Shown: positions 1-64,000 of the stretch, one piece after another | How the letters are laid out: every line of letters starts with the position of its first letter | How positions within the stretch are numbered: position 1 is the first letter of the stretch | The notes under the pieces: generated by a model | Seen by the model: only the letters and a program-made list of their open reading frames with translations | Databases searched by the model: none | What the model was told of the DNA's origin: nothing | Source of the DNA: Sulfurospirillaceae bacterium | Lineage (GTDB): Bacteria > Campylobacterota > Campylobacteria > Campylobacterales > Sulfurospirillaceae | Length of the DNA: 64,000 nucleotides | Assembly (NCBI GenBank): GCA_028684065.1 | Contig: JAQUGO010000003.1 | Coordinates: forward strand, 246,171-310,170 | Direction: 5' to 3' | Made by a program: the position numbers and the translations under genes

Positions 1-1
1 T

Positions 2-205
2 ATTGTTCTGTTTATTTTGGGCTCATTTGATCTTATTAGTCTACCTGCAGATGTTTATGGTACGACCAAATTACCGCTTGATTTATCGATGTTAGATTTT
101 GTGTTAATTGTATTAGGAACAAGCCTTATTGTCGGCCTGTCATCGTACTACCCAGCGTATAAAGCAACACAAATTAATGTCCTTGATACGCTGAGAAACG
201 AGTAA
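2..205 (+). CDS. LolC/LolE-type ABC transporter permease, C-terminal fragment
   Basis: This is the last 67 codons of a gene that begins before the window, so 5' partial. The visible part has one long hydrophobic segment (LDFVLIVLGTSLIVGLSSYY) followed by PAYKATQINVLDTLRNE. That layout of a last membrane helix, a YPA-x-KA motif and an LR-x-E tail is typical of FtsX-domain permeases of the LolC/LolE lipoprotein-releasing family. These work in the inner membrane with a LolD-type ATPase to pass lipoproteins to the periplasmic carrier. Family-level assignment is good. The exact member (LolC/E or a MacB-like exporter) cannot be fixed from the fragment. Confidence 0.72.
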   Translation: MVLFILGSFDLISLPADVYGTTKLPLDLSMLDFVLIVLGTSLIVGLSSYYPAYKATQINVLDTLRNE

Positions 206-206
206 G

Positions 207-608
207 TTACATTAGCAATTCTGATGTAACATTAGTATTGTCTTCGACAATTTCTCTGAGTTTTCGAATCAATGTTTCTGAGTTTTCTCCATCATCCGGA
301 TAGGTGACAATATTATCTTGTGCTTCTTGATCCAAAAAGTCTTGAATGCCTGAAAGTAATTCTGTGGCACCATTCCAATCTGTACCTGTCAGCATTACAA
401 CATAGTGGTTTACGTGATTGAAAAGAGCATCTGTTCGACGTAAAATTCTTTGAAAAATTTCTAATGCATCAATCTCTTTTTTATCTTCTAATGTGAAAAA
501 AATAAGAGAGAAGGGAGACTCTTCTTTGAGCCCAAATCGTTCTAATAGAGCGATATGATGATCAATAAGATTAGCAAGATTGATTTTGGAAAAAGTGATG
601 CCTGACAT
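207..608 (-). CDS. Degenerate GGDEF-like small protein
   Basis: A 133-residue soluble protein of unknown function. The start is set at the ATG at 608 because AAGGAG lies six bases upstream; a longer TTG start at 629 would swallow this ribosome site. The C-terminal half resembles the second half of a GGDEF domain: HYVVMLTGTDWNGATEL matches the strand and helix after the active site, and VTYPDDGENSETLIRKL matches the usual TYPDDG-x(2)-AEELL segment. The GGDEF signature itself and the tyrosine-containing C-terminus are missing, so cyclase activity is not expected. It ends one base from the permease stop on the opposite strand. A sensor or protein-interaction role is possible but is inference. 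Confidence 0.7.
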   Translation of the reverse strand: MSGITFSKINLANLIDHHIALLERFGLKEESPFSLIFFTLEDKKEIDALEIFQRILRRTDALFNHVNHYVVMLTGTDWNGATELLSGIQDFLDQEAQDNIVTYPDDGENSETLIRKLREIVEDNTNVTSELLM

Positions 609-652
609 AAATTGCTCCTTATATAGCAAATAACTTTTATAAGAGGCAAAAG

Positions 653-1912
653 TTATTTGGATTGTTTTATGATGCTATTGTACTCTAATGCTTCGATATT
701 TTCAAAGTTGAAATAATTATATCCTTCATTATGCTCATAGGTAAAATCAATTTGGTGAGCTTTAGTAATGTGATAAACGATATAAAGTCCTAATCCAAAG
801 CTATGGTGAGATATTTTTTCTTGAACAAAAGGTTCTAAATAGTGTGATAATTCATATTTTAGAGGCTTTCCTTGACTAATAAATTCAATTTTAGATACAG
901 TTGCTACAATTTTTATTTTTTGATCATTGGAATATTTGATACCATTATCGATAATATTTTTCATAGCCGTTGTAAAAAGCCTAAAGTCTACATGTAAGAC
1001 TAAATCATCTGCAATATCTAATTCAATTTGTGACAGTGGAATCATTGCAACATCAATGGCTTCATCAAGTAAGTCCACCAAGCGATAGGGTTTTACATTT
1101 TTAATGCCTTCACCAGACGTTATTTGTTCAATGGATGCAAATTCATTAATGAGTAATTCTAGCTTTTCAAAAGTGCCAATAAGTCGTTCTTTTTGTTTTC
1201 CCGCGTCAAGCATTTCCGCACTAATACGCCCTTTTGTAATAGGTGTTTTAAGTTCATGCATAATGTTGCGTAAAAAAAGTTGTCTAGAGTGATTCAGTTT
1301 ATTGATTTGTTCAACAGCATTATGAAAAGAATTAGAGACTTGAGAAATTTCATCTTCGCCATCGATTTTACAATTGATATCAAGGTCTCCTTTGGCAAAT
1401 CTATCCATTTGGCGTTTCAGTTTACGCAGTGGTTTAAGCTTTCGAATAGTTAAGATATAAGCAACAATAATAATCAGAAAAACTGCAGCAAAAATCATCT
1501 TAATTAAGTCGTAACGATAAGGCTGATAATCTTCATCTTTGAGAAGTAATGTCGTGTATTTTGTTTCTACAAGTAAGTAATGGTCACTATCGTACCTTAA
1601 AATAGCACTGGTTCCAATGCGATCACTAATTTTTTGAATGATTTGTGCATTCTTGATAATGTATTCTTTTGTAGGCTCATCAGAAATTTCTCGCATTCTA
1701 TAGCCTTGCACTTGCTTTTGTAGTTCGTCATTGGTGATGAAATTATTTAAATGGAAAAGGGTTGCACGTGCAATAATCGAGTATTTATTGTTGAGTTTTT
1801 CTGTATAACTTTGTTTATCGTATTCAAGCAAAAAGAGTAATGCTAAAAAAATACTGGCAATACTGATTGCAAAAATAAAGGTGATGCTGTAAAAGATAGA
1901 AGACTTTGTCAT
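653..1912 (-). CDS. cprS: Sensor histidine kinase CprS (ArsS-like family)
   Basis: Inner-membrane sensor kinase of 419 residues. Membrane segments lie at about 8-29 and 138-156 with a periplasmic sensor region between them, followed by a HAMP-like linker. The phospho-acceptor is H219 in the H-box MHELKTPI. An N-box (NIIDNGIKYS, about 319-328) and a G2 box (FGLGL, 372-376) are present. The usual DxGxG G1 box is not evident; FISQGKPL stands roughly in its place, as is common in the ArsS group. The start codon overlaps the stop of the response regulator (ATGA), so the two are translationally coupled. The assignment to CprS rests on the CprR partner and adjacent htrA, the same order as in C. jejuni, where CprRS controls cell-envelope genes. 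Confidence 0.87.
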   Translation of the reverse strand: MTKSSIFYSITFIFAISIASIFLALLFLLEYDKQSYTEKLNNKYSIIARATLFHLNNFITNDELQKQVQGYRMREISDEPTKEYIIKNAQIIQKISDRIGTSAILRYDSDHYLLVETKYTTLLLKDEDYQPYRYDLIKMIFAAVFLIIIVAYILTIRKLKPLRKLKRQMDRFAKGDLDINCKIDGEDEISQVSNSFHNAVEQINKLNHSRQLFLRNIMHELKTPITKGRISAEMLDAGKQKERLIGTFEKLELLINEFASIEQITSGEGIKNVKPYRLVDLLDEAIDVAMIPLSQIELDIADDLVLHVDFRLFTTAMKNIIDNGIKYSNDQKIKIVATVSKIEFISQGKPLKYELSHYLEPFVQEKISHHSFGLGLYIVYHITKAHQIDFTYEHNEGYNYFNFENIEALEYNSIIKQSK

Positions 1913-2589
1913 TGAAGAAACTTGTATCCTATGCCTCTAATTGCGTGTATATAGGTTGGTTCTTTAGGATTTTCACCTAGTTTATGACGAATCCTTCCAA
2001 TAATAACATCAATACTTTTGTTTGATGTTTCTTCATTAATCGCTTCTATATTGTAAATTAAATCTTCCCTTGAGACAACGCCACCTTCTTTTTTCATTAA
2101 ATAACTCAAAATGCCATACTCAGCAGCCGTAAGAGGCAATACTTTGTCATGCATTGTGATGATCATTTGTGTTTCATTTAAGACTAGATCTTTAGGCCTT
2201 ATGGTAATTGTTTGTGTTGGGATGAGCCCTTGTTGACGTCTTAATAAACTCATAATACGAGCTTGTAATTCTCTTGGATTATAAGGCTTAGGTAAATAAT
2301 CATCTGCTCCATTTTCCAAGGCAGTAACTTTGTCGGTAATATCTGTACGTGCAGAGGATATAATAATAGGAATACTATGTCGTTTCCGTATCTCTTTACA
2401 GACTTCAAGACCATCAAGGCCTGGAAGTGTGAGGTCTAAGATAATCAAATCAAATTTTTGAGTATCTAAAGTAGAAAGGCCAAGATAGGGGTCATCAGCA
2501 GTTGTAATGGCAATTTGGAATTGTTCTAAATACTCTGTCAGAATTTCAGCCAATTCTAAATCATCTTCAATCATTAAAACATGTGTCAT
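1909..2589 (-). CDS. cprR: OmpR-family response regulator CprR
   Basis: 226-residue DNA-binding response regulator. The receiver domain (about 1-120) has the acidic pair E8/D9-D10, phospho-acceptor D52 in LDLTLPG, and the conserved lysine in PKPYNP. A winged-helix Trans_reg_C domain fills about 130-225 (HALxG-type end IHAIRGIGYKFLQ). It is the first gene of the cprR-cprS pair and lies 72 bases downstream of htrA on the same strand, so the three may be co-transcribed. By analogy with C. jejuni it should control envelope-stress genes such as htrA and peb4. Which genes it binds here is not known from sequence alone. Confidence 0.88.
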   Translation of the reverse strand: MTHVLMIEDDLELAEILTEYLEQFQIAITTADDPYLGLSTLDTQKFDLIILDLTLPGLDGLEVCKEIRKRHSIPIIISSARTDITDKVTALENGADDYLPKPYNPRELQARIMSLLRRQQGLIPTQTITIRPKDLVLNETQMIITMHDKVLPLTAAEYGILSYLMKKEGGVVSREDLIYNIEAINEETSNKSIDVIIGRIRHKLGENPKEPTYIHAIRGIGYKFLQ

Positions 2590-2661
2590 AACCCCTCCTT
2601 TTGCCGTATTATACCTAAGTGTGCTTACAAAAAAGCTAAGGAGGAAATTCCTCCTTAGTTC

Positions 2662-4080
2662 TTAGGAAACAACAAGAAGGACAATGAAGTTTTGGCGATT
2701 TACATAAAGACGTTTTTTACTTTTTGCATGTTCTTTAAAGGCAGTGTTTAAATCTTTAAGGGTGACAATGCGTTTTTGTTCTACTTGAATAATCACATCA
2801 CCTTCTCGAAGACCATATGTTTCAGCTTTAGAGTTCACTTTAATATCGGTGATGAGGAGTCCTTCAATATCTCTTGGAATTTGATATTGTGCACGCACTT
2901 TATCGGTAATTTCTACTAATGATAATCCTTCAATCACACTATCGTTTCCAGTAGTAGTTTCTGCACCGCTTTGCTCTGAATCCATTTTGGCTAAAGTTAT
3001 TTTGGTAGATTTATTTTTTTTATCGCGTTCGTATGTTAGTGTAATCGTTTTATTGGGCATAATAGCTGCAATTGTATTTTTTAATTCATTTGAATTTTTA
3101 ATTTTTACACCATCTACTTCAATAATGAGGTCTCCTCGTTGCAAACCTCCTTTTTCAGCAGGAGAATTTTTTTCCACTGACAAAATTAATGAGCCTTGTT
3201 TATTTTCATAGAGCTCCTTAACATCGTTGGTTAAATCAGAAATTGAGACACCAATAAATCCACGTTCTATTTTTCCATGGTTAATCAATGAGAGCGCAAT
3301 TTTTTGAACCATATTAGAAGGAATAGCAAATCCTACACCATTATTACCACCACCTTTTGACAAAATAGCGCTATTGATACCAATGAGTCCACCACGACTA
3401 TCGACGAGAGCACCACCAGAATTACCAGGATTGATAGAAGCATCCGTTTGGATGAAGTTTTCATATTGATTTAACCCTACGTTATTTTTGTTAAGTGCAG
3501 AAATAATCCCTTGTGTAATGGTTTCACCAACACCAAAAGGATTACCTATGGCAAAAACAAGGTCTCCTTCGAGAAGACTTGAAGAGTCACTAAATTTCGC
3601 TACATGCAAAGCTTTTGCTTCAATTTTAACAACGGCTAAATCTGTTTTTGAATCTTCGCCGATAATTTTTGCTTTATATTCTTTTTCATCATTAGGTAAA
3701 GTGACAATGATTTCATCAGCCCCTTCAACAACGTGATTGTTGGTTACGATATAACCATCTTCTGAGATAATAACACCTGAACCGAGTGAGTGCGATTTTC
3801 GTTCTTGGGGTTTCATTTCTGGTAAGCGATTACCAAAAAATTCTTTGAAAAATGGATTCATCATGAGCTCATTAAGTTGCTCATTTTGTTTCGTTTTCTT
3901 GGTTGTTGAAATATTAACCACACTTTGTTTAATCTCTTTGATAGAATTATTATACGAGACGATGACATTTTGTTGTGTTGCATCAATTCTTGGGGCATCT
4001 TTAGGCATTTGTTGAATGTCAACCGATGCACCAAAAAGCATAAATGCCAGTAAAGGTGAAAGAAATAGTGCCTTTTTCAT
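2662..4080 (-). CDS. htrA: Periplasmic serine protease/chaperone HtrA (DegP/DegQ type)
   Basis: 472-residue DegP-like protease that degrades or refolds damaged proteins in the periplasm. A signal peptide (MKKALFLSPLLAFMLFGASV) is followed by a trypsin-like domain with the triad H116 (NNHVV), D147 (KTDLAVV) and S221 (GNSGGAL). Two PDZ domains follow at about 275-365 and 385-472. Length and layout are standard. The start has AAGGAG seven bases upstream. The gene is divergent from cbpA across about 200 bases that hold candidate regulatory repeats, and is followed by cprRS. In Campylobacter and Helicobacter this protein is also secreted and can cleave host junction proteins; whether this applies here is unknown. 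Confidence 0.96.
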   Translation of the reverse strand: MKKALFLSPLLAFMLFGASVDIQQMPKDAPRIDATQQNVIVSYNNSIKEIKQSVVNISTTKKTKQNEQLNELMMNPFFKEFFGNRLPEMKPQERKSHSLGSGVIISEDGYIVTNNHVVEGADEIIVTLPNDEKEYKAKIIGEDSKTDLAVVKIEAKALHVAKFSDSSSLLEGDLVFAIGNPFGVGETITQGIISALNKNNVGLNQYENFIQTDASINPGNSGGALVDSRGGLIGINSAILSKGGGNNGVGFAIPSNMVQKIALSLINHGKIERGFIGVSISDLTNDVKELYENKQGSLILSVEKNSPAEKGGLQRGDLIIEVDGVKIKNSNELKNTIAAIMPNKTITLTYERDKKNKSTKITLAKMDSEQSGAETTTGNDSVIEGLSLVEITDKVRAQYQIPRDIEGLLITDIKVNSKAETYGLREGDVIIQVEQKRIVTLKDLNTAFKEHAKSKKRLYVNRQNFIVLLVVS

Positions 4081-4114
4081 TGGAGCTCCTTGTATTTATT
4101 GGGATAGTAAGTGA

Positions 4115-4171
4115 ATTATAGAAGACAGAATTAAACATAAAGTAAACATTCAGTAAATATTAAGATTTACT
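4115..4171 (-). promoter_or_regulatory. Candidate htrA promoter and upstream repeats
   Basis: On the minus strand a TATAAT lies at 4120-4115, about 35 bases before the htrA start, with no good -35 hexamer. Upstream on the plus strand AGTAAA occurs at 4141 and again at 4152, an 11-base period, with a converging TTTACT at 4166-4171. Helically phased repeats of this sort are typical of OmpR-family binding sites, so CprR is the natural candidate. The -10 call is moderate; the regulator assignment is inference. Confidence 0.4.
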
Positions 4172-4212
4172 GGTGTGAAAATCTATATAAATAAAGCTAA
4201 AATACCTACAAA

Positions 4213-4247
4213 GTTGATTGACCTAGACTAAAGTTTTATGTTATAAT
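4213..4247 (+). promoter_or_regulatory. cbpA promoter with overlapping HAIR-like (HspR) operator
   Basis: A sigma-70 promoter is visible as TTGACC (4218-4223), an 18-base spacer and TATAAT (4242-4247). The sequence GTTGATT, seven bases, ACTAAAG (4213-4233) has the 7-7-7 geometry of the HspR operator HAIR (CTTGAGT-N7-ACTCAAG), matching 5/7 and 6/7 in the arms. It covers the -35 region, so HspR binding would block transcription. The cbpA start is 32 bases after the -10. Confidence 0.7.
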
Positions 4248-4278
4248 CACTATAAATATTAGTAACGAGGGTAACAGT

Positions 4279-5175
4279 ATGAGCAAGAGTTTATACGAGA
4301 CATTGGATGTTTCTTCAGAAGCATCCGCGGATGAAATAAAAAAAGCATATCGTAGGTTAGCACGAAAATTTCATCCCGATATTAACAAAGAATCGGGTGC
4401 TGAAGAGAAATTTAAAGAGATTAATGCTGCCTATGAAATTTTAAGTGATGAACAAAAAAGACGCCAGTATGATCAATATGGTGATAATATGTTTGGTGGC
4501 CAAAATTTCCATGACTTTGCCAACGCTCAAGGCGGTGCAAATTTAGATGATATTTTACGTAGCATCTTTGGCGGAGGAATGGGTGGTGGTGGCTTTAGTG
4601 GTTTTGGTGGGGGGAATACACGAGGATTTGGTGGCTTTAGTAGCGGTGGTTTTGGTGGGGGATTCAATGAACCTGACCTTGATGTTAATGCCAAAATAAC
4701 GATCCCTTTTAATGTTTCAATCTTAGGAGGCAAGCATTCCGTTTCTTACAATGGTGAGAGTTTTGATGTCAAAATTCCAGCTGGCATTAAAAATAATGAA
4801 AAAATGCGCATTAAAGAAAAAGGTAAAGCTTACCAAGGGCATAAGGGCGATTTATTTTTAAGTGTCGAAGTAGCCCCAAGTCCTGAGTATACGAGAGAAG
4901 GCGATGACTTACTGAAAACCATTAATATACCGTTAAAAACAGCACTTTTCGGTGGTAAAGTTGTTGTCGAAACTTTGTATAAAGAGATTACCTTAAAAGT
5001 TAAAAATGATACGAAAAATGGCCAAAAATTTCGTGTTAAAGAGTATGGTGCACTCAATCGCAAAAGCCAAAGTAAGGGTGATTTGTATTTGATAGCCAAT
5101 ATTATACTTCCTGAGCTCTCCACGTTAAGTGGTGATTTAAAAGCCTTAATGGAAGAAAAATTACCAACAGAATAA
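4279..5175 (+). CDS. cbpA: DnaJ-class co-chaperone CbpA
   Basis: 298-residue J-domain protein that delivers substrates to DnaK and stimulates its ATPase. The J domain (about 1-70) carries HPD at 32-34. A glycine/phenylalanine-rich linker (about 75-130) and two substrate-binding beta domains (about 135-290) follow. There is no CXXCXGXG zinc-finger region, which separates CbpA from DnaJ. It is the first gene of the cbpA-hspR unit, 10 bases before hspR, and sits under a HAIR-like operator, so it is probably heat-induced and repressed by HspR. Confidence 0.94.
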
Positions 5176-5185
5176 GGAGATCATT

Positions 5186-5560
5186 ATGCATCACGGATAT
5201 GATGAACCCGTATATTTAATAAGTGTTGTCGCAAAGGTTTTGACCATTCATCCGCAAACTCTACGTCAATATGAACGAGAGGGATTGGTTCGTCCATCAC
5301 GAACCGATGGAAAGATGCGTTTATATTCACAAAGTGATATTGATAAAATTAAGATGATTTTGCGCCTTACTCGTGATTTAGGGGTTAATCTTGCGGGTGT
5401 TGATATTATTATGCAGCTTAAAGAAAAAATTGATGAATATGAAGTATTGATTAGTTCTCTTAAAGTTGAAGTTGATGGACTCTCTAAAAAAAATAACCAA
5501 ACCAAAAATCCTTTAGTCAAACGTAAAAATAGTTATGAGATTATTTTATTTGGTGAGTAA
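5186..5560 (+). CDS. hspR: MerR-family heat-shock repressor HspR
   Basis: 124-residue regulator. The N-terminal MerR winged helix (about 9-75) includes the typical IHPQTLRQYEREGLV recognition region and RLYSQSDI. A predicted coiled-coil dimerisation helix follows, and the C-terminal 20 residues are basic. AAGGAG lies six bases before the ATG. HspR proteins repress major chaperone operons by binding HAIR elements, usually with DnaK or CbpA as co-repressor. HAIR-like sites are visible upstream of cbpA and of hrcA in this window, which fits autoregulation and control of hrcA-grpE-dnaK. Confidence 0.94.
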   Translation: MHHGYDEPVYLISVVAKVLTIHPQTLRQYEREGLVRPSRTDGKMRLYSQSDIDKIKMILRLTRDLGVNLAGVDIIMQLKEKIDEYEVLISSLKVEVDGLSKKNNQTKNPLVKRKNSYEIILFGE

Positions 5561-5562
5561 AA

Positions 5563-7173
5563 ATGGATAATTTACTGGCCATTATTTTGAGTGCAACAGC
5601 CATTGCAACCTTTTTCAATATTATGCTTAAACGTTTTAATATTCCTACAATTATAGGTTATATTATCACGGGGTTTGCCATAGCCTATATCTTTAAGCTT
5701 GGTGGCAATAATGACTCTTTGAATCATATTGCAGAGTTTGGCATTGTTTTTTTAATGTTTACTGTTGGACTTGAATTTTCTATTAAACATTTGATGGGTA
5801 TGAAAAAAGAGGTTTTTCTCAATGGCTTTTTACAAGTGGCAATGGTGGGAGGAATCATATCATTAAGTTCTGAATACTTTTTTGGTATTGAAAAAAAGAG
5901 TGCCATTATCATAGGTTATGCCCTTGCTCTTTCTTCAACCGCAATTGTTCTTAAAATACTCAATGATAGTGGTAATATTCATACGGTTTACGGACGAAAA
6001 GCCTTAGGTATTTTATTGTTTCAAGATATTGCTGTTATCCCTATTTTATTGATGATTAATATTTTTTCATCAGATAGTAGTTCCATTGCTGATTTATTAT
6101 TGCAAACATTTTACAGTGTGTTGATTGTCCTTACTCTTTTATTTGTGATTGGTAAGTATTTTTTAAATCGTTTTTTATCTCTTGTTGTGTGGGCAGATAC
6201 GGAAGAAATCTTTATCGCTTCTGTTTTAATGCTCGTTGTAGGCGCCTCTTTCTTAGCCCATACGTTTGGCTTTTCATACTCACTTGGAGCATTTTTAGCA
6301 GGTATGATGATGGCTGAAACTCAATACAAACATCAAATTGAAGCTGACTTGGTCCCTTTTAGAGATATCTTGTTAGGACTTTTTTTTATGACGGTAGGTA
6401 TGCAGATAGATGTGAGTGTCATTGCACAACATGCACTGGCTATACTTTTATTAGGGTGTACTGTTGTCTTTATAAAAATTGCTGTTGTGTATGTGATTGT
6501 TGTTTTCCAAACGGGAAGTAGACTCGCATTAAAATCAGCTTTAACGATTTGTCAAGGTGGTGAATTTTCATTGGCCATATTAGCATTGGCAAACTCTTCA
6601 AATTTGATTGAGCAAACGATTGCACAAATTTTAATTATTATTGTTGTTCTTTCTATGATTGCGACACCTTTTATTTTAAGAAATATTAAAAATTTAGTTG
6701 ATGCTGTCACTAAAGAGCCTGAAAGTGGTGATTTTATTATTAATTCTTCGGGGATAAAAGGGCATATTATTGTTTGTGGATATGGAAAATTGGGACAAGA
6801 GATTGTCTATCGGCTTAAAAAAATGAATGTGAATTACATCGTATTAGAGCATGATATGTCGTTGGTAAAACTAGGTCAAAGTAGGGAAGAGCCTGTTTAT
6901 TATGGCAATGCGACTGAAAAAAGTATTCTGAAAAAAGCGTTTATTGATGAATGTAAGTCCGTCATTATTGCAATTAATAACGAAAAAAAATTAATTTTAT
7001 TGTGTGAAGTTTTGACATCGTTTGAAAAGCCTATTAAAATCGTTGCAAAAGCCAGTGATTATGATGAAAAGAAGCTTCTCAAAGCCTTACATGTAAACCA
7101 TATCGTTAATGAAGGGCGAGAAGCTGCCAAGGCTCTTTTAAAAGAAGCGCTTGATGAGCCTAGTCCACAATAA
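5563..7173 (+). CDS. kefB: Kef-type K+/H+ antiporter (CPA2) with RCK domain
   Basis: 536-residue inner-membrane transporter. About 12 hydrophobic helices (residues 1-385) form a CPA2 Na+/H+ exchanger domain. A cytoplasmic TrkA-N/RCK domain begins at about 398 with the Rossmann motif IIVCGYGKLGQE and ends near 530. RCK domains gate potassium efflux in response to nucleotides or glutathione adducts. The start is two bases after the hspR stop, so it belongs to the cbpA-hspR transcript, as in C. jejuni (Cj1229-1231). Its 3' end overlaps the convergent hemW by 14 bases. K+ as substrate is inferred from the family; the gene symbol is by synteny. Confidence 0.86.
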   Translation: MDNLLAIILSATAIATFFNIMLKRFNIPTIIGYIITGFAIAYIFKLGGNNDSLNHIAEFGIVFLMFTVGLEFSIKHLMGMKKEVFLNGFLQVAMVGGIISLSSEYFFGIEKKSAIIIGYALALSSTAIVLKILNDSGNIHTVYGRKALGILLFQDIAVIPILLMINIFSSDSSSIADLLLQTFYSVLIVLTLLFVIGKYFLNRFLSLVVWADTEEIFIASVLMLVVGASFLAHTFGFSYSLGAFLAGMMMAETQYKHQIEADLVPFRDILLGLFFMTVGMQIDVSVIAQHALAILLLGCTVVFIKIAVVYVIVVFQTGSRLALKSALTICQGGEFSLAILALANSSNLIEQTIAQILIIIVVLSMIATPFILRNIKNLVDAVTKEPESGDFIINSSGIKGHIIVCGYGKLGQEIVYRLKKMNVNYIVLEHDMSLVKLGQSREEPVYYGNATEKSILKKAFIDECKSVIIAINNEKKLILLCEVLTSFEKPIKIVAKASDYDEKKLLKALHVNHIVNEGREAAKALLKEALDEPSPQ

Positions 7174-8215
7174 AAAGGGCTATCTCATCACTGAGAAAAT
7201 AATCTGGATTATAGACTCGAGTATCCTTACATAGAAGCTTTTTTTCTTCTATCAGAAGGGAGACTTTTTCCTTCTCTTGAGTATTAAATAAAGAAAGTGC
7301 TATCCCAATATTACTACGTGCACCTAAAAAAATCTTCTCAACATGTAAATCATTGTGACTGAGTAATTCTACGTTATGTTCTAAGGGATTATTGATATAC
7401 GTTTCTATTTCTTTGGCGGGATAAAAGCGTTTATTTTCCAAAAAGCCAACAGCGCCTGAGCCAATACCAAGATAGTTTTGATGTTCCCAATAGCCTTTGT
7501 TGTGTACACTTTGGTAGCTTCCAAAATTGGAAATTTCATATTGCGCAAAGCCTGCTTGTATGATATGGGTTACGAAGTCTTTGGCGAGTTTTTCGGAGGT
7601 ATTGACAACATCGGTGCGCTTAAAAAAAGGTGTATTTTCTTCCAGTGTGAGTGCATACGCACTGAGATGATTAATAGGCAGGCTTGAAGCGATATGCAAA
7701 TCCTCTTCCAACAAAGCCATTGTATCAAGTGATGTGCCATAAATCAGGTCTAAAGAGATGTTTTTAATGCCTAAAGTATACGCTTCATGAATAGCGCTCA
7801 GTGCACTTTCTTTCGTATGCGCTCTGCCTAAAAATTTCAACTTTGCATCATTGAAACTTTGTACACCAAAGCTAACACGGTTGATACCAAGGGCTTTCAT
7901 GCCACTTAGCCACTCTTTAGTAGCCGATTGAGGATTGGCTTCCGTGGTTATTTCTGCGTTTTCTGCCAAATAAGGCGTAAGAAGCGCAAAAAAAGGCTCA
8001 TACAAAGATGCTTTGATAGTCGAAGGAGTGCCCCCTCCTATAAATAAAGAAACAATACTTTGCTTTGGTGGAGCAAAGCGCTTTAATTCATATTGTAGTT
8101 GTTCTACAATAGCATGCATGTAGCGTTCTTTAAGGTCAAATTTACCAGTATAGGAATTGAAAGCGCAATAGTGACATTTGCTATCACAAAAGGGAATATG
8201 TAAATACGCGAGCAC
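7160..8215 (-). CDS. hemW: Radical SAM haem chaperone HemW
   Basis: 351-residue radical SAM protein. The [4Fe-4S]-binding CxxxCxxC is formed by C10, C14 and C17 (CDSKCHYC) right at the N-terminus, followed by the SAM-binding GGGTPS motif. It lacks the N-terminal extension of true oxygen-independent coproporphyrinogen oxidase (HemN) and has the HemW length. HemW proteins bind haem and pass it to respiratory enzymes. The gene is often labelled hemN in older annotations. It is divergent from rppH, as in C. jejuni (Cj0580c). Confidence 0.88.
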   Translation of the reverse strand: MLAYLHIPFCDSKCHYCAFNSYTGKFDLKERYMHAIVEQLQYELKRFAPPKQSIVSLFIGGGTPSTIKASLYEPFFALLTPYLAENAEITTEANPQSATKEWLSGMKALGINRVSFGVQSFNDAKLKFLGRAHTKESALSAIHEAYTLGIKNISLDLIYGTSLDTMALLEEDLHIASSLPINHLSAYALTLEENTPFFKRTDVVNTSEKLAKDFVTHIIQAGFAQYEISNFGSYQSVHNKGYWEHQNYLGIGSGAVGFLENKRFYPAKEIETYINNPLEHNVELLSHNDLHVEKIFLGARSNIGIALSLFNTQEKEKVSLLIEEKKLLCKDTRVYNPDYFLSDEIALFIVD

Positions 8216-8284
8216 GAATCTCCTTAGAGAAGTTTAATGACTTTTTGGTTACCATTGTAACAAAAAATTGAGGTAATGAACATT

Positions 8285-8755
8285 ATGGAAGCGCAAAAAC
8301 GGTACAGACCTAATGTAGCTGCTGTTATTGTCTCTGCGCACTATCCTTTTAAATGTCAGCTTTTTATTGCTAGTCGTAACGATATTGCCGATGCCTGGCA
8401 GTTTCCGCAAGGTGGCATAGATGAAGGTGAATCACCAAGAGAAGCCCTTTTTAGAGAGCTACATGAAGAGATTGGTACGCGAGATATTGAAATTATTGGG
8501 GAATATCCTGAATGGCTACAGTATGATTTTCCACAAAAAATAGCTCAAAAAATGTATCCCTTTGATGGTCAAAGACAAAAATATTTTTTAGTGCGTCTTA
8601 AGAAAAATGCTAAAATTAACTTAGCAACCAAAGAGCCAGAATTTACTGAGTATAAATTTGTGACCTTGGATAAAATCTTTGATTTTATTACCTATTTTAA
8701 ACGACCCGTATATAAATTAGTATTAGATTATTTTAAAAAAGAAGGATATCTTTAA
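8285..8755 (+). CDS. rppH: RNA pyrophosphohydrolase RppH (Nudix)
   Basis: 156-residue Nudix hydrolase that removes pyrophosphate from the 5' end of mRNA and so triggers decay; some members also cleave dinucleoside polyphosphates. The Nudix box runs from GGIDEGESPREAL to RELHEEIG and carries the metal-binding glutamates. The ATG at 8285 is preferred over the in-frame ATG at 8276 because GAGG (8270-8273) is then 11 bases away rather than two, and because family members begin close to the YRPNVAAV motif. The stop is one base before lysC, so the two are coupled. Confidence 0.92.
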   Translation: MEAQKRYRPNVAAVIVSAHYPFKCQLFIASRNDIADAWQFPQGGIDEGESPREALFRELHEEIGTRDIEIIGEYPEWLQYDFPQKIAQKMYPFDGQRQKYFLVRLKKNAKINLATKEPEFTEYKFVTLDKIFDFITYFKRPVYKLVLDYFKKEGYL

Positions 8756-8756
8756 G

Positions 8757-9959
8757 ATGTTGATTGTACAAAAATATGGTGGTACAAGTGTTGGTACGGT
8801 TGAGCGTATTGAAGCAGTTGCCCAAAGAGTGATTGAAACAAAAAAAGCAGGTAATGACCTTGTGGTTGTTGTCTCTGCAATGAGTGGTGAAACGAACAAA
8901 TTATTGGAATATGCAAGTTATTTTAGTGATAATCCGAATCAGCGTGAAGTTGATATGTTGTTAAGTTCAGGAGAGCGTGTGACCAGTGCCTTATTGGCCA
9001 TTGCCTTAAATGAGAAAGGGTATAACGCTATTTCTATGAGCGGGCGAAGAGCAGGCATTGTTACTGATAGTGTTCACACTAAAGCACGCATTGAGCATAT
9101 TGATACAACGGGAATGAAAGAAGAACTTAACAAAGGCACTATTATTGTTGTAGCTGGTTTTCAAGGTGTCACAGAGAATGGCGAAGTCTCGACCCTTGGA
9201 CGTGGAGGAAGTGATCTTTCCGCTGTTGCGGTTGCTGGAGCATTAGAAGCTGATTTATGTGAAATTTATACGGATGTTGATGGTGTTTATACTACCGATC
9301 CACGAATTGAACCAAAAGCGAAGAAGCTTGATAAAATCAGTTATGATGAGATGTTAGAGCTTGCTAGTTTAGGAGCAAAAGTGTTGCAAAGTAGGTCTGT
9401 TGAGATGGCAAAAAAGCTTAACGTCAATCTTGTAACACGCAGTAGTTTTAATCACCATGAAGGTACATTGATAACAAAGGAAGATAGCATTATGGAACAA
9501 CCATTAGTAAGTGGAATAGCCCTTGATAAAAACCAAGCGAGAGTAACACTACGAGGTGTTACAGATAAACCAGGTATTGCTGCGGAAATTTTTAAAAAAT
9601 TAGCAGCTTCAAGTGTTAACGTCGATATGATTATTCAAAATGTTGGGCATGATGGTACAACCAATCTAGGATTTACCGTTCCTCAAAATGAACTTGAAGA
9701 AACTAAAAGAGCGATGAGTGAGCTTAAAGCCAGTGATGTGATGGAATATGACAGTGAAATTGTCAAAGTTTCCATTGTGGGTGTTGGTATGAAGTCTCAT
9801 AGTGGCGTTGCATGCAAAGCCTTTGATACGATGGCTAAAGAGGGTATTAATATCGAAATGATTAGTACCAGTGAGATTAAAATATCTATGGTCATTCAAG
9901 CAAAATATGGTGAACTAGCGGTTCGCGCATTACACAGTGCCTATCAATTGGACAAATAA
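8757..9959 (+). CDS. lysC: Aspartate kinase
   Basis: 400-residue enzyme that phosphorylates aspartate, the first step to lysine, threonine, methionine and diaminopimelate. The N-terminal kinase domain has KYGGTSVG, and the catalytic region includes FQGVTENGEVSTLGRGGSD. Two ACT domains (about 265-400) predict feedback control by amino acids. A single-subunit length of about 400 fits the Campylobacterota enzyme. It lies between rppH and hobA with almost no spacing. thrC later in the window uses a product of the same pathway. Confidence 0.97.
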   Translation: MLIVQKYGGTSVGTVERIEAVAQRVIETKKAGNDLVVVVSAMSGETNKLLEYASYFSDNPNQREVDMLLSSGERVTSALLAIALNEKGYNAISMSGRRAGIVTDSVHTKARIEHIDTTGMKEELNKGTIIVVAGFQGVTENGEVSTLGRGGSDLSAVAVAGALEADLCEIYTDVDGVYTTDPRIEPKAKKLDKISYDEMLELASLGAKVLQSRSVEMAKKLNVNLVTRSSFNHHEGTLITKEDSIMEQPLVSGIALDKNQARVTLRGVTDKPGIAAEIFKKLAASSVNVDMIIQNVGHDGTTNLGFTVPQNELEETKRAMSELKASDVMEYDSEIVKVSIVGVGMKSHSGVACKAFDTMAKEGINIEMISTSEIKISMVIQAKYGELAVRALHSAYQLDK

Positions 9960-9962
9960 TTG

Positions 9963-10514
9963 ATGCAACAGTTTTTAAAGTGGACATTAGAAGAGATACG
10001 AAAAGACGGCTCTATGATGAGTTGGATGGAAGAGAAGAGGTTCGAATGGGTACCTCTTGCCGCTTCCATGCTCAAAAATCTTTTAAATGGACACACGTTT
10101 ATTGTTATCACAGATGATGACAGAGCGTGGTTTTGCCACTATATGCTCAGAGCCATAAATAATCATGCCAAGAATAGGCCACTTTTGCCATTTATTGCAT
10201 TACCAACGCTCTATCCTAATTTATATCAGGTGAAGACTAAGGAGGATATAGAGCTTTTAGAAGATCTTCTCTCTCAGTCGTTTCCCAATGGTTATACCTT
10301 CTTTTATATTGGTAAAAATAGTGATATAAGGATGCAAATAGCGAAACGTAAAGACGATAGTTTTATGTGGATTTTAGATGAACATTTACAAAATAGTTTT
10401 TACCTTCTCAGTGATGATGAAATGCTCGATATCAAATTAATTCAACTCTTCAGACTCCTTGATAAAAGTATTAATGCAGTGCTTTTTGCTGAGGTTACGT
10501 TTGAAAATGAGTGA
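9963..10514 (+). CDS. hobA: DnaA-initiator-associating protein HobA
   Basis: 183-residue protein recognised by position (lysC-hobA-holB-folP, as HP1229-HP1232 in H. pylori) and by the family features MxWMEEKRFEW and an alpha/beta SIS-like fold pattern. HobA binds domain I of DnaA and helps build the initiation complex at oriC; it is the structural counterpart of DiaA and is limited to Campylobacterota. The ATG at 9963 follows the lysC stop by three bases (TTG at 9960 is also in frame). The 3' end overlaps holB by eight bases. Confidence 0.9.
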   Translation: MQQFLKWTLEEIRKDGSMMSWMEEKRFEWVPLAASMLKNLLNGHTFIVITDDDRAWFCHYMLRAINNHAKNRPLLPFIALPTLYPNLYQVKTKEDIELLEDLLSQSFPNGYTFFYIGKNSDIRMQIAKRKDDSFMWILDEHLQNSFYLLSDDEMLDIKLIQLFRLLDKSINAVLFAEVTFENE

Positions 10515-11127
10515 GGAAGCTCTTTTTAGCCATCTTTTAATTTGCGCGAATATAGAGAAAGCTACCGAGATACTAGAAGAGCGTTATGTAAATCAAAGGC
10601 ATCTTTTTTATGTAAAAAATGAATTTTTGTTAGATGATGCTAAAGAACTTGTTAAAGAAGCTTATATTGCTGAAGCAAAGACAAAATTTCTTATTGTCGT
10701 TGCAAAAAGTTATCGTATTGAAGCGCAAAATTCATTACTTAAAATACTTGAAGAGCCACCACGAAATATCATATTCGTCTTGGTGGCCCCATCAAAAAAT
10801 GCTTTTTTGCCTACGATTCGTTCTCGCTTACAATATGAAGAATTGGATTATGTACATGAAAAAGTATCCAGTGGCTTAAATCTCAAACAACTCGATTTAA
10901 GTGATATTTACCCCTTTGTACAAGCTAATGCCTATCTTGAAAAAAACCTTTTAAAAGAGATGATTCAAAGTATCGTTTTTGAAGCAATTCATGTGCATCA
11001 TCTTGACTTTAGTGAAGGTGAATTAGAGCACTTCCAAAAATTGGTACAGCTTGCAGAACTCAATAGTCGTGCACAAACACTTTTAACGTCTTTACTCTTA
11101 AGTATTATGCAAAGGAAGCGACGATGA
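10507..11127 (+). CDS. holB: DNA polymerase III subunit delta' (short form)
   Basis: 206-residue clamp-loader subunit. The start is placed at the ATG in ATGAGTGA, overlapping the hobA stop; an upstream TTG would extend into hobA without reason. It has the core delta' segments ANIEKATEILEERY and IEAQNSLLKILEEPP, the latter a hallmark of gamma/tau/delta' proteins. It is much shorter than the roughly 330-residue E. coli protein and lacks an ATPase P-loop, as usual for Campylobacterota. It overlaps folP by four bases (ATGA). Confidence 0.88.
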   Translation: MSEEALFSHLLICANIEKATEILEERYVNQRHLFYVKNEFLLDDAKELVKEAYIAEAKTKFLIVVAKSYRIEAQNSLLKILEEPPRNIIFVLVAPSKNAFLPTIRSRLQYEELDYVHEKVSSGLNLKQLDLSDIYPFVQANAYLEKNLLKEMIQSIVFEAIHVHHLDFSEGELEHFQKLVQLAELNSRAQTLLTSLLLSIMQRKRR

Positions 11128-12266
11128 CGTGTTATAGGTTATCAAACCAGACTGATGTGCAATCTTTACTCAAGGGTTTAGATGTTACAAAAGAAGGAAT
11201 TGTCCAACTCGTACCTAAAACATCATTGAATCTCATTTATATTAAAGATTTGCGCACTCCTGCTGCCAATATTCTTAAACAAGATGCACTTTCCATTGGC
11301 GCTGATGTAGCTGTACCCAAAGATACCATTACCTGTAAAGATACATACGTTGATGCATTACTGATAGCGAATGATAAACAACTTAAACAACTTTGTCTTA
11401 AAGAAAAAGCGCAACCTTTTGGACTAAAAGCGTTAGCTCAAAAACTGAGTACCATGCATGTTACATGCAAAGATGATTATAGTGTCATGGGTGTTTTGAA
11501 TGCTAATGACGATAGTTTTTTTAAAGGCAGTCGTTTTTCCAGTAAAGATGCACTTAAACGAATTGAAGCAATGATAGAAGAGGGTGCAAGCATCATTGAT
11601 GTCGGTGGTGTCTCAAGTCGTCCTGGAAGTGTGAGCGTGAGTGAAGAAGAAGAGTTGCAACGCATTGGACCCATTGTAGACGTGATTTGGGCAGAAAAAT
11701 TGTATGAAAAAGTAAAGTTTTCATTGGATAGTTATTCTCCTTTATGTTTAGAGTATGCTCTTCAACGCGGATTTAGCATCGTAAATGATATTACAGCATT
11801 GTCTAACGATGCGGTTGCCAAAGTCGCTTCATACTATAATGCAACCGTTATTTTGATGCATATGCAAGGTAGTCCTGATTGTATGCAAAAGGCACCACAT
11901 TACAATGATGTTATGGCAGAAGTTGATGTCTTTTTTGATGAGCGAATTGCTAAGGCGAAAGCCTTTGGGATAGAAAAAATTATTTTAGATGTGGGTATTG
12001 GTTTTGGTAAAAGCTTAGAACATAATTTGATGTTGCTAAAGCATCATGCCCATTTTTTACATTTTGGTTATCCTTTATTGGTGGGCGCTAGTCGAAAATC
12101 AATGATTGATAAGATTTATAAAAGCTCTATAGAAGAGCGGTTACCTGGTACATTAACGCTACATGTCAAAGCGTACGAACATGGTGCATCGATTTTACGT
12201 GTTCATGATGTTAAAGAACATATTCAAGCTTTGAGTGTAGCAAAAGCCATGCATAAAATTTTTTAG
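11124..12266 (+). CDS. folP: Dihydropteroate synthase with N-terminal extension
   Basis: 380-residue folate enzyme joining p-aminobenzoate to the pterin diphosphate. The catalytic TIM barrel begins at about 119 with YSVMGVLNANDDSF, the family's first signature, and includes GASIIDVGGVSSRPG. The first 115 residues are an extension found in Campylobacterota proteins, whose role is unknown. The start overlaps the holB stop as ATGA. It is followed eight bases later by the zinc-ribbon membrane protein. Sulfonamides target this enzyme. Confidence 0.94.
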   Translation: MTCYRLSNQTDVQSLLKGLDVTKEGIVQLVPKTSLNLIYIKDLRTPAANILKQDALSIGADVAVPKDTITCKDTYVDALLIANDKQLKQLCLKEKAQPFGLKALAQKLSTMHVTCKDDYSVMGVLNANDDSFFKGSRFSSKDALKRIEAMIEEGASIIDVGGVSSRPGSVSVSEEEELQRIGPIVDVIWAEKLYEKVKFSLDSYSPLCLEYALQRGFSIVNDITALSNDAVAKVASYYNATVILMHMQGSPDCMQKAPHYNDVMAEVDVFFDERIAKAKAFGIEKIILDVGIGFGKSLEHNLMLLKHHAHFLHFGYPLLVGASRKSMIDKIYKSSIEERLPGTLTLHVKAYEHGASILRVHDVKEHIQALSVAKAMHKIF

Positions 12267-12274
12267 GAATTTGA

Positions 12275-12902
12275 GTGGAAAAAATAATAGATTTATTAAC
12301 TCGTATAAGTGTGCTTTATAATATCCCACAATGGGCTGTTGATAGTGGTGCTCTTGCTATTTTTGTATTTTTAATAGCGGCTCCCTTTATTGCTAAAAAA
12401 TTAATGGAGCCAAAGTATTATAAATTCCGTGAAATGTTCATGTATAACATATTATGGAAATGGAAATACCGTAAAGGGGAAATAAGTCTTTTATGGTGTT
12501 ATTGTCCTCATTGTCAAGGGATGCTCACATGTGATGATGAAAATTGCCGTTCAACGGAAGATTTGCAAAATAAAATTACTTTTTTTGTATGCAATGAATG
12601 TGGTGGAAATGAGCAAGGCCGAGTTGTAGGTGGTGATAGACGTTATGTCCAAAGTTTAGTTAAGCGTGAAATTTGGCGTCAAATTCGCTCCTTAGATTAC
12701 ATTGAAACGATGAAAAAAATCAAAGAAGACAAAGATGCCCTTTTAAATGTTGAGAACGTAGTCGAAGATGTTATTTCAGAAGAGACTGTAACAGAAAAAA
12801 GCACTGAAGAGCTCTCTAGTGAAATAACTTCCACTGAAATCATAGAGAGTGCTATAGAAGATACATGTCCCAATAAAGAAAAAATACCTACTGAACAAGG
12901 CG

Positions 12903-12922
<20 letters not shown>
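12275..12922 (+). CDS. Membrane-anchored zinc-ribbon protein, unknown function
   Basis: A 215-residue protein with no family I can name. It starts with GTG; AGGA lies seven bases upstream. One membrane helix spans about 24-41. A cysteine-rich region follows: C77-PH-C80, C86-x4-C91 and C106-NE-C109, which should form one or two zinc ribbons. The last 70 residues are strongly acidic, rich in Glu, Ser and Thr, and probably disordered. It sits in the replication/repair run between folP and the TSUP gene, overlapping the latter by 20 bases. No function should be read from the context. Confidence 0.8.
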
Positions 12923-16329
<3,407 letters not shown>

Positions 16330-17136
16330 TGTCGATACCATTGCTTTAGGTAGCTTTGATGGCATACATATTGGCCATAAACAATTAATTCATAGACTAG
16401 GTGAGCACGGAGCGCTCTTTGTCGTGGATAAAGATCAAGCCAATTTAACTCCAGGTATTAAACGTAGTGAATATGCAGGTTATCCGTGCATGTTTTACCA
16501 CTTTTTAAAAGTTAAAGAGTTTAGTGGCGCTGAATTTGTTGCACTGTTAAAAAAAGAATTTATCAATCTCAAAAAGATATTGGTAGGTTATGATTTTCAT
16601 TTTGGAAAACACCGCTCATGTAATGCCAATGATTTAAAAATTCTCTTTGATGGCGAAGTAGAAATAGTAGATGAATTTTGCTATCACGGTGTAGCGGTTC
16701 ATTCTAGTAATATCCGAGCCTTTTTGAAAGAAGGAAAAATTGATGAAGCAAACCGTTTTTTAGGGCGAGAATATGCCATCATTGGTGATATTGTTGCAGG
16801 ACAGGGCATCGGTCAAAAAGAGCTTGTTGCAACACTGAACTTAAAAGTTTTAGATTATTTGATACCTAAAGAAGGTGTATATGCCACACGTTCAAGAGTG
16901 GATAAAAAAATCTATGACTCTGTCTCCTTTATAGGAAAGCGTTTAAGCACCGATGGAAATTTTTCAATTGAAACACATATTATTGGAGAAAGAATATCGC
17001 CTGAAAATAGTAATGTTGAACTCTTCTTTGTCAAATATTTGCGAGAAAATAAGAAATTTGAAACATTGCACGATTTAAAAATGCAAATTTCAAAAGATAT
17101 TCAAAGTGCTAAAAAAATATTAATGACATGTAAGCT

Positions 17137-17919
17137 TTATTTTGCTGATTTTTTATGATGATACATTCTTTCATCAGAGAGTTCTAAAATAGTTTTGAAA
17201 ATATCATCTTTACTAAAGGTAACAACGCCAAAAGCAAAATCAACATGAAAGACTTGCTCACCATGTTTGAGATTGGTTAAGCGTAAATTATGATTAACTG
17301 TATTTAAAAGTTTCATTAATTCTGCTTCATTGTGATGCTGTGAAACAACAATAAACTCGTCACCAGCAAAACGTATTGCAATACTATCTTCAATACGTTT
17401 GAGAACTTTACCTAGTACATTCAAGACCTTGTCACCAACGATATGTCCATAGGTATCATTAACATATTTAAAGTTGTTAAGATCGATGAAGGCAAGGACC
17501 CCATCTTCTTTAAATAGGTCATCATTAAGAAATTTCTCGAAAAGCCATCGGCGATTATATAAGTGCGTTAATTCATCAATAAAAAGCTCTTGTTGAAGCA
17601 TCGAAATTTTCTTTTCTAGGTCAATCATATTATTTTCAATAATATTTAATGCAACATTATCTTTATTAGCAATGGCAGTTTTGGCATTAGATACATTTTC
17701 TTTTAATATTGAAGCAGATTTTTCTGTTTCGTCTTTAAGATTTTGTATTTTTTTAAGTGCATAAATCATTGCCATTTCTTTATCACTTTCACTCATAGTA
17801 ACGTTTAATTCTTTAGCTTTAGTGTAAAAAATATCTTGATAAATTTCGGGTAAAACAATTTCTAGTTTACGTATTTCTTTGATTGTTTCATCCGTAAGTT
17901 CTTGCAACTTTTTATTCAT
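17137..17919 (-). CDS. Soluble diguanylate cyclase (AGDEF)
   Basis: 260-residue protein without membrane helices. Residues 1-110 are largely helical, with a coiled-coil stretch near 60-112. The GGDEF domain starts at about 113 (DELTHLYNRR) and has the active-site variant AGDEF at 185-189; A in the first position is common among working cyclases. An RIED sequence lies upstream but one residue too far for the canonical RxxD inhibitory site, so product inhibition is doubtful. It probably makes cyclic di-GMP in response to an unknown N-terminal signal. Confidence 0.9.
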   Translation of the reverse strand: MNKKLQELTDETIKEIRKLEIVLPEIYQDIFYTKAKELNVTMSESDKEMAMIYALKKIQNLKDETEKSASILKENVSNAKTAIANKDNVALNIIENNMIDLEKKISMLQQELFIDELTHLYNRRWLFEKFLNDDLFKEDGVLAFIDLNNFKYVNDTYGHIVGDKVLNVLGKVLKRIEDSIAIRFAGDEFIVVSQHHNEAELMKLLNTVNHNLRLTNLKHGEQVFHVDFAFGVVTFSKDDIFKTILELSDERMYHHKKSAK

Positions 17920-18028
17920 CCATCCACCTAATTCTTAATATAATTACTAAAGTATAAAGGTTATTGGCTTAATACTAAATAATATTTTGTTATAATTTCA
18001 TCTGATATAAATAATGAAAGACTATAGT

Positions 18029-18745
18029 ATGAGAAAAGATGATATTTTTACACAACCTATTACAAAGCAGTTTGAGTTTGATGAAAATGTAGCCGTTGTT
18101 TTTGATGACATGTTAGAACGCTCTATCCCTTTTTATAAAGAAGTTATTGAACTCATATGTCAAAGTATTTGTCTGCATGTTAATGAAAATGCAAGAATTA
18201 TAGATTTGGGTTGTTCTACAGCTAATACCTTATTGTCACTTTACAAAAAAAGTACTAAAAATTTTATTTTGATTGGTATTGATAATGCTGAGGCCATGTT
18301 ACATTTAGCCCATCAAAAAATTCAAGCATATGGAGCAAATATTGAGCTTAAAAATGAAGATATGTTAAAAACCTCCTTGGAAGGATTTGACGTAGTTATT
18401 GCTAATTATATGCTTCAATTTATTAGACCACTTGAACGAACAGCTTTTGTTGAAAAAATTTACCATGGACTTCATTCCAATGGGCTTTTTATTTTTAGTG
18501 AAAAAGTTGTTTTTACCGATAAAGAACTTAATAAACAGATGATAGATTTGTATTATGATTTTAAACGTAATCGTGGATATAGTGATTTCGAAATTGCACA
18601 AAAAAGAGAAGCACTAGAGAATGTACTTATACCATATACAGAAGATGAAAATAAAAGAATGCTCAAAAATGCAGGATTTGAGACCATTGAAATACTGTTT
18701 AAATGGGGAAATTTTGCCACATTTATTGCTAAAAAGAAAGGGTAG
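18029..18745 (+). CDS. cmoA: Carboxy-S-adenosylmethionine synthase CmoA
   Basis: About 238 residues, class I SAM-dependent fold with IIDLGCSTANTLLSL. CmoA makes carboxy-SAM from SAM and prephenate; CmoB (present at 37.7 kb) then transfers the carboxymethyl group to hydroxyuridine at tRNA position 34. The family motif FDENVAVVFDDMLERSIP is clear. The ATG at 18029 is chosen because known CmoA proteins begin about ten residues before that motif; an in-frame ATG at 18014 would add five residues. A TATAAT at 17991-17996 may be the promoter. Confidence 0.92.
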   Translation: MRKDDIFTQPITKQFEFDENVAVVFDDMLERSIPFYKEVIELICQSICLHVNENARIIDLGCSTANTLLSLYKKSTKNFILIGIDNAEAMLHLAHQKIQAYGANIELKNEDMLKTSLEGFDVVIANYMLQFIRPLERTAFVEKIYHGLHSNGLFIFSEKVVFTDKELNKQMIDLYYDFKRNRGYSDFEIAQKREALENVLIPYTEDENKRMLKNAGFETIEILFKWGNFATFIAKKKG

Positions 18746-18761
18746 GTGAAACCTACACCTT

Positions 18762-19028
18762 TTATTTGTGAAAAAGTTTAGGATGCTTTTTGCGTATGTA
18801 TTCAATTACTTGAATAATTTCTTCAAAACCCATTTCGCCATCTTCTTCATCATCATCAAAAACTTCATCTAAGCCTTGAAGGTAAACATCAACAGCTTTG
18901 GGAATATCTTCTCTTTTCACACCAGCAAAATACAGTGCAACACCTAGCATATCAGCTAGTTGCATTGCTAATTCTTCAATCTCAATTTCAGCTTTTTCAA
19001 GATCAATTTGGAGTTTTTCGGTTGGCAT
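18762..19028 (-). CDS. Small acidic conserved-type protein, unknown function
   Basis: 88 residues, soluble, helical and strongly acidic (FDDDEEDGEMGFEE at about 56-69), with a basic end (IRKKHPKLFHK). I do not recognise a family. It sits two bases downstream of the DHH phosphoesterase gene on the same strand, so it is probably co-transcribed with it. Codon use and the tight spacing support a real gene. Confidence 0.72.
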   Translation of the reverse strand: MPTEKLQIDLEKAEIEIEELAMQLADMLGVALYFAGVKREDIPKAVDVYLQGLDEVFDDDEEDGEMGFEEIIQVIEYIRKKHPKLFHK

Positions 19029-19030
19029 AG

Positions 19031-20062
19031 TTATCCTTTGCTAGAGATGATTGTAACGACTTGATTCTTAATCGTATCATAGATAAAAGCATCTTTGAAA
19101 GTGCTTAGTAAACCTCCACTTGCATTATGATGTCCTCCACCATTGGCAATGGTTGCTGCCATTTTACTAACATCTACATTCCCATTAGAACGCAAGCTTA
19201 TTGTCTTTTTTGAGGTAACGTCCATAAAAAAATCAAAGTCTGGATTAGCTGTCAAAAAATCATTGCCAATGACAGAGACATTCCCAATGTTATACGTCAA
19301 AATACCTTTATACTCTTTGTACATAATTTGCATTTTATCACGGTTTTTACTTAAAAGTTTAACATTATAAGATGAAACAAGGTTACTAAGCGTATTTGTA
19401 TGCGTATTAGCTTCTTGGAAAAAGTGTTTTTTAATACTATGAATAGCATCATCAAGGGCAATATGGGCATTTTGACATGTAAAGTAATTTTGAGCCTCGC
19501 TCAGCAGTGAAAAAAGGTACTGTGAGTTTTGTTCAGGAAACATAATTTTATTAACTTCTCTAGCACCACTTATCATTCCCATGCAGACTTTACCCAATTC
19601 AAATTCAGGTTTATCTTCTAGCCAAATATCAACGGCATTAACAACATTAACAAAGGCTTCAAGTTTCTTATTCTTTCCAAACAGTTCAGCAAAGAAATCA
19701 TATGTAATTTTTGTAGCACATCGATCTGAATCTAAAAAATACCAATCAAAACTTCGTGCACACTCTTCACCCGTTTTGTGATGGTCTAAAAGGAGTAACA
19801 TAACTTCTTTATCACAGATATTAATTTTAGAGTCAAACTCTTTGGCCTGTTCCATTGTGAGGTTAAGATCAGTAATCAAAATAACGTGTTTTTCTTGTGC
19901 AGAATTCTGAATTGTGCTCAAAATTTGATTGAAACATTCATTAATCTCTTTGCCATAATTTGAATTATAAAACATAATGGACTTAAAAAAATGTTGACTC
20001 ACCATTTGACAGCCATAGCCATCCAAATCAGTATGCGAGAGGTGATGTAATTGGTAATTCAT
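19031..20062 (-). CDS. DHH/DHHA1-family phosphoesterase
   Basis: 343-residue DHH-superfamily protein. It shows motif I (HLSHTDLDGYGC), an ITD motif, the DHH motif proper (LLLDHHKTGEE) and a C-terminal DHHA1 domain ending with the glycine-rich GGGHHNASGG. These coordinate two metal ions. Members hydrolyse short RNA, pAp or cyclic dinucleotide products (NrnA/NrnB, GdpP groups). Which substrate is used cannot be told here; with no PAS or GGDEF domain it is closer to the oligoribonuclease type. Two genes encoding diguanylate cyclase domains are in the window, but any link is inference. Confidence 0.85.
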   Translation of the reverse strand: MNYQLHHLSHTDLDGYGCQMVSQHFFKSIMFYNSNYGKEINECFNQILSTIQNSAQEKHVILITDLNLTMEQAKEFDSKINICDKEVMLLLLDHHKTGEECARSFDWYFLDSDRCATKITYDFFAELFGKNKKLEAFVNVVNAVDIWLEDKPEFELGKVCMGMISGAREVNKIMFPEQNSQYLFSLLSEAQNYFTCQNAHIALDDAIHSIKKHFFQEANTHTNTLSNLVSSYNVKLLSKNRDKMQIMYKEYKGILTYNIGNVSVIGNDFLTANPDFDFFMDVTSKKTISLRSNGNVDVSKMAATIANGGGHHNASGGLLSTFKDAFIYDTIKNQVVTIISSKG

Positions 20063-20084
20063 AAAATTCCTTACTATCGTGTAT

Positions 20085-22277
20085 TTATAATTTTTCGATT
20101 TCTATCGTACCCATGACTTCAAATTTAGAATTTGAATCTATTTCTGCATGGGAGAGAACAACAATATCTAACCCAAATTTCTCAAAAATATCAGAGAGGG
20201 CTTTGCGTAAAAGAGGGTCAACAATAATAACTACTGGGGCAATTCCTTTATGTAAAAGTTTGGCTGCCTCATCACTTGTTGCTTTAACAAGCGTATTAAT
20301 TTGCCCAATATTAAGCAATAAATCTCTTACCCCATCGCGTTCACGAAGGGCATCTAATAGTTTTTGCTCTGTTCCCGCATTAAATGTTAAGAGTTTTAAT
20401 ACACCATTTTCATCCTTATAGAGTTTTGTAATGACACGAGAGAGTTTAGCCCTTACTTGCTCTACAATAATAGAAACATTTTTAGTAATTTCAGCAATGT
20501 CACTGATGGTTTCTAGTACAGTAAGAAGATCTTTGATAGGAATTTTTTCATGCAATAGTGCTTTAAGGACTTTTTGAATGAGTCCAATATTAGCTACTTT
20601 AAGACAATCGCCCACAACCACTGGATAATCTTTTTGCAGTTTATCGACCAAACTTTGTACTTCTTGGCGAGTGAGAAGCTCTTCAGAATATTTTTTAATT
20701 AATTCACTTAAGTGTGTCGAGATAACAGTTGCAGGATCAACGGTAGTATATCCTTTGATAATAGCATCTTCTTTTAAATTAGCATCAATCCATAGTGCAT
20801 CCAAGCCAAAAGCTGGTTCTTTTGTAGGGATACCTTTAATTTTTTCAATTGCCAATCCACTATCCATCGCTAAAAATTTATCAGGATATATCTCTCCACT
20901 ACCTATTTCGATTCCTTTAAGAAGTAACTGATAATGATTAGGGTTTAAATGTAGATTATCCCGTATACGTACTTGTGGAATAAGGTAACCAAAATCAGAT
21001 GCAATTTTACGGCGCATACTTTTAACCCTCTCTAGCAAGTCGCCACCTTGTGCCGGATCGGCTAATTTAATAAGTTGGTAGCCTAGGTCAAGTTCTAAAA
21101 TTTCAAGTTTTAAGATATCATTAAGTGTTGTTTCTTCTTCTTTTCGAAGTTCTTCTGCACTTTTTTTAGGAGCTTGCTCATTTTTAGTTTTGACTTGTGC
21201 TTCTTGTTTCGCTTTTTGTACAGCAGCTGGAGTAGAAGAAAAGAATTTTTGTAATGAAAAATGTCCATCATAGGTTTGCTTAACAAGATAACCAAGTCCA
21301 AGAAAAATAAATCCGACAAATGAGAGTGAAAGAGTGGGTAGTCCAGGGACTAGCGCAAACATAACAAGAATAAATCCAACAATTAGGAGTGTTTTATGTT
21401 CACCAAAAAGTTGTTGCATGGCACCATCTGAAAATGTCTCATTGTCAGCTTTATTGGCTCGAGTAATAATGATACCAGTTGCTGTTGAACTAATAAGTGC
21501 AGGAAGTTGTGAAACAAGACCATCACCGATGGTTAGAATAGTATAAGTTTTAGCACTGGTTGCAAGATCTAAATTATGTTGAAAAGCACCGATAAGAAAT
21601 CCACCAATAATGTTAATAATGGTGATAATAATACCAGCAACAGCATCCCCCTTAACAAATTTACTAGAACCATCCATGGCACCGTAAAAACTTGCTTCTT
21701 GAATGATGTCTTCACGTCTTTTTCGGGCAGTTTTTTCATCAATAAGCCCAGCATTAAGATCTGCATCAATAGCCATTTGTTTTCCAGGCATCGCATCAAG
21801 CGTAAAACGAGCCGCTACTTCAGCAACTCTACCGGACCCTTTTGTGATAACCATAAAGTTAATTAAAACAAGAATTGAAAAGACAATCACACCGATAACG
21901 TAATTGCCACCAACTACAAATTGACCAAAACTAGAGATAATTTCACTGACAGCGTCAGCACCAAGGTGACCATTTGAAAGAATCATTCTAGTTGTTGATA
22001 TATTCAGGGCAAGTCTGTACAGTGTAATAATAAGAATCAGTGTTGGGAATGTTGTTAAGTCTGTCGGTTTAGGAATATAAAGAGAAATAAGAATAAGTAA
22101 AACAGAAATAGACAATGAAATAACAAGAAAAAAATCAAGTAATGGGCTTGGCAATGGAACGATAATAATCGCCAAAATTGCAACAATAAAAACAACAATA
22201 GTGAGATCTTTAGATTTAACAATAGGCTCTAAAAAAGGAGCAACTCTTGTTAAAAGGCCATTTTGATTTTTTGCCAA
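20085..22277 (-). CDS. flhA: Flagellar export protein FlhA
   Basis: 730-residue inner-membrane component of the flagellar type III export gate. About eight helices occupy residues 25-330, with the conserved loop between helices IV and V (FTLDAMPGKQMAIDADLNAG). The rest is the cytoplasmic ring domain that docks chaperone-substrate complexes; it starts after an acidic/lysine linker. Length is normal. It lies nine bases after the Rrf2 gene on the same strand, the same order as Cj0882c-Cj0883c. No other flagellar genes are in the window. Confidence 0.97.
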   Translation of the reverse strand: MAKNQNGLLTRVAPFLEPIVKSKDLTIVVFIVAILAIIIVPLPSPLLDFFLVISLSISVLLILISLYIPKPTDLTTFPTLILIITLYRLALNISTTRMILSNGHLGADAVSEIISSFGQFVVGGNYVIGVIVFSILVLINFMVITKGSGRVAEVAARFTLDAMPGKQMAIDADLNAGLIDEKTARKRREDIIQEASFYGAMDGSSKFVKGDAVAGIIITIINIIGGFLIGAFQHNLDLATSAKTYTILTIGDGLVSQLPALISSTATGIIITRANKADNETFSDGAMQQLFGEHKTLLIVGFILVMFALVPGLPTLSLSFVGFIFLGLGYLVKQTYDGHFSLQKFFSSTPAAVQKAKQEAQVKTKNEQAPKKSAEELRKEEETTLNDILKLEILELDLGYQLIKLADPAQGGDLLERVKSMRRKIASDFGYLIPQVRIRDNLHLNPNHYQLLLKGIEIGSGEIYPDKFLAMDSGLAIEKIKGIPTKEPAFGLDALWIDANLKEDAIIKGYTTVDPATVISTHLSELIKKYSEELLTRQEVQSLVDKLQKDYPVVVGDCLKVANIGLIQKVLKALLHEKIPIKDLLTVLETISDIAEITKNVSIIVEQVRAKLSRVITKLYKDENGVLKLLTFNAGTEQKLLDALRERDGVRDLLLNIGQINTLVKATSDEAAKLLHKGIAPVVIIVDPLLRKALSDIFEKFGLDIVVLSHAEIDSNSKFEVMGTIEIEKL

Positions 22278-22286
22278 AAACTACCC

Positions 22287-22691
22287 TTATGCTTCAGTAA
22301 TATCTTTAAGTGTCATATTATCCAAAAACACATCAATTTTTGATTGAAGTTTATTTAAAAATGGCCAAACACGGCAAAAATCACCCTTTCCACTAGGGCA
22401 GTTCCCTGATGATGGAGAACATTCGAAAACAACAGTGCGTTTTTTTTCTGCACATTCTATAATTTTTTTTAGACTCAATTCTTCTGGTTTTTTTGCAAGC
22501 ATAAACCCCCCGTGTGCTCCTTTAAAAGAGGTTAGTATTTTTTCTTTGGCGAGTGATTGCAATATTTTTGCAAGGAAACTTTTAGAAATACCGAGTTGAT
22601 TGGATAAAGTATCCACATCTTGAGGTGTATTTTTTTGTGCTATCATAATGAGTGATAGAAGTGCATATTCGCTTGCTTTTGTTAATAACAT
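22287..22691 (-). CDS. Rrf2-family regulator with probable Fe-S cluster
   Basis: 134-residue winged-helix regulator. The DNA-binding domain covers about 1-70 (TKASEYALLSL and GAHGGFML). Three cysteines, C91-x6-C98-x7-C106, lie in the loop that binds an iron-sulfur cluster in IscR, NsrR and RsrR; a further C80 is nearby. It may sense iron-sulfur status, NO or redox state. It is upstream of flhA on the same strand, so it may share a transcript with it. The regulated genes are not known from sequence. Confidence 0.88.
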   Translation of the reverse strand: MLLTKASEYALLSLIMIAQKNTPQDVDTLSNQLGISKSFLAKILQSLAKEKILTSFKGAHGGFMLAKKPEELSLKKIIECAEKKRTVVFECSPSSGNCPSGKGDFCRVWPFLNKLQSKIDVFLDNMTLKDITEA

Positions 22692-22893
22692 AAGTACATC
22701 CTCGATATTTAAATGAGATAAATATTGTACTAAATAAAAGTTTTTTTTTGCTTTAATTCAGAAGCTAATTTATCAATCAATGTTTTGTTGTGTAATAAAG
22801 TGTTAACTTCCGCATTTAATAATTATTTTTGGTTATTTAAGCTAAGATTACAAGCTTCAAAAAAGCAAATTCATTACCAATCAGGAGGTCACA

Positions 22894-23166
22894 ATGGCTT
22901 TAGGTTCGGCGGAAAAACTAGAAATAGTTAGCAAATTTGGTAGAAAAGAGGGAGATACAGGTTCTCCTGAAGTTCAAATAGCACTTCTTTCATTCAGAAT
23001 TAAGGAACTAACTGAACACTTGAAATCAAATAATAAAGATCATTCTTCAAGACTTGGTCTTCTTAAACTTGTTGGACAACGTAAGCGTTTGATGCGTTAT
23101 CTTAAGCAAAAAGATTTTGTTAAATACAGCGAAGTCATTAAAGAACTTTCTATTAGAGATAAATAG
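22894..23166 (+). CDS. rpsO: 30S ribosomal protein S15
   Basis: 90-residue S15, a primary 16S rRNA-binding protein of the small-subunit platform. It has the conserved GDTGSPEVQIALL and HSSRLGLLKLVGQRKRLMRYL. AGGAGG lies seven bases before the ATG, a near-perfect ribosome site. It is monocistronic, with its own hairpin terminator. The upstream 200 bases are shared with the divergent Rrf2 gene, as in C. jejuni. Confidence 0.98.
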   Translation: MALGSAEKLEIVSKFGRKEGDTGSPEVQIALLSFRIKELTEHLKSNNKDHSSRLGLLKLVGQRKRLMRYLKQKDFVKYSEVIKELSIRDK

Positions 23167-23178
23167 TTCGCCTTTACG

Positions 23179-23210
23179 GGTAGTCGGTCTTTTCCGGCTA
23201 CCTCTTCTTT
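23179..23210 (+). terminator. rpsO terminator
   Basis: A nine-base stem (GGTAGTCGG at 23179-23187 with CCGGCTACC at 23194-23202, one G-T pair) encloses the loop TCTTTT and is followed by a pyrimidine-rich tract. It starts 12 bases after the rpsO stop. Confidence 0.72.
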
Positions 23211-23272
23211 CCTCTTTTTTAAACAATCCTTTTATTATTTGGCAAATAAAATACACTATTTTATTTAATGGC

Positions 23273-23318
23273 TTTATACTATATTTTATACGTTTAACCG
23301 TATAAAATATAGTATAAA
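23273..23318. repeat. Perfect inverted repeat, 20-base arms
   Basis: The arm at 23273-23292 is the exact reverse complement of 23299-23318, with a six-base loop TTTAAC. The arms are almost entirely A/T apart from a central CG pair and one C/G. There is no T-run after it, and rpsO already has a terminator, so a protein-binding or cruciform site is as likely as a terminator. The outer ends carry TTTATACTAT and its complement, which recur at 23369 and 23942. Confidence 0.85.
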
Positions 23319-23368
23319 TAGTAATTATTAGATATTATGTGTATAAAATACTTATATAACTAGATAAA

Positions 23369-23378
23369 ATAGTATAAA
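23369..23378. repeat. Operator-like 10-mer ATAGTATAAA
   Basis: A third copy, in the same orientation as the right arm of the palindrome, of the 10-mer ATAGTATAAA. It lies about 90 bases before the XRE regulator start. A fourth copy in the opposite orientation is at 23942-23951. Candidate binding site for the XRE protein; this is inference. Confidence 0.45.
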
Positions 23379-23434
23379 AATAAAGTTTTTTATGTATAAT
23401 ACGATATAAAAATATCATATTTATGTGTAATTAA

Positions 23435-23450
23435 AGCTCAGTTGGGTAGA
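23435..23450 (+). other. tRNA D-arm-like sequence
   Basis: AGCTCAGTTGGGTAGA matches the conserved D-arm of many bacterial tRNAs (AGCTCAGTTGGTAGAGC). The rest of a tRNA (anticodon and T arms, acceptor pairing) is not present on either side. It may be chance or a relic of integration at a tRNA gene. It is directly upstream of the XRE gene start. Confidence 0.35.
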
Positions 23451-23459
23451 ATTTTTCAC

Positions 23460-23708
23460 ATGAAAACAAATGATATATTTAATCTTCTTCATAATGCTGT
23501 TGAATCTAAATTTTTTGGGAAAAAAATATCACAGCGTGAGATGGCAGATAGACTTGACGTATCAATGCGAACTTACCAAGATTGGAAACTGGGTAATTCA
23601 CAACCTCAAGCCGCCACTGCAATTTTTAAAATGCTCGGCGAACTTGATGAGAGTGATGCATTACGAATTATTAAACGAATATCGAATGAATTAAAGGAAC
23701 ACGGATGA
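23460..23708 (+). CDS. Small XRE-family DNA-binding protein
   Basis: 82-residue regulator that is nearly all helix-turn-helix: KKISQREMADRLDVSMRTYQDWKLG fits the XRE/Cro fold, with a short C-terminal helix. The ATG at 23460 is preferred to the upstream TTG at 23442, which lies in the tRNA-like sequence. No good ribosome site is visible. The stop overlaps the start of a 50-residue ORF (ATGA). The gene stands in an AT-rich islet between rpsO and hrcA, housekeeping genes with no evident tie to it, and looks like an accessory or phage-derived insertion. Nearby 10-mer repeats are candidate operators. Confidence 0.75.
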   Translation: MKTNDIFNLLHNAVESKFFGKKISQREMADRLDVSMRTYQDWKLGNSQPQAATAIFKMLGELDESDALRIIKRISNELKEHG

Positions 23709-23857
23709 GCACTTTAAGCAAAAGCGAAAGACAAGGGCTTAATGATATTTTTATGGTACTAGATACTAAAAGTTCTTATTCTACTCGAATCATAGAAAAT
23801 TTAAAAATGTGGATAAATTCAATACTATTATATTGTAAAACAAAAAAGCGTTTTTAA
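23705..23857 (+). CDS. Small coupled ORF, 50 residues, unknown function
   Basis: A 50-residue reading frame beginning MSTLSKSERQGLNDIF and ending with a lysine-rich tail (CKTKKRF). Its ATG overlaps the stop of the XRE gene as ATGA, the usual sign of translational coupling, and GGAACACGG just before the start can serve as ribosome site. Residues about 33-43 (NLKMWINSILLYC) form an amphipathic or weakly hydrophobic helix. No family is recognised. The pair could be a toxin-antitoxin-like or regulator-partner unit, but there is no direct evidence. Confidence 0.5.
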   Translation: MSTLSKSERQGLNDIFMVLDTKSSYSTRIIENLKMWINSILLYCKTKKRF

Positions 23858-23941
23858 TCAACACTCCCAACTCTTTCCCCCTTCTTACTATTATTTTATC
23901 CCTAATATTTAGCAACAATTTAATTGTTTATATGGTGTTAT

Positions 23942-24002
23942 TTTATACTATAAAGCTAAGCCCTTTTTCTACTTGACATTAAGTCACTCAATGTTGTATA
24001 AT
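23942..24002 (+). promoter_or_regulatory. hrcA promoter with overlapping HAIR-like element
   Basis: TTGACA (23973-23978), an 18-base spacer and TATAAT (23997-24002) form a perfect sigma-70 promoter. CTTGACA, seven bases, ACTCAAT (23972-23992) has HAIR 7-7-7 geometry with 5/7 and 6/7 matches to CTTGAGT/ACTCAAG and overlaps the -35. The spacer length and operator position are the same as at cbpA, so HspR should repress both. A copy of TTTATACTAT lies upstream at 23942-23951. Confidence 0.78.
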
Positions 24003-24006
24003 TTTA

Positions 24007-24033
24007 TCAGCAATTAAATATGAAGAGTGCTAA
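24007..24033 (+). promoter_or_regulatory. CIRCE-like HrcA operator
   Basis: GAGTGCTAA at 24025-24033 is an exact right half of CIRCE (TTAGCACTC-N9-GAGTGCTAA). Nine bases earlier TCAGCAATT (24007-24015) matches the left half at six of nine positions. It lies just after the -10 and overlaps the upstream candidate start codon of hrcA, which favours the start at 24035 and fits autoregulation by HrcA. Confidence 0.75.
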
Positions 24034-24034
24034 A

Positions 24035-24838
24035 ATGAAAAAAATATCAAAGCAAGAGTTGATTTTAGAGTCTATTATTCAAGAATATTTAAAATCTCAC
24101 ATGCCTATTGGCTCTTCTGAATTGCAAATGAAATTAACTTTAGAAATGTCGCCCTCAACAATACGAATTTATTTTAAAAAATTATCAGATATTGGCTCAC
24201 TTGTACAGTTACATGTCAGTAGTGGCAGAGTTCCTACGCAACAAGCATTGATGAATTACTGGCGTAAACGTATTGATATAAATAAGCCAGTTTTTATAAA
24301 AAATGTTGAGAAGGTGCAAAAAAGCACTAAAGAACATCATCTTTTTTGCATGATTGAGCGAAATTCAAATGCTTTGTTTAAAGAATTAGTAAACGTGCAA
24401 AATCGTTTTTTAATTTTAGTTTTTGATACCCAAGAAGTGGTTTTGAAATATAATGTCAAAGTTGAGCAGTTTCTCATACGTTTAGTTGGGTGTAGTATGC
24501 GAGCATTAAAAGATATTTCAGCACAAGTTGGTTTGTATGAGTTGCATGAAAAACTAGCAACAATATTTTCTCAATTACCTTTATTAAAAGAGGGTGAGCA
24601 AGAAATGTATGCTATAGCAAAAGAGATGCAAACAGATACATTTATCCATCGTTTTCAAAAGCTTCATTTTTTAGAGTCTTTAGACAATGGACTCTATTTT
24701 GAGGAAGTTGTTCCTGATGGCTGTATGGCAATTAAATGTACAGCTACTTTAGAAGAAGATGGAACAGATGCCGAAATTTTTTGTTTTGGTCGTATAGGGA
24801 GTGACTTTGAAGGTTTTTTTAATAATGTTAAGGAGTAA
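24035..24838 (+). CDS. hrcA: Heat-inducible transcription repressor HrcA
   Basis: About 267 residues. The N-terminal winged helix contains LILESIIQEYLKSHMPIGS and MSPSTIRIYFKKLSDIG. The C-terminal part is the divergent, shorter form seen in Campylobacterota. HrcA represses chaperone operons by binding CIRCE and needs GroEL for activity. The ATG at 24020 is also in frame but lies within the CIRCE-like element; the ATG at 24035 has GAAGAG upstream. It is first in hrcA-grpE-dnaK, with three bases before grpE. Confidence 0.92.
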   Translation: MKKISKQELILESIIQEYLKSHMPIGSSELQMKLTLEMSPSTIRIYFKKLSDIGSLVQLHVSSGRVPTQQALMNYWRKRIDINKPVFIKNVEKVQKSTKEHHLFCMIERNSNALFKELVNVQNRFLILVFDTQEVVLKYNVKVEQFLIRLVGCSMRALKDISAQVGLYELHEKLATIFSQLPLLKEGEQEMYAIAKEMQTDTFIHRFQKLHFLESLDNGLYFEEVVPDGCMAIKCTATLEEDGTDAEIFCFGRIGSDFEGFFNNVKE

Positions 24839-24841
24839 AGC

Positions 24842-25390
24842 GTGAATGAAAAAATAGAAAATGAAGAAGTTCAAATACAAGAAGAGTTGGAACATGTAGA
24901 AGAAGATGTTACAGCAGAAGTTGAAATTGTTGATGAAATGGCTCTTTTACAACTCAAAGTTTCAGAGTTGGAAGATAAATATTTGCGTGCAAATGCTGAT
25001 TTTGACAATATGAAAAAACGTTTAGAAAAAGAAAAAATGCAAGCAATATCATATGCTCATGAAATTTTTGCGCGTGATTTACTGCCTGTCATTGATTCGT
25101 TGGAAATGGCTATTCTTTCTGGTAGTAATATAGATGTGCCAAGCGATGAACTTTTAGGAAAGGTTAAAGAGGGATTAGAGTTAACTATTGAACAGTTCAA
25201 AAAAGTATTTGATAAGCACGGCATTGTGCTTGTTGATAGTGAAGGTGGTTTTGATCCTAATTTTCATGAAGCTGTAATGCAACTTGAGAGTGAAGAGAAA
25301 AAGAGTGGCGAGATTTTGCAAGTTTTCCAAAAAGGCTACAAAATCAAAGAGCGTATTTTAAGACCAGCAATGGTCAGTATCGTTAAATAA
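24842..25390 (+). CDS. grpE: Nucleotide exchange factor GrpE
   Basis: 182 residues, starting with GTG seven bases after AAGGAG. A long acidic N-terminal tail and a helical dimerisation region (about 33-85) are followed by the beta domain with the conserved HEAVMQLES and VFQKGYKIKERILRPAMVSI. GrpE releases ADP from DnaK to restart the chaperone cycle. It lies in the hrcA-grpE-dnaK operon, 21 bases before dnaK. Confidence 0.96.
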   Translation: MNEKIENEEVQIQEELEHVEEDVTAEVEIVDEMALLQLKVSELEDKYLRANADFDNMKKRLEKEKMQAISYAHEIFARDLLPVIDSLEMAILSGSNIDVPSDELLGKVKEGLELTIEQFKKVFDKHGIVLVDSEGGFDPNFHEAVMQLESEEKKSGEILQVFQKGYKIKERILRPAMVSIVK

Positions 25391-25411
25391 ATTAAAGTTA
25401 AAGGATAAAAA

Positions 25412-27301
25412 ATGGGAAAAGTAATCGGTATAGATTTAGGAACCACAAACTCTTGTGTTTGTGTTTTTGAAAGAGGTGAGAGTAAAGTTATACCTAATAA
25501 AGAGGGTAAAAATACAACGCCTTCCGTTGTAGCTTTTACAGATAAAGAAGAGGTTTTAGTGGGTGATACTGCTAAACGCCAAGCGGTCACAAATCCAAAA
25601 AGAACGATTTATTCTATCAAAAGAATTATGGGTCTTATGAGCAATGAAGAAAAAACAGTAGAGGCTAAAAAGCGTCTTCCTTACGCAATTGTTGATAGAA
25701 ATGGTGCATGTGCAATTGAAATTGATGGTAAAGTGTATACACCACAAGAGATTAGTGCAAAAGTATTAATGAAACTTAAAGAAGATGCTGAAGCATACCT
25801 TGGTGAAGAGGTAACAGACGCTGTTATTACTGTTCCTGCATACTTTAATGACAGCCAACGAAAAGCAACCAAAGAAGCAGGAACAATTGCAGGTCTTAAT
25901 GTTCTTCGTATCATTAATGAACCAACAGCGGCAGCACTTTCTTATGGTTTGGATAAAAAAGAAGCTGAAAAAATTGTTGTTTACGACTTAGGTGGTGGAA
26001 CATTTGACGTTACGGTTCTTGAGACAGGTGATAATGTTGTTGAAGTTCTCTCAACGGGTGGTGATGCATTCCTCGGTGGTGATGACTTTGATAACCGCTT
26101 AATTGACTGGTTAGTCAGTGAATTTAAAAATGATAATGGTATTGATTTGAAATCAGATGTTATGGCACTTCAACGTTTAAAAGAAGCGGCAGAAAATGCT
26201 AAAAAAGAGCTCTCTTCTTCAATGGAAACAGAGATTAACTTACCATTTATCACAGCAGATGCAACAGGGCCAAAACACTTGGTTAAAAAACTTACTCGTG
26301 CAAAATTCGAATCTATGATTGAAGATTTAGTGGATTTAACGATTAAAAAAATTAAAGAAGTTGTCAATGACTCTGACTTGAAAAAAGCCGAAATTAAAGA
26401 GATTGTTATGGTAGGTGGTTCAACAAGAGTTCCATTAGTTCAGCAAAAAATTAAAGCATTTTTTGAAAAAGAATTAAATAAATCCGTTAATCCGGATGAA
26501 GTAGTTGCCATTGGTGCAGCCATTCAGGGGGCTGTTATAAAGGGTGATGTTAAAGATATTTTATTACTTGATGTAACACCACTTAGCCTTGGTATTGAAA
26601 CTTTGGGTGGTGTCATGACAAAATTGATTGAGAAAGGAACTACGATTCCTGTTAAAAAATCTCAAGTCTTTTCAACGGCAGAAGATAATCAACCGGCAGT
26701 GACTATTCATGCACTCCAAGGTGAGCGTGAGTTTGCAAGAGATAATAAATCATTAGGTCAATTTAACCTTGAAAGTATTCCACCAGCGCCTCGTGGTGTG
26801 CCACAAATTGAAGTTGCTTTTGATATTGATGCTAATGGTATCTTAACAGTTTCGGCAAAAGATAAAGCAACTGGAAAAGCACAAGAGATTAAAATCTCTG
26901 GAAGTTCAGGGCTTGATGAAGGTGAAATCGAAAAAATGGTTAAAGATGCAGAGCTTCATAAAGAAGAAGATAAAAAGCGTAAAGATGCTGTCGATGCTAG
27001 AAATCAAGCTGATGCACTAGCTCATCAAACAGAAAAATCTTTAGGTGAGATGGGTGAAGCTATTAGTGCTGAAGATAAGGCAAAAATTGAGACTGAGCTT
27101 AAAGCACTTAAAGAAGTACTTGCTAATGAGAGTGCTACAAAAGAGCAAATTGATGCTAAAGTTAAATCACTTAGCGAAGCCAGTCATAAACTAGCCGAAG
27201 CAATGTATAAAAAAGAGCAAGGTGGTGAACAAGCCGCTGGTGCTCAAAGCGGTGCTAAAGCCAAAAAAGATGATGATGTTATTGACGCTGAAGTAGAATA
27301 A
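25412..27301 (+). CDS. dnaK: Chaperone DnaK (Hsp70)
   Basis: 629 residues. The ATPase domain (about 1-380) starts with [11 protein letters not shown] and has [10 protein letters not shown] and [13 protein letters not shown]. The substrate-binding domain includes [14 protein letters not shown], and a helical lid follows. The acidic C-terminus [10 protein letters not shown] is the usual docking tail. AAGGA precedes the start. It is last in the heat-shock operon and followed by a terminator. It also acts with CbpA, encoded at 4.3 kb. Confidence 0.99.
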
Positions 27302-27307
27302 TAAAAC

Positions 27308-27346
27308 AAAAGCCTAGGGGACAAGTTTTGTTCGTTAGGCTTTTTT
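27308..27346 (+). terminator. dnaK operon terminator
   Basis: AAAAGCCTA (27308-27316) pairs with TAGGCTTTT (27336-27344), and the second arm runs into six Ts (27341-27346). A standard intrinsic terminator seven bases after the dnaK stop. Confidence 0.85.
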
Positions 27347-27359
27347 GATGAAGAATATT

Positions 27360-27395
27360 TTACATGTAAGGATATTGATCTGTCTTTACATGTAA
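27360..27395. repeat. Pair of TTACATGTAA palindromes
   Basis: Two exact copies at 27360-27369 and 27386-27395 lie in the 100 bases between the dnaK terminator and the ppk2 stop. The same 10-mer occurs at 7087, 31320, 38494, 38526 and 62919. See the separate observation. Confidence 0.8.
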
Positions 27396-27403
27396 ATGTT
27401 TAT

Positions 27404-28333
27404 TTAGCCATTAAGATGTGATAGGTTATCGTTTTGAAGGCTTTGCTCCATAATTTCTATCTCTTCTTTGCCACTTCGTATAATTTGTGTGTCAAGTTTT
27501 AGATGTTTATTTTTGATTTTATTAGGGTACTCAACGTTTTGTAAGATATGTTTGATTGTATTAAGTCGCGCTTTTCTTTTATCGTTGGAAAGGACTATTG
27601 TCCATGGACATCGTGGGTTGTTTGATGATAAAAGCATTGAATATTTTGCAATAGTATATTGGTCCCATAATTCTTGCGATTTTTCATCGACAGGTGAAAG
27701 CTTAAATTGTTTTAAAGGGTCAGTTTTTCTCTCTGAAAAACGTTTTGCTTGCTCTTCTTTACTGACTGAAAAATAAAATTTAAATAATATAATTCCAGAG
27801 TTTGCAATCATGGTTTCAAATTTTGGTATTTCACGTAAAAATTCTTTATGTTCTTGTTGTGTACAAAAGCCCATAACAGGCTCAACACCAGCTCTATTAT
27901 ACCAAGATCTATCAAAGAGTACAATTTCGCCAGCAGAGGGTAGATGTTGAATGTAACGTTGGAAATACCATTGTGTGCGCTCGGTATCTGATGGTTTAGA
28001 AAGAGCCACGACACGGGCACCTCTAGGATTAAGATGCTCTGTTATACGCTTTATCGTACCACCTTTGCCAGCAGCATCGCGACCTTCTACTAAGATAAGT
28101 ACTTTGAGTCCTTGTTCTTTGACATGGTTTTGAAATTTTAAAAGTTCCACTTGTAGTTTTGCTAACTCTTTTTCATATGCTAATTCACTTTTTTTGACCC
28201 AAATTTGAATTTTTTTATCAACATCTGGCTTTTCAATAATGGATTCATCAAGGGTAACAGTGAGTTGTTCGTCTTTTACTTCAAGGTTATTTTTTTTCTT
28301 TTTTTTTACTTTTTTTTCTTTATTCTTCCCCAT
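27404..28333 (-). CDS. ppk2: Polyphosphate kinase 2 family protein
   Basis: 309-residue PPK2 enzyme, which uses polyphosphate to phosphorylate nucleotides (or the reverse). The Walker A motif is EGRDAAGKGG (83-92), the lid region has SKPSDTERTQWYFQRY, and Walker B is VLFDRSWYNRAGVE. The first 18 residues are almost all lysine (KKVKKKKKNN), perhaps for binding polyphosphate. It is divergent from dsbD, the same pair as Cj0603c/Cj0604. Direction of reaction and preferred nucleotide cannot be told. Confidence 0.92.
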   Translation of the reverse strand: MGKNKEKKVKKKKKNNLEVKDEQLTVTLDESIIEKPDVDKKIQIWVKKSELAYEKELAKLQVELLKFQNHVKEQGLKVLILVEGRDAAGKGGTIKRITEHLNPRGARVVALSKPSDTERTQWYFQRYIQHLPSAGEIVLFDRSWYNRAGVEPVMGFCTQQEHKEFLREIPKFETMIANSGIILFKFYFSVSKEEQAKRFSERKTDPLKQFKLSPVDEKSQELWDQYTIAKYSMLLSSNNPRCPWTIVLSNDKRKARLNTIKHILQNVEYPNKIKNKHLKLDTQIIRSGKEEIEIMEQSLQNDNLSHLNG

Positions 28334-28439
28334 AAATCACCTCCATGTAAAGTTTACGACTACTATATATCGCTATAATAGACAAATTATTTAATATTCT
28401 TTGTTAAAATGTGAACAATAGAAGATAGAAGGTTAGAAA

Positions 28440-30185
28440 ATGAAAAAAAGTGTGCAAATAATTCTCCTATATTTATTTCTTGCACTGAATGTTTACGCTT
28501 CGCAAGCTCAAAAAATTTTGACGCCTGAGGAAGCCTTTAATATCAGTATGGTTGAAAAAGAGCAAAATATTGTTATTTCAGTAATATTAGGTGATAAAAT
28601 TTATCTTTATGATGATAAATTGACTCTTGAGCTTATATCCCCTGAACGTGTTAATTTGGATAATCGTGTACAACGACCAACACCAGAGCCATTTCACGAA
28701 TATATAACTCAGAGAAAATCATTTGATTTGATAGTACCTATCACACTTATTAAAGAAATTGCTGGCAAGGGTTCTTATACTCTAAAGTTATCTTTTCAGG
28801 GTTGCTCAGAGCTTGGCCTTTGCTATCAACCAATGGAAAAAACAACAACCTTTTCACTCAATAATACACCAAATAATGCACATTCTTTATCAGAGCAAGA
28901 TACAATTGCCTATTCATTGGCTAATAGCAATTGGATACTTGTGTTAGCAAGTTTTTTTGGGTTTGGATTACTTCTTTCACTTACGCCCTGTGTTTTTCCT
29001 ATGATACCCATTCTTTCATCAATTATTGTTTCGCAATCAAGCGGCATTATGAATGCTAAAAAAGGTTTTTTTCTTTCATTGGTTTATGTGCTTGCTATGT
29101 CTGTAGCCTATACAATTGCTGGAATTTTAGCAGGTTTATTTGGGGCTAATTTACAAGCGTCACTTCAAAATCCTTGGGTTCTTTCAGCTTTTAGTGCTAT
29201 TTTTGTACTCTTGGCTTTCTCTATGTTTGGCTTTTATGAGATACAAATGCCAAGTTTCATTCAAACGAAGTTAAATAAAAAAAGTGATAATGCCCGGGAG
29301 CATGGTATTGTGGGTGTTGCTATTATGGGTTTTATGTCTGCACTTATTGTAGGACCTTGTGTTGCAGCTCCTTTAGCAGGTGCATTAATTTATATAGGGC
29401 AAACAGGTAATGCTTTTTTAGGAGGGAGTGCCTTATTTATAATGAGTTTGGGGATGGGTATTCCTTTATTGATTGTTGGAACAACAGCGGGTAAATATAT
29501 GCCAAGACCTGGTGGCTGGATGGACACTATTAAAAGTATTTTCGGCGTTATGATGTTAGGTGTTGCTATTTGGATGCTTTCACGTATTATTCCAAATTCT
29601 GCAAGTATGTTCTTGTGGATGATACTTATTTTAATTTCGTCAATTTATTGGGGAGCATTAGAACCTTTACATGCTGGGGCTAAAGGGTTTCGTAAAATTA
29701 TTAAAAGTATTGTGGTTTTGTTCTTTTTGTATGCCGTAATTTTATTGGTTGGCTTTGTGAGTGGGGCTACTAATCCTTTGCTTCCATTTGAAAAATTCAC
29801 AACAGCAAAAGTGGAAAACCATGAAGTTGGTAAAAGTGTTTTTGAACGAATTACGTCACGTGAAGCACTTACAATAGCACTCAAAAAAGCGAAAAAACCA
29901 GTAATTCTTGATTTTTACGCTGATTGGTGTGTAAATTGTATTGAACTTGAAAAATTCACTTTTTCTGATTCTCGTGTGAAAGATAAAATGAAAAACTTTA
30001 CACTTTTACAGATTGATGTTACACAAAATAGTATTGAAGATAAAGCATTGCAAAAAGAGTTTGATATTTTTGGTCCACCTGCCATTTTGTTTTTTGAAGA
30101 TTCACTTGAACTTAAAGACGCACGTTTAATTGGCTTTAAAAATGCAGATGATTTTTTAAAGCATTTAGATATGGTATTAAAATAA
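28440..30185 (+). CDS. dsbD: Thiol:disulfide interchange protein DsbD
   Basis: 581-residue inner-membrane protein that carries electrons from cytoplasmic thioredoxin to periplasmic thiol proteins. A signal peptide (1-22) and an immunoglobulin-like alpha domain (FQGCSELGLCYQP, the redox cysteines) come first. The eight-helix beta domain has its cysteines in TPCVFPMIP and VGPCVAAPLAG. The C-terminal thioredoxin domain has the active site DWCVNC. All three cysteine pairs are present, so it should be functional. Targets may include the CPFC protein at 60.2 kb. Confidence 0.95.
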   Translation: MKKSVQIILLYLFLALNVYASQAQKILTPEEAFNISMVEKEQNIVISVILGDKIYLYDDKLTLELISPERVNLDNRVQRPTPEPFHEYITQRKSFDLIVPITLIKEIAGKGSYTLKLSFQGCSELGLCYQPMEKTTTFSLNNTPNNAHSLSEQDTIAYSLANSNWILVLASFFGFGLLLSLTPCVFPMIPILSSIIVSQSSGIMNAKKGFFLSLVYVLAMSVAYTIAGILAGLFGANLQASLQNPWVLSAFSAIFVLLAFSMFGFYEIQMPSFIQTKLNKKSDNAREHGIVGVAIMGFMSALIVGPCVAAPLAGALIYIGQTGNAFLGGSALFIMSLGMGIPLLIVGTTAGKYMPRPGGWMDTIKSIFGVMMLGVAIWMLSRIIPNSASMFLWMILILISSIYWGALEPLHAGAKGFRKIIKSIVVLFFLYAVILLVGFVSGATNPLLPFEKFTTAKVENHEVGKSVFERITSREALTIALKKAKKPVILDFYADWCVNCIELEKFTFSDSRVKDKMKNFTLLQIDVTQNSIEDKALQKEFDIFGPPAILFFEDSLELKDARLIGFKNADDFLKHLDMVLK

Positions 30186-30476
30186 ATGCAAGTCATATTA
30201 ATTGTAGAAGCTAATGGCTTACAAGATCAAGAAATTTTTGAAAATCACCTCAAAAAAGAAGGTTTTTTACCTATTGAAGGGGAGTCTTTTGCCTATGAAG
30301 GAACAGCAACAACACATCTTTTTAGTACACGAGCCTATATTCTTGAAGTTGTGGGGAAAGGACTTCAAAAGGCAGGTTTTAACGGTTGTAAAATTGTTTT
30401 TGAAGTAGGTAAAAATCCTATGGAAGCCTATTTATTTAATGTATCCAAAAACTTATTTGAAGCAGTAGACATTTAG
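30186..30476 (+). CDS. Conserved-type small protein, unknown function
   Basis: 96 residues, soluble, starting directly after the dsbD stop, so translationally coupled to it. Alternating strands and helices (VILIVEANGLQDQEIF, CKIVFEVGKNPMEAYLF) suggest a small alpha/beta fold, but I recognise no family. The stop overlaps the convergent kdsB by four bases. Context suggests only co-expression with dsbD. Confidence 0.72.
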   Translation: MQVILIVEANGLQDQEIFENHLKKEGFLPIEGESFAYEGTATTHLFSTRAYILEVVGKGLQKAGFNGCKIVFEVGKNPMEAYLFNVSKNLFEAVDI

Positions 30477-31198
30477 CGGATGCTAAATGCCTGTAAAGCT
30501 CTTTCTAAATCTTCTTGCGTATCTATGCCAAAACTTTTGCTTTGAACATGTACCATAGCAATTTTATAACCAAAGTAGAGTGCACGTAATTGTTCTAACT
30601 TCTCAGTCATCTCTAGTGGGGCTTGGGATAAAGTACAAAATGCTGTTAATGATTTTTTGGTAAAGCCATAAATACCTAAATGACCAAAATAACTTTCAAA
30701 TGCACCATCTCTGTTAAAAGGGATACGACTACGTGAAAAATAGATGGCATAGTCGTTAATATCCATAATAACTTTAACGAGGTTTGGGTCGTCTACCAAA
30801 GAAGAATCAATTGTTTTATAGCAACTTACCATCATTATATTTTCTGATGTTTTAATAGATTTTTGTACGCGCTCAATAACACTTTCTACCACATTTTCTT
30901 CAATAAATGGCTCATCAGCTTGCACATTAATAACAATTTCATCATCATGTAATTTAAGTTTTAAAGCTGCTTCATTAATACGGTCTGTACCACTTTGATG
31001 CTCACTACTTGTCATAATAGCTTTAAATCCATAATCATGTGCTATATCAATCACTTGTTGAGAATCTGTGGCAATGGCAACATTATCTAAATTTTTTACA
31101 CGATTAGCAGTCGCAATAACCATGGGCTCACCATTGATATTGGTTAAAACTTTATTAGGAAATCGCGTTGAGCTCATGCGAGCTGGAATAATAATCAC
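30473..31198 (-). CDS. kdsB: CMP-KDO synthetase KdsB
   Basis: 241-residue 3-deoxy-manno-octulosonate cytidylyltransferase. It has the nucleotide-binding IIIPARMSSTRFPNKVL, the NVQADEPFI motif, and FGHLGIYGF in the C-terminal half. It activates KDO for lipid A-core assembly in the cytoplasm. The start overlaps the thrC stop by four bases. Same order as C. jejuni Cj0811-Cj0813 (lpxK, thrC, kdsB), here with argB inserted. Confidence 0.96.
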   Translation of the reverse strand: MIIIPARMSSTRFPNKVLTNINGEPMVIATANRVKNLDNVAIATDSQQVIDIAHDYGFKAIMTSSEHQSGTDRINEAALKLKLHDDEIVINVQADEPFIEENVVESVIERVQKSIKTSENIMMVSCYKTIDSSLVDDPNLVKVIMDINDYAIYFSRSRIPFNRDGAFESYFGHLGIYGFTKKSLTAFCTLSQAPLEMTEKLEQLRALYFGYKIAMVHVQSKSFGIDTQEDLERALQAFSIR

Positions 31199-32688
31199 GC
31201 GTTATCCTTTATTGAATTGCTTAAAAAATTAAATATTTCTTTTTCAATGGCATCTTTGGCGACAACTTTATCGTGGATAATAGGTAGAGAAAAAAGTTGT
31301 TCAATGCATGTTGGAATACTTACATGTAACGCTTGACTAAAGCCTTCTAAGGCCTCTTTATCGCTGTATTTTTTGCTATCTTGGTTAATAGCATTATACA
31401 TCGTTGGGGCAAATTTAGTCCATTCCGCTGTTGAGCACAAGACGCATGCAAGAGGTTTTGTTTTAAGCTGTTCATAGGCTTTTAAACACGTAGCGGTATG
31501 AGGGTCCATCACGTAACCTTCTTTAGCAAATGTTAAGATACTCTCTTTGGCAAAATCATCATTGCAATAGACTGCATCAAAATCTTCTTGGAGAAGAGCT
31601 AACTCTTCAGGATTGAGTGTATATATTTTTTCATTTTTCAAAGCATCCATGAGTTCTTTCGTTCGAGTAGCACCAAATTTATCAAAAAGTACACGTTCAA
31701 TATTTGATGAGATAAGAATATCCATCGCAGGAGATGTTGTTTGAAGCAAGGTTCGCTTACGTAAATCATAAACTCCCGTTGTGATAAGGTCTGTTAAAAT
31801 ATTGTTGATATTGGAAGCAATTAAAATTTTCTCGATTGGCAAGCCCATTCTTTTGGCATAGTAAGCTCCCAAAGCATTGCCAAAATTGCCACTAGGAACA
31901 ATTGTATAAAAAGGTTCTCCCAAGGTCACGCTATGTTGTTTAAGAAGTGCGACGTAAGCGTGAATATGATAAATTATTTGAAAAATAATGCGACCAAAAT
32001 TAACGGAATTTGCAGCGCTGAGTTTAATGTTGCTTTTTTCAAGTGAGGCGTTAAACGTAGGTGAAGCCAATAATGCTTTAAGGGCACTTTGAGCATCATC
32101 AAAATTGCCGTGAATACCGATTGTTTTTAGATTTTTGCTCTGTTGTGTTGTCATTTGTAAGCGTTGTACATCGCTTGTTCCTCCATCTGGATAGAGGCAT
32201 ACAACTTTAATATTTTCCTTATCAGCAAAAGTGTTCAGTGTTGCTGGACCTGTATCACCACTGGTTGCCGCTAAGATAAGATAATTTTGTTTTTGTTTTT
32301 GAGCTAAATGTGAGAGAATATGGCCAAAAGGTTGTAATGCCATATCTTTAAAAGCACGTGTTGGACCATGGAATAGCTCATTTACAAAAAGGTCATTACG
32401 GATCTGCCTAAGCGGAGCAGGGTTATTAGGATAGTCAAAATGATCGTACAACGAAACAGCTTCTAAAATAACTTCATCTTCAATATCAATTTTGAAAAGT
32501 TTCAAAATATCAATACTCAATTCTTTATAACTTTTTTTCGTAGCCTCTTTTAAAAAAGCAAAATCAATTGTTGGCAATGTCTCTGGAACATATAAGCCAC
32601 CAAAACTAGCACTTGGGTTAAGCAAAGCAAATGAGAAGGGTACACTTAAGGGTTTTTTTCCATCATTGCCACGGGTTTCTCTAAACAT
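31195..32688 (-). CDS. thrC: Threonine synthase
   Basis: 497-residue PLP enzyme converting phosphohomoserine to threonine. The PLP lysine is K114 in TRAFKDMALQ, and the phosphate-binding motif TSGDTGPATL and VPSGNFGNALG are present. This is the long class of threonine synthase. It lies eight bases downstream of argB in the minus-strand block. One exact TTACATGTAA lies inside the gene at 31320. Confidence 0.96.
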   Translation of the reverse strand: MFRETRGNDGKKPLSVPFSFALLNPSASFGGLYVPETLPTIDFAFLKEATKKSYKELSIDILKLFKIDIEDEVILEAVSLYDHFDYPNNPAPLRQIRNDLFVNELFHGPTRAFKDMALQPFGHILSHLAQKQKQNYLILAATSGDTGPATLNTFADKENIKVVCLYPDGGTSDVQRLQMTTQQSKNLKTIGIHGNFDDAQSALKALLASPTFNASLEKSNIKLSAANSVNFGRIIFQIIYHIHAYVALLKQHSVTLGEPFYTIVPSGNFGNALGAYYAKRMGLPIEKILIASNINNILTDLITTGVYDLRKRTLLQTTSPAMDILISSNIERVLFDKFGATRTKELMDALKNEKIYTLNPEELALLQEDFDAVYCNDDFAKESILTFAKEGYVMDPHTATCLKAYEQLKTKPLACVLCSTAEWTKFAPTMYNAINQDSKKYSDKEALEGFSQALHVSIPTCIEQLFSLPIIHDKVVAKDAIEKEIFNFLSNSIKDNA

Positions 32689-32696
32689 TTTTTTCC

Positions 32697-33548
32697 TTAT
32701 TCTTTAATAATTGTTCCAATACCATCTTTGGTAAAGAGCTCTAAAAGCAATGAGTGCTCAATGCGACCATCGATAATATGAGCGTTTTCAACGCCATTTT
32801 TAATCGTTTCCAAACAAGCATCTAATTTTGGAATCATTCCACCACTAATGGTACCATCTTTTTTGAGAGCTCGAATTTGGGCTTTATCTAATGTGGAGAT
32901 AAGATTGCCTTCTTTATCAAGAACACCAGGAGTATCGGTTAAGAAGATAATTTTTTTCGCTTGAAGCGCCACAGCAATTTTACTCGCCGCTAAATCAGCA
33001 TTAATATTATAGCCTGGGTGATTGCAATCATCTCCAGCAGCAATAGGGGCAATCACTGGTATGAATTTTTCTTTAATCAAGTTTTTAAGTACTTTACGGT
33101 CGATCTTCGTAATTTCACCGACTAAGCCGTATTTACCATCATCAAGAGGCTTTGCATGCATAAAATTAGCATCTTTACCCGTAATACCAATAGCTTTAGC
33201 ACCATGATGATTTAAAAGTGTCGTAATTTCTTTATTGATACTACCGCTTAATACCATTTCAACTACTTCCATCACCTGATCGTCTGTAACACGAAGCCCA
33301 TCAACAAAACTACTTTTAACTTCAAGTTTGTCTAGTAACATATTGATTTTTTTTCCACCACCATGGACAATAACAGGTTTGATACCTACAAGGTAAAGAA
33401 GCACAATATCTTGCGCAAATTTTTCTTTTAAAGCGGGATTGATTTGTGCGGCACCACCATATTTGATAACAATGGTTTGTTTATTAAAATGTTTAATATA
33501 TGGAAGCGCATCCATAAGTATTTGTGCTTGGTGTATTTTATGTTGCAC
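32697..33548 (-). CDS. argB: Acetylglutamate kinase
   Basis: 283-residue amino-acid kinase that phosphorylates N-acetylglutamate, the second step to arginine. It has IVIKYGGAA (the ATP-site lysine), PVIVHGGGKKIN, and the substrate-binding SGGMIPKL. The longer N-terminal helix suggests the hexameric, arginine-regulated type. No other arg genes are in the window. Confidence 0.96.
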   Translation of the reverse strand: MQHKIHQAQILMDALPYIKHFNKQTIVIKYGGAAQINPALKEKFAQDIVLLYLVGIKPVIVHGGGKKINMLLDKLEVKSSFVDGLRVTDDQVMEVVEMVLSGSINKEITTLLNHHGAKAIGITGKDANFMHAKPLDDGKYGLVGEITKIDRKVLKNLIKEKFIPVIAPIAAGDDCNHPGYNINADLAASKIAVALQAKKIIFLTDTPGVLDKEGNLISTLDKAQIRALKKDGTISGGMIPKLDACLETIKNGVENAHIIDGRIEHSLLLELFTKDGIGTIIKE

Positions 33549-33583
33549 GTAAAATCCTTTTGAGAGCTAAAAAGTAGCCAATT

Positions 33584-34522
33584 TTAGCGTTTTTGAGCTA
33601 AAAATGTGTTTATTTTGTCTTTTATATTTTGAGAGACTTTGACTTCAAGTTCTAAAATAGACAGTGGAATATAAAAGTTTATCATTTTCACAGCATCTTT
33701 TTGTGTGGTTAAAATAGAGGTTGCTCCATTCTCGTGAAGTAGATTAAGGAGCTCATCTTCATGATACATGTAATGATCTCTAAAAGTTACTTTTCCAATA
33801 ACATTAGGGGGAAGGTATTTATCAAGGCGGCTAGGTTTCGAGATAGCTGTTACCAGAAGCATTTTTTCAGTAGGATTTTGTACTGTGACATAACGATCAA
33901 AATCAATACCTTCTTCGACAATTAAATCTGCTTTAGAATATAAAAAGCGTGGTTCTCTATACGGACCACTTGGCAGACAGAAATGATTATTAGGTTCAGG
34001 ATTGGGTTTAACTAAGATATCAAATTTTTGTATAAAACTTTTTGAAAAGCCATCATCAAGAAAGATGAGTTGAGTTCCTAGTTTTTTAGCGTATTGTATA
34101 GCTTCAATACGATCTTCACTAACAATAACAGTGGCGTGTGGAAGGGATTTTGCAAAGAGCATAGCTTCATCGCCACTTGCTCTAGCATCACACTGAATTT
34201 GGCCTTCTTGTGAAACCAAGACTAACCCTTTTGAACCTCTGCCATAGCCTCTTAAAATGATGGCAACAGAGGTATATTCTTTTGCTAAAGTAATGCACAA
34301 TGGTGTTTTGCCATTGCCCCCAACAGTAAGATTGCCAATACTGATAATAGGAATTTTCGATATAAAAGGCTTTTTAGGGTTAATAAAACGTTTGTACAGA
34401 ACCACAAAACAATAAAAGGCACTCAAGGGGAGGAGAAGATACGAGATAAATCGCTGAAAAAATGATGTGGGATGGAAAAGATAAGTTTCCACCCACAATA
34501 CAAGTTTAGATTTATTAAACAC
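33584..34522 (-). CDS. lpxK: Tetraacyldisaccharide 4'-kinase LpxK
   Basis: About 312 residues; lipid A kinase at the inner face of the inner membrane. A hydrophobic N-terminal helix (about 25-45) is followed by the P-loop region ISIGNLTVGGNGKTPL. The start is uncertain: GTG at 34522 gives MFNKSKLVLW, close to known family N-termini, while TTG at 34534 adds four residues. Both overlap the end of the DegT-family gene. kdsB in the same block serves the same lipopolysaccharide pathway. Confidence 0.92.
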   Translation of the reverse strand: MFNKSKLVLWVETYLFHPTSFFQRFISYLLLPLSAFYCFVVLYKRFINPKKPFISKIPIISIGNLTVGGNGKTPLCITLAKEYTSVAIILRGYGRGSKGLVLVSQEGQIQCDARASGDEAMLFAKSLPHATVIVSEDRIEAIQYAKKLGTQLIFLDDGFSKSFIQKFDILVKPNPEPNNHFCLPSGPYREPRFLYSKADLIVEEGIDFDRYVTVQNPTEKMLLVTAISKPSRLDKYLPPNVIGKVTFRDHYMYHEDELLNLLHENGATSILTTQKDAVKMINFYIPLSILELEVKVSQNIKDKINTFLAQKR

Positions 34523-35648
34523 GGCTCTTAGCAATTTCTTTTATTTGATCACAAATATGTTGAACTTCTTTATCGCTGAGGCTTGAATAAATAGGAAGAG
34601 AAAGAATTTGTTGATAATTACTAAGTGCTTTAGGAAAGTCATTGACTCTTAAACCATATTTATGTTTGTAATAACTTAAAAGATGAATAGGAATATAGTG
34701 AAGTGCTGTAAAAATTCCTCTTTCTTTTAACTCTTTTGCAAAATTGTCTCTATTCTTATCAATTTTAATAATATATTGTGAATAAATGTGGTCGCCTTTT
34801 TTAAGAGGGGTGCTTACATGTGGGCAAGAAGCAAGCTCTTTATCATACATTTCGGCAATTTCCATTCTGCGTTCTATAAAACTATCATTTTTCTCCAATT
34901 GACCTATGGCATAAGCAGCATTAAGTTCGTTAAGATCATATTTGAGGCCAATATCAACAACATCGTAAACATAGCCAATATTACCAAATTTATCCCAGCC
35001 TTCACTGACGATGGCATGGTTACGCAACAATCTCGCGCGTGCACTTAACTCTTCATCTTTGGTAGTCATCATTCCTGTACTTGAAATAGAGTTATGTGAT
35101 TGAGGATTAAAGCGAAAAACTGTAATATCTGCGCCTGTTGATCCAATTTTTCTGTTTTTATAGGTACCACCTAAAGCTTCCGTTGCATCTTCAATAATTT
35201 TAATATCATATGTTTGTGCTAAATCATAAATTCGGTTCATATCGGTAGGTTGTCCTGCAACATGAGAAATAAAAGCACCTTTGAGTTTTTTTGCTTTATT
35301 GTTTTTTAAAATACTTTCGAGCTGATCAATGTCAATATTGAAATCATCTTTATTAATATCAACAAAAATAGGCTCCGCATCAAAATGCCTAACAACTTCA
35401 GCGACGGAAGGGAATGCATTAACGGAACAGATAATTTTATCACCACGTTTTAAATCAAGTGCGCACATAGCAAGATGCATAGCCGCTGTACCATTGCATG
35501 TAGAAATAGCATCTCCACAGTCGGTATATTTGATAAATTCTTTTTCTAATTGGTCTACTTTACCATTTTTTTCAAGCTCAAGGACTTCATTTATAAGCGC
35601 TCTTTCTCGTTGGTCAATAAATGGTTTGTAAAATGGTATTTCTTTCAT
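34515..35648 (-). CDS. DegT/DnrJ/EryC1 (sugar aminotransferase-like) protein lacking the PLP lysine
   Basis: 377-residue fold-type I protein of the DegT/DnrJ/EryC1/StrS family. It keeps the phosphate-binding CNGTAAM (51-57) and the pyridine-ring aspartate D154 (IIEDATEALGG). At the position of the Schiff-base lysine, where aminotransferases read FNxxKxITTG, it reads FRFNPQSHNSISSTGMM (178-194), with S184/H185 and no lysine nearby. In the ColD 3-dehydratase a histidine replaces this lysine, so a dehydratase-type or non-transaminase activity is possible; loss of activity is the other option. It sits between nadE and lpxK, suggesting a surface-sugar role. Confidence 0.85.
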   Translation of the reverse strand: MKEIPFYKPFIDQRERALINEVLELEKNGKVDQLEKEFIKYTDCGDAISTCNGTAAMHLAMCALDLKRGDKIICSVNAFPSVAEVVRHFDAEPIFVDINKDDFNIDIDQLESILKNNKAKKLKGAFISHVAGQPTDMNRIYDLAQTYDIKIIEDATEALGGTYKNRKIGSTGADITVFRFNPQSHNSISSTGMMTTKDEELSARARLLRNHAIVSEGWDKFGNIGYVYDVVDIGLKYDLNELNAAYAIGQLEKNDSFIERRMEIAEMYDKELASCPHVSTPLKKGDHIYSQYIIKIDKNRDNFAKELKERGIFTALHYIPIHLLSYYKHKYGLRVNDFPKALSNYQQILSLPIYSSLSDKEVQHICDQIKEIAKSRV

Positions 35649-35661
35649 TATGTATTTTCCT

Positions 35662-36429
35662 TTATTTGACAGTTGCTAAGTTAGCAATGGTTGGTAATTT
35701 ACCTTTAAAACGGTTGGCTTCAATACGTTGCATAATCATTTCCACAAGACCTTTATCAAAACCGTTAGCAACAAGTTCTGTTGGAGACAATTTGTTTTCA
35801 CTATGTGCTATCAATACTTTATCAATTTGAGCATAGGTAAAGCCCATTTCATCTTCATCACTTTGACCTTCCCATAAATCGGCACTCGGCGCCTTTGATA
35901 AGATGGATTCAGGGACACCAAGATACGCTGCAAATTCAAAAATTTCAGTTTTATACAGCTCACCAATAGGATTAATAGCACAAGCAATATCACCAAAAAT
36001 AGTTCCATAGCCCAAAAGAATTTCACTTTTATTGCTTGTTCCTAATACAAGCGCATTTTCTCTAGCCGAAATATCATAAAGCGTAGCCATTCGCATACGT
36101 GCACTAAAATTCCCTATACGTAGCTTTGTTGCTTCTTTGTCTTTAAAATAGGTGTCAACCAAGTTTCCAATAGGTGCTTTTTCCGTTTTAATATTAAATT
36201 TTTCACATAAGCTTTGTGCATCTTTTAAGCTATTTGGACTTGAGGTTGATGAAGGTAAAAAAAGACCTAGAAAAGAGGAACTACCAAACGCTTTTTGCGC
36301 TAATATAGCAACTACGGCAGAGTCAACACCACCACTAATACCTAATACCACTTTAGATAAGCCTGCTTTTCGGACTTCATCTTGTATGAAATGGATAAGA
36401 AATTTTTCGATTGATTCGTATTTTGACAC
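35662..36429 (-). CDS. nadE: NAD synthetase (ammonia-dependent)
   Basis: 255-residue enzyme forming NAD from deamido-NAD, ATP and ammonia. The ATP pyrophosphatase P-loop is GISGGVDSAVVA. It lacks a glutaminase domain, so it uses free ammonia. The start is GTG, eight bases after AGG. It is probably the first gene of the minus-strand block to kdsB; a TATAAT lies at 36471-36466, without a clear -35. Confidence 0.95.
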   Translation of the reverse strand: MSKYESIEKFLIHFIQDEVRKAGLSKVVLGISGGVDSAVVAILAQKAFGSSSFLGLFLPSSTSSPNSLKDAQSLCEKFNIKTEKAPIGNLVDTYFKDKEATKLRIGNFSARMRMATLYDISARENALVLGTSNKSEILLGYGTIFGDIACAINPIGELYKTEIFEFAAYLGVPESILSKAPSADLWEGQSDEDEMGFTYAQIDKVLIAHSENKLSPTELVANGFDKGLVEMIMQRIEANRFKGKLPTIANLATVK

Positions 36430-36544
36430 GGCATAAACCTTTATGACTGTATTGAATGCGAGCTTATTATACTAAACACATAATTAATAAATTCTTTTAA
36501 GGTAAATTTGCTAAGATAGAAATAAAAAAATGATGAGAAAAGCA

Positions 36545-37138
36545 ATGAAATTAAAGCATAAAGCATGTGGTGAGTATGGTACGAATTGTTATATAGTAAC
36601 GATTAATGGCAAAGATTTGATTATTGATCCTGGAATGGATGCATATCCTTGGGTTGCTTCTAATGTTACACACCCCGTTGCTATTTTAAACACTCACGGG
36701 CATTTTGACCATGTCTGGAGTAATGCAGCATTAGCTAAAAAGTTTGCTATTCCTATATATGCGCCTAAAGAGGATATTTTTATGCTCGAAAATGATCCTT
36801 TTTCGCAAGGAACACCCCCTAGCCATGCAGATATTTCTGTAGAGGGTGATCAAGCTTTTAGTATTGAAGGTATTGAGGTTAAATTTATGCATTTTCCTGG
36901 GCATACTCCAGGATGTAGTGCTATTTTAATTGAAAACACGCTTTTTAGTGGAGATTTTATCTTTAAAAATTCAATCGGGCGTTATGATTTTCCATATAGT
37001 AGTGCACCACAGATGCGTAGAAGTTTAGAAAAATTTTTAGAGATAGAAGCAGATTGGGAAATTTATCCAGGACATGGTGAAAAAACATCGATGAAAATTG
37101 AACAGAACAATGTTCCCTATTGGTTTCGTTATTTATAG
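36545..37138 (+). CDS. Metallo-beta-lactamase-fold hydrolase (glyoxalase II-like)
   Basis: About 197 residues. The metal motif THxHxDH appears as NTHGHFDHVW, with further ligands in FPGHTPGCS, FSGDFIF and YPGHGE. The class includes hydroxyacylglutathione hydrolases and other thioester hydrolases; the protein is shorter than true GloB, so the substrate is open. ATG at 36545 places the start close to the CGEYGTNCYIV strand; ATGs at 36530 and 36533 are also in frame. It corresponds in position to C. jejuni Cj0809c beside nadE. Confidence 0.88.
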   Translation: MKLKHKACGEYGTNCYIVTINGKDLIIDPGMDAYPWVASNVTHPVAILNTHGHFDHVWSNAALAKKFAIPIYAPKEDIFMLENDPFSQGTPPSHADISVEGDQAFSIEGIEVKFMHFPGHTPGCSAILIENTLFSGDFIFKNSIGRYDFPYSSAPQMRRSLEKFLEIEADWEIYPGHGEKTSMKIEQNNVPYWFRYL

Positions 37139-37690
37139 CTTATCATTAGACCTAAAGCTGGCTTGAAGTTCGTCAAGTTTTGTTTGTAAAATATGTTTTT
37201 CGAGAAGAACTGCTTGAAAAATGCCTTCAAAAACTTTGACACCATTAATTTTTCCAATAACTTTGATTTCACGCTTACGTGCTTCTTCAAATCTACCTTT
37301 GGCTTCAAATTCAATGATATCACCTAATTTTGCTGGTGCAAAAAATTTAGAACGACAGCCAATGATGACAATATTCTCTTCATTGATGGCTGCAACTGCG
37401 GCATATTCAGCAGATCCAAAAATAAATCCACTATGAATAAGCCCAAATTCATCTACAACCATATCGTTTGTAGTTTGTAATGCAACTTTTGATTGTCCTT
37501 TTGTCAGTTCTGTTAAATTGCCAGAAAAATTCGATTTAATTTTACTGTGAGTCACAAGATCTTCATTGAAAAATCTACTTGAATCATCAAGGGAATTATC
37601 ACTATTATCATCGGTAATAAAATCATCATCCGTTAAATAGGTTAAATTATCTATGGTTTCTTGTGCAAGTTCTGCTTTGCTTTTTGCCAC
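37133..37690 (-). CDS. Hotdog-fold (thioesterase-like) protein with acidic N-terminus
   Basis: 185 residues. The last 110 match the hotdog fold: HSGFIFGSAEYAAVAAIN is the central helix, followed by strands IVIIGCRSKFFAPAKLGD and IEFEAKGRF. The first 60 residues are rich in Asp, Ser and Asn (DDDFITDDNSDNSLDDSS) and likely disordered. FapR regulators share the hotdog domain, but no helix-turn-helix is visible here. Function may be an acyl-CoA thioesterase or a ligand-binding protein. The 3' end overlaps the convergent hydrolase gene by six bases. Confidence 0.75.
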   Translation of the reverse strand: MAKSKAELAQETIDNLTYLTDDDFITDDNSDNSLDDSSRFFNEDLVTHSKIKSNFSGNLTELTKGQSKVALQTTNDMVVDEFGLIHSGFIFGSAEYAAVAAINEENIVIIGCRSKFFAPAKLGDIIEFEAKGRFEEARKREIKVIGKINGVKVFEGIFQAVLLEKHILQTKLDELQASFRSNDKL

Positions 37691-37744
37691 GAATATATCC
37701 TTTAAAATTTTTAGCTTATTTTATGTGGAGTAAAATCGGCACTA

Positions 37745-38644
37745 TTATCGTTTCGCTTTAATGTAGATACGTTTAGGGGCAGGGTAACCTTCGATCGTCA
37801 GTTGAGAATTATTTGGGTCGAGGAAATTATTTAAACTTTCTCCATATATCCATTCTGTTTTACGTTGTTCATTAAGATCTGTTTGCTTGATTTCTAGAAT
37901 TTCTATTTCTTTAAATTTTGCTCTTTCTAACCAATTTTGCAAGGCTGAAATAGTGGGGATAAAATAAACATTAGGAATTTTAGAATAGCTTTTATTGGGG
38001 CATAGAGCTACTGCGTCATGACCATCAATCATAAAGGTATCTAATATCAATTCTCCGTTTGGATTAAGGGCACTATATAAAGCTTTCAGTGTAGCTATAG
38101 GGTCAGTTCGATGGTACAACACTCCTAAACAAAAGAGGGTGTCAAATTTATGTTCATAAAAGGGTAGATGTTCCACACCTAATAATTCATAAACAATGTC
38201 GCTTTTGACAAAATGGTTGATAAAGTCAAATTGCGTTTTATAAAGGGCAGATGGGTCAAAACCGATAAGTTTTTTAGGTTTTTGAGACAGCATTCTAAAT
38301 AAATAGTAGCCATTGTTACATCCAATATCGCCGACAATTTTACCTTCAAGATCGAAATGTGGTTCTAAAAGGTTATACTTGATAAAGCTTTGCCATTCGG
38401 TATCGATAAACGTATCACAAATGCGAAATGGGCCTTTACGCCAAGGTCGTAAGGCTAGGGCACACTCATGGATTTTTTGTTTTTGCTTTTCGCTTACATG
38501 TAAGGCATTAACACTAATGCTATCTTTACATGTAAAGGTTATATCGCTTATCTTTTCTAAGGATTGGAGTGCTTCGCGCATCGGTTTGATATCTTTCCAC
38601 TCTAACCATGCTTGACGTTCTTGTCTGATAGTCTCTAAATTCAT
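37745..38644 (-). CDS. cmoB: tRNA U34 carboxymethyltransferase CmoB
   Basis: 299-residue SAM-fold enzyme that uses carboxy-SAM from CmoA to make 5-carboxymethoxyuridine at tRNA position 34. It has WRKGPF and [15 protein letters not shown] with the downstream family motif VLYHRTDPI. CmoA is encoded at 18.0 kb, so the pathway is complete apart from the hydroxylation step. Two exact TTACATGTAA palindromes lie 32 bases apart within the gene (38494 and 38526). Confidence 0.93.
38494..38535. repeat. Pair of TTACATGTAA palindromes inside cmoB
   Basis: Exact copies at 38494-38503 and 38526-38535, spaced 32 bases start to start, within the coding region. Confidence 0.8.
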
Positions 38645-38647
38645 ACG

Positions 38648-38878
38648 TTATTGGATGATTTCATTGACGGTATCGACACTCTTGTTAATGCCTTTTTTAA
38701 TACCATCACCTACCGTTTTATAATCAACAATATTATCATCACATACTTTATGATAAATGCCCATAGCATCATAGTATTCTTTACAACCATTGTAATATTG
38801 CCCAGATACGCCTCGATCATTAAAATAGACACATCCTTGTAAAAGTAAGAGGGCTGAGAGGATTAATATTGTTTTCAT
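38648..38878 (-). CDS. Small lipoprotein, unknown function
   Basis: 76 residues. The lipobox LLLLQGC gives a mature protein starting at C16. The rest is hydrophilic, with cysteines at about 32 and 46 that may form a disulfide. It probably sits in the inner or outer membrane, facing the periplasm. It lies three bases upstream of cmoB on the same strand. I recognise no family. Confidence 0.75.
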   Translation of the reverse strand: MKTILILSALLLLQGCVYFNDRGVSGQYYNGCKEYYDAMGIYHKVCDDNIVDYKTVGDGIKKGINKSVDTVNEIIQ

Positions 38879-38928
38879 GAGAGGTATAATAGCATTACAA
38901 CTATTAAATTATTTATAAAAGGTCAGAT

Positions 38929-40209
38929 GTGCAGAAAATTATGGAACATTTTATGGAGATTTCTTCGCTTCCTCGTTGCAGTTATCATGCCGATAAAATG
39001 AAAGAGTATATCAAAGCGTTTGCACTGGGTCTCGATTACGAAGTGTTTGAAGATGAATATGGCAATGTACTATGTCGTAAGGGTGAGCCAAAAATTTGTT
39101 TGCAAGCGCATTATGATATGGTGTGTATAGGGGATACAAGTTCTATAGAATTGGTTAGAGAGCATAATATTTTAAAAGCAAAAAACTCAACATTGGGTGC
39201 AGATAATGGTATGGGTGTGGCTTTAATATTTGAAGCCATGGAAGAAAATGACGCTTTAGAGTGTCTCTTTACTGCAGATGAAGAGGTTGGGTTGATTGGT
39301 GCAAGCCATTTTGAAATGCCTTTAATTTCGACACGATTATTGAATCTTGACTCTGAAGAAGAAGGAGAGGTTTGTATTGGTTGTGCAGGTGGTGTTGATA
39401 TTGTTTCTATTTTAAATTTGACATATGAGCCATTAAGTGAACTTGAAACAATTTATGAGATAAGTGTACAAGATTTTCCTGGTGGACATTCAGGGGTGGA
39501 TATTGATAAAAAAATACCATCAGCTATTAAAGTATTAGCTCGTGAATTAGCGCACCATAATATAAAGCTGATTTCAATACATGGCGGTGATAGACGTAAT
39601 TCTATTCCTAAAAGTGCTTCAGCTTTTGTTGCTTCATCAGGTCCTATTGAATTACGTGATAAAAGGTTAGACATTAGGCCATCTAGCGCTATAAAAAACA
39701 GAAAAAGTATTCGTAATTCAGCAGTAATTATCAAAGCTTTAGATGCCTTTGCACAAGGTGTTAGAGAATGGGATAAAACGTTGGACATTCCTTCAACAAG
39801 TATTAATTTAGGTGTTATTAGCCAAGAAAATGACATTTTACGTATTGACTGTGCTGTACGAGCTATGGATGATGAAAGTTTAGCTATACTTGCAGATGAA
39901 ACTGTTTCATTTTTTGAAATGGCAGGGTTTACTGCAAGACAAGAAGGTCTTCATTCAGCATGGAAACCCCAAGTTGGGCCATTTACGGCGCGTGTTAAAA
40001 TTGCAATGGAAAAAATCTATGAAAATGTTCCCTATAAAGCAATTCATGCGGGTCTTGAATGCGGTGTTTTAATCGCCAGTCAAACCAAAGAAATTGAAGC
40101 GGTATCTATTGGACCAACGATTCGTTTTCCACACTCTTTACGAGAAGAGTGCGATTTGGATTCCGTAGAAAAAATTTCTCGTATACTCAAAGAAATTATA
40201 AAAGGATAA
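38929..40209 (+). CDS. pepD: M20-family dipeptidase (PepD-like aminoacyl-histidine dipeptidase)
   Basis: 426-residue zinc aminopeptidase. Metal ligands are visible in QAHYDMV (His, Asp), TLGADNGMG, the catalytic TADEEVGLIG and a C-terminal HAGLECG. The layout with an inserted dimerisation domain (about 180-340) fits PepD, which cleaves Xaa-His dipeptides in the cytoplasm. The start is GTG, seven bases after AAAGG; an ATG four codons later is the alternative. It is three bases before the next gene. Confidence 0.9.
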   Translation: MQKIMEHFMEISSLPRCSYHADKMKEYIKAFALGLDYEVFEDEYGNVLCRKGEPKICLQAHYDMVCIGDTSSIELVREHNILKAKNSTLGADNGMGVALIFEAMEENDALECLFTADEEVGLIGASHFEMPLISTRLLNLDSEEEGEVCIGCAGGVDIVSILNLTYEPLSELETIYEISVQDFPGGHSGVDIDKKIPSAIKVLARELAHHNIKLISIHGGDRRNSIPKSASAFVASSGPIELRDKRLDIRPSSAIKNRKSIRNSAVIIKALDAFAQGVREWDKTLDIPSTSINLGVISQENDILRIDCAVRAMDDESLAILADETVSFFEMAGFTARQEGLHSAWKPQVGPFTARVKIAMEKIYENVPYKAIHAGLECGVLIASQTKEIEAVSIGPTIRFPHSLREECDLDSVEKISRILKEIIKG

Positions 40210-40212
40210 ATA

Positions 40213-40776
40213 ATGGCACTCATTCATTCTGCTGAAGTGGCTTTGGGTCAGAAATTAGAGCATTTTTCACTAAGCGACCCTTTTGGTAAACAATACGATA
40301 GCCAATCACTCTTTGGGAAAGGTGGTTTTTTAATAGCCGTAATGTGCAATCATTGCCCTTATTCAAATGCTATATGGAGTCGCTTATTAACGGTAGCAGA
40401 TTTTGCAAAAAAATTAGATATCACTACCTTGGCAATTAATCCAAATATTCATCCTAATTATCCAGAAGATTCACCTTCTCATATGATAGATAAAATCAAT
40501 GAGATGCATATCACCTTTCCTTACTTGATTGATGAGCATCAAAATGTCTCTAAAAGTTTAGGAGCAGTTTGTACCCCAGATATTTTTCTTTTTGATAGCA
40601 ATGAAACATTATATTATCATGGTAGATTGGATGACAATTGGAGAGATGAAAGAAGTGTAAAGGAAGAAGATTTACGAGAAGCTATTATGCTTTTATTTGG
40701 AAAGCAAGCATCACCGACAACACAGTACCCTTCTCAAGGTTGTTCTATAAAATGGAAAGATACTGTAACGGGCTAG
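40213..40776 (+). CDS. Thioredoxin-fold protein (AhpC/TSA-like)
   Basis: 187 residues, no signal peptide. The fold starts with GQKLEHFSLSDPFGK and has a redox motif in AVMCNHCPYSNA (CxxC). The cis-proline region reads VCTPDIFLFD. Proteins with CNHCPY are usually annotated as thioredoxin-family or peroxiredoxin-like; the substrate is not known. A late cysteine (QGCSIKWK) is typical of the group. It follows pepD by three bases and ends against the convergent nth gene without overlap. Confidence 0.88.
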   Translation: MALIHSAEVALGQKLEHFSLSDPFGKQYDSQSLFGKGGFLIAVMCNHCPYSNAIWSRLLTVADFAKKLDITTLAINPNIHPNYPEDSPSHMIDKINEMHITFPYLIDEHQNVSKSLGAVCTPDIFLFDSNETLYYHGRLDDNWRDERSVKEEDLREAIMLLFGKQASPTTQYPSQGCSIKWKDTVTG

Positions 40777-41421
40777 TTAGTTTACTTTGAAGCTTCCTGC
40801 TGATTTACAGTAGGGCTTCATAAAGCACTCTTCGCACTCAGGATTTTTAGCCTTGCAACGGTATCTGCCAAAAAGTACCATAGCTTGATGTAATGTATCA
40901 AGTTCTGTTTTGAATAATTTCGTTAAATCTTCCTCTGTTTTAATAGCTGTTTTTGCTTTACTTAGTCCTAAACGATGAGCAACTCGAAAAACATGAGTAT
41001 CTACTGCCATAAGATTGGCTTTTGTGTATTCTATCATAACCACATGGGCTGTTTTTTGCCCAACACCTGCTAGTGTGACCAATAAATTTTCATCTAGAGG
41101 GATTTCTCCGTGGTACTGTTCTACAACTTTTTGTGCCATTCTAATAAGATTGACTGCTTTATTGTTAAAAAATGAGCATGAATGGATGAGTGATTTAACT
41201 TCTTCTAAATTGGCTTGGCTTAAGAGCAAAACAGATGGGTATTGAGCAAATAAAGCGGGAGTAATCAGGTTAACACGCTTATCTGTACATTGGGCTGAAA
41301 GCATTACACAAACGAGTAATTCATAGGCATTAGTATAATGAAGTTCTGTAACAGCTTTATCGTAATGTGTTAAAAACAGTTCTTTAATGGTAGTAATTTC
41401 TTTTAGAGTTGCTTTTTTCAT
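40777..41421 (-). CDS. nth: Endonuclease III
   Basis: 214-residue DNA glycosylase/AP lyase for oxidised pyrimidines. The helix-hairpin-helix holds LAGVGQKTAHVV with the catalytic lysine, the catalytic aspartate is in MAVDTHVFR, and the C-terminal 4Fe-4S loop is C-x6-C-x2-C-x5-C. All key residues are present. It is divergent from peb4, the same pair as Cj0595c/Cj0596. Confidence 0.96.
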   Translation of the reverse strand: MKKATLKEITTIKELFLTHYDKAVTELHYTNAYELLVCVMLSAQCTDKRVNLITPALFAQYPSVLLLSQANLEEVKSLIHSCSFFNNKAVNLIRMAQKVVEQYHGEIPLDENLLVTLAGVGQKTAHVVMIEYTKANLMAVDTHVFRVAHRLGLSKAKTAIKTEEDLTKLFKTELDTLHQAMVLFGRYRCKAKNPECEECFMKPYCKSAGSFKVN

Positions 41422-41592
41422 AAGAGGCTATCCTTCATTTAATCTAAAAATTATACCGTCATAGATTGTAGTGTTCCTTAAGATTAATAATCTATTTAAA
41501 AAAGAGGAGCATAATAAGATTTTAATTCAAAGGGATGTACAATTCGTAAAAATTAACATTATCTATCATGATAATATAAACAAAGGAAATAA

Positions 41593-42405
41593 GTGAAAAA
41601 AATTCTCTTAAGTAGTATCGTAGCAGCCGTTTTAAGTGTTGGTTTAAATGCAGCAGTTTATGCTACTGTTAACGGTGAAGATGTAGTAGACCAAGATATT
41701 CAAGTTCTTATGCGTGCAATGCAAGGTGCAAAGTTTAGTGATTTACCTGCAGATGCAAAACAAAAAATTGTAGAACAAGCAGTTGAGCGTAAACTTTTGT
41801 CAACAGAAGCTGTTAAATCTGGCATTGAAAAAGAAAAAGAGTATCTTGAAGCATTGAAAAAAATTAAATCAGATTTAGCCCTTGAAATGTGGATGAAAAA
41901 GATTTATGACGGTGTTAAAGTTGATGCCAAAGATGTCAAAGATTATTATGATAAAAATGCCGATAAATTTATGCAACCAGCAACGGTTAAGGCTAGACAT
42001 GTATTGGTTAAAACAGAAGAAGAAGCAAAAAGTGTAATTAAAGAGTTAGAAAGTCTTAGTGGACAAAAGCTAACTGATAAATTTATTGAACTTGCCACAA
42101 CAAAATCTACAGGACCAAGTGGTCAAGGTGGTGGAGATCTTGGATGGTTTGCAGCAAATCAAATGGTAAAACCTTTTAGTGATGCAGCATTTGCTCTTAA
42201 AAAAGGTGAAATTACTAAGCTACCTGTTCAGACACAGTTTGGTTTTCATGTTATTTTAGTTGAAGATAAAAAAGATGCTCAAAAAGCACAATATGAAGAG
42301 GTTAAAGCGCAAATTGAAAATGGCCTCAAGATGGAAAAATTCCGTGTTCTTGTTTCTGATAAAGCAAAAGCATTACGTAAGAATGCAAAAGTAACCATTA
42401 AGTAA
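41593..42405 (+). CDS. peb4: Periplasmic peptidyl-prolyl isomerase/chaperone PEB4
   Basis: 270 residues, starting with GTG after AAAGGAAATAA. A signal peptide (1-24) is followed by a SurA-like chaperone helix region and a parvulin domain (about 130-235; [37 protein letters not shown]). It escorts outer-membrane proteins across the periplasm. In C. jejuni, CprRS influences its expression; upstream at 41478 is TTAAGATT, which also occurs in the htrA regulatory region. fba follows 130 bases later. Confidence 0.94.
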
Positions 42406-42414
42406 CCTCAAAAC

Positions 42415-42449
42415 GTGAAAGCTTATTTCTAAAGAGATAAGCTTTTCAC
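42415..42449 (+). terminator. Possible peb4 terminator hairpin
   Basis: GTGAAAGCTTAT (42415-42426) pairs with ATAAGCTTTTCAC (42437-42449) with one bulged T. There is no T-run beyond the stem, so it may be a weak terminator or an mRNA-stability hairpin between peb4 and fba. Confidence 0.5.
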
Positions 42450-42538
42450 AAAATATCAAGCATAGCTCTTAGAATAAATAATGTAGTCTTTCGGGCTTTG
42501 CTCGTAAGCGAGTGAAAATATAAAAGAAGGTGTTTTTT

Positions 42539-43615
42539 ATGGTCAATGCTAAAATTTTTGATTTTGTAAAACCTGGTGTGATAAGTGGCGATGATGTGCA
42601 CAAAGTATTTGCTATTGCTAAAGCAAATTGTTTTGCACTTCCTGCTGTAAATGTTGTTGGAACGGATTCTATAAATGCCGTTATGGAAGCAGCAAAAAGC
42701 GTTAATTCACCTGTTATTGTTCAATTTTCAAATGGTGGTGCAGAGTTTTATGCAGGTAAAGCACTCAATGGACTTCAAGCAGGTGTATTAGGGGCTATTA
42801 GTGGTGCTTTGCATGTGCACACTTTAGCTGAAGCCTATGGTGTGCCTGTTATTTTACACACAGACCATGCCGCGCGCAAACTTTTACCGTGGATTGATGC
42901 TCTTTTAGACGCCAGTGAAAAGTATTATGAAAAAATGGGTAAACCGCTCTTTAGTTCTCATATGCTGGATCTTTCAGAAGAGCCTTTGATAGAAAATGTA
43001 CAAACATGTGTTACCTATTTGAAGCGTATGAGCAAAATGGGTATGACACTTGAAATAGAGCTTGGTTGTACAGGTGGTGAAGAAGATGGCGTTGACAACA
43101 CACAAATGGATAATTCAGCACTTTATACTCAACCGCAAGATGTCGCCTATGCTTATGAAGAACTAATGAAAATAAGCTCTAATTTTACTATTGCTGCTTC
43201 TTTTGGCAATGTGCATGGCGTTTATAAACCAGGGAATGTTCACTTAACTCCTAAAATCTTGGAGAATTCACAAAAATATATTGAAGAAAAATTTAAAACA
43301 TCACCAAAACCTGTAAATTTTGTTTTTCACGGAGGAAGTGGTAGCGAACTTTCTGATATTAGAGAAGCTGTCAGTTATGGTGTTATTAAAATGAACATTG
43401 ATACTGATACACAATGGGCATTTTGGGATGGTGTCAAAGGTTATGTTGAAAAATATCATCCTTATCTTCAAGGACAAATTGGTAATCCTGAAGGTGAAGA
43501 TAAGCCTAATAAAAAATATTATGACCCAAGAAAATGGTTAAGAGCAGGTGAAGAAGCTATTAAAGATCGCTTGATTCAAGCTTTCAAAGATCTTAACTGT
43601 CTCAATAAAAACTAA
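42539..43615 (+). CDS. fba: Class II fructose-bisphosphate aldolase
   Basis: 358-residue zinc aldolase of glycolysis and gluconeogenesis. It carries the zinc/substrate motifs HTDHAARK, SSHMLDLSEE, LELGCTGGEEDGVDN, GNVHGVY and FHGGSGS. The ATG at 42539 lies eight bases after AAGAAGG; the in-frame GTG at 42530 overlaps the ribosome site and is unlikely. It belongs to the long (class IIA) type. Same order as C. jejuni nth/peb4-fba. Confidence 0.97.
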   Translation: MVNAKIFDFVKPGVISGDDVHKVFAIAKANCFALPAVNVVGTDSINAVMEAAKSVNSPVIVQFSNGGAEFYAGKALNGLQAGVLGAISGALHVHTLAEAYGVPVILHTDHAARKLLPWIDALLDASEKYYEKMGKPLFSSHMLDLSEEPLIENVQTCVTYLKRMSKMGMTLEIELGCTGGEEDGVDNTQMDNSALYTQPQDVAYAYEELMKISSNFTIAASFGNVHGVYKPGNVHLTPKILENSQKYIEEKFKTSPKPVNFVFHGGSGSELSDIREAVSYGVIKMNIDTDTQWAFWDGVKGYVEKYHPYLQGQIGNPEGEDKPNKKYYDPRKWLRAGEEAIKDRLIQAFKDLNCLNKN

Positions 43616-43624
43616 TGATTAATG

Positions 43625-43652
43625 AGAAGAGCTAAAGCCATGGCTCTTCTTT
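43625..43652 (+). terminator. fba terminator
   Basis: AGAAGAGC (43625-43632) pairs with GCTCTTCT (43643-43650), followed by TT and an AT-rich stretch. It begins 10 bases after the fba stop. Confidence 0.65.
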
Positions 43653-43668
43653 AAATTCTTCTACATTG

Positions 43669-44541
43669 ATGCAATTTTCTCCATCTCCTCTTGAGCAACA
43701 CTTTTTTCGCGATGATACATTTTATATAAAACGTGATGATATATTAAATAATGATTTTTCAGGTAATAAAGCTCGTAAATTTCACTATTTTCTAACGCAT
43801 AATTTTTCATCAATAAAACGAATCATAAGCTATGGATCTAATCAATCAAATGCCATGTATTCTCTTTCTGTATTGGCAAAGCGTAAACATTGGGAGTTTA
43901 TCTACTTTTGTGACCATATACCCAATTTTTTAAGGCAAAATCCTATAGGAAATTATGCTTATGCTCTCCAAAATGGTATGAAAATTATTGAGACAAAGAG
44001 TCGTTATCTTGACTCATTACAGTATAGGCGTAAGGATAGCTTATTTATAGAAGAGGGTGGGCGTCAGAGTGAATCTGAATGGGGCATCAAGCGTTTAGCA
44101 GAAGAGTTAACAGAAGATATTGCAAAAACAGGTATCAAAGATCCTTATCTTTTTTTACCCTCAGGTACAGGAACAACAGCCCTTTTTTTACAAAAATATC
44201 TCACTATTCCAGTGTTTACATGTAGCTGTGTTGGTGATGATGATTATTTACAAAAGCAGTGGAAAATGTTATCGCCTGATTTAAAAAACGCGCCCTTAAT
44301 ATTAAAAAGCTCTAAAAAATACCATTATGGAAAATTATACTCTGAATCTTATGCAATATGGAATGAATTACAAGAAACAATGGGAGTGACATTTGATTTA
44401 ATGTATGACCCAGTGGGATGGAATGTCCTTATGGAGCATATAAAAACACTTCAAGGTACACCAATCTATCTACATCAGGGAGGACTTTTGGGTAACATCT
44501 CGATGGAAGAGCGGTATAAGCGAAAAGCAAATATGCTATAA
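43669..44541 (+). CDS. PLP enzyme of the ACC deaminase/D-cysteine desulfhydrase family
   Basis: 290-residue fold-type II PLP protein. The cofactor lysine is in SGNKARKFHYFL, followed by the substrate-binding SYGSNQSNAM, and the phosphate loop is PSGTGTTALFL. Family members act on 1-aminocyclopropane carboxylate or D-cysteine; D-cysteine desulfhydrase is more common in bacteria without plant contact. The ATG at 43669 is used rather than TTG at 43666. It lies just before hisD on the same strand, separated by 26 bases. Confidence 0.83.
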   Translation: MQFSPSPLEQHFFRDDTFYIKRDDILNNDFSGNKARKFHYFLTHNFSSIKRIISYGSNQSNAMYSLSVLAKRKHWEFIYFCDHIPNFLRQNPIGNYAYALQNGMKIIETKSRYLDSLQYRRKDSLFIEEGGRQSESEWGIKRLAEELTEDIAKTGIKDPYLFLPSGTGTTALFLQKYLTIPVFTCSCVGDDDYLQKQWKMLSPDLKNAPLILKSSKKYHYGKLYSESYAIWNELQETMGVTFDLMYDPVGWNVLMEHIKTLQGTPIYLHQGGLLGNISMEERYKRKANML

Positions 44542-44567
44542 TAAATTACTTTTTACGAGGAATAGTT

Positions 44568-45860
44568 ATGTTAATTTTAAAGACAACAGATAAAAATTTT
44601 GATGCACAATTTGCAGTGCTTTTAAAACGTGGGCAAATGGATATGGATCATGTTTCAAAAATTGTTTCTAATATTATTGCTGAGATTAAAGTTGATGGCA
44701 ATAATGCACTAAAAAATCACATCGAAAAATTTGATAAATGGCATGTAGAAAATGATAAAGCACTCGAAGTATGTACTAATGCAATGCAAAAAGCCTACGA
44801 AGCTTTAGATGATAAACTCAAAGATGCTTTAAATTTAGCTTATAAACGTATTTATGCCTACCATGAAAAACTTTTACCAAAGTCGTGGCTTGATTTTGAG
44901 GACAATGGTAATGTGTTGGGTCAAAAAGTTACGCCAATAGACCGTGCTGGACTTTATATCCCTGGAGGAAAAGCGGCTTATCCAAGTAGTTTATTGATGA
45001 ATGCTATTCCTGCCATTGTTGCAGGCGTCAAAGAGATTGTTGTATGCACTCCCGCGCCTAATAATGAGTTAAATCCTTTACTACTCGCAGCTATGCATTT
45101 ATGTGGCATTAAAAAAGCGTATAAAGTTGGTGGTGCAAGTGCTATTGCTGCTATGGCTTATGGTACACAGAGTATTCCCAAAGTTGATGTTATTACAGGA
45201 CCGGGGAATATTTTTGTTGCAACGGCTAAGAAACTTGTATTTGGGGAAGTCAATATTGATATGATTGCTGGACCAAGTGAAATTGGTGTTTTAGCTGATA
45301 CCAGTGCAGATCCACATTTTTTAGCAATTGATCTACTTTCCCAAGCAGAACATGATGAAATGGCAAGTGCGATTTTAATAACACCTTCATTAGACATTGC
45401 AGAGAAAACAAAGATATCGGTCTATGAATGGCTTGAAACCTTGGAACGCAAAGCAATTGCTGAAGTATCTATCAAAGAGAGAGGGGCCATTATTGTGACA
45501 CGTGATATGGATGAGGCTGTTAATTTAATGAATCAAATTGCACCTGAGCATTTAGAAATTGTTACTTCTCATCCTTTTGATTTATTGCCTAAAATAAGAC
45601 ATGCTGGAGCTATTTTTATGGGTTCCTATACACCAGAACCTATGGGTGATTATATCGCTGGTCCTAATCACACTTTACCAACAGGGGGGACTGCCAAATT
45701 TTACTCACCTTTAGGTGTTGAAAACTTTTTAAAACGCTCATCCATTATTAGTATGAGTAAGCGAGGTATTGAAGAAATTGGCGAAGCATGTGCACTTCTC
45801 GCTCACACAGAAGGTCTCGGTGCGCACGAGGCATCTGTTCGAGAGAGACTAAAGGCTTAA
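44568..45860 (+). CDS. hisD: Histidinol dehydrogenase
   Basis: 430-residue zinc enzyme for the last two steps of histidine synthesis (histidinol to histidine with two NAD). It has PGGKAAYPSS, the signature region IDMIAGPSEIGVLAD, the zinc/catalytic stretch AQAEHDE, and APEHLEI. AGGAA precedes the ATG. No other his genes are here. Coupled to panE (four bases between). Confidence 0.97.
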   Translation: MLILKTTDKNFDAQFAVLLKRGQMDMDHVSKIVSNIIAEIKVDGNNALKNHIEKFDKWHVENDKALEVCTNAMQKAYEALDDKLKDALNLAYKRIYAYHEKLLPKSWLDFEDNGNVLGQKVTPIDRAGLYIPGGKAAYPSSLLMNAIPAIVAGVKEIVVCTPAPNNELNPLLLAAMHLCGIKKAYKVGGASAIAAMAYGTQSIPKVDVITGPGNIFVATAKKLVFGEVNIDMIAGPSEIGVLADTSADPHFLAIDLLSQAEHDEMASAILITPSLDIAEKTKISVYEWLETLERKAIAEVSIKERGAIIVTRDMDEAVNLMNQIAPEHLEIVTSHPFDLLPKIRHAGAIFMGSYTPEPMGDYIAGPNHTLPTGGTAKFYSPLGVENFLKRSSIISMSKRGIEEIGEACALLAHTEGLGAHEASVRERLKA

Positions 45861-45864
45861 TAGA

Positions 45865-46806
45865 ATGAAATGTATCATCTTAGGCGCAGGTGGAGTAGGG
45901 TGCTATTATGGAGTGAGACTCATACGAGCGGGACATGAAGTTATTTTCGTAGCACGTGGAGAACACTTAGAAAATTTGAACAAAAATGGTTTAACATTGA
46001 CACATCCCGAAATCAATTTTTGTGAAGCGGTTAAGGCTATTTCTATAGAGCAAATGAAAGCTTTGGATATGTCGTCTATTGATCTTGTCATTATTGCGAC
46101 CAAGTCTACGGCAACACATGAGATAGGGAAAGTCATTCAAGAGTGTTTTCAAGACTTAACACGTATTCCATATTGTCTTTCTTTGCAGAATGGTGTAGAA
46201 AATGAAGATATTTTGTGTAACTATATAGATTCAAACTATATTATTGGTGGACTTACACGTAAAATCGGTGCTCATATCATGCGCCCTGGTATTGTTAATG
46301 CTGTGGGAGAATCGGAAACAATTGTAGGTCTAATACATCCAAATAGTCAAGCTGAAGACTTTTTAAAGCAATTAAGCTTGATTTTTAATGAAGCCTTTAT
46401 TCCAACAGAAATTGTACCAGATATTCGTAAAGAGCTATGGAAAAAATTAATTATCAATAATGGTGTAAATGCTTTATGTGCGTTGTTAGAAGTCAAAACG
46501 GGCATTGTAATGCATCATTCGCAACTCAATTTAATTGTATTAGGATTGATGAAAGAAACAGCTTTAGCAGCACAAGCTTTACATGTCAAGGTGACAGAAG
46601 AAGAAGTCAAAGCAATGTTTGATTTAATTTTAGGATTTGACTCAATCAAGCCTTCTATGTTGGTTGATGTTGAGCACAGACGCCCTCTTGAAATTGAAGA
46701 AATTTGTGGAGTTGTCATACGTTATTGTAAACTTCATGGATTTGATGCACCTGTAACACAAACAATTTATGCGCTATTAAATTATAAAATGGAGAATTTA
46801 CAATGA
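45865..46806 (+). CDS. panE: 2-dehydropantoate 2-reductase
   Basis: 313-residue ketopantoate reductase for pantothenate and CoA synthesis. The NADP Rossmann motif GAGGVGCYYG starts at residue 8; the catalytic lysine is in WKKLIINNGVNALCAL. The C-terminal helical domain is complete (SMLVDVEHRRPLEIE). It overlaps mog by four bases (ATGA). Confidence 0.94.
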   Translation: MKCIILGAGGVGCYYGVRLIRAGHEVIFVARGEHLENLNKNGLTLTHPEINFCEAVKAISIEQMKALDMSSIDLVIIATKSTATHEIGKVIQECFQDLTRIPYCLSLQNGVENEDILCNYIDSNYIIGGLTRKIGAHIMRPGIVNAVGESETIVGLIHPNSQAEDFLKQLSLIFNEAFIPTEIVPDIRKELWKKLIINNGVNALCALLEVKTGIVMHHSQLNLIVLGLMKETALAAQALHVKVTEEEVKAMFDLILGFDSIKPSMLVDVEHRRPLEIEEICGVVIRYCKLHGFDAPVTQTIYALLNYKMENLQ

Positions 46807-47330
46807 AAGCAAAAATAGGTATTTTGACTATATCTGATCGTGCGAGTGCAGGTATATATGAGGATTTATCAGGAAAAGCCATCATTCAAACACTGAGTGA
46901 ATACATTAAAAGTGAATGGGAAAGTGTATATGAAATTATTCCTGACGAGCAACCTTTAATTGAAGCTGCTCTTACAGATATGGCGGATACTCAAGAGTGT
47001 TGTTTAATTGTGACTACGGGTGGAACAGGGCCTGCACTTCGTGATGTAACACCTGAAGCTACTGAAGCTGTGTGTGAAAAGATGATGCCAGGTTTTGGTG
47101 AATTGATGCGCCAAGTAAGTCTTAAGTATGTTCCAACGGCTATTTTATCACGACAGAGCGCAGGTATTAGAGGTAAAACATTGATTGTTAATTTGCCAGG
47201 AAAACCAAAGTCTATCAAAGAGTGTTTGGATGCTGTATTCCCTGCTATTCCTTATTGTATAGATTTGCTAGAAGGGCCTTTTATTGAGTGTCATGAAGAG
47301 GTTATAAAAGCTTTTAGACCTAAAGCCTAA
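46803..47330 (+). CDS. mog: Molybdopterin adenylyltransferase Mog
   Basis: 175-residue MogA-type protein that adenylylates molybdopterin before molybdate insertion. It has GILTISDRASAGIYED, TTGGTGPALRDVTPEAT and NLPGKPKSIKECL. The product serves molybdo- or tungsto-enzymes, typical of the respiratory lifestyle of this group, though none is in the window. It ends against a shared terminator with the convergent TRAP gene. Confidence 0.95.
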   Translation: MKAKIGILTISDRASAGIYEDLSGKAIIQTLSEYIKSEWESVYEIIPDEQPLIEAALTDMADTQECCLIVTTGGTGPALRDVTPEATEAVCEKMMPGFGELMRQVSLKYVPTAILSRQSAGIRGKTLIVNLPGKPKSIKECLDAVFPAIPYCIDLLEGPFIECHEEVIKAFRPKA

Positions 47331-47343
47331 AAAGTTAGAAGTA

Positions 47344-47376
47344 TTTTGAGGCCCTACAACATGCAAGGCCTCAAAA
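47344..47376. terminator. Bidirectional terminator between mog and the TRAP binding protein
   Basis: TTTTGAGGCC (47344-47353) pairs perfectly with GGCCTCAAAA (47367-47376). Flanking T-runs on both strands make it suitable for both convergent genes. Confidence 0.85.
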
Positions 47377-47378
47377 AT

Positions 47379-48440
47379 TTATTTTTCGAGTTGTTTTAGG
47401 TACCCAAAATCACCCATAAGTGTCCAAGGACGAACTTTAGCAATATAAGCACGTTGTGATTCTAAAATCTCTTTAAAAACTGGATCTTTGGCTGCTTGTT
47501 CTTCTTCAATTTCAATAGCCGCTTTTTTTAATGCTGCCATAACATCTGGTGGAAATTGTTTTACTTGTACATTAGGATAATTTTTAGCAATATTTGCCCA
47601 AGCATCAGCATTGGCGTTGGTTGCTTGGTCCATTAATTGACTACCAACATATTTAACTGCAACTTCTAAGATAGCTCGTAAATCTGCTGGTAAAGTTTCT
47701 ATTTTTTTCTTATTAGCAAGAAGTTGAATTTCACTTGCTGGTTCTTGCCAGCCTGTGTAATAATAATTTGCTAATTTATGAAAGCCCATTGCAAAGTCAA
47801 AAACTGGACTAATCCATTCAACAGCATCAATGGTATTACGCTCAAGTGCTGTATAAAGCTCGCCTGGAGGGGTACTCATAGAAGTTACACCAATCTTGGC
47901 CATAACTTCTCCACCTTGCCCAGGGATACGAAATTTTAAGCCTTTAAGATCATCTAAAGATTTGATCTCTTTTTTGAACCAACCTCCCATTTGCATACCT
48001 GTTGATCCCATTGGATAAGAAATTAGACCATGTGCACCATAGACTTTATCTGCTAATTCTTTACCACCACCATAATTGTACCAAGCATATTGCTCATTGA
48101 TAAGCATACCAAATGGAACTGTTGTAAAGAAGACGAGTTTATAATCTTTACCTTTATAATAATACGAAGCAGTATACGCTAAATCGTATTGACCCGCTTT
48201 CACCATGTCCATAACACCAAAAGGCGCTTTATGTTTATTGGGTGAATCAACCCTAATTTTCAGACGACCATTTGACATAGTATCAACCATTTGTGCAAGT
48301 GTAGCAGGTGCTGTACCTAAAAATGGAACTTGTTCTCCCCATGTACTGGCTAGGGTAAGATGATATACTTTACTATCTGCAGCTTGTGCAAACGTCGCAA
48401 AGCTAAGAATAAAAGCAAAAACAACTGAAAATAAACGCAT
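47379..48440 (-). CDS. TRAP transporter periplasmic binding protein (DctP family)
   Basis: 353 residues with a signal peptide (cleaved after about residue 20, FAQAADS). The DctP family region includes GQYDLAYTASYYYKGKD, LKGLKFRIPGQGGEVMAKIG with the carboxylate-binding arginine, and NTIDAVEW. Such proteins bind organic acids for a DctQM membrane pair. No DctQ or DctM genes are adjacent: valS is upstream and mog downstream. The ligand is unknown; W-rich GWQEPAS is typical of the 2-keto acid group. Confidence 0.88.
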   Translation of the reverse strand: MRLFSVVFAFILSFATFAQAADSKVYHLTLASTWGEQVPFLGTAPATLAQMVDTMSNGRLKIRVDSPNKHKAPFGVMDMVKAGQYDLAYTASYYYKGKDYKLVFFTTVPFGMLINEQYAWYNYGGGKELADKVYGAHGLISYPMGSTGMQMGGWFKKEIKSLDDLKGLKFRIPGQGGEVMAKIGVTSMSTPPGELYTALERNTIDAVEWISPVFDFAMGFHKLANYYYTGWQEPASEIQLLANKKKIETLPADLRAILEVAVKYVGSQLMDQATNANADAWANIAKNYPNVQVKQFPPDVMAALKKAAIEIEEEQAAKDPVFKEILESQRAYIAKVRPWTLMGDFGYLKQLEK

Positions 48441-48505
48441 AATTTAATCTCCTTTTAAAATTTCAATTATTATAGTTAAAAGTATCTATGAATAAAATAA
48501 AAAGT

Positions 48506-48533
48506 TATAGTATGTATAAAAATACATACTATA
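48506..48533. terminator. AT-rich 12-base-arm inverted repeat after valS
   Basis: TATAGTATGTAT (48506-48517), loop AAAA, ATACATACTATA (48522-48533), a perfect hairpin 15 bases after the valS stop on the minus strand, followed there by CTTTTTATTTT. Probably the valS terminator; its symmetry also allows an operator before the TRAP gene. Confidence 0.55.
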
Positions 48534-48547
48534 GTATATATTTAAAA

Positions 48548-51178
48548 TTAAAATGACAAAGATTTAAGTTCAGATTCAACTTTTGACATTTTTATTTTTG
48601 CATCATCAAGGCCTTTTTGGTTTTCTGCGATAACAGATTCTGGAGCATTATCGACAAATCGCTTATTGGATAACATCCCATCAAGTTTGGCAATTTCTTT
48701 TTCTAATTTTATTTTTTGATTATTTAAACGCTCTATAATAGGGGATAAATCCACACCATTTAGAGGAATAAAGACTTCAATATTATCGCCTACATCTGTT
48801 GCAGAATTTGCAATTTTAGTTTCTGTAAAGTCGATATTTTCAACTTTTGCTAATAAGCTAATGTATTTAAGTGTTTTTTGTAAGATATGAGCATTAGGCA
48901 CTTTGATAAAAGCGTGCTCTATTTTTTTGTTACCTAGATCAATATTAGCTTTTGCTCTACGAATGCCAACAATGGCTTCAATGACCAATTCGAATATTTT
49001 TTCAATCTCACAATCTTGTTTAAGTGTGTTAGGATAACGTTTAACCATAATAGATTCACTTGTTTCAAGTGTAGTATCCGAGAGTTCTTGATAGAGAAAT
49101 TCTGAGATAAAAGGCATAAAAGGGTGTAGAAGTTTCATAGCTTCTTTAAAGATAGCACCAAGCTCAGTAACACTACTTTTATCAGCTTTACTGAGCTCAA
49201 TTCCCCAGTCACAAAACTCGCCCCACAAAAAGCGATAAAGTGTTGTTGCCGCATCATTAAAGCGATAATCATTAAAGTAACCACGTACCTCTTCCATTGC
49301 TACAGCCAAACGGCTTTTCATGTAAGCGCCAAGGGCTGTTTTAATTTCGAGGTTGTCTAAATCTTCAAATGAGCTTGCATTCATAAGTAAAAAGCGTGAA
49401 GCGTTGTAAAGCTTATTGGTAAAGTTACGAATTTGTTCTAGTTTTTCACCACTGAGTTTGATATCACGTCCTTGAACCGCTAAAATCGCTAAGGTAAAAC
49501 GAAGTGTGTCGGCACTGTACTCATTGATTGTTACTAATGGATCGATAACATTCCCTTTTGACTTACTCATTTTTTGACCATTCTCATCTTTGACAAGTGC
49601 GTGAAGATAGATATCTTTAAATGGTAATTTTCCAAGGGTGTGTTCACCTGAGAACATCATACGTGCAACCCAGAAGAAAAGAATGTCAAATCCTGTAATA
49701 AGAAGAGTGTTAGGGTAAAAGTCTTTTAAATCGCTTTCATTCCATTTTTCACCGTTAAAAGCATCGCCATTTTCCCATCCCAGTGTTGAAAAAGGCCATA
49801 AACCTGAGCTAAACCATGTATCTAGAACATCAGGGTCTTGATGAATATTTTTACTTTTACATATAGGACATTCATGCTCACTTTCCGCTTCACTTGCCCA
49901 TTCATGCCCACACGCATCACAGTAAAAAACAGGAATTTGATGTCCCCACCACAGTTGTCGTGAAATACACCAATCACGAAGATCTTTCATCCATGCGTTA
50001 TACGAATTCAGCCAATGACTTGGGTAAAATTCTGCTAAGTGAGCATTAACTTTAGCAATAGCACCTTCTGCTATCTCTTTTTTGACAAACCATTGTTTCG
50101 ATATATAGGGCTCAACTACATTTTTACAACGGTAACAGTGACCTACTTGATTTTCATAATCTTCGATTTTATCAACAAAGCTTTCTGTTTCAAGTTTAGC
50201 TACGATGGCATTGCGAGATTCTAAACGTTCCATGCCTTTAAATTCACCACAGTAATCATTGAGAATACCATTCTCATCAAAGATAGTAATAAATTCCAAA
50301 TCATGACGTTTACCAACTTCGTAATCGTTAATATCATGTGCTGGAGTCACTTTAACACAACCTGTACCAAAGTTCATATCAACATGCTCATCGGCAATGA
50401 TTGTAATTTCACGACCAATGAGTGGGAGAATAACTTTTTTGCCCACAAGATGAAGGTAACGCTCATCTTCAGGATGAACCATAACGGCAGTATCACCAAA
50501 ATAAGTTTCAGGACGGGTAGTTGCAACTACAAGATAGTCATTGGAGTCTTTGAGAAAATATTTGAGGTGGTAGAGTTTACCTTTGTTGGCTTCAAATTCA
50601 ACTTCGATGTCGCTAAGTGCACCATCATGGGTACACCAGTTGACCATATAGTTACCACGAACAATAAGACCTTCATTATAATATTTAACGAAAGCTTTTT
50701 TGACAGAATGCTTCAGACCTTCATCCATCGTAAAACGCTCTCTACTCCATGCGGGAGAAACTCCTAGTTTACGCATTTGGTGTACGATTTGTCCACCACT
50801 ATACGCTTTCCATTCCCAAACTTTTTCTAAGAATTTTTCACGACCAAGCTCTTCTTTAGTAATGCCTTGGGCTAAAAGCTGTTTTTCAACCACATTTTGC
50901 GTAGCAATACCTGCATGATCTGTACCGGGTTGCCATAGTGTTTTAAAGCCATCCATGCGCTTAAATCTGGTGATAATATCTTGGAGAGTAAAGGTGAGGG
51001 CATGGCCTATGTGAAGACTTCCTGTGACGTTTGGAGGGGGCATCATAATACAAAAGTTTTTATCTTTTTCTTGAATGGCTTTGTTGCCATCGATTTCAAA
51101 ATATCCCCTATCTTCCCAAATCTTATAATAACTCTCTTCAATCTCTTTTGGACTGTAAACGGTACTTTTTTCGCTCAT
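48548..51178 (-). CDS. valS: Valyl-tRNA synthetase
   Basis: 876-residue class I synthetase. The HIGH motif is in PPPNVTGSLHIGHAL, and KMSKS is in GQKMSKSKGNVIDP. An editing domain lies between (MVHPEDERY, GTGCVKVTPAHDINDYEVG). A zinc site is visible as YCDACGHEW with ECPICKSK. The C-terminal coiled-coil arm is the last 65 residues. Length is standard. No T-box is visible. Confidence 0.98.
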   Translation of the reverse strand: MSEKSTVYSPKEIEESYYKIWEDRGYFEIDGNKAIQEKDKNFCIMMPPPNVTGSLHIGHALTFTLQDIITRFKRMDGFKTLWQPGTDHAGIATQNVVEKQLLAQGITKEELGREKFLEKVWEWKAYSGGQIVHQMRKLGVSPAWSRERFTMDEGLKHSVKKAFVKYYNEGLIVRGNYMVNWCTHDGALSDIEVEFEANKGKLYHLKYFLKDSNDYLVVATTRPETYFGDTAVMVHPEDERYLHLVGKKVILPLIGREITIIADEHVDMNFGTGCVKVTPAHDINDYEVGKRHDLEFITIFDENGILNDYCGEFKGMERLESRNAIVAKLETESFVDKIEDYENQVGHCYRCKNVVEPYISKQWFVKKEIAEGAIAKVNAHLAEFYPSHWLNSYNAWMKDLRDWCISRQLWWGHQIPVFYCDACGHEWASEAESEHECPICKSKNIHQDPDVLDTWFSSGLWPFSTLGWENGDAFNGEKWNESDLKDFYPNTLLITGFDILFFWVARMMFSGEHTLGKLPFKDIYLHALVKDENGQKMSKSKGNVIDPLVTINEYSADTLRFTLAILAVQGRDIKLSGEKLEQIRNFTNKLYNASRFLLMNASSFEDLDNLEIKTALGAYMKSRLAVAMEEVRGYFNDYRFNDAATTLYRFLWGEFCDWGIELSKADKSSVTELGAIFKEAMKLLHPFMPFISEFLYQELSDTTLETSESIMVKRYPNTLKQDCEIEKIFELVIEAIVGIRRAKANIDLGNKKIEHAFIKVPNAHILQKTLKYISLLAKVENIDFTETKIANSATDVGDNIEVFIPLNGVDLSPIIERLNNQKIKLEKEIAKLDGMLSNKRFVDNAPESVIAENQKGLDDAKIKMSKVESELKSLSF

Positions 51179-51237
51179 GAGTCTCTACGCCTTATTAATT
51201 TTTAGGGGATTATACAAAAATAGGGGTAAAAGATAGT

Positions 51238-52026
51238 TTAGGCGAGGAATGTAGCAGTATTTTTGCCCGCTTCTTTAGAAATATATAATGCCTGATCAGC
51301 GCGATAAAGCATACTTTTAAAATCATCCTCTGGTTTATAGGCTGTATATCCAATACTTAGATTAATTTGAAGCTCTTGGTTGGGCACAATATTAATAGAT
51401 GCGGAATTAAATTGATCAAGGATTCGTGTGATAATACCAGCTGCTGCATTAGGGTCTTGATCAACAATTGAAATAACAAATTCATCACCCCCAAAACGTG
51501 CTATAGTATCAGAAGATCGTGAAATTGATTGAAGTGTTCGAGCTGTGTATTTGATCGCTTCATCACCTACTAAATGTCCAAAATTGTCGTTAATAGGTTT
51601 AAAATCATCGATATCCAAAATAATTAAAAAAAGTTTATTGTTGGTGCGTGCTATTTTATTAACTTCTTTTTCAAACATACTGACAAACATGAGTCGATTG
51701 TAAAGTCCCGTCAAACCATCAAAATGAGAGAGTAGTTCAATATCAAGATACGATTTTTTAAGATAATGTGCTAAAAGAGTAATGGCGGATGAAACAATGA
51801 TAGCAATGACTAAGGCATACAGCAATGTATAAATAACGATATTGTATTGAGCTTGAAGAAAGCTTTCGAGAGTTTGAGGAGAAATTTCTGCAAGAGCTTG
51901 ATGTTCTTGAAAATGTTTAAAATACATTAATATAACAGGAGTCATACTCATAAAAAGATTTAGAATAAATGTTCCTAACCCTAAATACAATGGCTTTTTT
52001 AAGAGGATACTCGCTATTTTTTTCAT
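51238..52026 (-). CDS. Membrane-bound diguanylate cyclase
   Basis: 262 residues. Two membrane helices (about 14-35 and 63-86) enclose a short periplasmic loop, then a GGDEF domain (about 101-262; DGLTGLYNR). The active site is GGDEF at 179-183. An RSSD at 170-173, five residues before it, fits the inhibitory RxxD site, so the enzyme is probably active and product-inhibited. It lies between valS and cysK as a single gene. Confidence 0.93.
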   Translation of the reverse strand: MKKIASILLKKPLYLGLGTFILNLFMSMTPVILMYFKHFQEHQALAEISPQTLESFLQAQYNIVIYTLLYALVIAIIVSSAITLLAHYLKKSYLDIELLSHFDGLTGLYNRLMFVSMFEKEVNKIARTNNKLFLIILDIDDFKPINDNFGHLVGDEAIKYTARTLQSISRSSDTIARFGGDEFVISIVDQDPNAAAGIITRILDQFNSASINIVPNQELQINLSIGYTAYKPEDDFKSMLYRADQALYISKEAGKNTATFLA

Positions 52027-52108
52027 GGCTAATCTTCAAAAGCAGATTTTATAAATACTATAATACCACGATGTGATTAAAAAAACAAAGAGAAAAAGTT
52101 TTTTTAGA

Positions 52109-52134
52109 TAAAGAGTCGTTGTTACGACTCTTTA
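52109..52134 (-). terminator. cysK terminator overlapping the stop codon
   Basis: TAAAGAGTCG (52109-52118) and CGACTCTTTA (52125-52134) form a perfect ten-base stem with a six-base loop that contains the cysK stop codon (52122-52124). On the minus strand it is followed by A- and T-rich runs. A ribosome at the stop codon would prevent folding. Confidence 0.6.
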
Positions 52135-53051
52135 TACTCATATAAACCTGAGCTTAGATAGCGCTCTCCTGTATCACATAAAATAGTCACAATAGTTTTG
52201 CCACTATTTTCTGCTAGACTAGCAATCTTTGTTGCAACAAATACGTTTGCACCAGCTGAGATACCGACCAATAAGCCTTCTTTCTTAGCTAAATTACGAG
52301 ATGTCTCAACAGCATCTTCATAACTTACTTGAATTACTTCATCATAAATATGTGTATCCAAGACAGATGGAACAAAGCCAGCACCTATACCTTGAATTTT
52401 ATGAGGACCGGCTTTGCCACCTGATAATACAGGGGAAAGATCTGGCTCAACAGCAATAACGCGAATATTTGGGTTGTACTCTTTAAGTTTGCGTCCTATA
52501 CCTGTAATGGTCCCACCTGTACCAACTGCAGCAATAAAAATATCGACCTTGCCATCGGTGTCTTTCCAAATTTCTTCTGCCGTTGTTTGGTAATGAATGG
52601 CAGGATTTGAAATATTGGCAAATTGTTGAGGCACAAATGAGTTAGGTATTGTAGCGGCTAATTCATTTGCTTTATCCACAGCACCTTTCATACCAAATGC
52701 TGGTTCAGTCAAAACAAGTTCAGCGCCAAGTGCTGCCAAAAGTTTACGTCTCTCAATACTCATTGAACTTGGCATTGTAAGTATGAGTTTAAAACCAAGA
52801 CTCGCGCACACTGTTGCAAGTCCAATACCTGTGTTACCGCTTGTTGGTTCAATAATAACAGAATTTTCATCAATAAGGCCTTGTTCAAGGGCTGTTTTAA
52901 TCATATTAAATCCAATTCTATCTTTGACTGATCCTGAAGGATTAAGAAATTCGCATTTACCAAGTACCGTAGCATTTGATTGTTTAGAAGCAAGATTAAG
53001 CTTCACCAAAGGGGTATTTCCTATAAGTTCAGTGACATTGTTTGCATACAT
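52122..53051 (-). CDS. cysK: Cysteine synthase A
   Basis: 309-residue O-acetylserine sulfhydrylase. The PLP lysine is in NPSGSVKDRIG (about K43), with PTSGNTGIGLA and GTGGTITGIG binding the phosphate. The C-terminus ends YEYKES. It is third in the metY-rrf2-cysK operon. In Bacillus CysK also binds the Rrf2 regulator CymR; here the Rrf2 gene lies immediately upstream. Confidence 0.96.
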   Translation of the reverse strand: MYANNVTELIGNTPLVKLNLASKQSNATVLGKCEFLNPSGSVKDRIGFNMIKTALEQGLIDENSVIIEPTSGNTGIGLATVCASLGFKLILTMPSSMSIERRKLLAALGAELVLTEPAFGMKGAVDKANELAATIPNSFVPQQFANISNPAIHYQTTAEEIWKDTDGKVDIFIAAVGTGGTITGIGRKLKEYNPNIRVIAVEPDLSPVLSGGKAGPHKIQGIGAGFVPSVLDTHIYDEVIQVSYEDAVETSRNLAKKEGLLVGISAGANVFVATKIASLAENSGKTIVTILCDTGERYLSSGLYEYKES

Positions 53052-53062
53052 AGTAAGCTCCT

Positions 53063-53476
53063 TTAAATTGTATAACTAAATTGGCTATTGATACGTTGTT
53101 CATAAATTTCAAACTCAAAAAGAGGAACATTGAAAATTTCTAACAATTTAGCATTGCTCTCTTCATAGAACATACGTAAAACGGGATTTTCTATTTGTGC
53201 ATCGGTGATAGCGAGGCTACCTTCTAATGCAATTAAGATATCTTTGATTAATATATCTTGAGCACTTTTAGCTAATAAATAGCCTCCTTGTGCACCTCTT
53301 ATACTTTTAACAAGTCCTGCTTGACGAAGCAAGACTAATAGCTGTTCTAAATAATTTTGAGGAATATTGGCATTGGTGGCAATCTCTTTTATCTGTACTG
53401 GTTTATCGGTTTGTGATAAAAATAGTTGATACATGGCACTTAAACCATACATTCCTTTAGTTGAAATGAGTGACAT
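53063..53476 (-). CDS. Cysteine-free Rrf2-family regulator (CymR-like)
   Basis: 137-residue winged-helix protein: KGMYGLSAMYQLFL, IPQNYLEQLLVLLRQAGLVKS and RGAQGGYLLAK are family marks. It contains no cysteine at all, so an iron-sulfur cluster as in IscR is excluded; this resembles CymR, the cysteine-metabolism repressor that senses through CysK. It is flanked in the same operon by metY (9 bases) and cysK (11 bases). A role as local sulfur regulator is strong inference. Confidence 0.9.
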   Translation of the reverse strand: MSLISTKGMYGLSAMYQLFLSQTDKPVQIKEIATNANIPQNYLEQLLVLLRQAGLVKSIRGAQGGYLLAKSAQDILIKDILIALEGSLAITDAQIENPVLRMFYEESNAKLLEIFNVPLFEFEIYEQRINSQFSYTI

Positions 53477-53485
53477 TTGTTCTCC

Positions 53486-54748
53486 TTAACCTAATGCTAT
53501 TTTTAAATCTTCAATTAAATCATCAGTATTTTCAAGCCCAATACTAAGACGAATAAGTCCAGCTTGGATTCCAGATTTTTCAAGTTCTTCAATGCTTAAT
53601 TGCTGATGCGTTGTACTTGCTGGATGGGTGATAATTGATTTTGAATCACCAATATTGACAACAACACTAAAAATTTTGGTGCTATTTAATATCTGTTTTG
53701 CACTTTCTAAATCTTTCACTTCAAAACTTAAAAGTCCTGATGTTTGTGCCTCTTTAAAGTATTGTTTTGCACGTGCATGTAGAGGGTCACTCTCAAGTCC
53801 TGGATAAGAAACTTTGAGCACTTTTGGATGTGACGATAGAAATTTAGCGACCTTATAAGCATTACGTGAATGCTCTTTCACACGAAGAGAGAGTGTCTCA
53901 AGCCCTTGAATAAGCAACCAAGAGTTAAAAGGTGCGATGGTTGCACCGATATCACGAATGAGTGAAAGGCGAATTCTGAGTGAAAAGATAGGGAATGGTA
54001 ATGTTGCATAAATCAATCCGTGGTAGCTTTCATCTGGTTCATTAAATTGCGGATAACGTGGATTATCAATAAGCTTATCATTAAGGTTTTTGGCTTCAAC
54101 AATCAAACCACCCATTGCACTGCCTTGCCCAGAAATGTATTTACTGGCACTATGGACACTCACATCAACACCGTGGTTAAGTGGTTGGAAGAGAATAGGG
54201 GTAGCTACAGTGTTGTCACATACGGTAATGATGTTATATTTTTTTGCAATTGCAACGATTTTTTCAATATTTGGAATGGCAATCTGTGGGTTAGAAAGTG
54301 ATTCAAAAAAAATGGCTTTCGTTTTGTTATCAATAAGTGCTTCTAAGTCGTCAGCATGGTCACTTTCAAAGACTCTGGCATTGATACCAAAACGCTTTAA
54401 GGTATGGGTTAAAAGCGTTGTTGAACCACCATACACTTTTTTAGCAACGAGGATGTTATCACCTACTTCTGCAAGGTTGGCAATGGCAAAAAAAATAGCG
54501 GCTTGGCCACTGGCTGTCGCAATAGCGGCTTCACCATTTTCAAGAGCACTAATACGTGCTTCTAATACATCTGTTGTAGGATTATTAAGACGTGTATAGA
54601 TAGGTCCTAACTCTTTTAGGGCAAAACGATTGGCAGCAGTTTCAGCTGATCCAAAATCATATGCTGTTGTTTGGTAAATAGGAACAGACATTGTGCCAAA
54701 AGCTTGTTTGTCATATCCATGATGTAGGGCAAGTGTTTCTTGTTCCAT
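53486..54748 (-). CDS. metY: O-acetylhomoserine sulfhydrylase (MetY)
   Basis: 420-residue Cys/Met metabolism PLP enzyme that makes homocysteine from O-acetylhomoserine and sulfide. The PLP lysine is in SASKYISGQGSAMGG. The N-terminal ETLALHHGYD and the length of about 420 fit MetY rather than the shorter MetB or MetC. AAAGGA precedes the ATG. It is first in the operon with rrf2 and cysK, so methionine and cysteine branches are co-controlled. Confidence 0.93.
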   Translation of the reverse strand: MEQETLALHHGYDKQAFGTMSVPIYQTTAYDFGSAETAANRFALKELGPIYTRLNNPTTDVLEARISALENGEAAIATASGQAAIFFAIANLAEVGDNILVAKKVYGGSTTLLTHTLKRFGINARVFESDHADDLEALIDNKTKAIFFESLSNPQIAIPNIEKIVAIAKKYNIITVCDNTVATPILFQPLNHGVDVSVHSASKYISGQGSAMGGLIVEAKNLNDKLIDNPRYPQFNEPDESYHGLIYATLPFPIFSLRIRLSLIRDIGATIAPFNSWLLIQGLETLSLRVKEHSRNAYKVAKFLSSHPKVLKVSYPGLESDPLHARAKQYFKEAQTSGLLSFEVKDLESAKQILNSTKIFSVVVNIGDSKSIITHPASTTHQQLSIEELEKSGIQAGLIRLSIGLENTDDLIEDLKIALG

Positions 54749-54778
54749 ATTGATTTCCTTTTATAAATTGATAAACGA

Positions 54779-54829
54779 AGTATAAACTATTTTTTAATTA
54801 ATGTCAAGTAATTTTATAGAATAACTATT
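54779..54829 (-). promoter_or_regulatory. metY-rrf2-cysK promoter with AACTATT repeats
   Basis: On the minus strand TTGACA (54807-54802), a 17-base spacer and TATACT (54784-54779) form a near-consensus sigma-70 promoter 31 bases before the metY start. On the plus strand AACTATT occurs at 54785-54791, next to the -10, and at 54823-54829, upstream of the -35. These 38-base-spaced repeats are candidate Rrf2 sites. Confidence 0.7.
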
Positions 54830-55140
54830 GATTGAATTATTTTACCTAAAAATTGAATAGGGAAGGGTGCATTGGTAAATGAAAACTAAATAAAATAAAC
54901 ATATATTTATAATGATAATAATACTTAAGAGTGATAGATACTTGTCTATACTAACACAATTTATTATAAAGATTATTTTACATATTATTATATGTAAATA
55001 CCCATTGTATAGTATATTTTATAGATGTTTTTTTCGTTAATTTTTTTATTTCTACTAACACAGTGTTATTAAATATTTTAAACATAAAGTCAAAAAAATG
55101 GGTAATAAGATGATTTCAGAAGAGGAAAGTCTTTATGTGC

Positions 55141-55169
55141 TATAATTGAAACTTTATTAATTATAGGAG
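55141..55169 (+). promoter_or_regulatory. Promoter and ribosome site of the DUF2018-ubiD operon
   Basis: TATAAT at 55141-55146 is 33 bases before the first start codon, without a good -35; AGGAG at 55165-55169 is nine bases before the ATG. Nothing else in the nine-gene run looks like a promoter. Confidence 0.5.
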
Positions 55170-55178
55170 CTTTTTATC

Positions 55179-55466
55179 ATGTTATATGAAGATGAAGATG
55201 ATTTATTTATGGGGAGTCCTAAAAGCAAGTTTTTTGATATTGTTTTTAATGCCAATCGAGATATTGTTAAAGAGCAATTATTGAAAATTGCTGATCGTTA
55301 TTGTGCAATGGAATTATTACTAGAAAAGCTTTTACCGGAAGAGGGTGAAATAGGTATTGATTCACTGATTAAAAAATCATTATATGAAGATGCTGATGAA
55401 ATACATCAACGCATGATGGATTTTTTTATCGGAAATGTAGGGAGTATATTATCCCAAAATGAATAG
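55179..55466 (+). CDS. DUF2018 family protein (HP0242-like)
   Basis: 95-residue all-helical acidic protein. Sequence type and position upstream of ispB match H. pylori HP0242, whose crystal structure is a knotted homodimer of unknown function. Marks are FFDIVFNANRDIV and YCAMELLLEKLLPE. It is the first gene of the nine-gene operon and overlaps the next by eight bases. Its restriction to Campylobacterota and fixed place beside haem and quinone genes suggest a role there, but that is inference. Confidence 0.85.
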   Translation: MLYEDEDDLFMGSPKSKFFDIVFNANRDIVKEQLLKIADRYCAMELLLEKLLPEEGEIGIDSLIKKSLYEDADEIHQRMMDFFIGNVGSILSQNE

Positions 55467-55926
55467 GACAATTGTTATTTTTAGCTTTTTACTACTGCTT
55501 ACATCGACACTGTTTGCCAAACAGTCGTTTGAGTATCAGCATCAATTTTCACTGAAAAAAGATGAAATTGCTACGATTATTATTAATCGTAAAGAAGTTG
55601 TTAAAAAGCCTCAAAATGATAATCCTACCAACGAGTATATTTTGCATTTTAGATGGACATTGTATGCAAATAATACATTAATTGTTTTGGTAAACTACAG
55701 AGGTTATCCTACGCAGTATACCATGCAGAAAAAATCCCCCCTGGACAGTGTCATTATTCCATTATTACCTGATAGTATAGATAGAATCAATGGAAGAGTG
55801 TACCTTAAAATGGTTTTTAATGACTTTAGTCAAGGTAATAAAGAGGCAATTTTTGATATATTTATTGAAGATACAAATCAACGTATATTGGTTGAGTTTA
55901 AGCCTAATAAAGTAGTAGGAAAATAA
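55459..55926 (+). CDS. Exported protein of unknown function
   Basis: 155 residues with a signal peptide (MNRTIVIFSFLLLLTSTLFA, cleaved near 20). The mature part is beta-rich, without cysteines, and probably periplasmic. It sits where HP0241 sits in H. pylori, between the DUF2018 gene and ispB, and overlaps the former by eight bases. No domain is recognised. Confidence 0.8.
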   Translation: MNRTIVIFSFLLLLTSTLFAKQSFEYQHQFSLKKDEIATIIINRKEVVKKPQNDNPTNEYILHFRWTLYANNTLIVLVNYRGYPTQYTMQKKSPLDSVIIPLLPDSIDRINGRVYLKMVFNDFSQGNKEAIFDIFIEDTNQRILVEFKPNKVVGK

Positions 55927-55927
55927 T

Positions 55928-56824
55928 GTGTTAGAAACAGTTGAAACGTTAATGACTAATATGGTGGCATCTTTAGGTGATGCTAGAAGCGTTGAGCTTT
56001 TTAAAAAAGTTCCCAAAGGAAAGCGACTTCGAGCAAAATTAATTTTGAAAATTGCCGGAGCTAGCCCAGAAGCACTTAAACTTGCAGCCATTGTAGAGTT
56101 GATTCATGCGGCAAGTTTATTACATGATGATGTAATTGATGAAGCTAATACAAGGAGAGGGCAACTCTCTATTAATGCAGAATATGGGGATAAAACAGCC
56201 ATTATGCTAGGTGATATTCTCTACTCAAAAGGTTTTAGTGAGCTCACAGCATTGCCTCATGAAGTGGCTTTTTCTATTTCTAATGCAGTAGCACTTCTAT
56301 CCGTGGGTGAGTTGTTAGATGTTGAACTCTCTGCTTCTTTTAATGCAAACTTAGAGACCTATTTTGATATGATTTATAAAAAGACAGCTTCGCTTATTGA
56401 AGCAAGTGCCAAAAGTGCAGCATTATTAGCGGGTAAAGATAGTAAAATTTATGCCCTTTATGGTTGTAATTTAGGACTTGCTTTTCAAATTATTGATGAT
56501 GTATTAGATATCACACAGTCAAGTGAAACACTTGGAAAGCCTTCTCTTAATGACTTCAAGGAAGGCAAAACAACATTACCTTATCTTTACATGTACCAAT
56601 CTCTCAACAAGAGCGAGCAAGAACAACTACTGAGTTTATTTCAAAAAACATTAGATACTGAACAGACAGCATGGATTAAAGAAAAAATGCACTCAACCAA
56701 TGCGATTACTAAAAGTATAGAATATGCCAAAAAACTTGGGTTTGAAGCATTGGAAGCCATAGCTGGTGAAGAAGATGTTGGTTTATCATCCATCATTAAA
56801 GAAATGATCGAAAGGAAGTTTTAA
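55928..56824 (+). CDS. ispB: Polyprenyl diphosphate synthase
   Basis: 298 residues, GTG start. Both aspartate-rich motifs are present: LLHDDVIDEANTRRG and IIDDVLDITQ. The enzyme extends farnesyl- or geranyl-type diphosphates to the long side chain of menaquinone. Product length cannot be told. The stop shares a base with the hemA start (TAATG). Confidence 0.93.
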   Translation: MLETVETLMTNMVASLGDARSVELFKKVPKGKRLRAKLILKIAGASPEALKLAAIVELIHAASLLHDDVIDEANTRRGQLSINAEYGDKTAIMLGDILYSKGFSELTALPHEVAFSISNAVALLSVGELLDVELSASFNANLETYFDMIYKKTASLIEASAKSAALLAGKDSKIYALYGCNLGLAFQIIDDVLDITQSSETLGKPSLNDFKEGKTTLPYLYMYQSLNKSEQEQLLSLFQKTLDTEQTAWIKEKMHSTNAITKSIEYAKKLGFEALEAIAGEEDVGLSSIIKEMIERKF

Positions 56825-58128
56825 TGCACTACCTCACGGTAAGTTTTACACACAAGAATACGGATATTGCGATTAGAGAGAAACTCTCGTTTAATTCTGA
56901 AGAAAAAAGCATCAATTTTATGAACAAACTTAAAAGTTGCGATGAGGTGAATGAGGTTATTTTACTCTCAACATGTAATCGCGTTGAGATTATTGTCAGT
57001 GCAAGTGATTGTCCAGCATCTCTTAATTATATATTTGATTTACTCAGTTATGTTTCGGATGTTCCAAAAGAAGAATTGCAAGGAAGAGCTGACGTTTATG
57101 AAGACAACGGCGCTATTCATCATCTTTTTACGGTCTGTTCATCTTTAGATAGTTTAGTCATTGGAGAGACCCAAATTGCAGGACAACTTAAAGATGCGTT
57201 TAAATATGCTTTTGAAAAAGGCTATTGTGCTCAAAAGTTGGGTCGTGCAATGCACTATGCCTTCCGCTGTGCTGCTGAAGTGAGAAGTCGTACAGATATC
57301 TCCAAAAATCCTGTTTCCGTTTCAAGCGTTGCGGTGAGTAAGGCTAAAGACTTGCTTGGTAATCTTGGTGGCTTAACAGCGTTAGTCGTTGGAGCTGGTG
57401 AAATGAGCCAATTAGCCGCAAAACACTTGGTAGCAAGCGGTGTTAATATCATTATTATCAATCGTAATGTAGACCATGCTCAAGCATTAGCACATGAGTT
57501 AGGAGAGCTTGCTAGTATCGCGCCTTATTCGAAACTTACTGAATATATTAATCGTTATCGCTTAGTATTTACAGCTACGGGTGCTCCTCATAGTGTCATC
57601 ACGGATGATATGGTAGAAGAAAAAGAATTTTCAAGGTACTGGTTTGATATTGCAGTTCCACGTGATATTGAAGTTAAAGGACATGAAAATTTACATGTGT
57701 TTGCTGTCGATGATCTTGAAGAAATCGTTGCTAAAAATATGTCGATGAGAGAAGAGCAAGCAAAAGTAGCTTATTCTATTGTAGGACGTTCCACAATGGA
57801 ATTTTTTAAATGGCTTCAAAGTATGTGCGTGGAGCCTATCATTAAAGAGATACGAGATCACGCTAAATGTTGCTCACAACAAGAATTAGATAAAGCGATT
57901 AAAAAAGGCTATTTGCCTTCTGAGTTGCAAGAGCAGGTTGAAAAAGTCTTACACCACGCCTTTAACTCATTTTTACATACCGCAACCAAAAACCTCAAAG
58001 ATGTTGCTGAACGTCCTGAAGCCGATACCGTTGTTCAAGCAGTCCAATATATTTTTGATATTAATGAAGATCAAACAAAACGTATGAATCTCTATAAATG
58101 TGAATACCAAATGGGAGTAATGAAGTGA
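56824..58128 (+). CDS. hemA: Glutamyl-tRNA reductase
   Basis: 434-residue first enzyme of the C5 haem pathway, reducing glutamyl-tRNA to glutamate semialdehyde. The catalytic cysteine is in LLSTCNRVEI, with the substrate loop GETQIAGQLK and the NADPH motif VVGAGEMSQLAAKHL. The C-terminal dimerisation helix is complete. It overlaps proS by four bases (GTGA). hemC follows four genes later. Confidence 0.97.
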   Translation: MHYLTVSFTHKNTDIAIREKLSFNSEEKSINFMNKLKSCDEVNEVILLSTCNRVEIIVSASDCPASLNYIFDLLSYVSDVPKEELQGRADVYEDNGAIHHLFTVCSSLDSLVIGETQIAGQLKDAFKYAFEKGYCAQKLGRAMHYAFRCAAEVRSRTDISKNPVSVSSVAVSKAKDLLGNLGGLTALVVGAGEMSQLAAKHLVASGVNIIIINRNVDHAQALAHELGELASIAPYSKLTEYINRYRLVFTATGAPHSVITDDMVEEKEFSRYWFDIAVPRDIEVKGHENLHVFAVDDLEEIVAKNMSMREEQAKVAYSIVGRSTMEFFKWLQSMCVEPIIKEIRDHAKCCSQQELDKAIKKGYLPSELQEQVEKVLHHAFNSFLHTATKNLKDVAERPEADTVVQAVQYIFDINEDQTKRMNLYKCEYQMGVMK

Positions 58129-59828
58129 AATTTTCGAAATTATATGCACCAACTACAAAAGACGCACCTAAAGATGCAACACTACCGAGTCATCAATACT
58201 TGGTACGTGCAGGCTTTATAGCCCAGGCGGGAAGTGGGTTGTATAACTTTTTACCAATGGGAAAAATTGTATTTGATAAAATTAAAGCAGTTGTTAAAGA
58301 AGAAATGGATGAAACGGGAGCTCAAGAAATTCAAATGGGTGTCGTAACCCCAGCTGATTTATGGAAGCAAAGTGGTAGATACGATGTATTCGGCAAAGAG
58401 TTGTGCCGTTTCTTAGATCGTAAAGAGAATGAGTTTGTTTTGGGACCAACGCATGAAGAGGTCGTGGTTGACATTGTCCGTAATCGTATTAATAGTTACA
58501 AACAATTACCCGTGCATCTGTATCAAATCACAACTAAATTTCGTGATGAAGCACGCCCTCGTTTTGGACTTCTTCGTGGACGTGAATTTACGATGAAAGA
58601 TGGTTATAGTTTTCATGAAGATGAAATAAGCATGAAACAAGAGTTTGCTGTTATGGAAGAGACGTATACCAAAATTTTTACGCGTCTCGGACTTGATTTT
58701 AGAGCGGTTGACGCTGATAGTGGTGCTATTGGTGGAAGCGGTAGTAAAGAGTTTATGGTATTGGCTCAAAATGGTGAGGATGATATCGTTGTATGTGAGA
58801 AATGCTCCTATGCGGCTAATATAGAAGCGGCTAAACGTGCTAAAAAAACAACGACGATAGAAGCACCACAAGCAGACTTGGCAAAATTTAAAACGCCTAA
58901 TATGAAAACGATTGAAGATGTTTGTAACTTCTTACATGTAGACGCTTTTTACAGTATTAAGGCCGTGGTTAAAAAAGCAATTTACAGTGATAAAGAAGAG
59001 ATTATTGTTTTCTTTGTCCGTGGTTGTGATGCATTGCAAGAAGTTAAAGCACGTAACGCATGTGGGGCACTTGATTTAGTCGATGCTGAACTTGAAGAGA
59101 TGCAAAAAGTGGGACTACATGCAGGTTTTATAGGGCCAATTGGTTTAGAATGTGTAAAATTTTACATAGATTTAGAGCTTAAAGAAGAAAAAAATCTTGT
59201 TTGCGGTGCCAATGAAGAAGATTACCATTGGGTTGGTGTCTCTATGTTTAATTTCAAAGAGGAGCGTTATGCTGATCTTACAGAAGTTAAAGCAGGTGAT
59301 TCATGTGTATGTTGTGGTGAAACACTTTATGTTACCAAAGGTATTGAAGTAGGACATATCTTTCAATTAGGACAAAAGTATGCCAAAGCTATGGGTGCGA
59401 CATTCTTAGATAAAAATGGCAAATCTCAACCTTTCTACATGGGGTGCTATGGTATTGGGGTAAGCCGTCTAGTCGCAGTGATGATAGAAGCAAGCCATGA
59501 TGATAAAGGCTGTATTTGGAATAAACAAACATCACCGTATTTGCTTGACATTATTGTTTCCAATATGAAAGATGAAGTACAAAATAATTATGCAACGCAA
59601 ATTTACGAAACACTTAGAAATGAAAAATACGCTGTTTTGATGGATGATAGAAATGAGCGTTTTGGTTTTAAAATTAAAGATTACGAACTCATTGGCTTAC
59701 CGTATGCACTCATTGTTGGAAAAGAACTTGAAGAAGGTTTTGTTGAGATAGTAGAGCGTCAAACGCTTGAAAAACTCGTTGTTAAAAAAGAGGATGCATT
59801 GTCTAAATTAAGGGAATTACTCGCGTGA
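58125..59828 (+). CDS. proS: Prolyl-tRNA synthetase
   Basis: 567-residue class II synthetase, bacterial type with the editing insertion (about 225-385). Motif 1 region: SGLYNFLPMG; motif 2: TKFRDEARPRFGLLRGREF; motif 3: GCYGIGVSRLVA. GTG start overlapping hemA. A zinc-like CVCCGE occurs at about 390. Its place between haem genes is conserved in Campylobacterota. Confidence 0.98.
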   Translation: MKFSKLYAPTTKDAPKDATLPSHQYLVRAGFIAQAGSGLYNFLPMGKIVFDKIKAVVKEEMDETGAQEIQMGVVTPADLWKQSGRYDVFGKELCRFLDRKENEFVLGPTHEEVVVDIVRNRINSYKQLPVHLYQITTKFRDEARPRFGLLRGREFTMKDGYSFHEDEISMKQEFAVMEETYTKIFTRLGLDFRAVDADSGAIGGSGSKEFMVLAQNGEDDIVVCEKCSYAANIEAAKRAKKTTTIEAPQADLAKFKTPNMKTIEDVCNFLHVDAFYSIKAVVKKAIYSDKEEIIVFFVRGCDALQEVKARNACGALDLVDAELEEMQKVGLHAGFIGPIGLECVKFYIDLELKEEKNLVCGANEEDYHWVGVSMFNFKEERYADLTEVKAGDSCVCCGETLYVTKGIEVGHIFQLGQKYAKAMGATFLDKNGKSQPFYMGCYGIGVSRLVAVMIEASHDDKGCIWNKQTSPYLLDIIVSNMKDEVQNNYATQIYETLRNEKYAVLMDDRNERFGFKIKDYELIGLPYALIVGKELEEGFVEIVERQTLEKLVVKKEDALSKLRELLA

Positions 59829-60250
59829 TTTACTTTCTTATCTATCTTTTTTTAGAAGTCAGTGTGAGCATAAATATTGCTTCTTCGATTGGAGCTTTTG
59901 CAACCTTTGCCGAACTTATTATTTCTGCTCTTGTCGGATTTATTATTATTGCCAATTTTAGAGTGACATTAGTGCAAAGTATGCAAGCATTGATGACTAA
60001 AAGTATTAGTATGGAAGCGTTTCAACGATTGAATGTTTTTACTATAGTTGGTGCTATTTTACTTATTTTACCTGGATTTTTGGGTGATATTATTGGGATT
60101 TGTTTGCAGTTTAGTTTTTTTGCTACTTTGTTTGCTGGCAAAATTTTACATAAAGATATAATGACAGAAAATCAAAACTTTAGTGAAGGAAAAAATGATG
60201 AAATCATCGATGTTGAAATTATTGACGATAACGCTACTCGCCTTAAGTAG
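59825..60250 (+). CDS. fxsA: FxsA-family membrane protein
   Basis: 141 residues, GTG start overlapping proS by four bases. Two or three hydrophobic helices lie in residues 1-105, and the family mark LILPGFLGDIIG is at about 79-90. The acidic C-terminal tail is cytoplasmic. FxsA in E. coli relieves exclusion of phage T7 by the F plasmid; its cellular role is unknown. Same position as Cj0544. Confidence 0.88.
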   Translation: MIYFLIYLFLEVSVSINIASSIGAFATFAELIISALVGFIIIANFRVTLVQSMQALMTKSISMEAFQRLNVFTIVGAILLILPGFLGDIIGICLQFSFFATLFAGKILHKDIMTENQNFSEGKNDEIIDVEIIDDNATRLK

Positions 60251-61058
60251 CACGCTTCTTGCGGCAGAAAATACAGGTGATACGGATAAAAAAATAGTCA
60301 ATTATTTGGAAAAAGCGATTGCAACTAATGATAATTACAAACTTGACAAAGTTGTTATCCTTAAAAAAGACAACCTCAAAGAGATTCAAGGATGGAAAGT
60401 CTATTTTGTTCGCCTTGATCTCGTGTTGTTAAAACAAGGCAACAAAAAAGTATCGGTTAATGATGTTCTTTTTACGGATGGTACGATTATGAGCAAAGAT
60501 TTACTCGCTTTAGAGAATGGTCGAAGCATTAAAAATAATCTCTCTTTGGATTTGGATAGTACTGCTTATAATAAAGAGCATTTATTAGCTGGAAATTTGG
60601 ATGCACCCAATAAAATAGTTGTTTTTAGTGACCCATTATGCCCGTTCTGTATGGATTTTGTTCCAGAAGTCATTCGTGATGTACAAAAATATCCTGAAAC
60701 ATTTGCATTATTTTACTACCATTTCCCACTCAGTATTCATCCTGCCTCTCCAACACTTATTAAAGCGATACTTGTAGCAGAAGAAAAAGGGGTGAAAGAT
60801 GTTGTTTTAAAAGTGTATAATGAAGTGTTTGATTTAAAGACAGAAAATGAAGAATTTATTCTCAAAGCTTTTAATAAAGCCCTCAAAACTAACATCACCG
60901 TTGCAGAAATTAATAAAGAAGCTATTGTAAAACGTTTAAATGATGATTATGCGTTTGCTATCAATCTTATGATAAATGGTACACCAACAGTTTATCTTAA
61001 TGGTAAAAAAGACATTTCAAAACGACAATACCGAGAAATGATTAAAGAGGCAAAATGA
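60198..61058 (+). CDS. Periplasmic thiol:disulfide oxidoreductase (DsbA/DsbC-like, CPFC)
   Basis: 286 residues. ATG 60198 has AAGGA seven bases upstream; ATG 60195 and GTG 60183 are alternatives. A signal peptide (about 1-21) is followed by a DsbC-like N-terminal domain (about 30-125) and a thioredoxin/DsbA domain with [11 protein letters not shown] and cis-proline [10 protein letters not shown]. It probably reduces or isomerises disulfides in exported proteins, perhaps in cytochrome c assembly given the haem genes around it, with DsbD as electron donor. It overlaps fxsA by 53 bases and hemC by four. Confidence 0.88.
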
Positions 61059-61999
61059 AAAAATTGATTATTGCGACCAGGGGCAGTAAACTGGCGCTTT
61101 GGCAATCTGAATTTGTTAAAGAGGCTTTGATGAAGGCTCATCCTGGTTTAGAAGTCGAACTCAATATCATGGTCACAAAGGGTGATAAGATTTTAGATAC
61201 CCCTTTGGCCAAAATCGGTGGCAAGGGTTTATTTACCAAAGAGCTTGAAGAATCAATGCTTAGAGGCGAATCACATATCGCTGTTCATAGTCTTAAAGAC
61301 GTTCCTATGGAGTTTCCTAAGGGTTTGAAACTAAGTGTTATCACCAAACGTGAAGATGTTAGAGATGCTATGCTCTCTGAAAAATACACTTCACTTGAAG
61401 CCTTACCACAAGGTGCGGTTGTTGGGACTACGAGTTTAAGACGTCGCATGCAATTACTCAAATACCGACCAGATTTTATCATTAAAAATTTACGTGGCAA
61501 TGTTAACACACGTATCCGTAAGCTAAAAGAGGGTGAATTTGACGCGATTATCTTGGCAAGTGCAGGCATTAACCGTCTTGGCCTTAGTAGTGAAGTAAAC
61601 TATTTTGCTCCTATTGGTAAAGAGATTATGGTACCAGCGTCGGGTCAAGCTGCTCTTGGTATTGAAATTGTTGATACGCAGGAGGTTGAGACAATCGTCA
61701 GTGTTCTCAATGACCAAGCCGCTATCATCGAAACCAAGGTTGAGCGTGATTTTGTAACGATGCTTGAAGGTGGCTGTCAAGTGCCTATTGGCGTGAATGC
61801 AGAGCTTCGTGGAGAGTCTTTACATGTGAAGGCTATCATCGGTCTGCCTGATGGCTCTGAGATGATTGCTGAGAGCATGGAAGGCATAAAAGCAGAGTAT
61901 GAAACACTGGGTAAAAAATTGGCACAAACAGTGCTCGATAAAGGAGCGAAAGCTCTTTTGGCACGTGCTGAAAAGATAGCACTCGAAGAGATATTTTAA
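61055..61999 (+). CDS. hemC: Porphobilinogen deaminase
   Basis: 314-residue hydroxymethylbilane synthase. It has [13 protein letters not shown], the arginine-rich [24 protein letters not shown], and the dipyrromethane cofactor cysteine in [10 protein letters not shown]. Complete and standard length. It follows the thiol protein with a four-base overlap and precedes ubiD by 18 bases. Confidence 0.98.
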
Positions 62000-62017
62000 A
62001 ATAAAAGGCAGTTTGGA

Positions 62018-63829
62018 ATGGATAGAATCATAACACTTTTACGCGAACACAATCTTTTACGCGTTATTGATGATGAAGTTGACATTGATTTGGAAATTCC
62101 ACATATGGCGTACATTGAGGTCAAAAAAGAGGATTCAAAAGCACTCTTATTTACCCATCCCATCAGCAAAAAGCTCGGAAAAAGTTTTGATATACCTGTT
62201 TTGATGAATGTTTTTGGCTCAACCAAAGCGACAGAGCTTATATTTGGTAAAAATCCCAATGTGGTCGCTAAACAAATTGAATCACTCATGCACATGAAAC
62301 CACCGACCTCTTTTATGGATAAGATGGGAATGCTTGGCACCCTTTTTAATCTTAAAAATGCTCTTCCAAAACGCCTCAAAAGTAAAGGTGTATGTCAAAC
62401 AAAAGTTTTCAGCGAACCTGATTTGTATGATTTTCCTATTTTAACGACATGGACAGAAGATGGTGGGCCTTTTATCACGATGGGGCAGGTTTACACCCAA
62501 AGTTTGGATGGCACAAAGCAAAATCTTGGCATGTACCGCTTGCAAGTGTACGATAAAAACCGCTTGGGAATGCACTGGCAAATCCACAAAGACAGCGCGC
62601 ATTTTTTTCATGAGTATAAAAAAGCGGGTAAAAAGATGCCTGTGAGTATTGGCATTGGCGGTGATCCCCTTTACATTTGGTGTGGACAAGCACCGATGCC
62701 GATTGGGATGTTTGAACTTTTGCTCTATGGTTTCATTAAAGACAAAAATGCACGCCTCGTAAAATCACTCACCAATCCGATTTATATCCCTGAAGATGTG
62801 GACATTGTCATTGAAGGTTGGGTTGATCCTTCCTTGAGCGAAATCGAAGGGCCTTTTGGTGATCATACAGGCTATTACACGCTCAAAGAGCCGTATCCTG
62901 TGTTGGATGTGACCTGCATTACATGTAAAGAAAAACCCATCTATCAAGCCACCGTTGTAGGCAAACCTCCTTTGGAGGATAAATACATGGGTTGGGCGAC
63001 TGAGCGCATCTTTTTACCGCTGTTAAAAACCACAGCGCCTGATTTGATTGATTATAATATGCCTGAAAACGGTGTTTTTCATAATCTCATTTTGGCCAAG
63101 CTCAATGTGCTTTACCCAGGACATGCGAAGCAGTTTATGCACGCGTTTTGGGGAGTAGGGCAGATGAGCTTTGTCAAACACGCGATATTTGTGGATGAAA
63201 ATGCTCCTGCGTTGGAGGATTTTGAGGCCATAAGTGATTATATTTTAAATCGTGTCAGTGCTAAAAATTTACTCATCAGTGAAGGGGTTTGCGATGCCCT
63301 AGATCACGCTTCGCCTAATGCACTGTTTGGTGGAAAATTGGGTGTGGATTGTACTTTGCCTTTAGCGCACGATACTCCTGCCAAAGTCATCCTTGAAAAT
63401 GCAACGCTTTTGAGTAAAGTTGCTTCTTTAGCACCAGAGATTACAGGTGTATTTCAGTATAAAACGCATACCAAAACACCGATTGCTGTTTTTTCACTTG
63501 ATAAACAACGAGCGGTTAAAGAAATCTACGAAGCACTCAAACCTTTAAAAGAGCATTTAAAACTTGTTGTTTTTGTAGACGCCCACAGCAATGACATCAC
63601 CAATGCCTACATGCTTATTTGGCGCATTGTGAACAATATTGATGCGCTTCGTGATATTTTTATCGAAGATGAATACCTTGGCATTGATGCTACCAATAAA
63701 AATAGTATTGATGGTTATGAGCGTGAATGGCCAAAAGATACAGACTGTGATAAGACTGTGATTCAAAGTCTCGTAGCACGTGGACTTTTAGAAGACAATC
63801 CACAGCTTTTACAAACCTTTTATATATAA
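62018..63829 (+). CDS. ubiD: UbiD-family (prenylated-flavin) decarboxylase
   Basis: 603 residues. The UbiD fold is shown by YRLQVYDKNRLGMHWQIHKD, the metal/prFMN region GIGGDP, EVDIVIEG-type sequence (PEDVDIVIEGWVDP) and GPFGDHTGYY. In organisms with the futalosine route it probably decarboxylates a menaquinone precursor; ubiquinone is not expected in this group. It is the last gene of the operon, followed by a long hairpin. One TTACATGTAA lies inside at 62919. Confidence 0.93.
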   Translation: MDRIITLLREHNLLRVIDDEVDIDLEIPHMAYIEVKKEDSKALLFTHPISKKLGKSFDIPVLMNVFGSTKATELIFGKNPNVVAKQIESLMHMKPPTSFMDKMGMLGTLFNLKNALPKRLKSKGVCQTKVFSEPDLYDFPILTTWTEDGGPFITMGQVYTQSLDGTKQNLGMYRLQVYDKNRLGMHWQIHKDSAHFFHEYKKAGKKMPVSIGIGGDPLYIWCGQAPMPIGMFELLLYGFIKDKNARLVKSLTNPIYIPEDVDIVIEGWVDPSLSEIEGPFGDHTGYYTLKEPYPVLDVTCITCKEKPIYQATVVGKPPLEDKYMGWATERIFLPLLKTTAPDLIDYNMPENGVFHNLILAKLNVLYPGHAKQFMHAFWGVGQMSFVKHAIFVDENAPALEDFEAISDYILNRVSAKNLLISEGVCDALDHASPNALFGGKLGVDCTLPLAHDTPAKVILENATLLSKVASLAPEITGVFQYKTHTKTPIAVFSLDKQRAVKEIYEALKPLKEHLKLVVFVDAHSNDITNAYMLIWRIVNNIDALRDIFIEDEYLGIDATNKNSIDGYEREWPKDTDCDKTVIQSLVARGLLEDNPQLLQTFYI

Positions 63830-63837
63830 CTTAATAT

Positions 63838-63891
63838 ATGTATATCATCTATTTTATAAATAAGTAGATGATATACATTACTGATTTTTTT
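63838..63891 (+). terminator. ubiD operon terminator, 14-base perfect stem
   Basis: ATGTATATCATCTA (63838-63851) pairs perfectly with TAGATGATATACAT (63865-63878), with a 13-base loop and a T-run at 63885-63891 shortly after. Starts eight bases past the stop. Confidence 0.75.
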
Positions 63892-63911
63892 CTACATTTT
63901 ATCCATATGTA

Positions 63912-63940
63912 TTGATATATTGTATAAATAAGAATATAAT
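63912..63940 (+). promoter_or_regulatory. Promoter of the last, partial gene
   Basis: TTGATA (63912-63917), 17 bases, TATAAT (63935-63940). The start codon is 27 bases further on. Confidence 0.65.
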
Positions 63941-63967
63941 AATGTATATTGACTCAAGGAGAAAAGT

Positions 63968-64000
63968 GTGAGTGTTTCTTACAAGCCTTTAGTAGAGCGT
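63968..64000 (+). CDS. Start of an unidentified gene (3' partial)
   Basis: A GTG start with AAGGAG (63956-63961) six bases upstream and a good promoter before it. Eleven codons are visible (VSVSYKPLVER), too few to identify the protein. Confidence 0.6.
   Translation, partial: MSVSYKPLVER

Follow-up and report, generated by a model that had tools for sequence, protein, structure and literature searches.

A DegT-fold protein family encoded next to lpxK in Campylobacterales mostly lacks the Schiff-base lysine

The locus and its DegT-fold gene

In the window, that is the whole stretch of 64,000 nucleotides that was analysed, the genes nadE, a DegT-fold gene and lpxK follow one another, and then argB, thrC and kdsB (Table 1). 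The DegT-fold gene encodes a protein of 377 amino acids that matches the Pfam model PF01041 (DegT_DnrJ_EryC1) over its full length (residues 15-369, E 1.1e-86). Its AlphaFold model has a pLDDT of 83 and a pTM of 0.84, and comparison with solved structures led to GDP-perosamine synthase (Z 43.8), ArnB (UDP-Ara4N transaminase, Z 43.5), PseC (Z 43.3), E1 (Z 40.8) and other DegT proteins, the first two being the best matches in both sequence and fold. The protein is thus a member of the DegT/DnrJ/EryC1/StrS fold, and the complete fold that an earlier note on this DNA had described is confirmed. ColD is absent from the 50 fold matches listed, which says nothing against a likeness to ColD.

Table 1. 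Features of the DegT-fold gene and its neighbours in the window.
Feature	Position	Strand	Basis
DegT-fold gene without the lysine, 377 aa	34515-35648	-	PF01041 match, AlphaFold model and fold matches
Codon of S184 (aligns with ArnB Lys188)	35097-35099	-	DNA reading and ArnB alignment
Codon of H185 (residue after S184)	35094-35096	-	DNA reading and ArnB alignment
Codon of D154 (equivalent of the Asp contacting PLP N1)	35187-35189	-	role of the equivalent Asp170 (PMC5936713)
Family motif K67-R-G-D-K71, directly before beta strand 71-75	35436-35450	-	conservation and model secondary structure
Family motif R87-H-F-D-A-E92, directly before beta strand 92-96	35373-35390	-	conservation and model secondary structure
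Family motif K120-K-L-K123, start of beta strand 122-128	35280-35291	-	conservation and model secondary structure
lpxK (tetraacyldisaccharide 4'-kinase), next gene downstream	33584-34534	-	20-bp overlap of its first possible start with the DegT gene end
nadE, upstream neighbour of the DegT gene	35662-36429	-	old lpxK neighbour in genomes without the family

Among the NCBIfam models the top match was TIGR03588, which describes PseC (UDP-4-amino-4,6-dideoxy-N-acetyl-beta-L-altrosamine transaminase; H. pylori structure 2FNU). While both proteins share the same fold at 24% identity, the window protein reaches only 294 bits against an equivalog cut-off of 423.5. It further differs from PseC by the absence of the Schiff-base lysine, by a shortened N-terminal loop and by its position next to lpxK.

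Distribution, phylogeny and selection

When about 85,000 species genomes were scanned for relatives of the window protein, 28 close ones of at least 53% identity came up, nearly all of them named Campylobacterota; outside this phylum, which was covered by this close-relative scan, there were only remote DegT proteins of at most 34% identity. With a profile built from 20 members, we searched 397 Campylobacterota genomes and found the family in 253 of them and in 53 of 68 genera, nearly always with one match per genome. Its absence from 144 genomes counts against the proposed role beside LpxK. In a maximum-likelihood tree the family forms one clade (support 100) that largely tracks the host families. 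The family is old and single-copy in Campylobacterales and has retained the DegT fold.

Compared with three close relatives, the DegT gene shows a dN/dS of 0.033-0.041, while lpxK reaches 0.068-0.109 and nadE and kdsB are higher as well; all these values are rough, because synonymous sites are near saturation. The gene is under strong purifying selection. A decaying pseudogene is ruled out by the dN/dS of 0.03-0.04 together with the intact frames among the phylum-wide matches listed.

The Schiff-base lysine column

We defined the lysine column by alignment to ArnB, whose Lys188 (1mdo; the Ala mutant is 4oca) falls on Ser184 of the window protein. In an alignment of 98 non-identical members, which includes added loci, this column holds S in 23, M in 20, L in 20, G in 7, K in 6, R in 5 and A in 4 cases, besides others, whereas 17 of 17 canonical DegT proteins carry the K on which catalytic sugar aminotransferases of this fold rely. 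Instead of the canonical FHPVK, close relatives read FNPQS-H, FNPQS-N, FNPQA-N, FSPQM-K, FNPQR-M, FSPHL-K or FSQHL-K. Since close orthologues lack the lysine as well, its absence in the window protein is beyond chance or a sequencing slip, and the earlier note was right to call it missing. The Schiff-base lysine is lost in nearly all family members.

Among the six K rows, three show shortened loops and align doubtfully; the certain ones are L085 from one genome of host family f2 (FSFFPDK) and L123 and L124 from genus g16 of host family f9. In this genus all four genomes examined (L123, L124, L191, L192) carry Lys at the Schiff-base column, within the motif FSFNPHK. Orthologues with Lys, which the earlier note would have taken as evidence against its reading, are confined to this one genus and the one f2 genome. 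L123 and L124 nest in the tree within their own host family beside sisters without Lys, and parsimony gives three changes in all, namely one loss and two regains. The lysine of the f9-g16 and f2 lineages was possibly regained, or else retained; ancestral retention is conceivable for the f2 genome, because the branching at the family base is not resolved. The five proteins L123, L124, L191, L192 and L085 would be the best members for probing residual PLP chemistry.

The earlier note had placed S184 and H185 together at the lysine position and had suggested, by analogy to ColD, a histidine that turns the chemistry to the formation of a deoxy sugar. A PMP-dependent 3-dehydratase of this type would agree with the missing Lys, which ColD and E1 lack too, and with the shared fold. 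However, both enzymes carry their catalytic His in the Lys position itself (PMC8987622), while in the present family the residue at this point varies freely, mostly among S, M, L, G, R and A. E1 and SpnQ are further marked by a four-Cys [2Fe-2S] motif around PMP. Ser184 does occupy the column, but His185 follows one residue later, and of the 98 members, which mostly lack Lys, no more than 3 carry this His. K (32/98), N and R are more common at column 185. A His-for-Lys replacement as in ColD, E1 and SpnQ was consequently not found; in addition, the loop corresponding to the uracil contacts is shortened. With the His off by one and not conserved, we reject a ColD-like dehydratase, a reading that we regard as extremely improbable for the family, and the window protein is almost certainly not ColD-like. 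Because no catalytic His replaces the Lys, we do not file the family with ColD and E1.

Remainder of the cofactor and substrate pocket

As contact reference for the pocket we employed Spr1654, a close structural homologue. There, Lys199 forms the Schiff base with PLP, Asp170 contacts N1, His173 contacts O3' and Tyr84 lies on the ring; Ser194 and Thr59 bind the phosphate, His196 and Val198 the sugar, with Glu205 and His344 as further contacts, and the Gly28*/Ile30* loop contacts the uracil (PMC5936713). In line with the earlier note, 53-GTAA-56 and D154 are both present in the window protein, which therefore has the Asp for PLP N1 (D154) and the Thr for the phosphate (T54). Both are largely kept among the 98 members (D154 in 93, Thr54 in 84), as are an aromatic residue, F or Y, at the ring position 79 (82) and His317, the equivalent of His344 (84), and Lys236 is present in 77.

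The equivalents of the Lys, His173, Ser194, His196, Val198 and Glu205 of Spr1654 are lost or scattered across the family. The column of the O3' His reads A/D/E/Q/N, the phosphate Ser gives way to R or some other residue in about 60% of the family, the pocket His column reads N or S and the Glu205 column S or N. In the window protein R179, N181 and S190 stand in place of Ser194, His196 and Glu205, and ArnB differs from the family in the same pocket His and Glu besides the lysine. The N-terminal loop that corresponds to the Gly28*/Ile30* contacts is shortened in the family. Divergent members in several host families (including L136, L138 and L142) lack D154 or GTxA as well, while R-x-FDAE is still there. 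Judged from the alignment, this erosion bears the marks of a cofactor pocket under relaxed selection.

Since most members keep D154, Thr54 and the aromatic residue at 79, non-covalent binding of PLP or PMP may persist. The protein could then still be an enzyme, holding its cofactor in this way or via a relocated lysine (the Lys one residue later or Lys236) and acting on a substrate of the lipid A or LPS pathway. His317 and Lys236, retained in most members, the Lys at column 185 in about a third of them, and the true-column Lys of f9-g16 and the f2 genome fit such a scenario. However, no lysine near the site is invariant, and neither residue 184 nor residue 185 is a lysine in the window species; most members have lost the equivalents of Ser194, His196, Glu205 and the uracil loop, and the divergent ones drop D154 and GTxA but keep the rest. 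We thus consider a remaining enzymatic function unlikely. That the window protein is not an ordinary sugar aminotransferase is highly probable, and the family protein would no longer transaminate sugars. Pfam nevertheless files the family under DegT aminotransferases, although it lacks, overall, the residues for that chemistry.

Other DegT proteins in the same genomes

SPTLC1, a PLP-fold subunit of serine palmitoyltransferase, lacks the lysine and serves a lipid pathway without being catalytic itself. Because such PLP-fold pseudoenzymes are known in general, the DegT-fold family does not represent a new category. By analogy, its members might serve as non-catalytic subunits of a catalytic DegT aminotransferase, and the window genome (G000) does encode five other full-length DegT proteins (L044-L047, L049), all with Lys. 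In contrast, while SPTLC1 pairs with a catalytic paralogue, in 4 of 20 sampled family-bearing genomes (G183, G196, G208 and G350, 99% complete) the family member, encoded in a locus with lpxK, is the sole DegT protein. It is therefore unlikely that the protein must pair with a catalytic DegT protein, and because of these genomes we reject an SPTLC1-like partnership as a general rule. As an explanation of the family, we give it very little credit. Through L044-L047 and L049, G000 also has ordinary sugar aminotransferases.

Linkage to lpxK

All 104 informative loci have lpxK directly downstream on the same strand; three further loci were uninformative for the downstream gene and were left out of this number. 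From the DegT gene to the first possible start of lpxK the median spacing amounts to -8 nt, and the two genes usually overlap, which probably couples synthesis of the DegT protein to LpxK synthesis. The genes around the pair are less stable. Upstream lies nadE in 77 loci, mostly a DUF455-like gene in host families f9 and f4, and other genes elsewhere, and the genes beyond lpxK vary between loci as well. What stays constant across loci is the DegT-lpxK pair.

A DUF455-like (ferritin-like) gene takes the place of nadE in L081, L083, L084, L088, L096, L105, L107, L110 and L112, an assignment that Pfam gave for a homologue. An ORF of 375 aa directly before lpxK in L143 (2391-3518), suspected to be a hidden member, turned out to be DUF455, and L143 has no DegT gene there.

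Most genomes that lack the family have nadE immediately beside lpxK; therefore, the DegT gene was either gained into this spot or cleanly lost from it. That nadE-lpxK is itself an old pair, which suggests a stable operon as a whole, and that the DegT gene was cleanly lost in several lineages would suit a mere passenger of the operon, with a partner other than LpxK (e.g., a metabolite sensor) and placed beside lpxK for expression reasons only. However, the adjacency to lpxK outlasts changes of the upstream and downstream neighbours, and we find such a passenger role rather improbable. Against a partnership with LpxK it can be argued that genes of a compact operon may stay side by side although their products never touch, and that the overlap makes separation costly. 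When LpxK sequences were compared, no residue clearly tracked the presence of the DegT-fold protein; the single weak signal, an I/F column, is phylogenetically confounded. Our literature search found no paper on a DegT-fold protein adjacent to lpxK.

The invariable position of lpxK as the next gene lends strength to two further suggestions of the earlier note, a non-catalytic partner and a link to lipopolysaccharide. Judged by genome context, we regard it as about as likely as not that the protein is functionally linked to LpxK or lipid A.

Family-specific conservation and proposed role

At 21 positions the family is conserved to at least 90% while canonical DegT proteins are to at most 20%; among them are R68, K71, N77, R87, H88, F89, D90, E92, N299, F303, A304, Y331 and L342. 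K67, K120 and K121 are also nearly invariant in the family. By this measure strict conservation has shifted to the family motifs KRGDK, RHFDAE, KKLK and NRDxFA, the last of which is located in the small domain. In the AlphaFold model the first three motifs precede or start beta strands, while the PLP motifs come after strand ends. The strands concerned (71-75, 92-96 and 122-128) lie side by side in the usual arrangement of fold type I, and for this reason KRGDK, RHFDAE and KKLK are predicted to make up a single basic patch, on the face that points away from the old cofactor site.

There is, in our view, about an even chance that the family is a pseudoenzyme with a PLP fold which the lipid A pathway has recruited, probably as a non-catalytic partner or regulator of LpxK. 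The basic patch, together with the NRDxFA segment, would then provide a partner-binding surface, the likeliest partner being LpxK or a phosphorylated lipid A precursor at the membrane, and the protein could scaffold or tune the lipid A 4'-kinase step. The complete proposal, a previously undescribed Campylobacterales family in which a dead aminotransferase became an LpxK accessory (scaffold or regulator) by means of a new basic patch, is tentative and, in our view, less likely than not.

A functional link to lpxK would mean that, in an entire bacterial order, a lipid A kinase comes with an accessory protein. Lipopolysaccharide assembly is probably served here without the usual aminotransferase chemistry, by a family present in much of one order. 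Besides, the family offers a graded pseudoenzyme series, from almost intact to ruined cofactor pockets, with the same operon position throughout.
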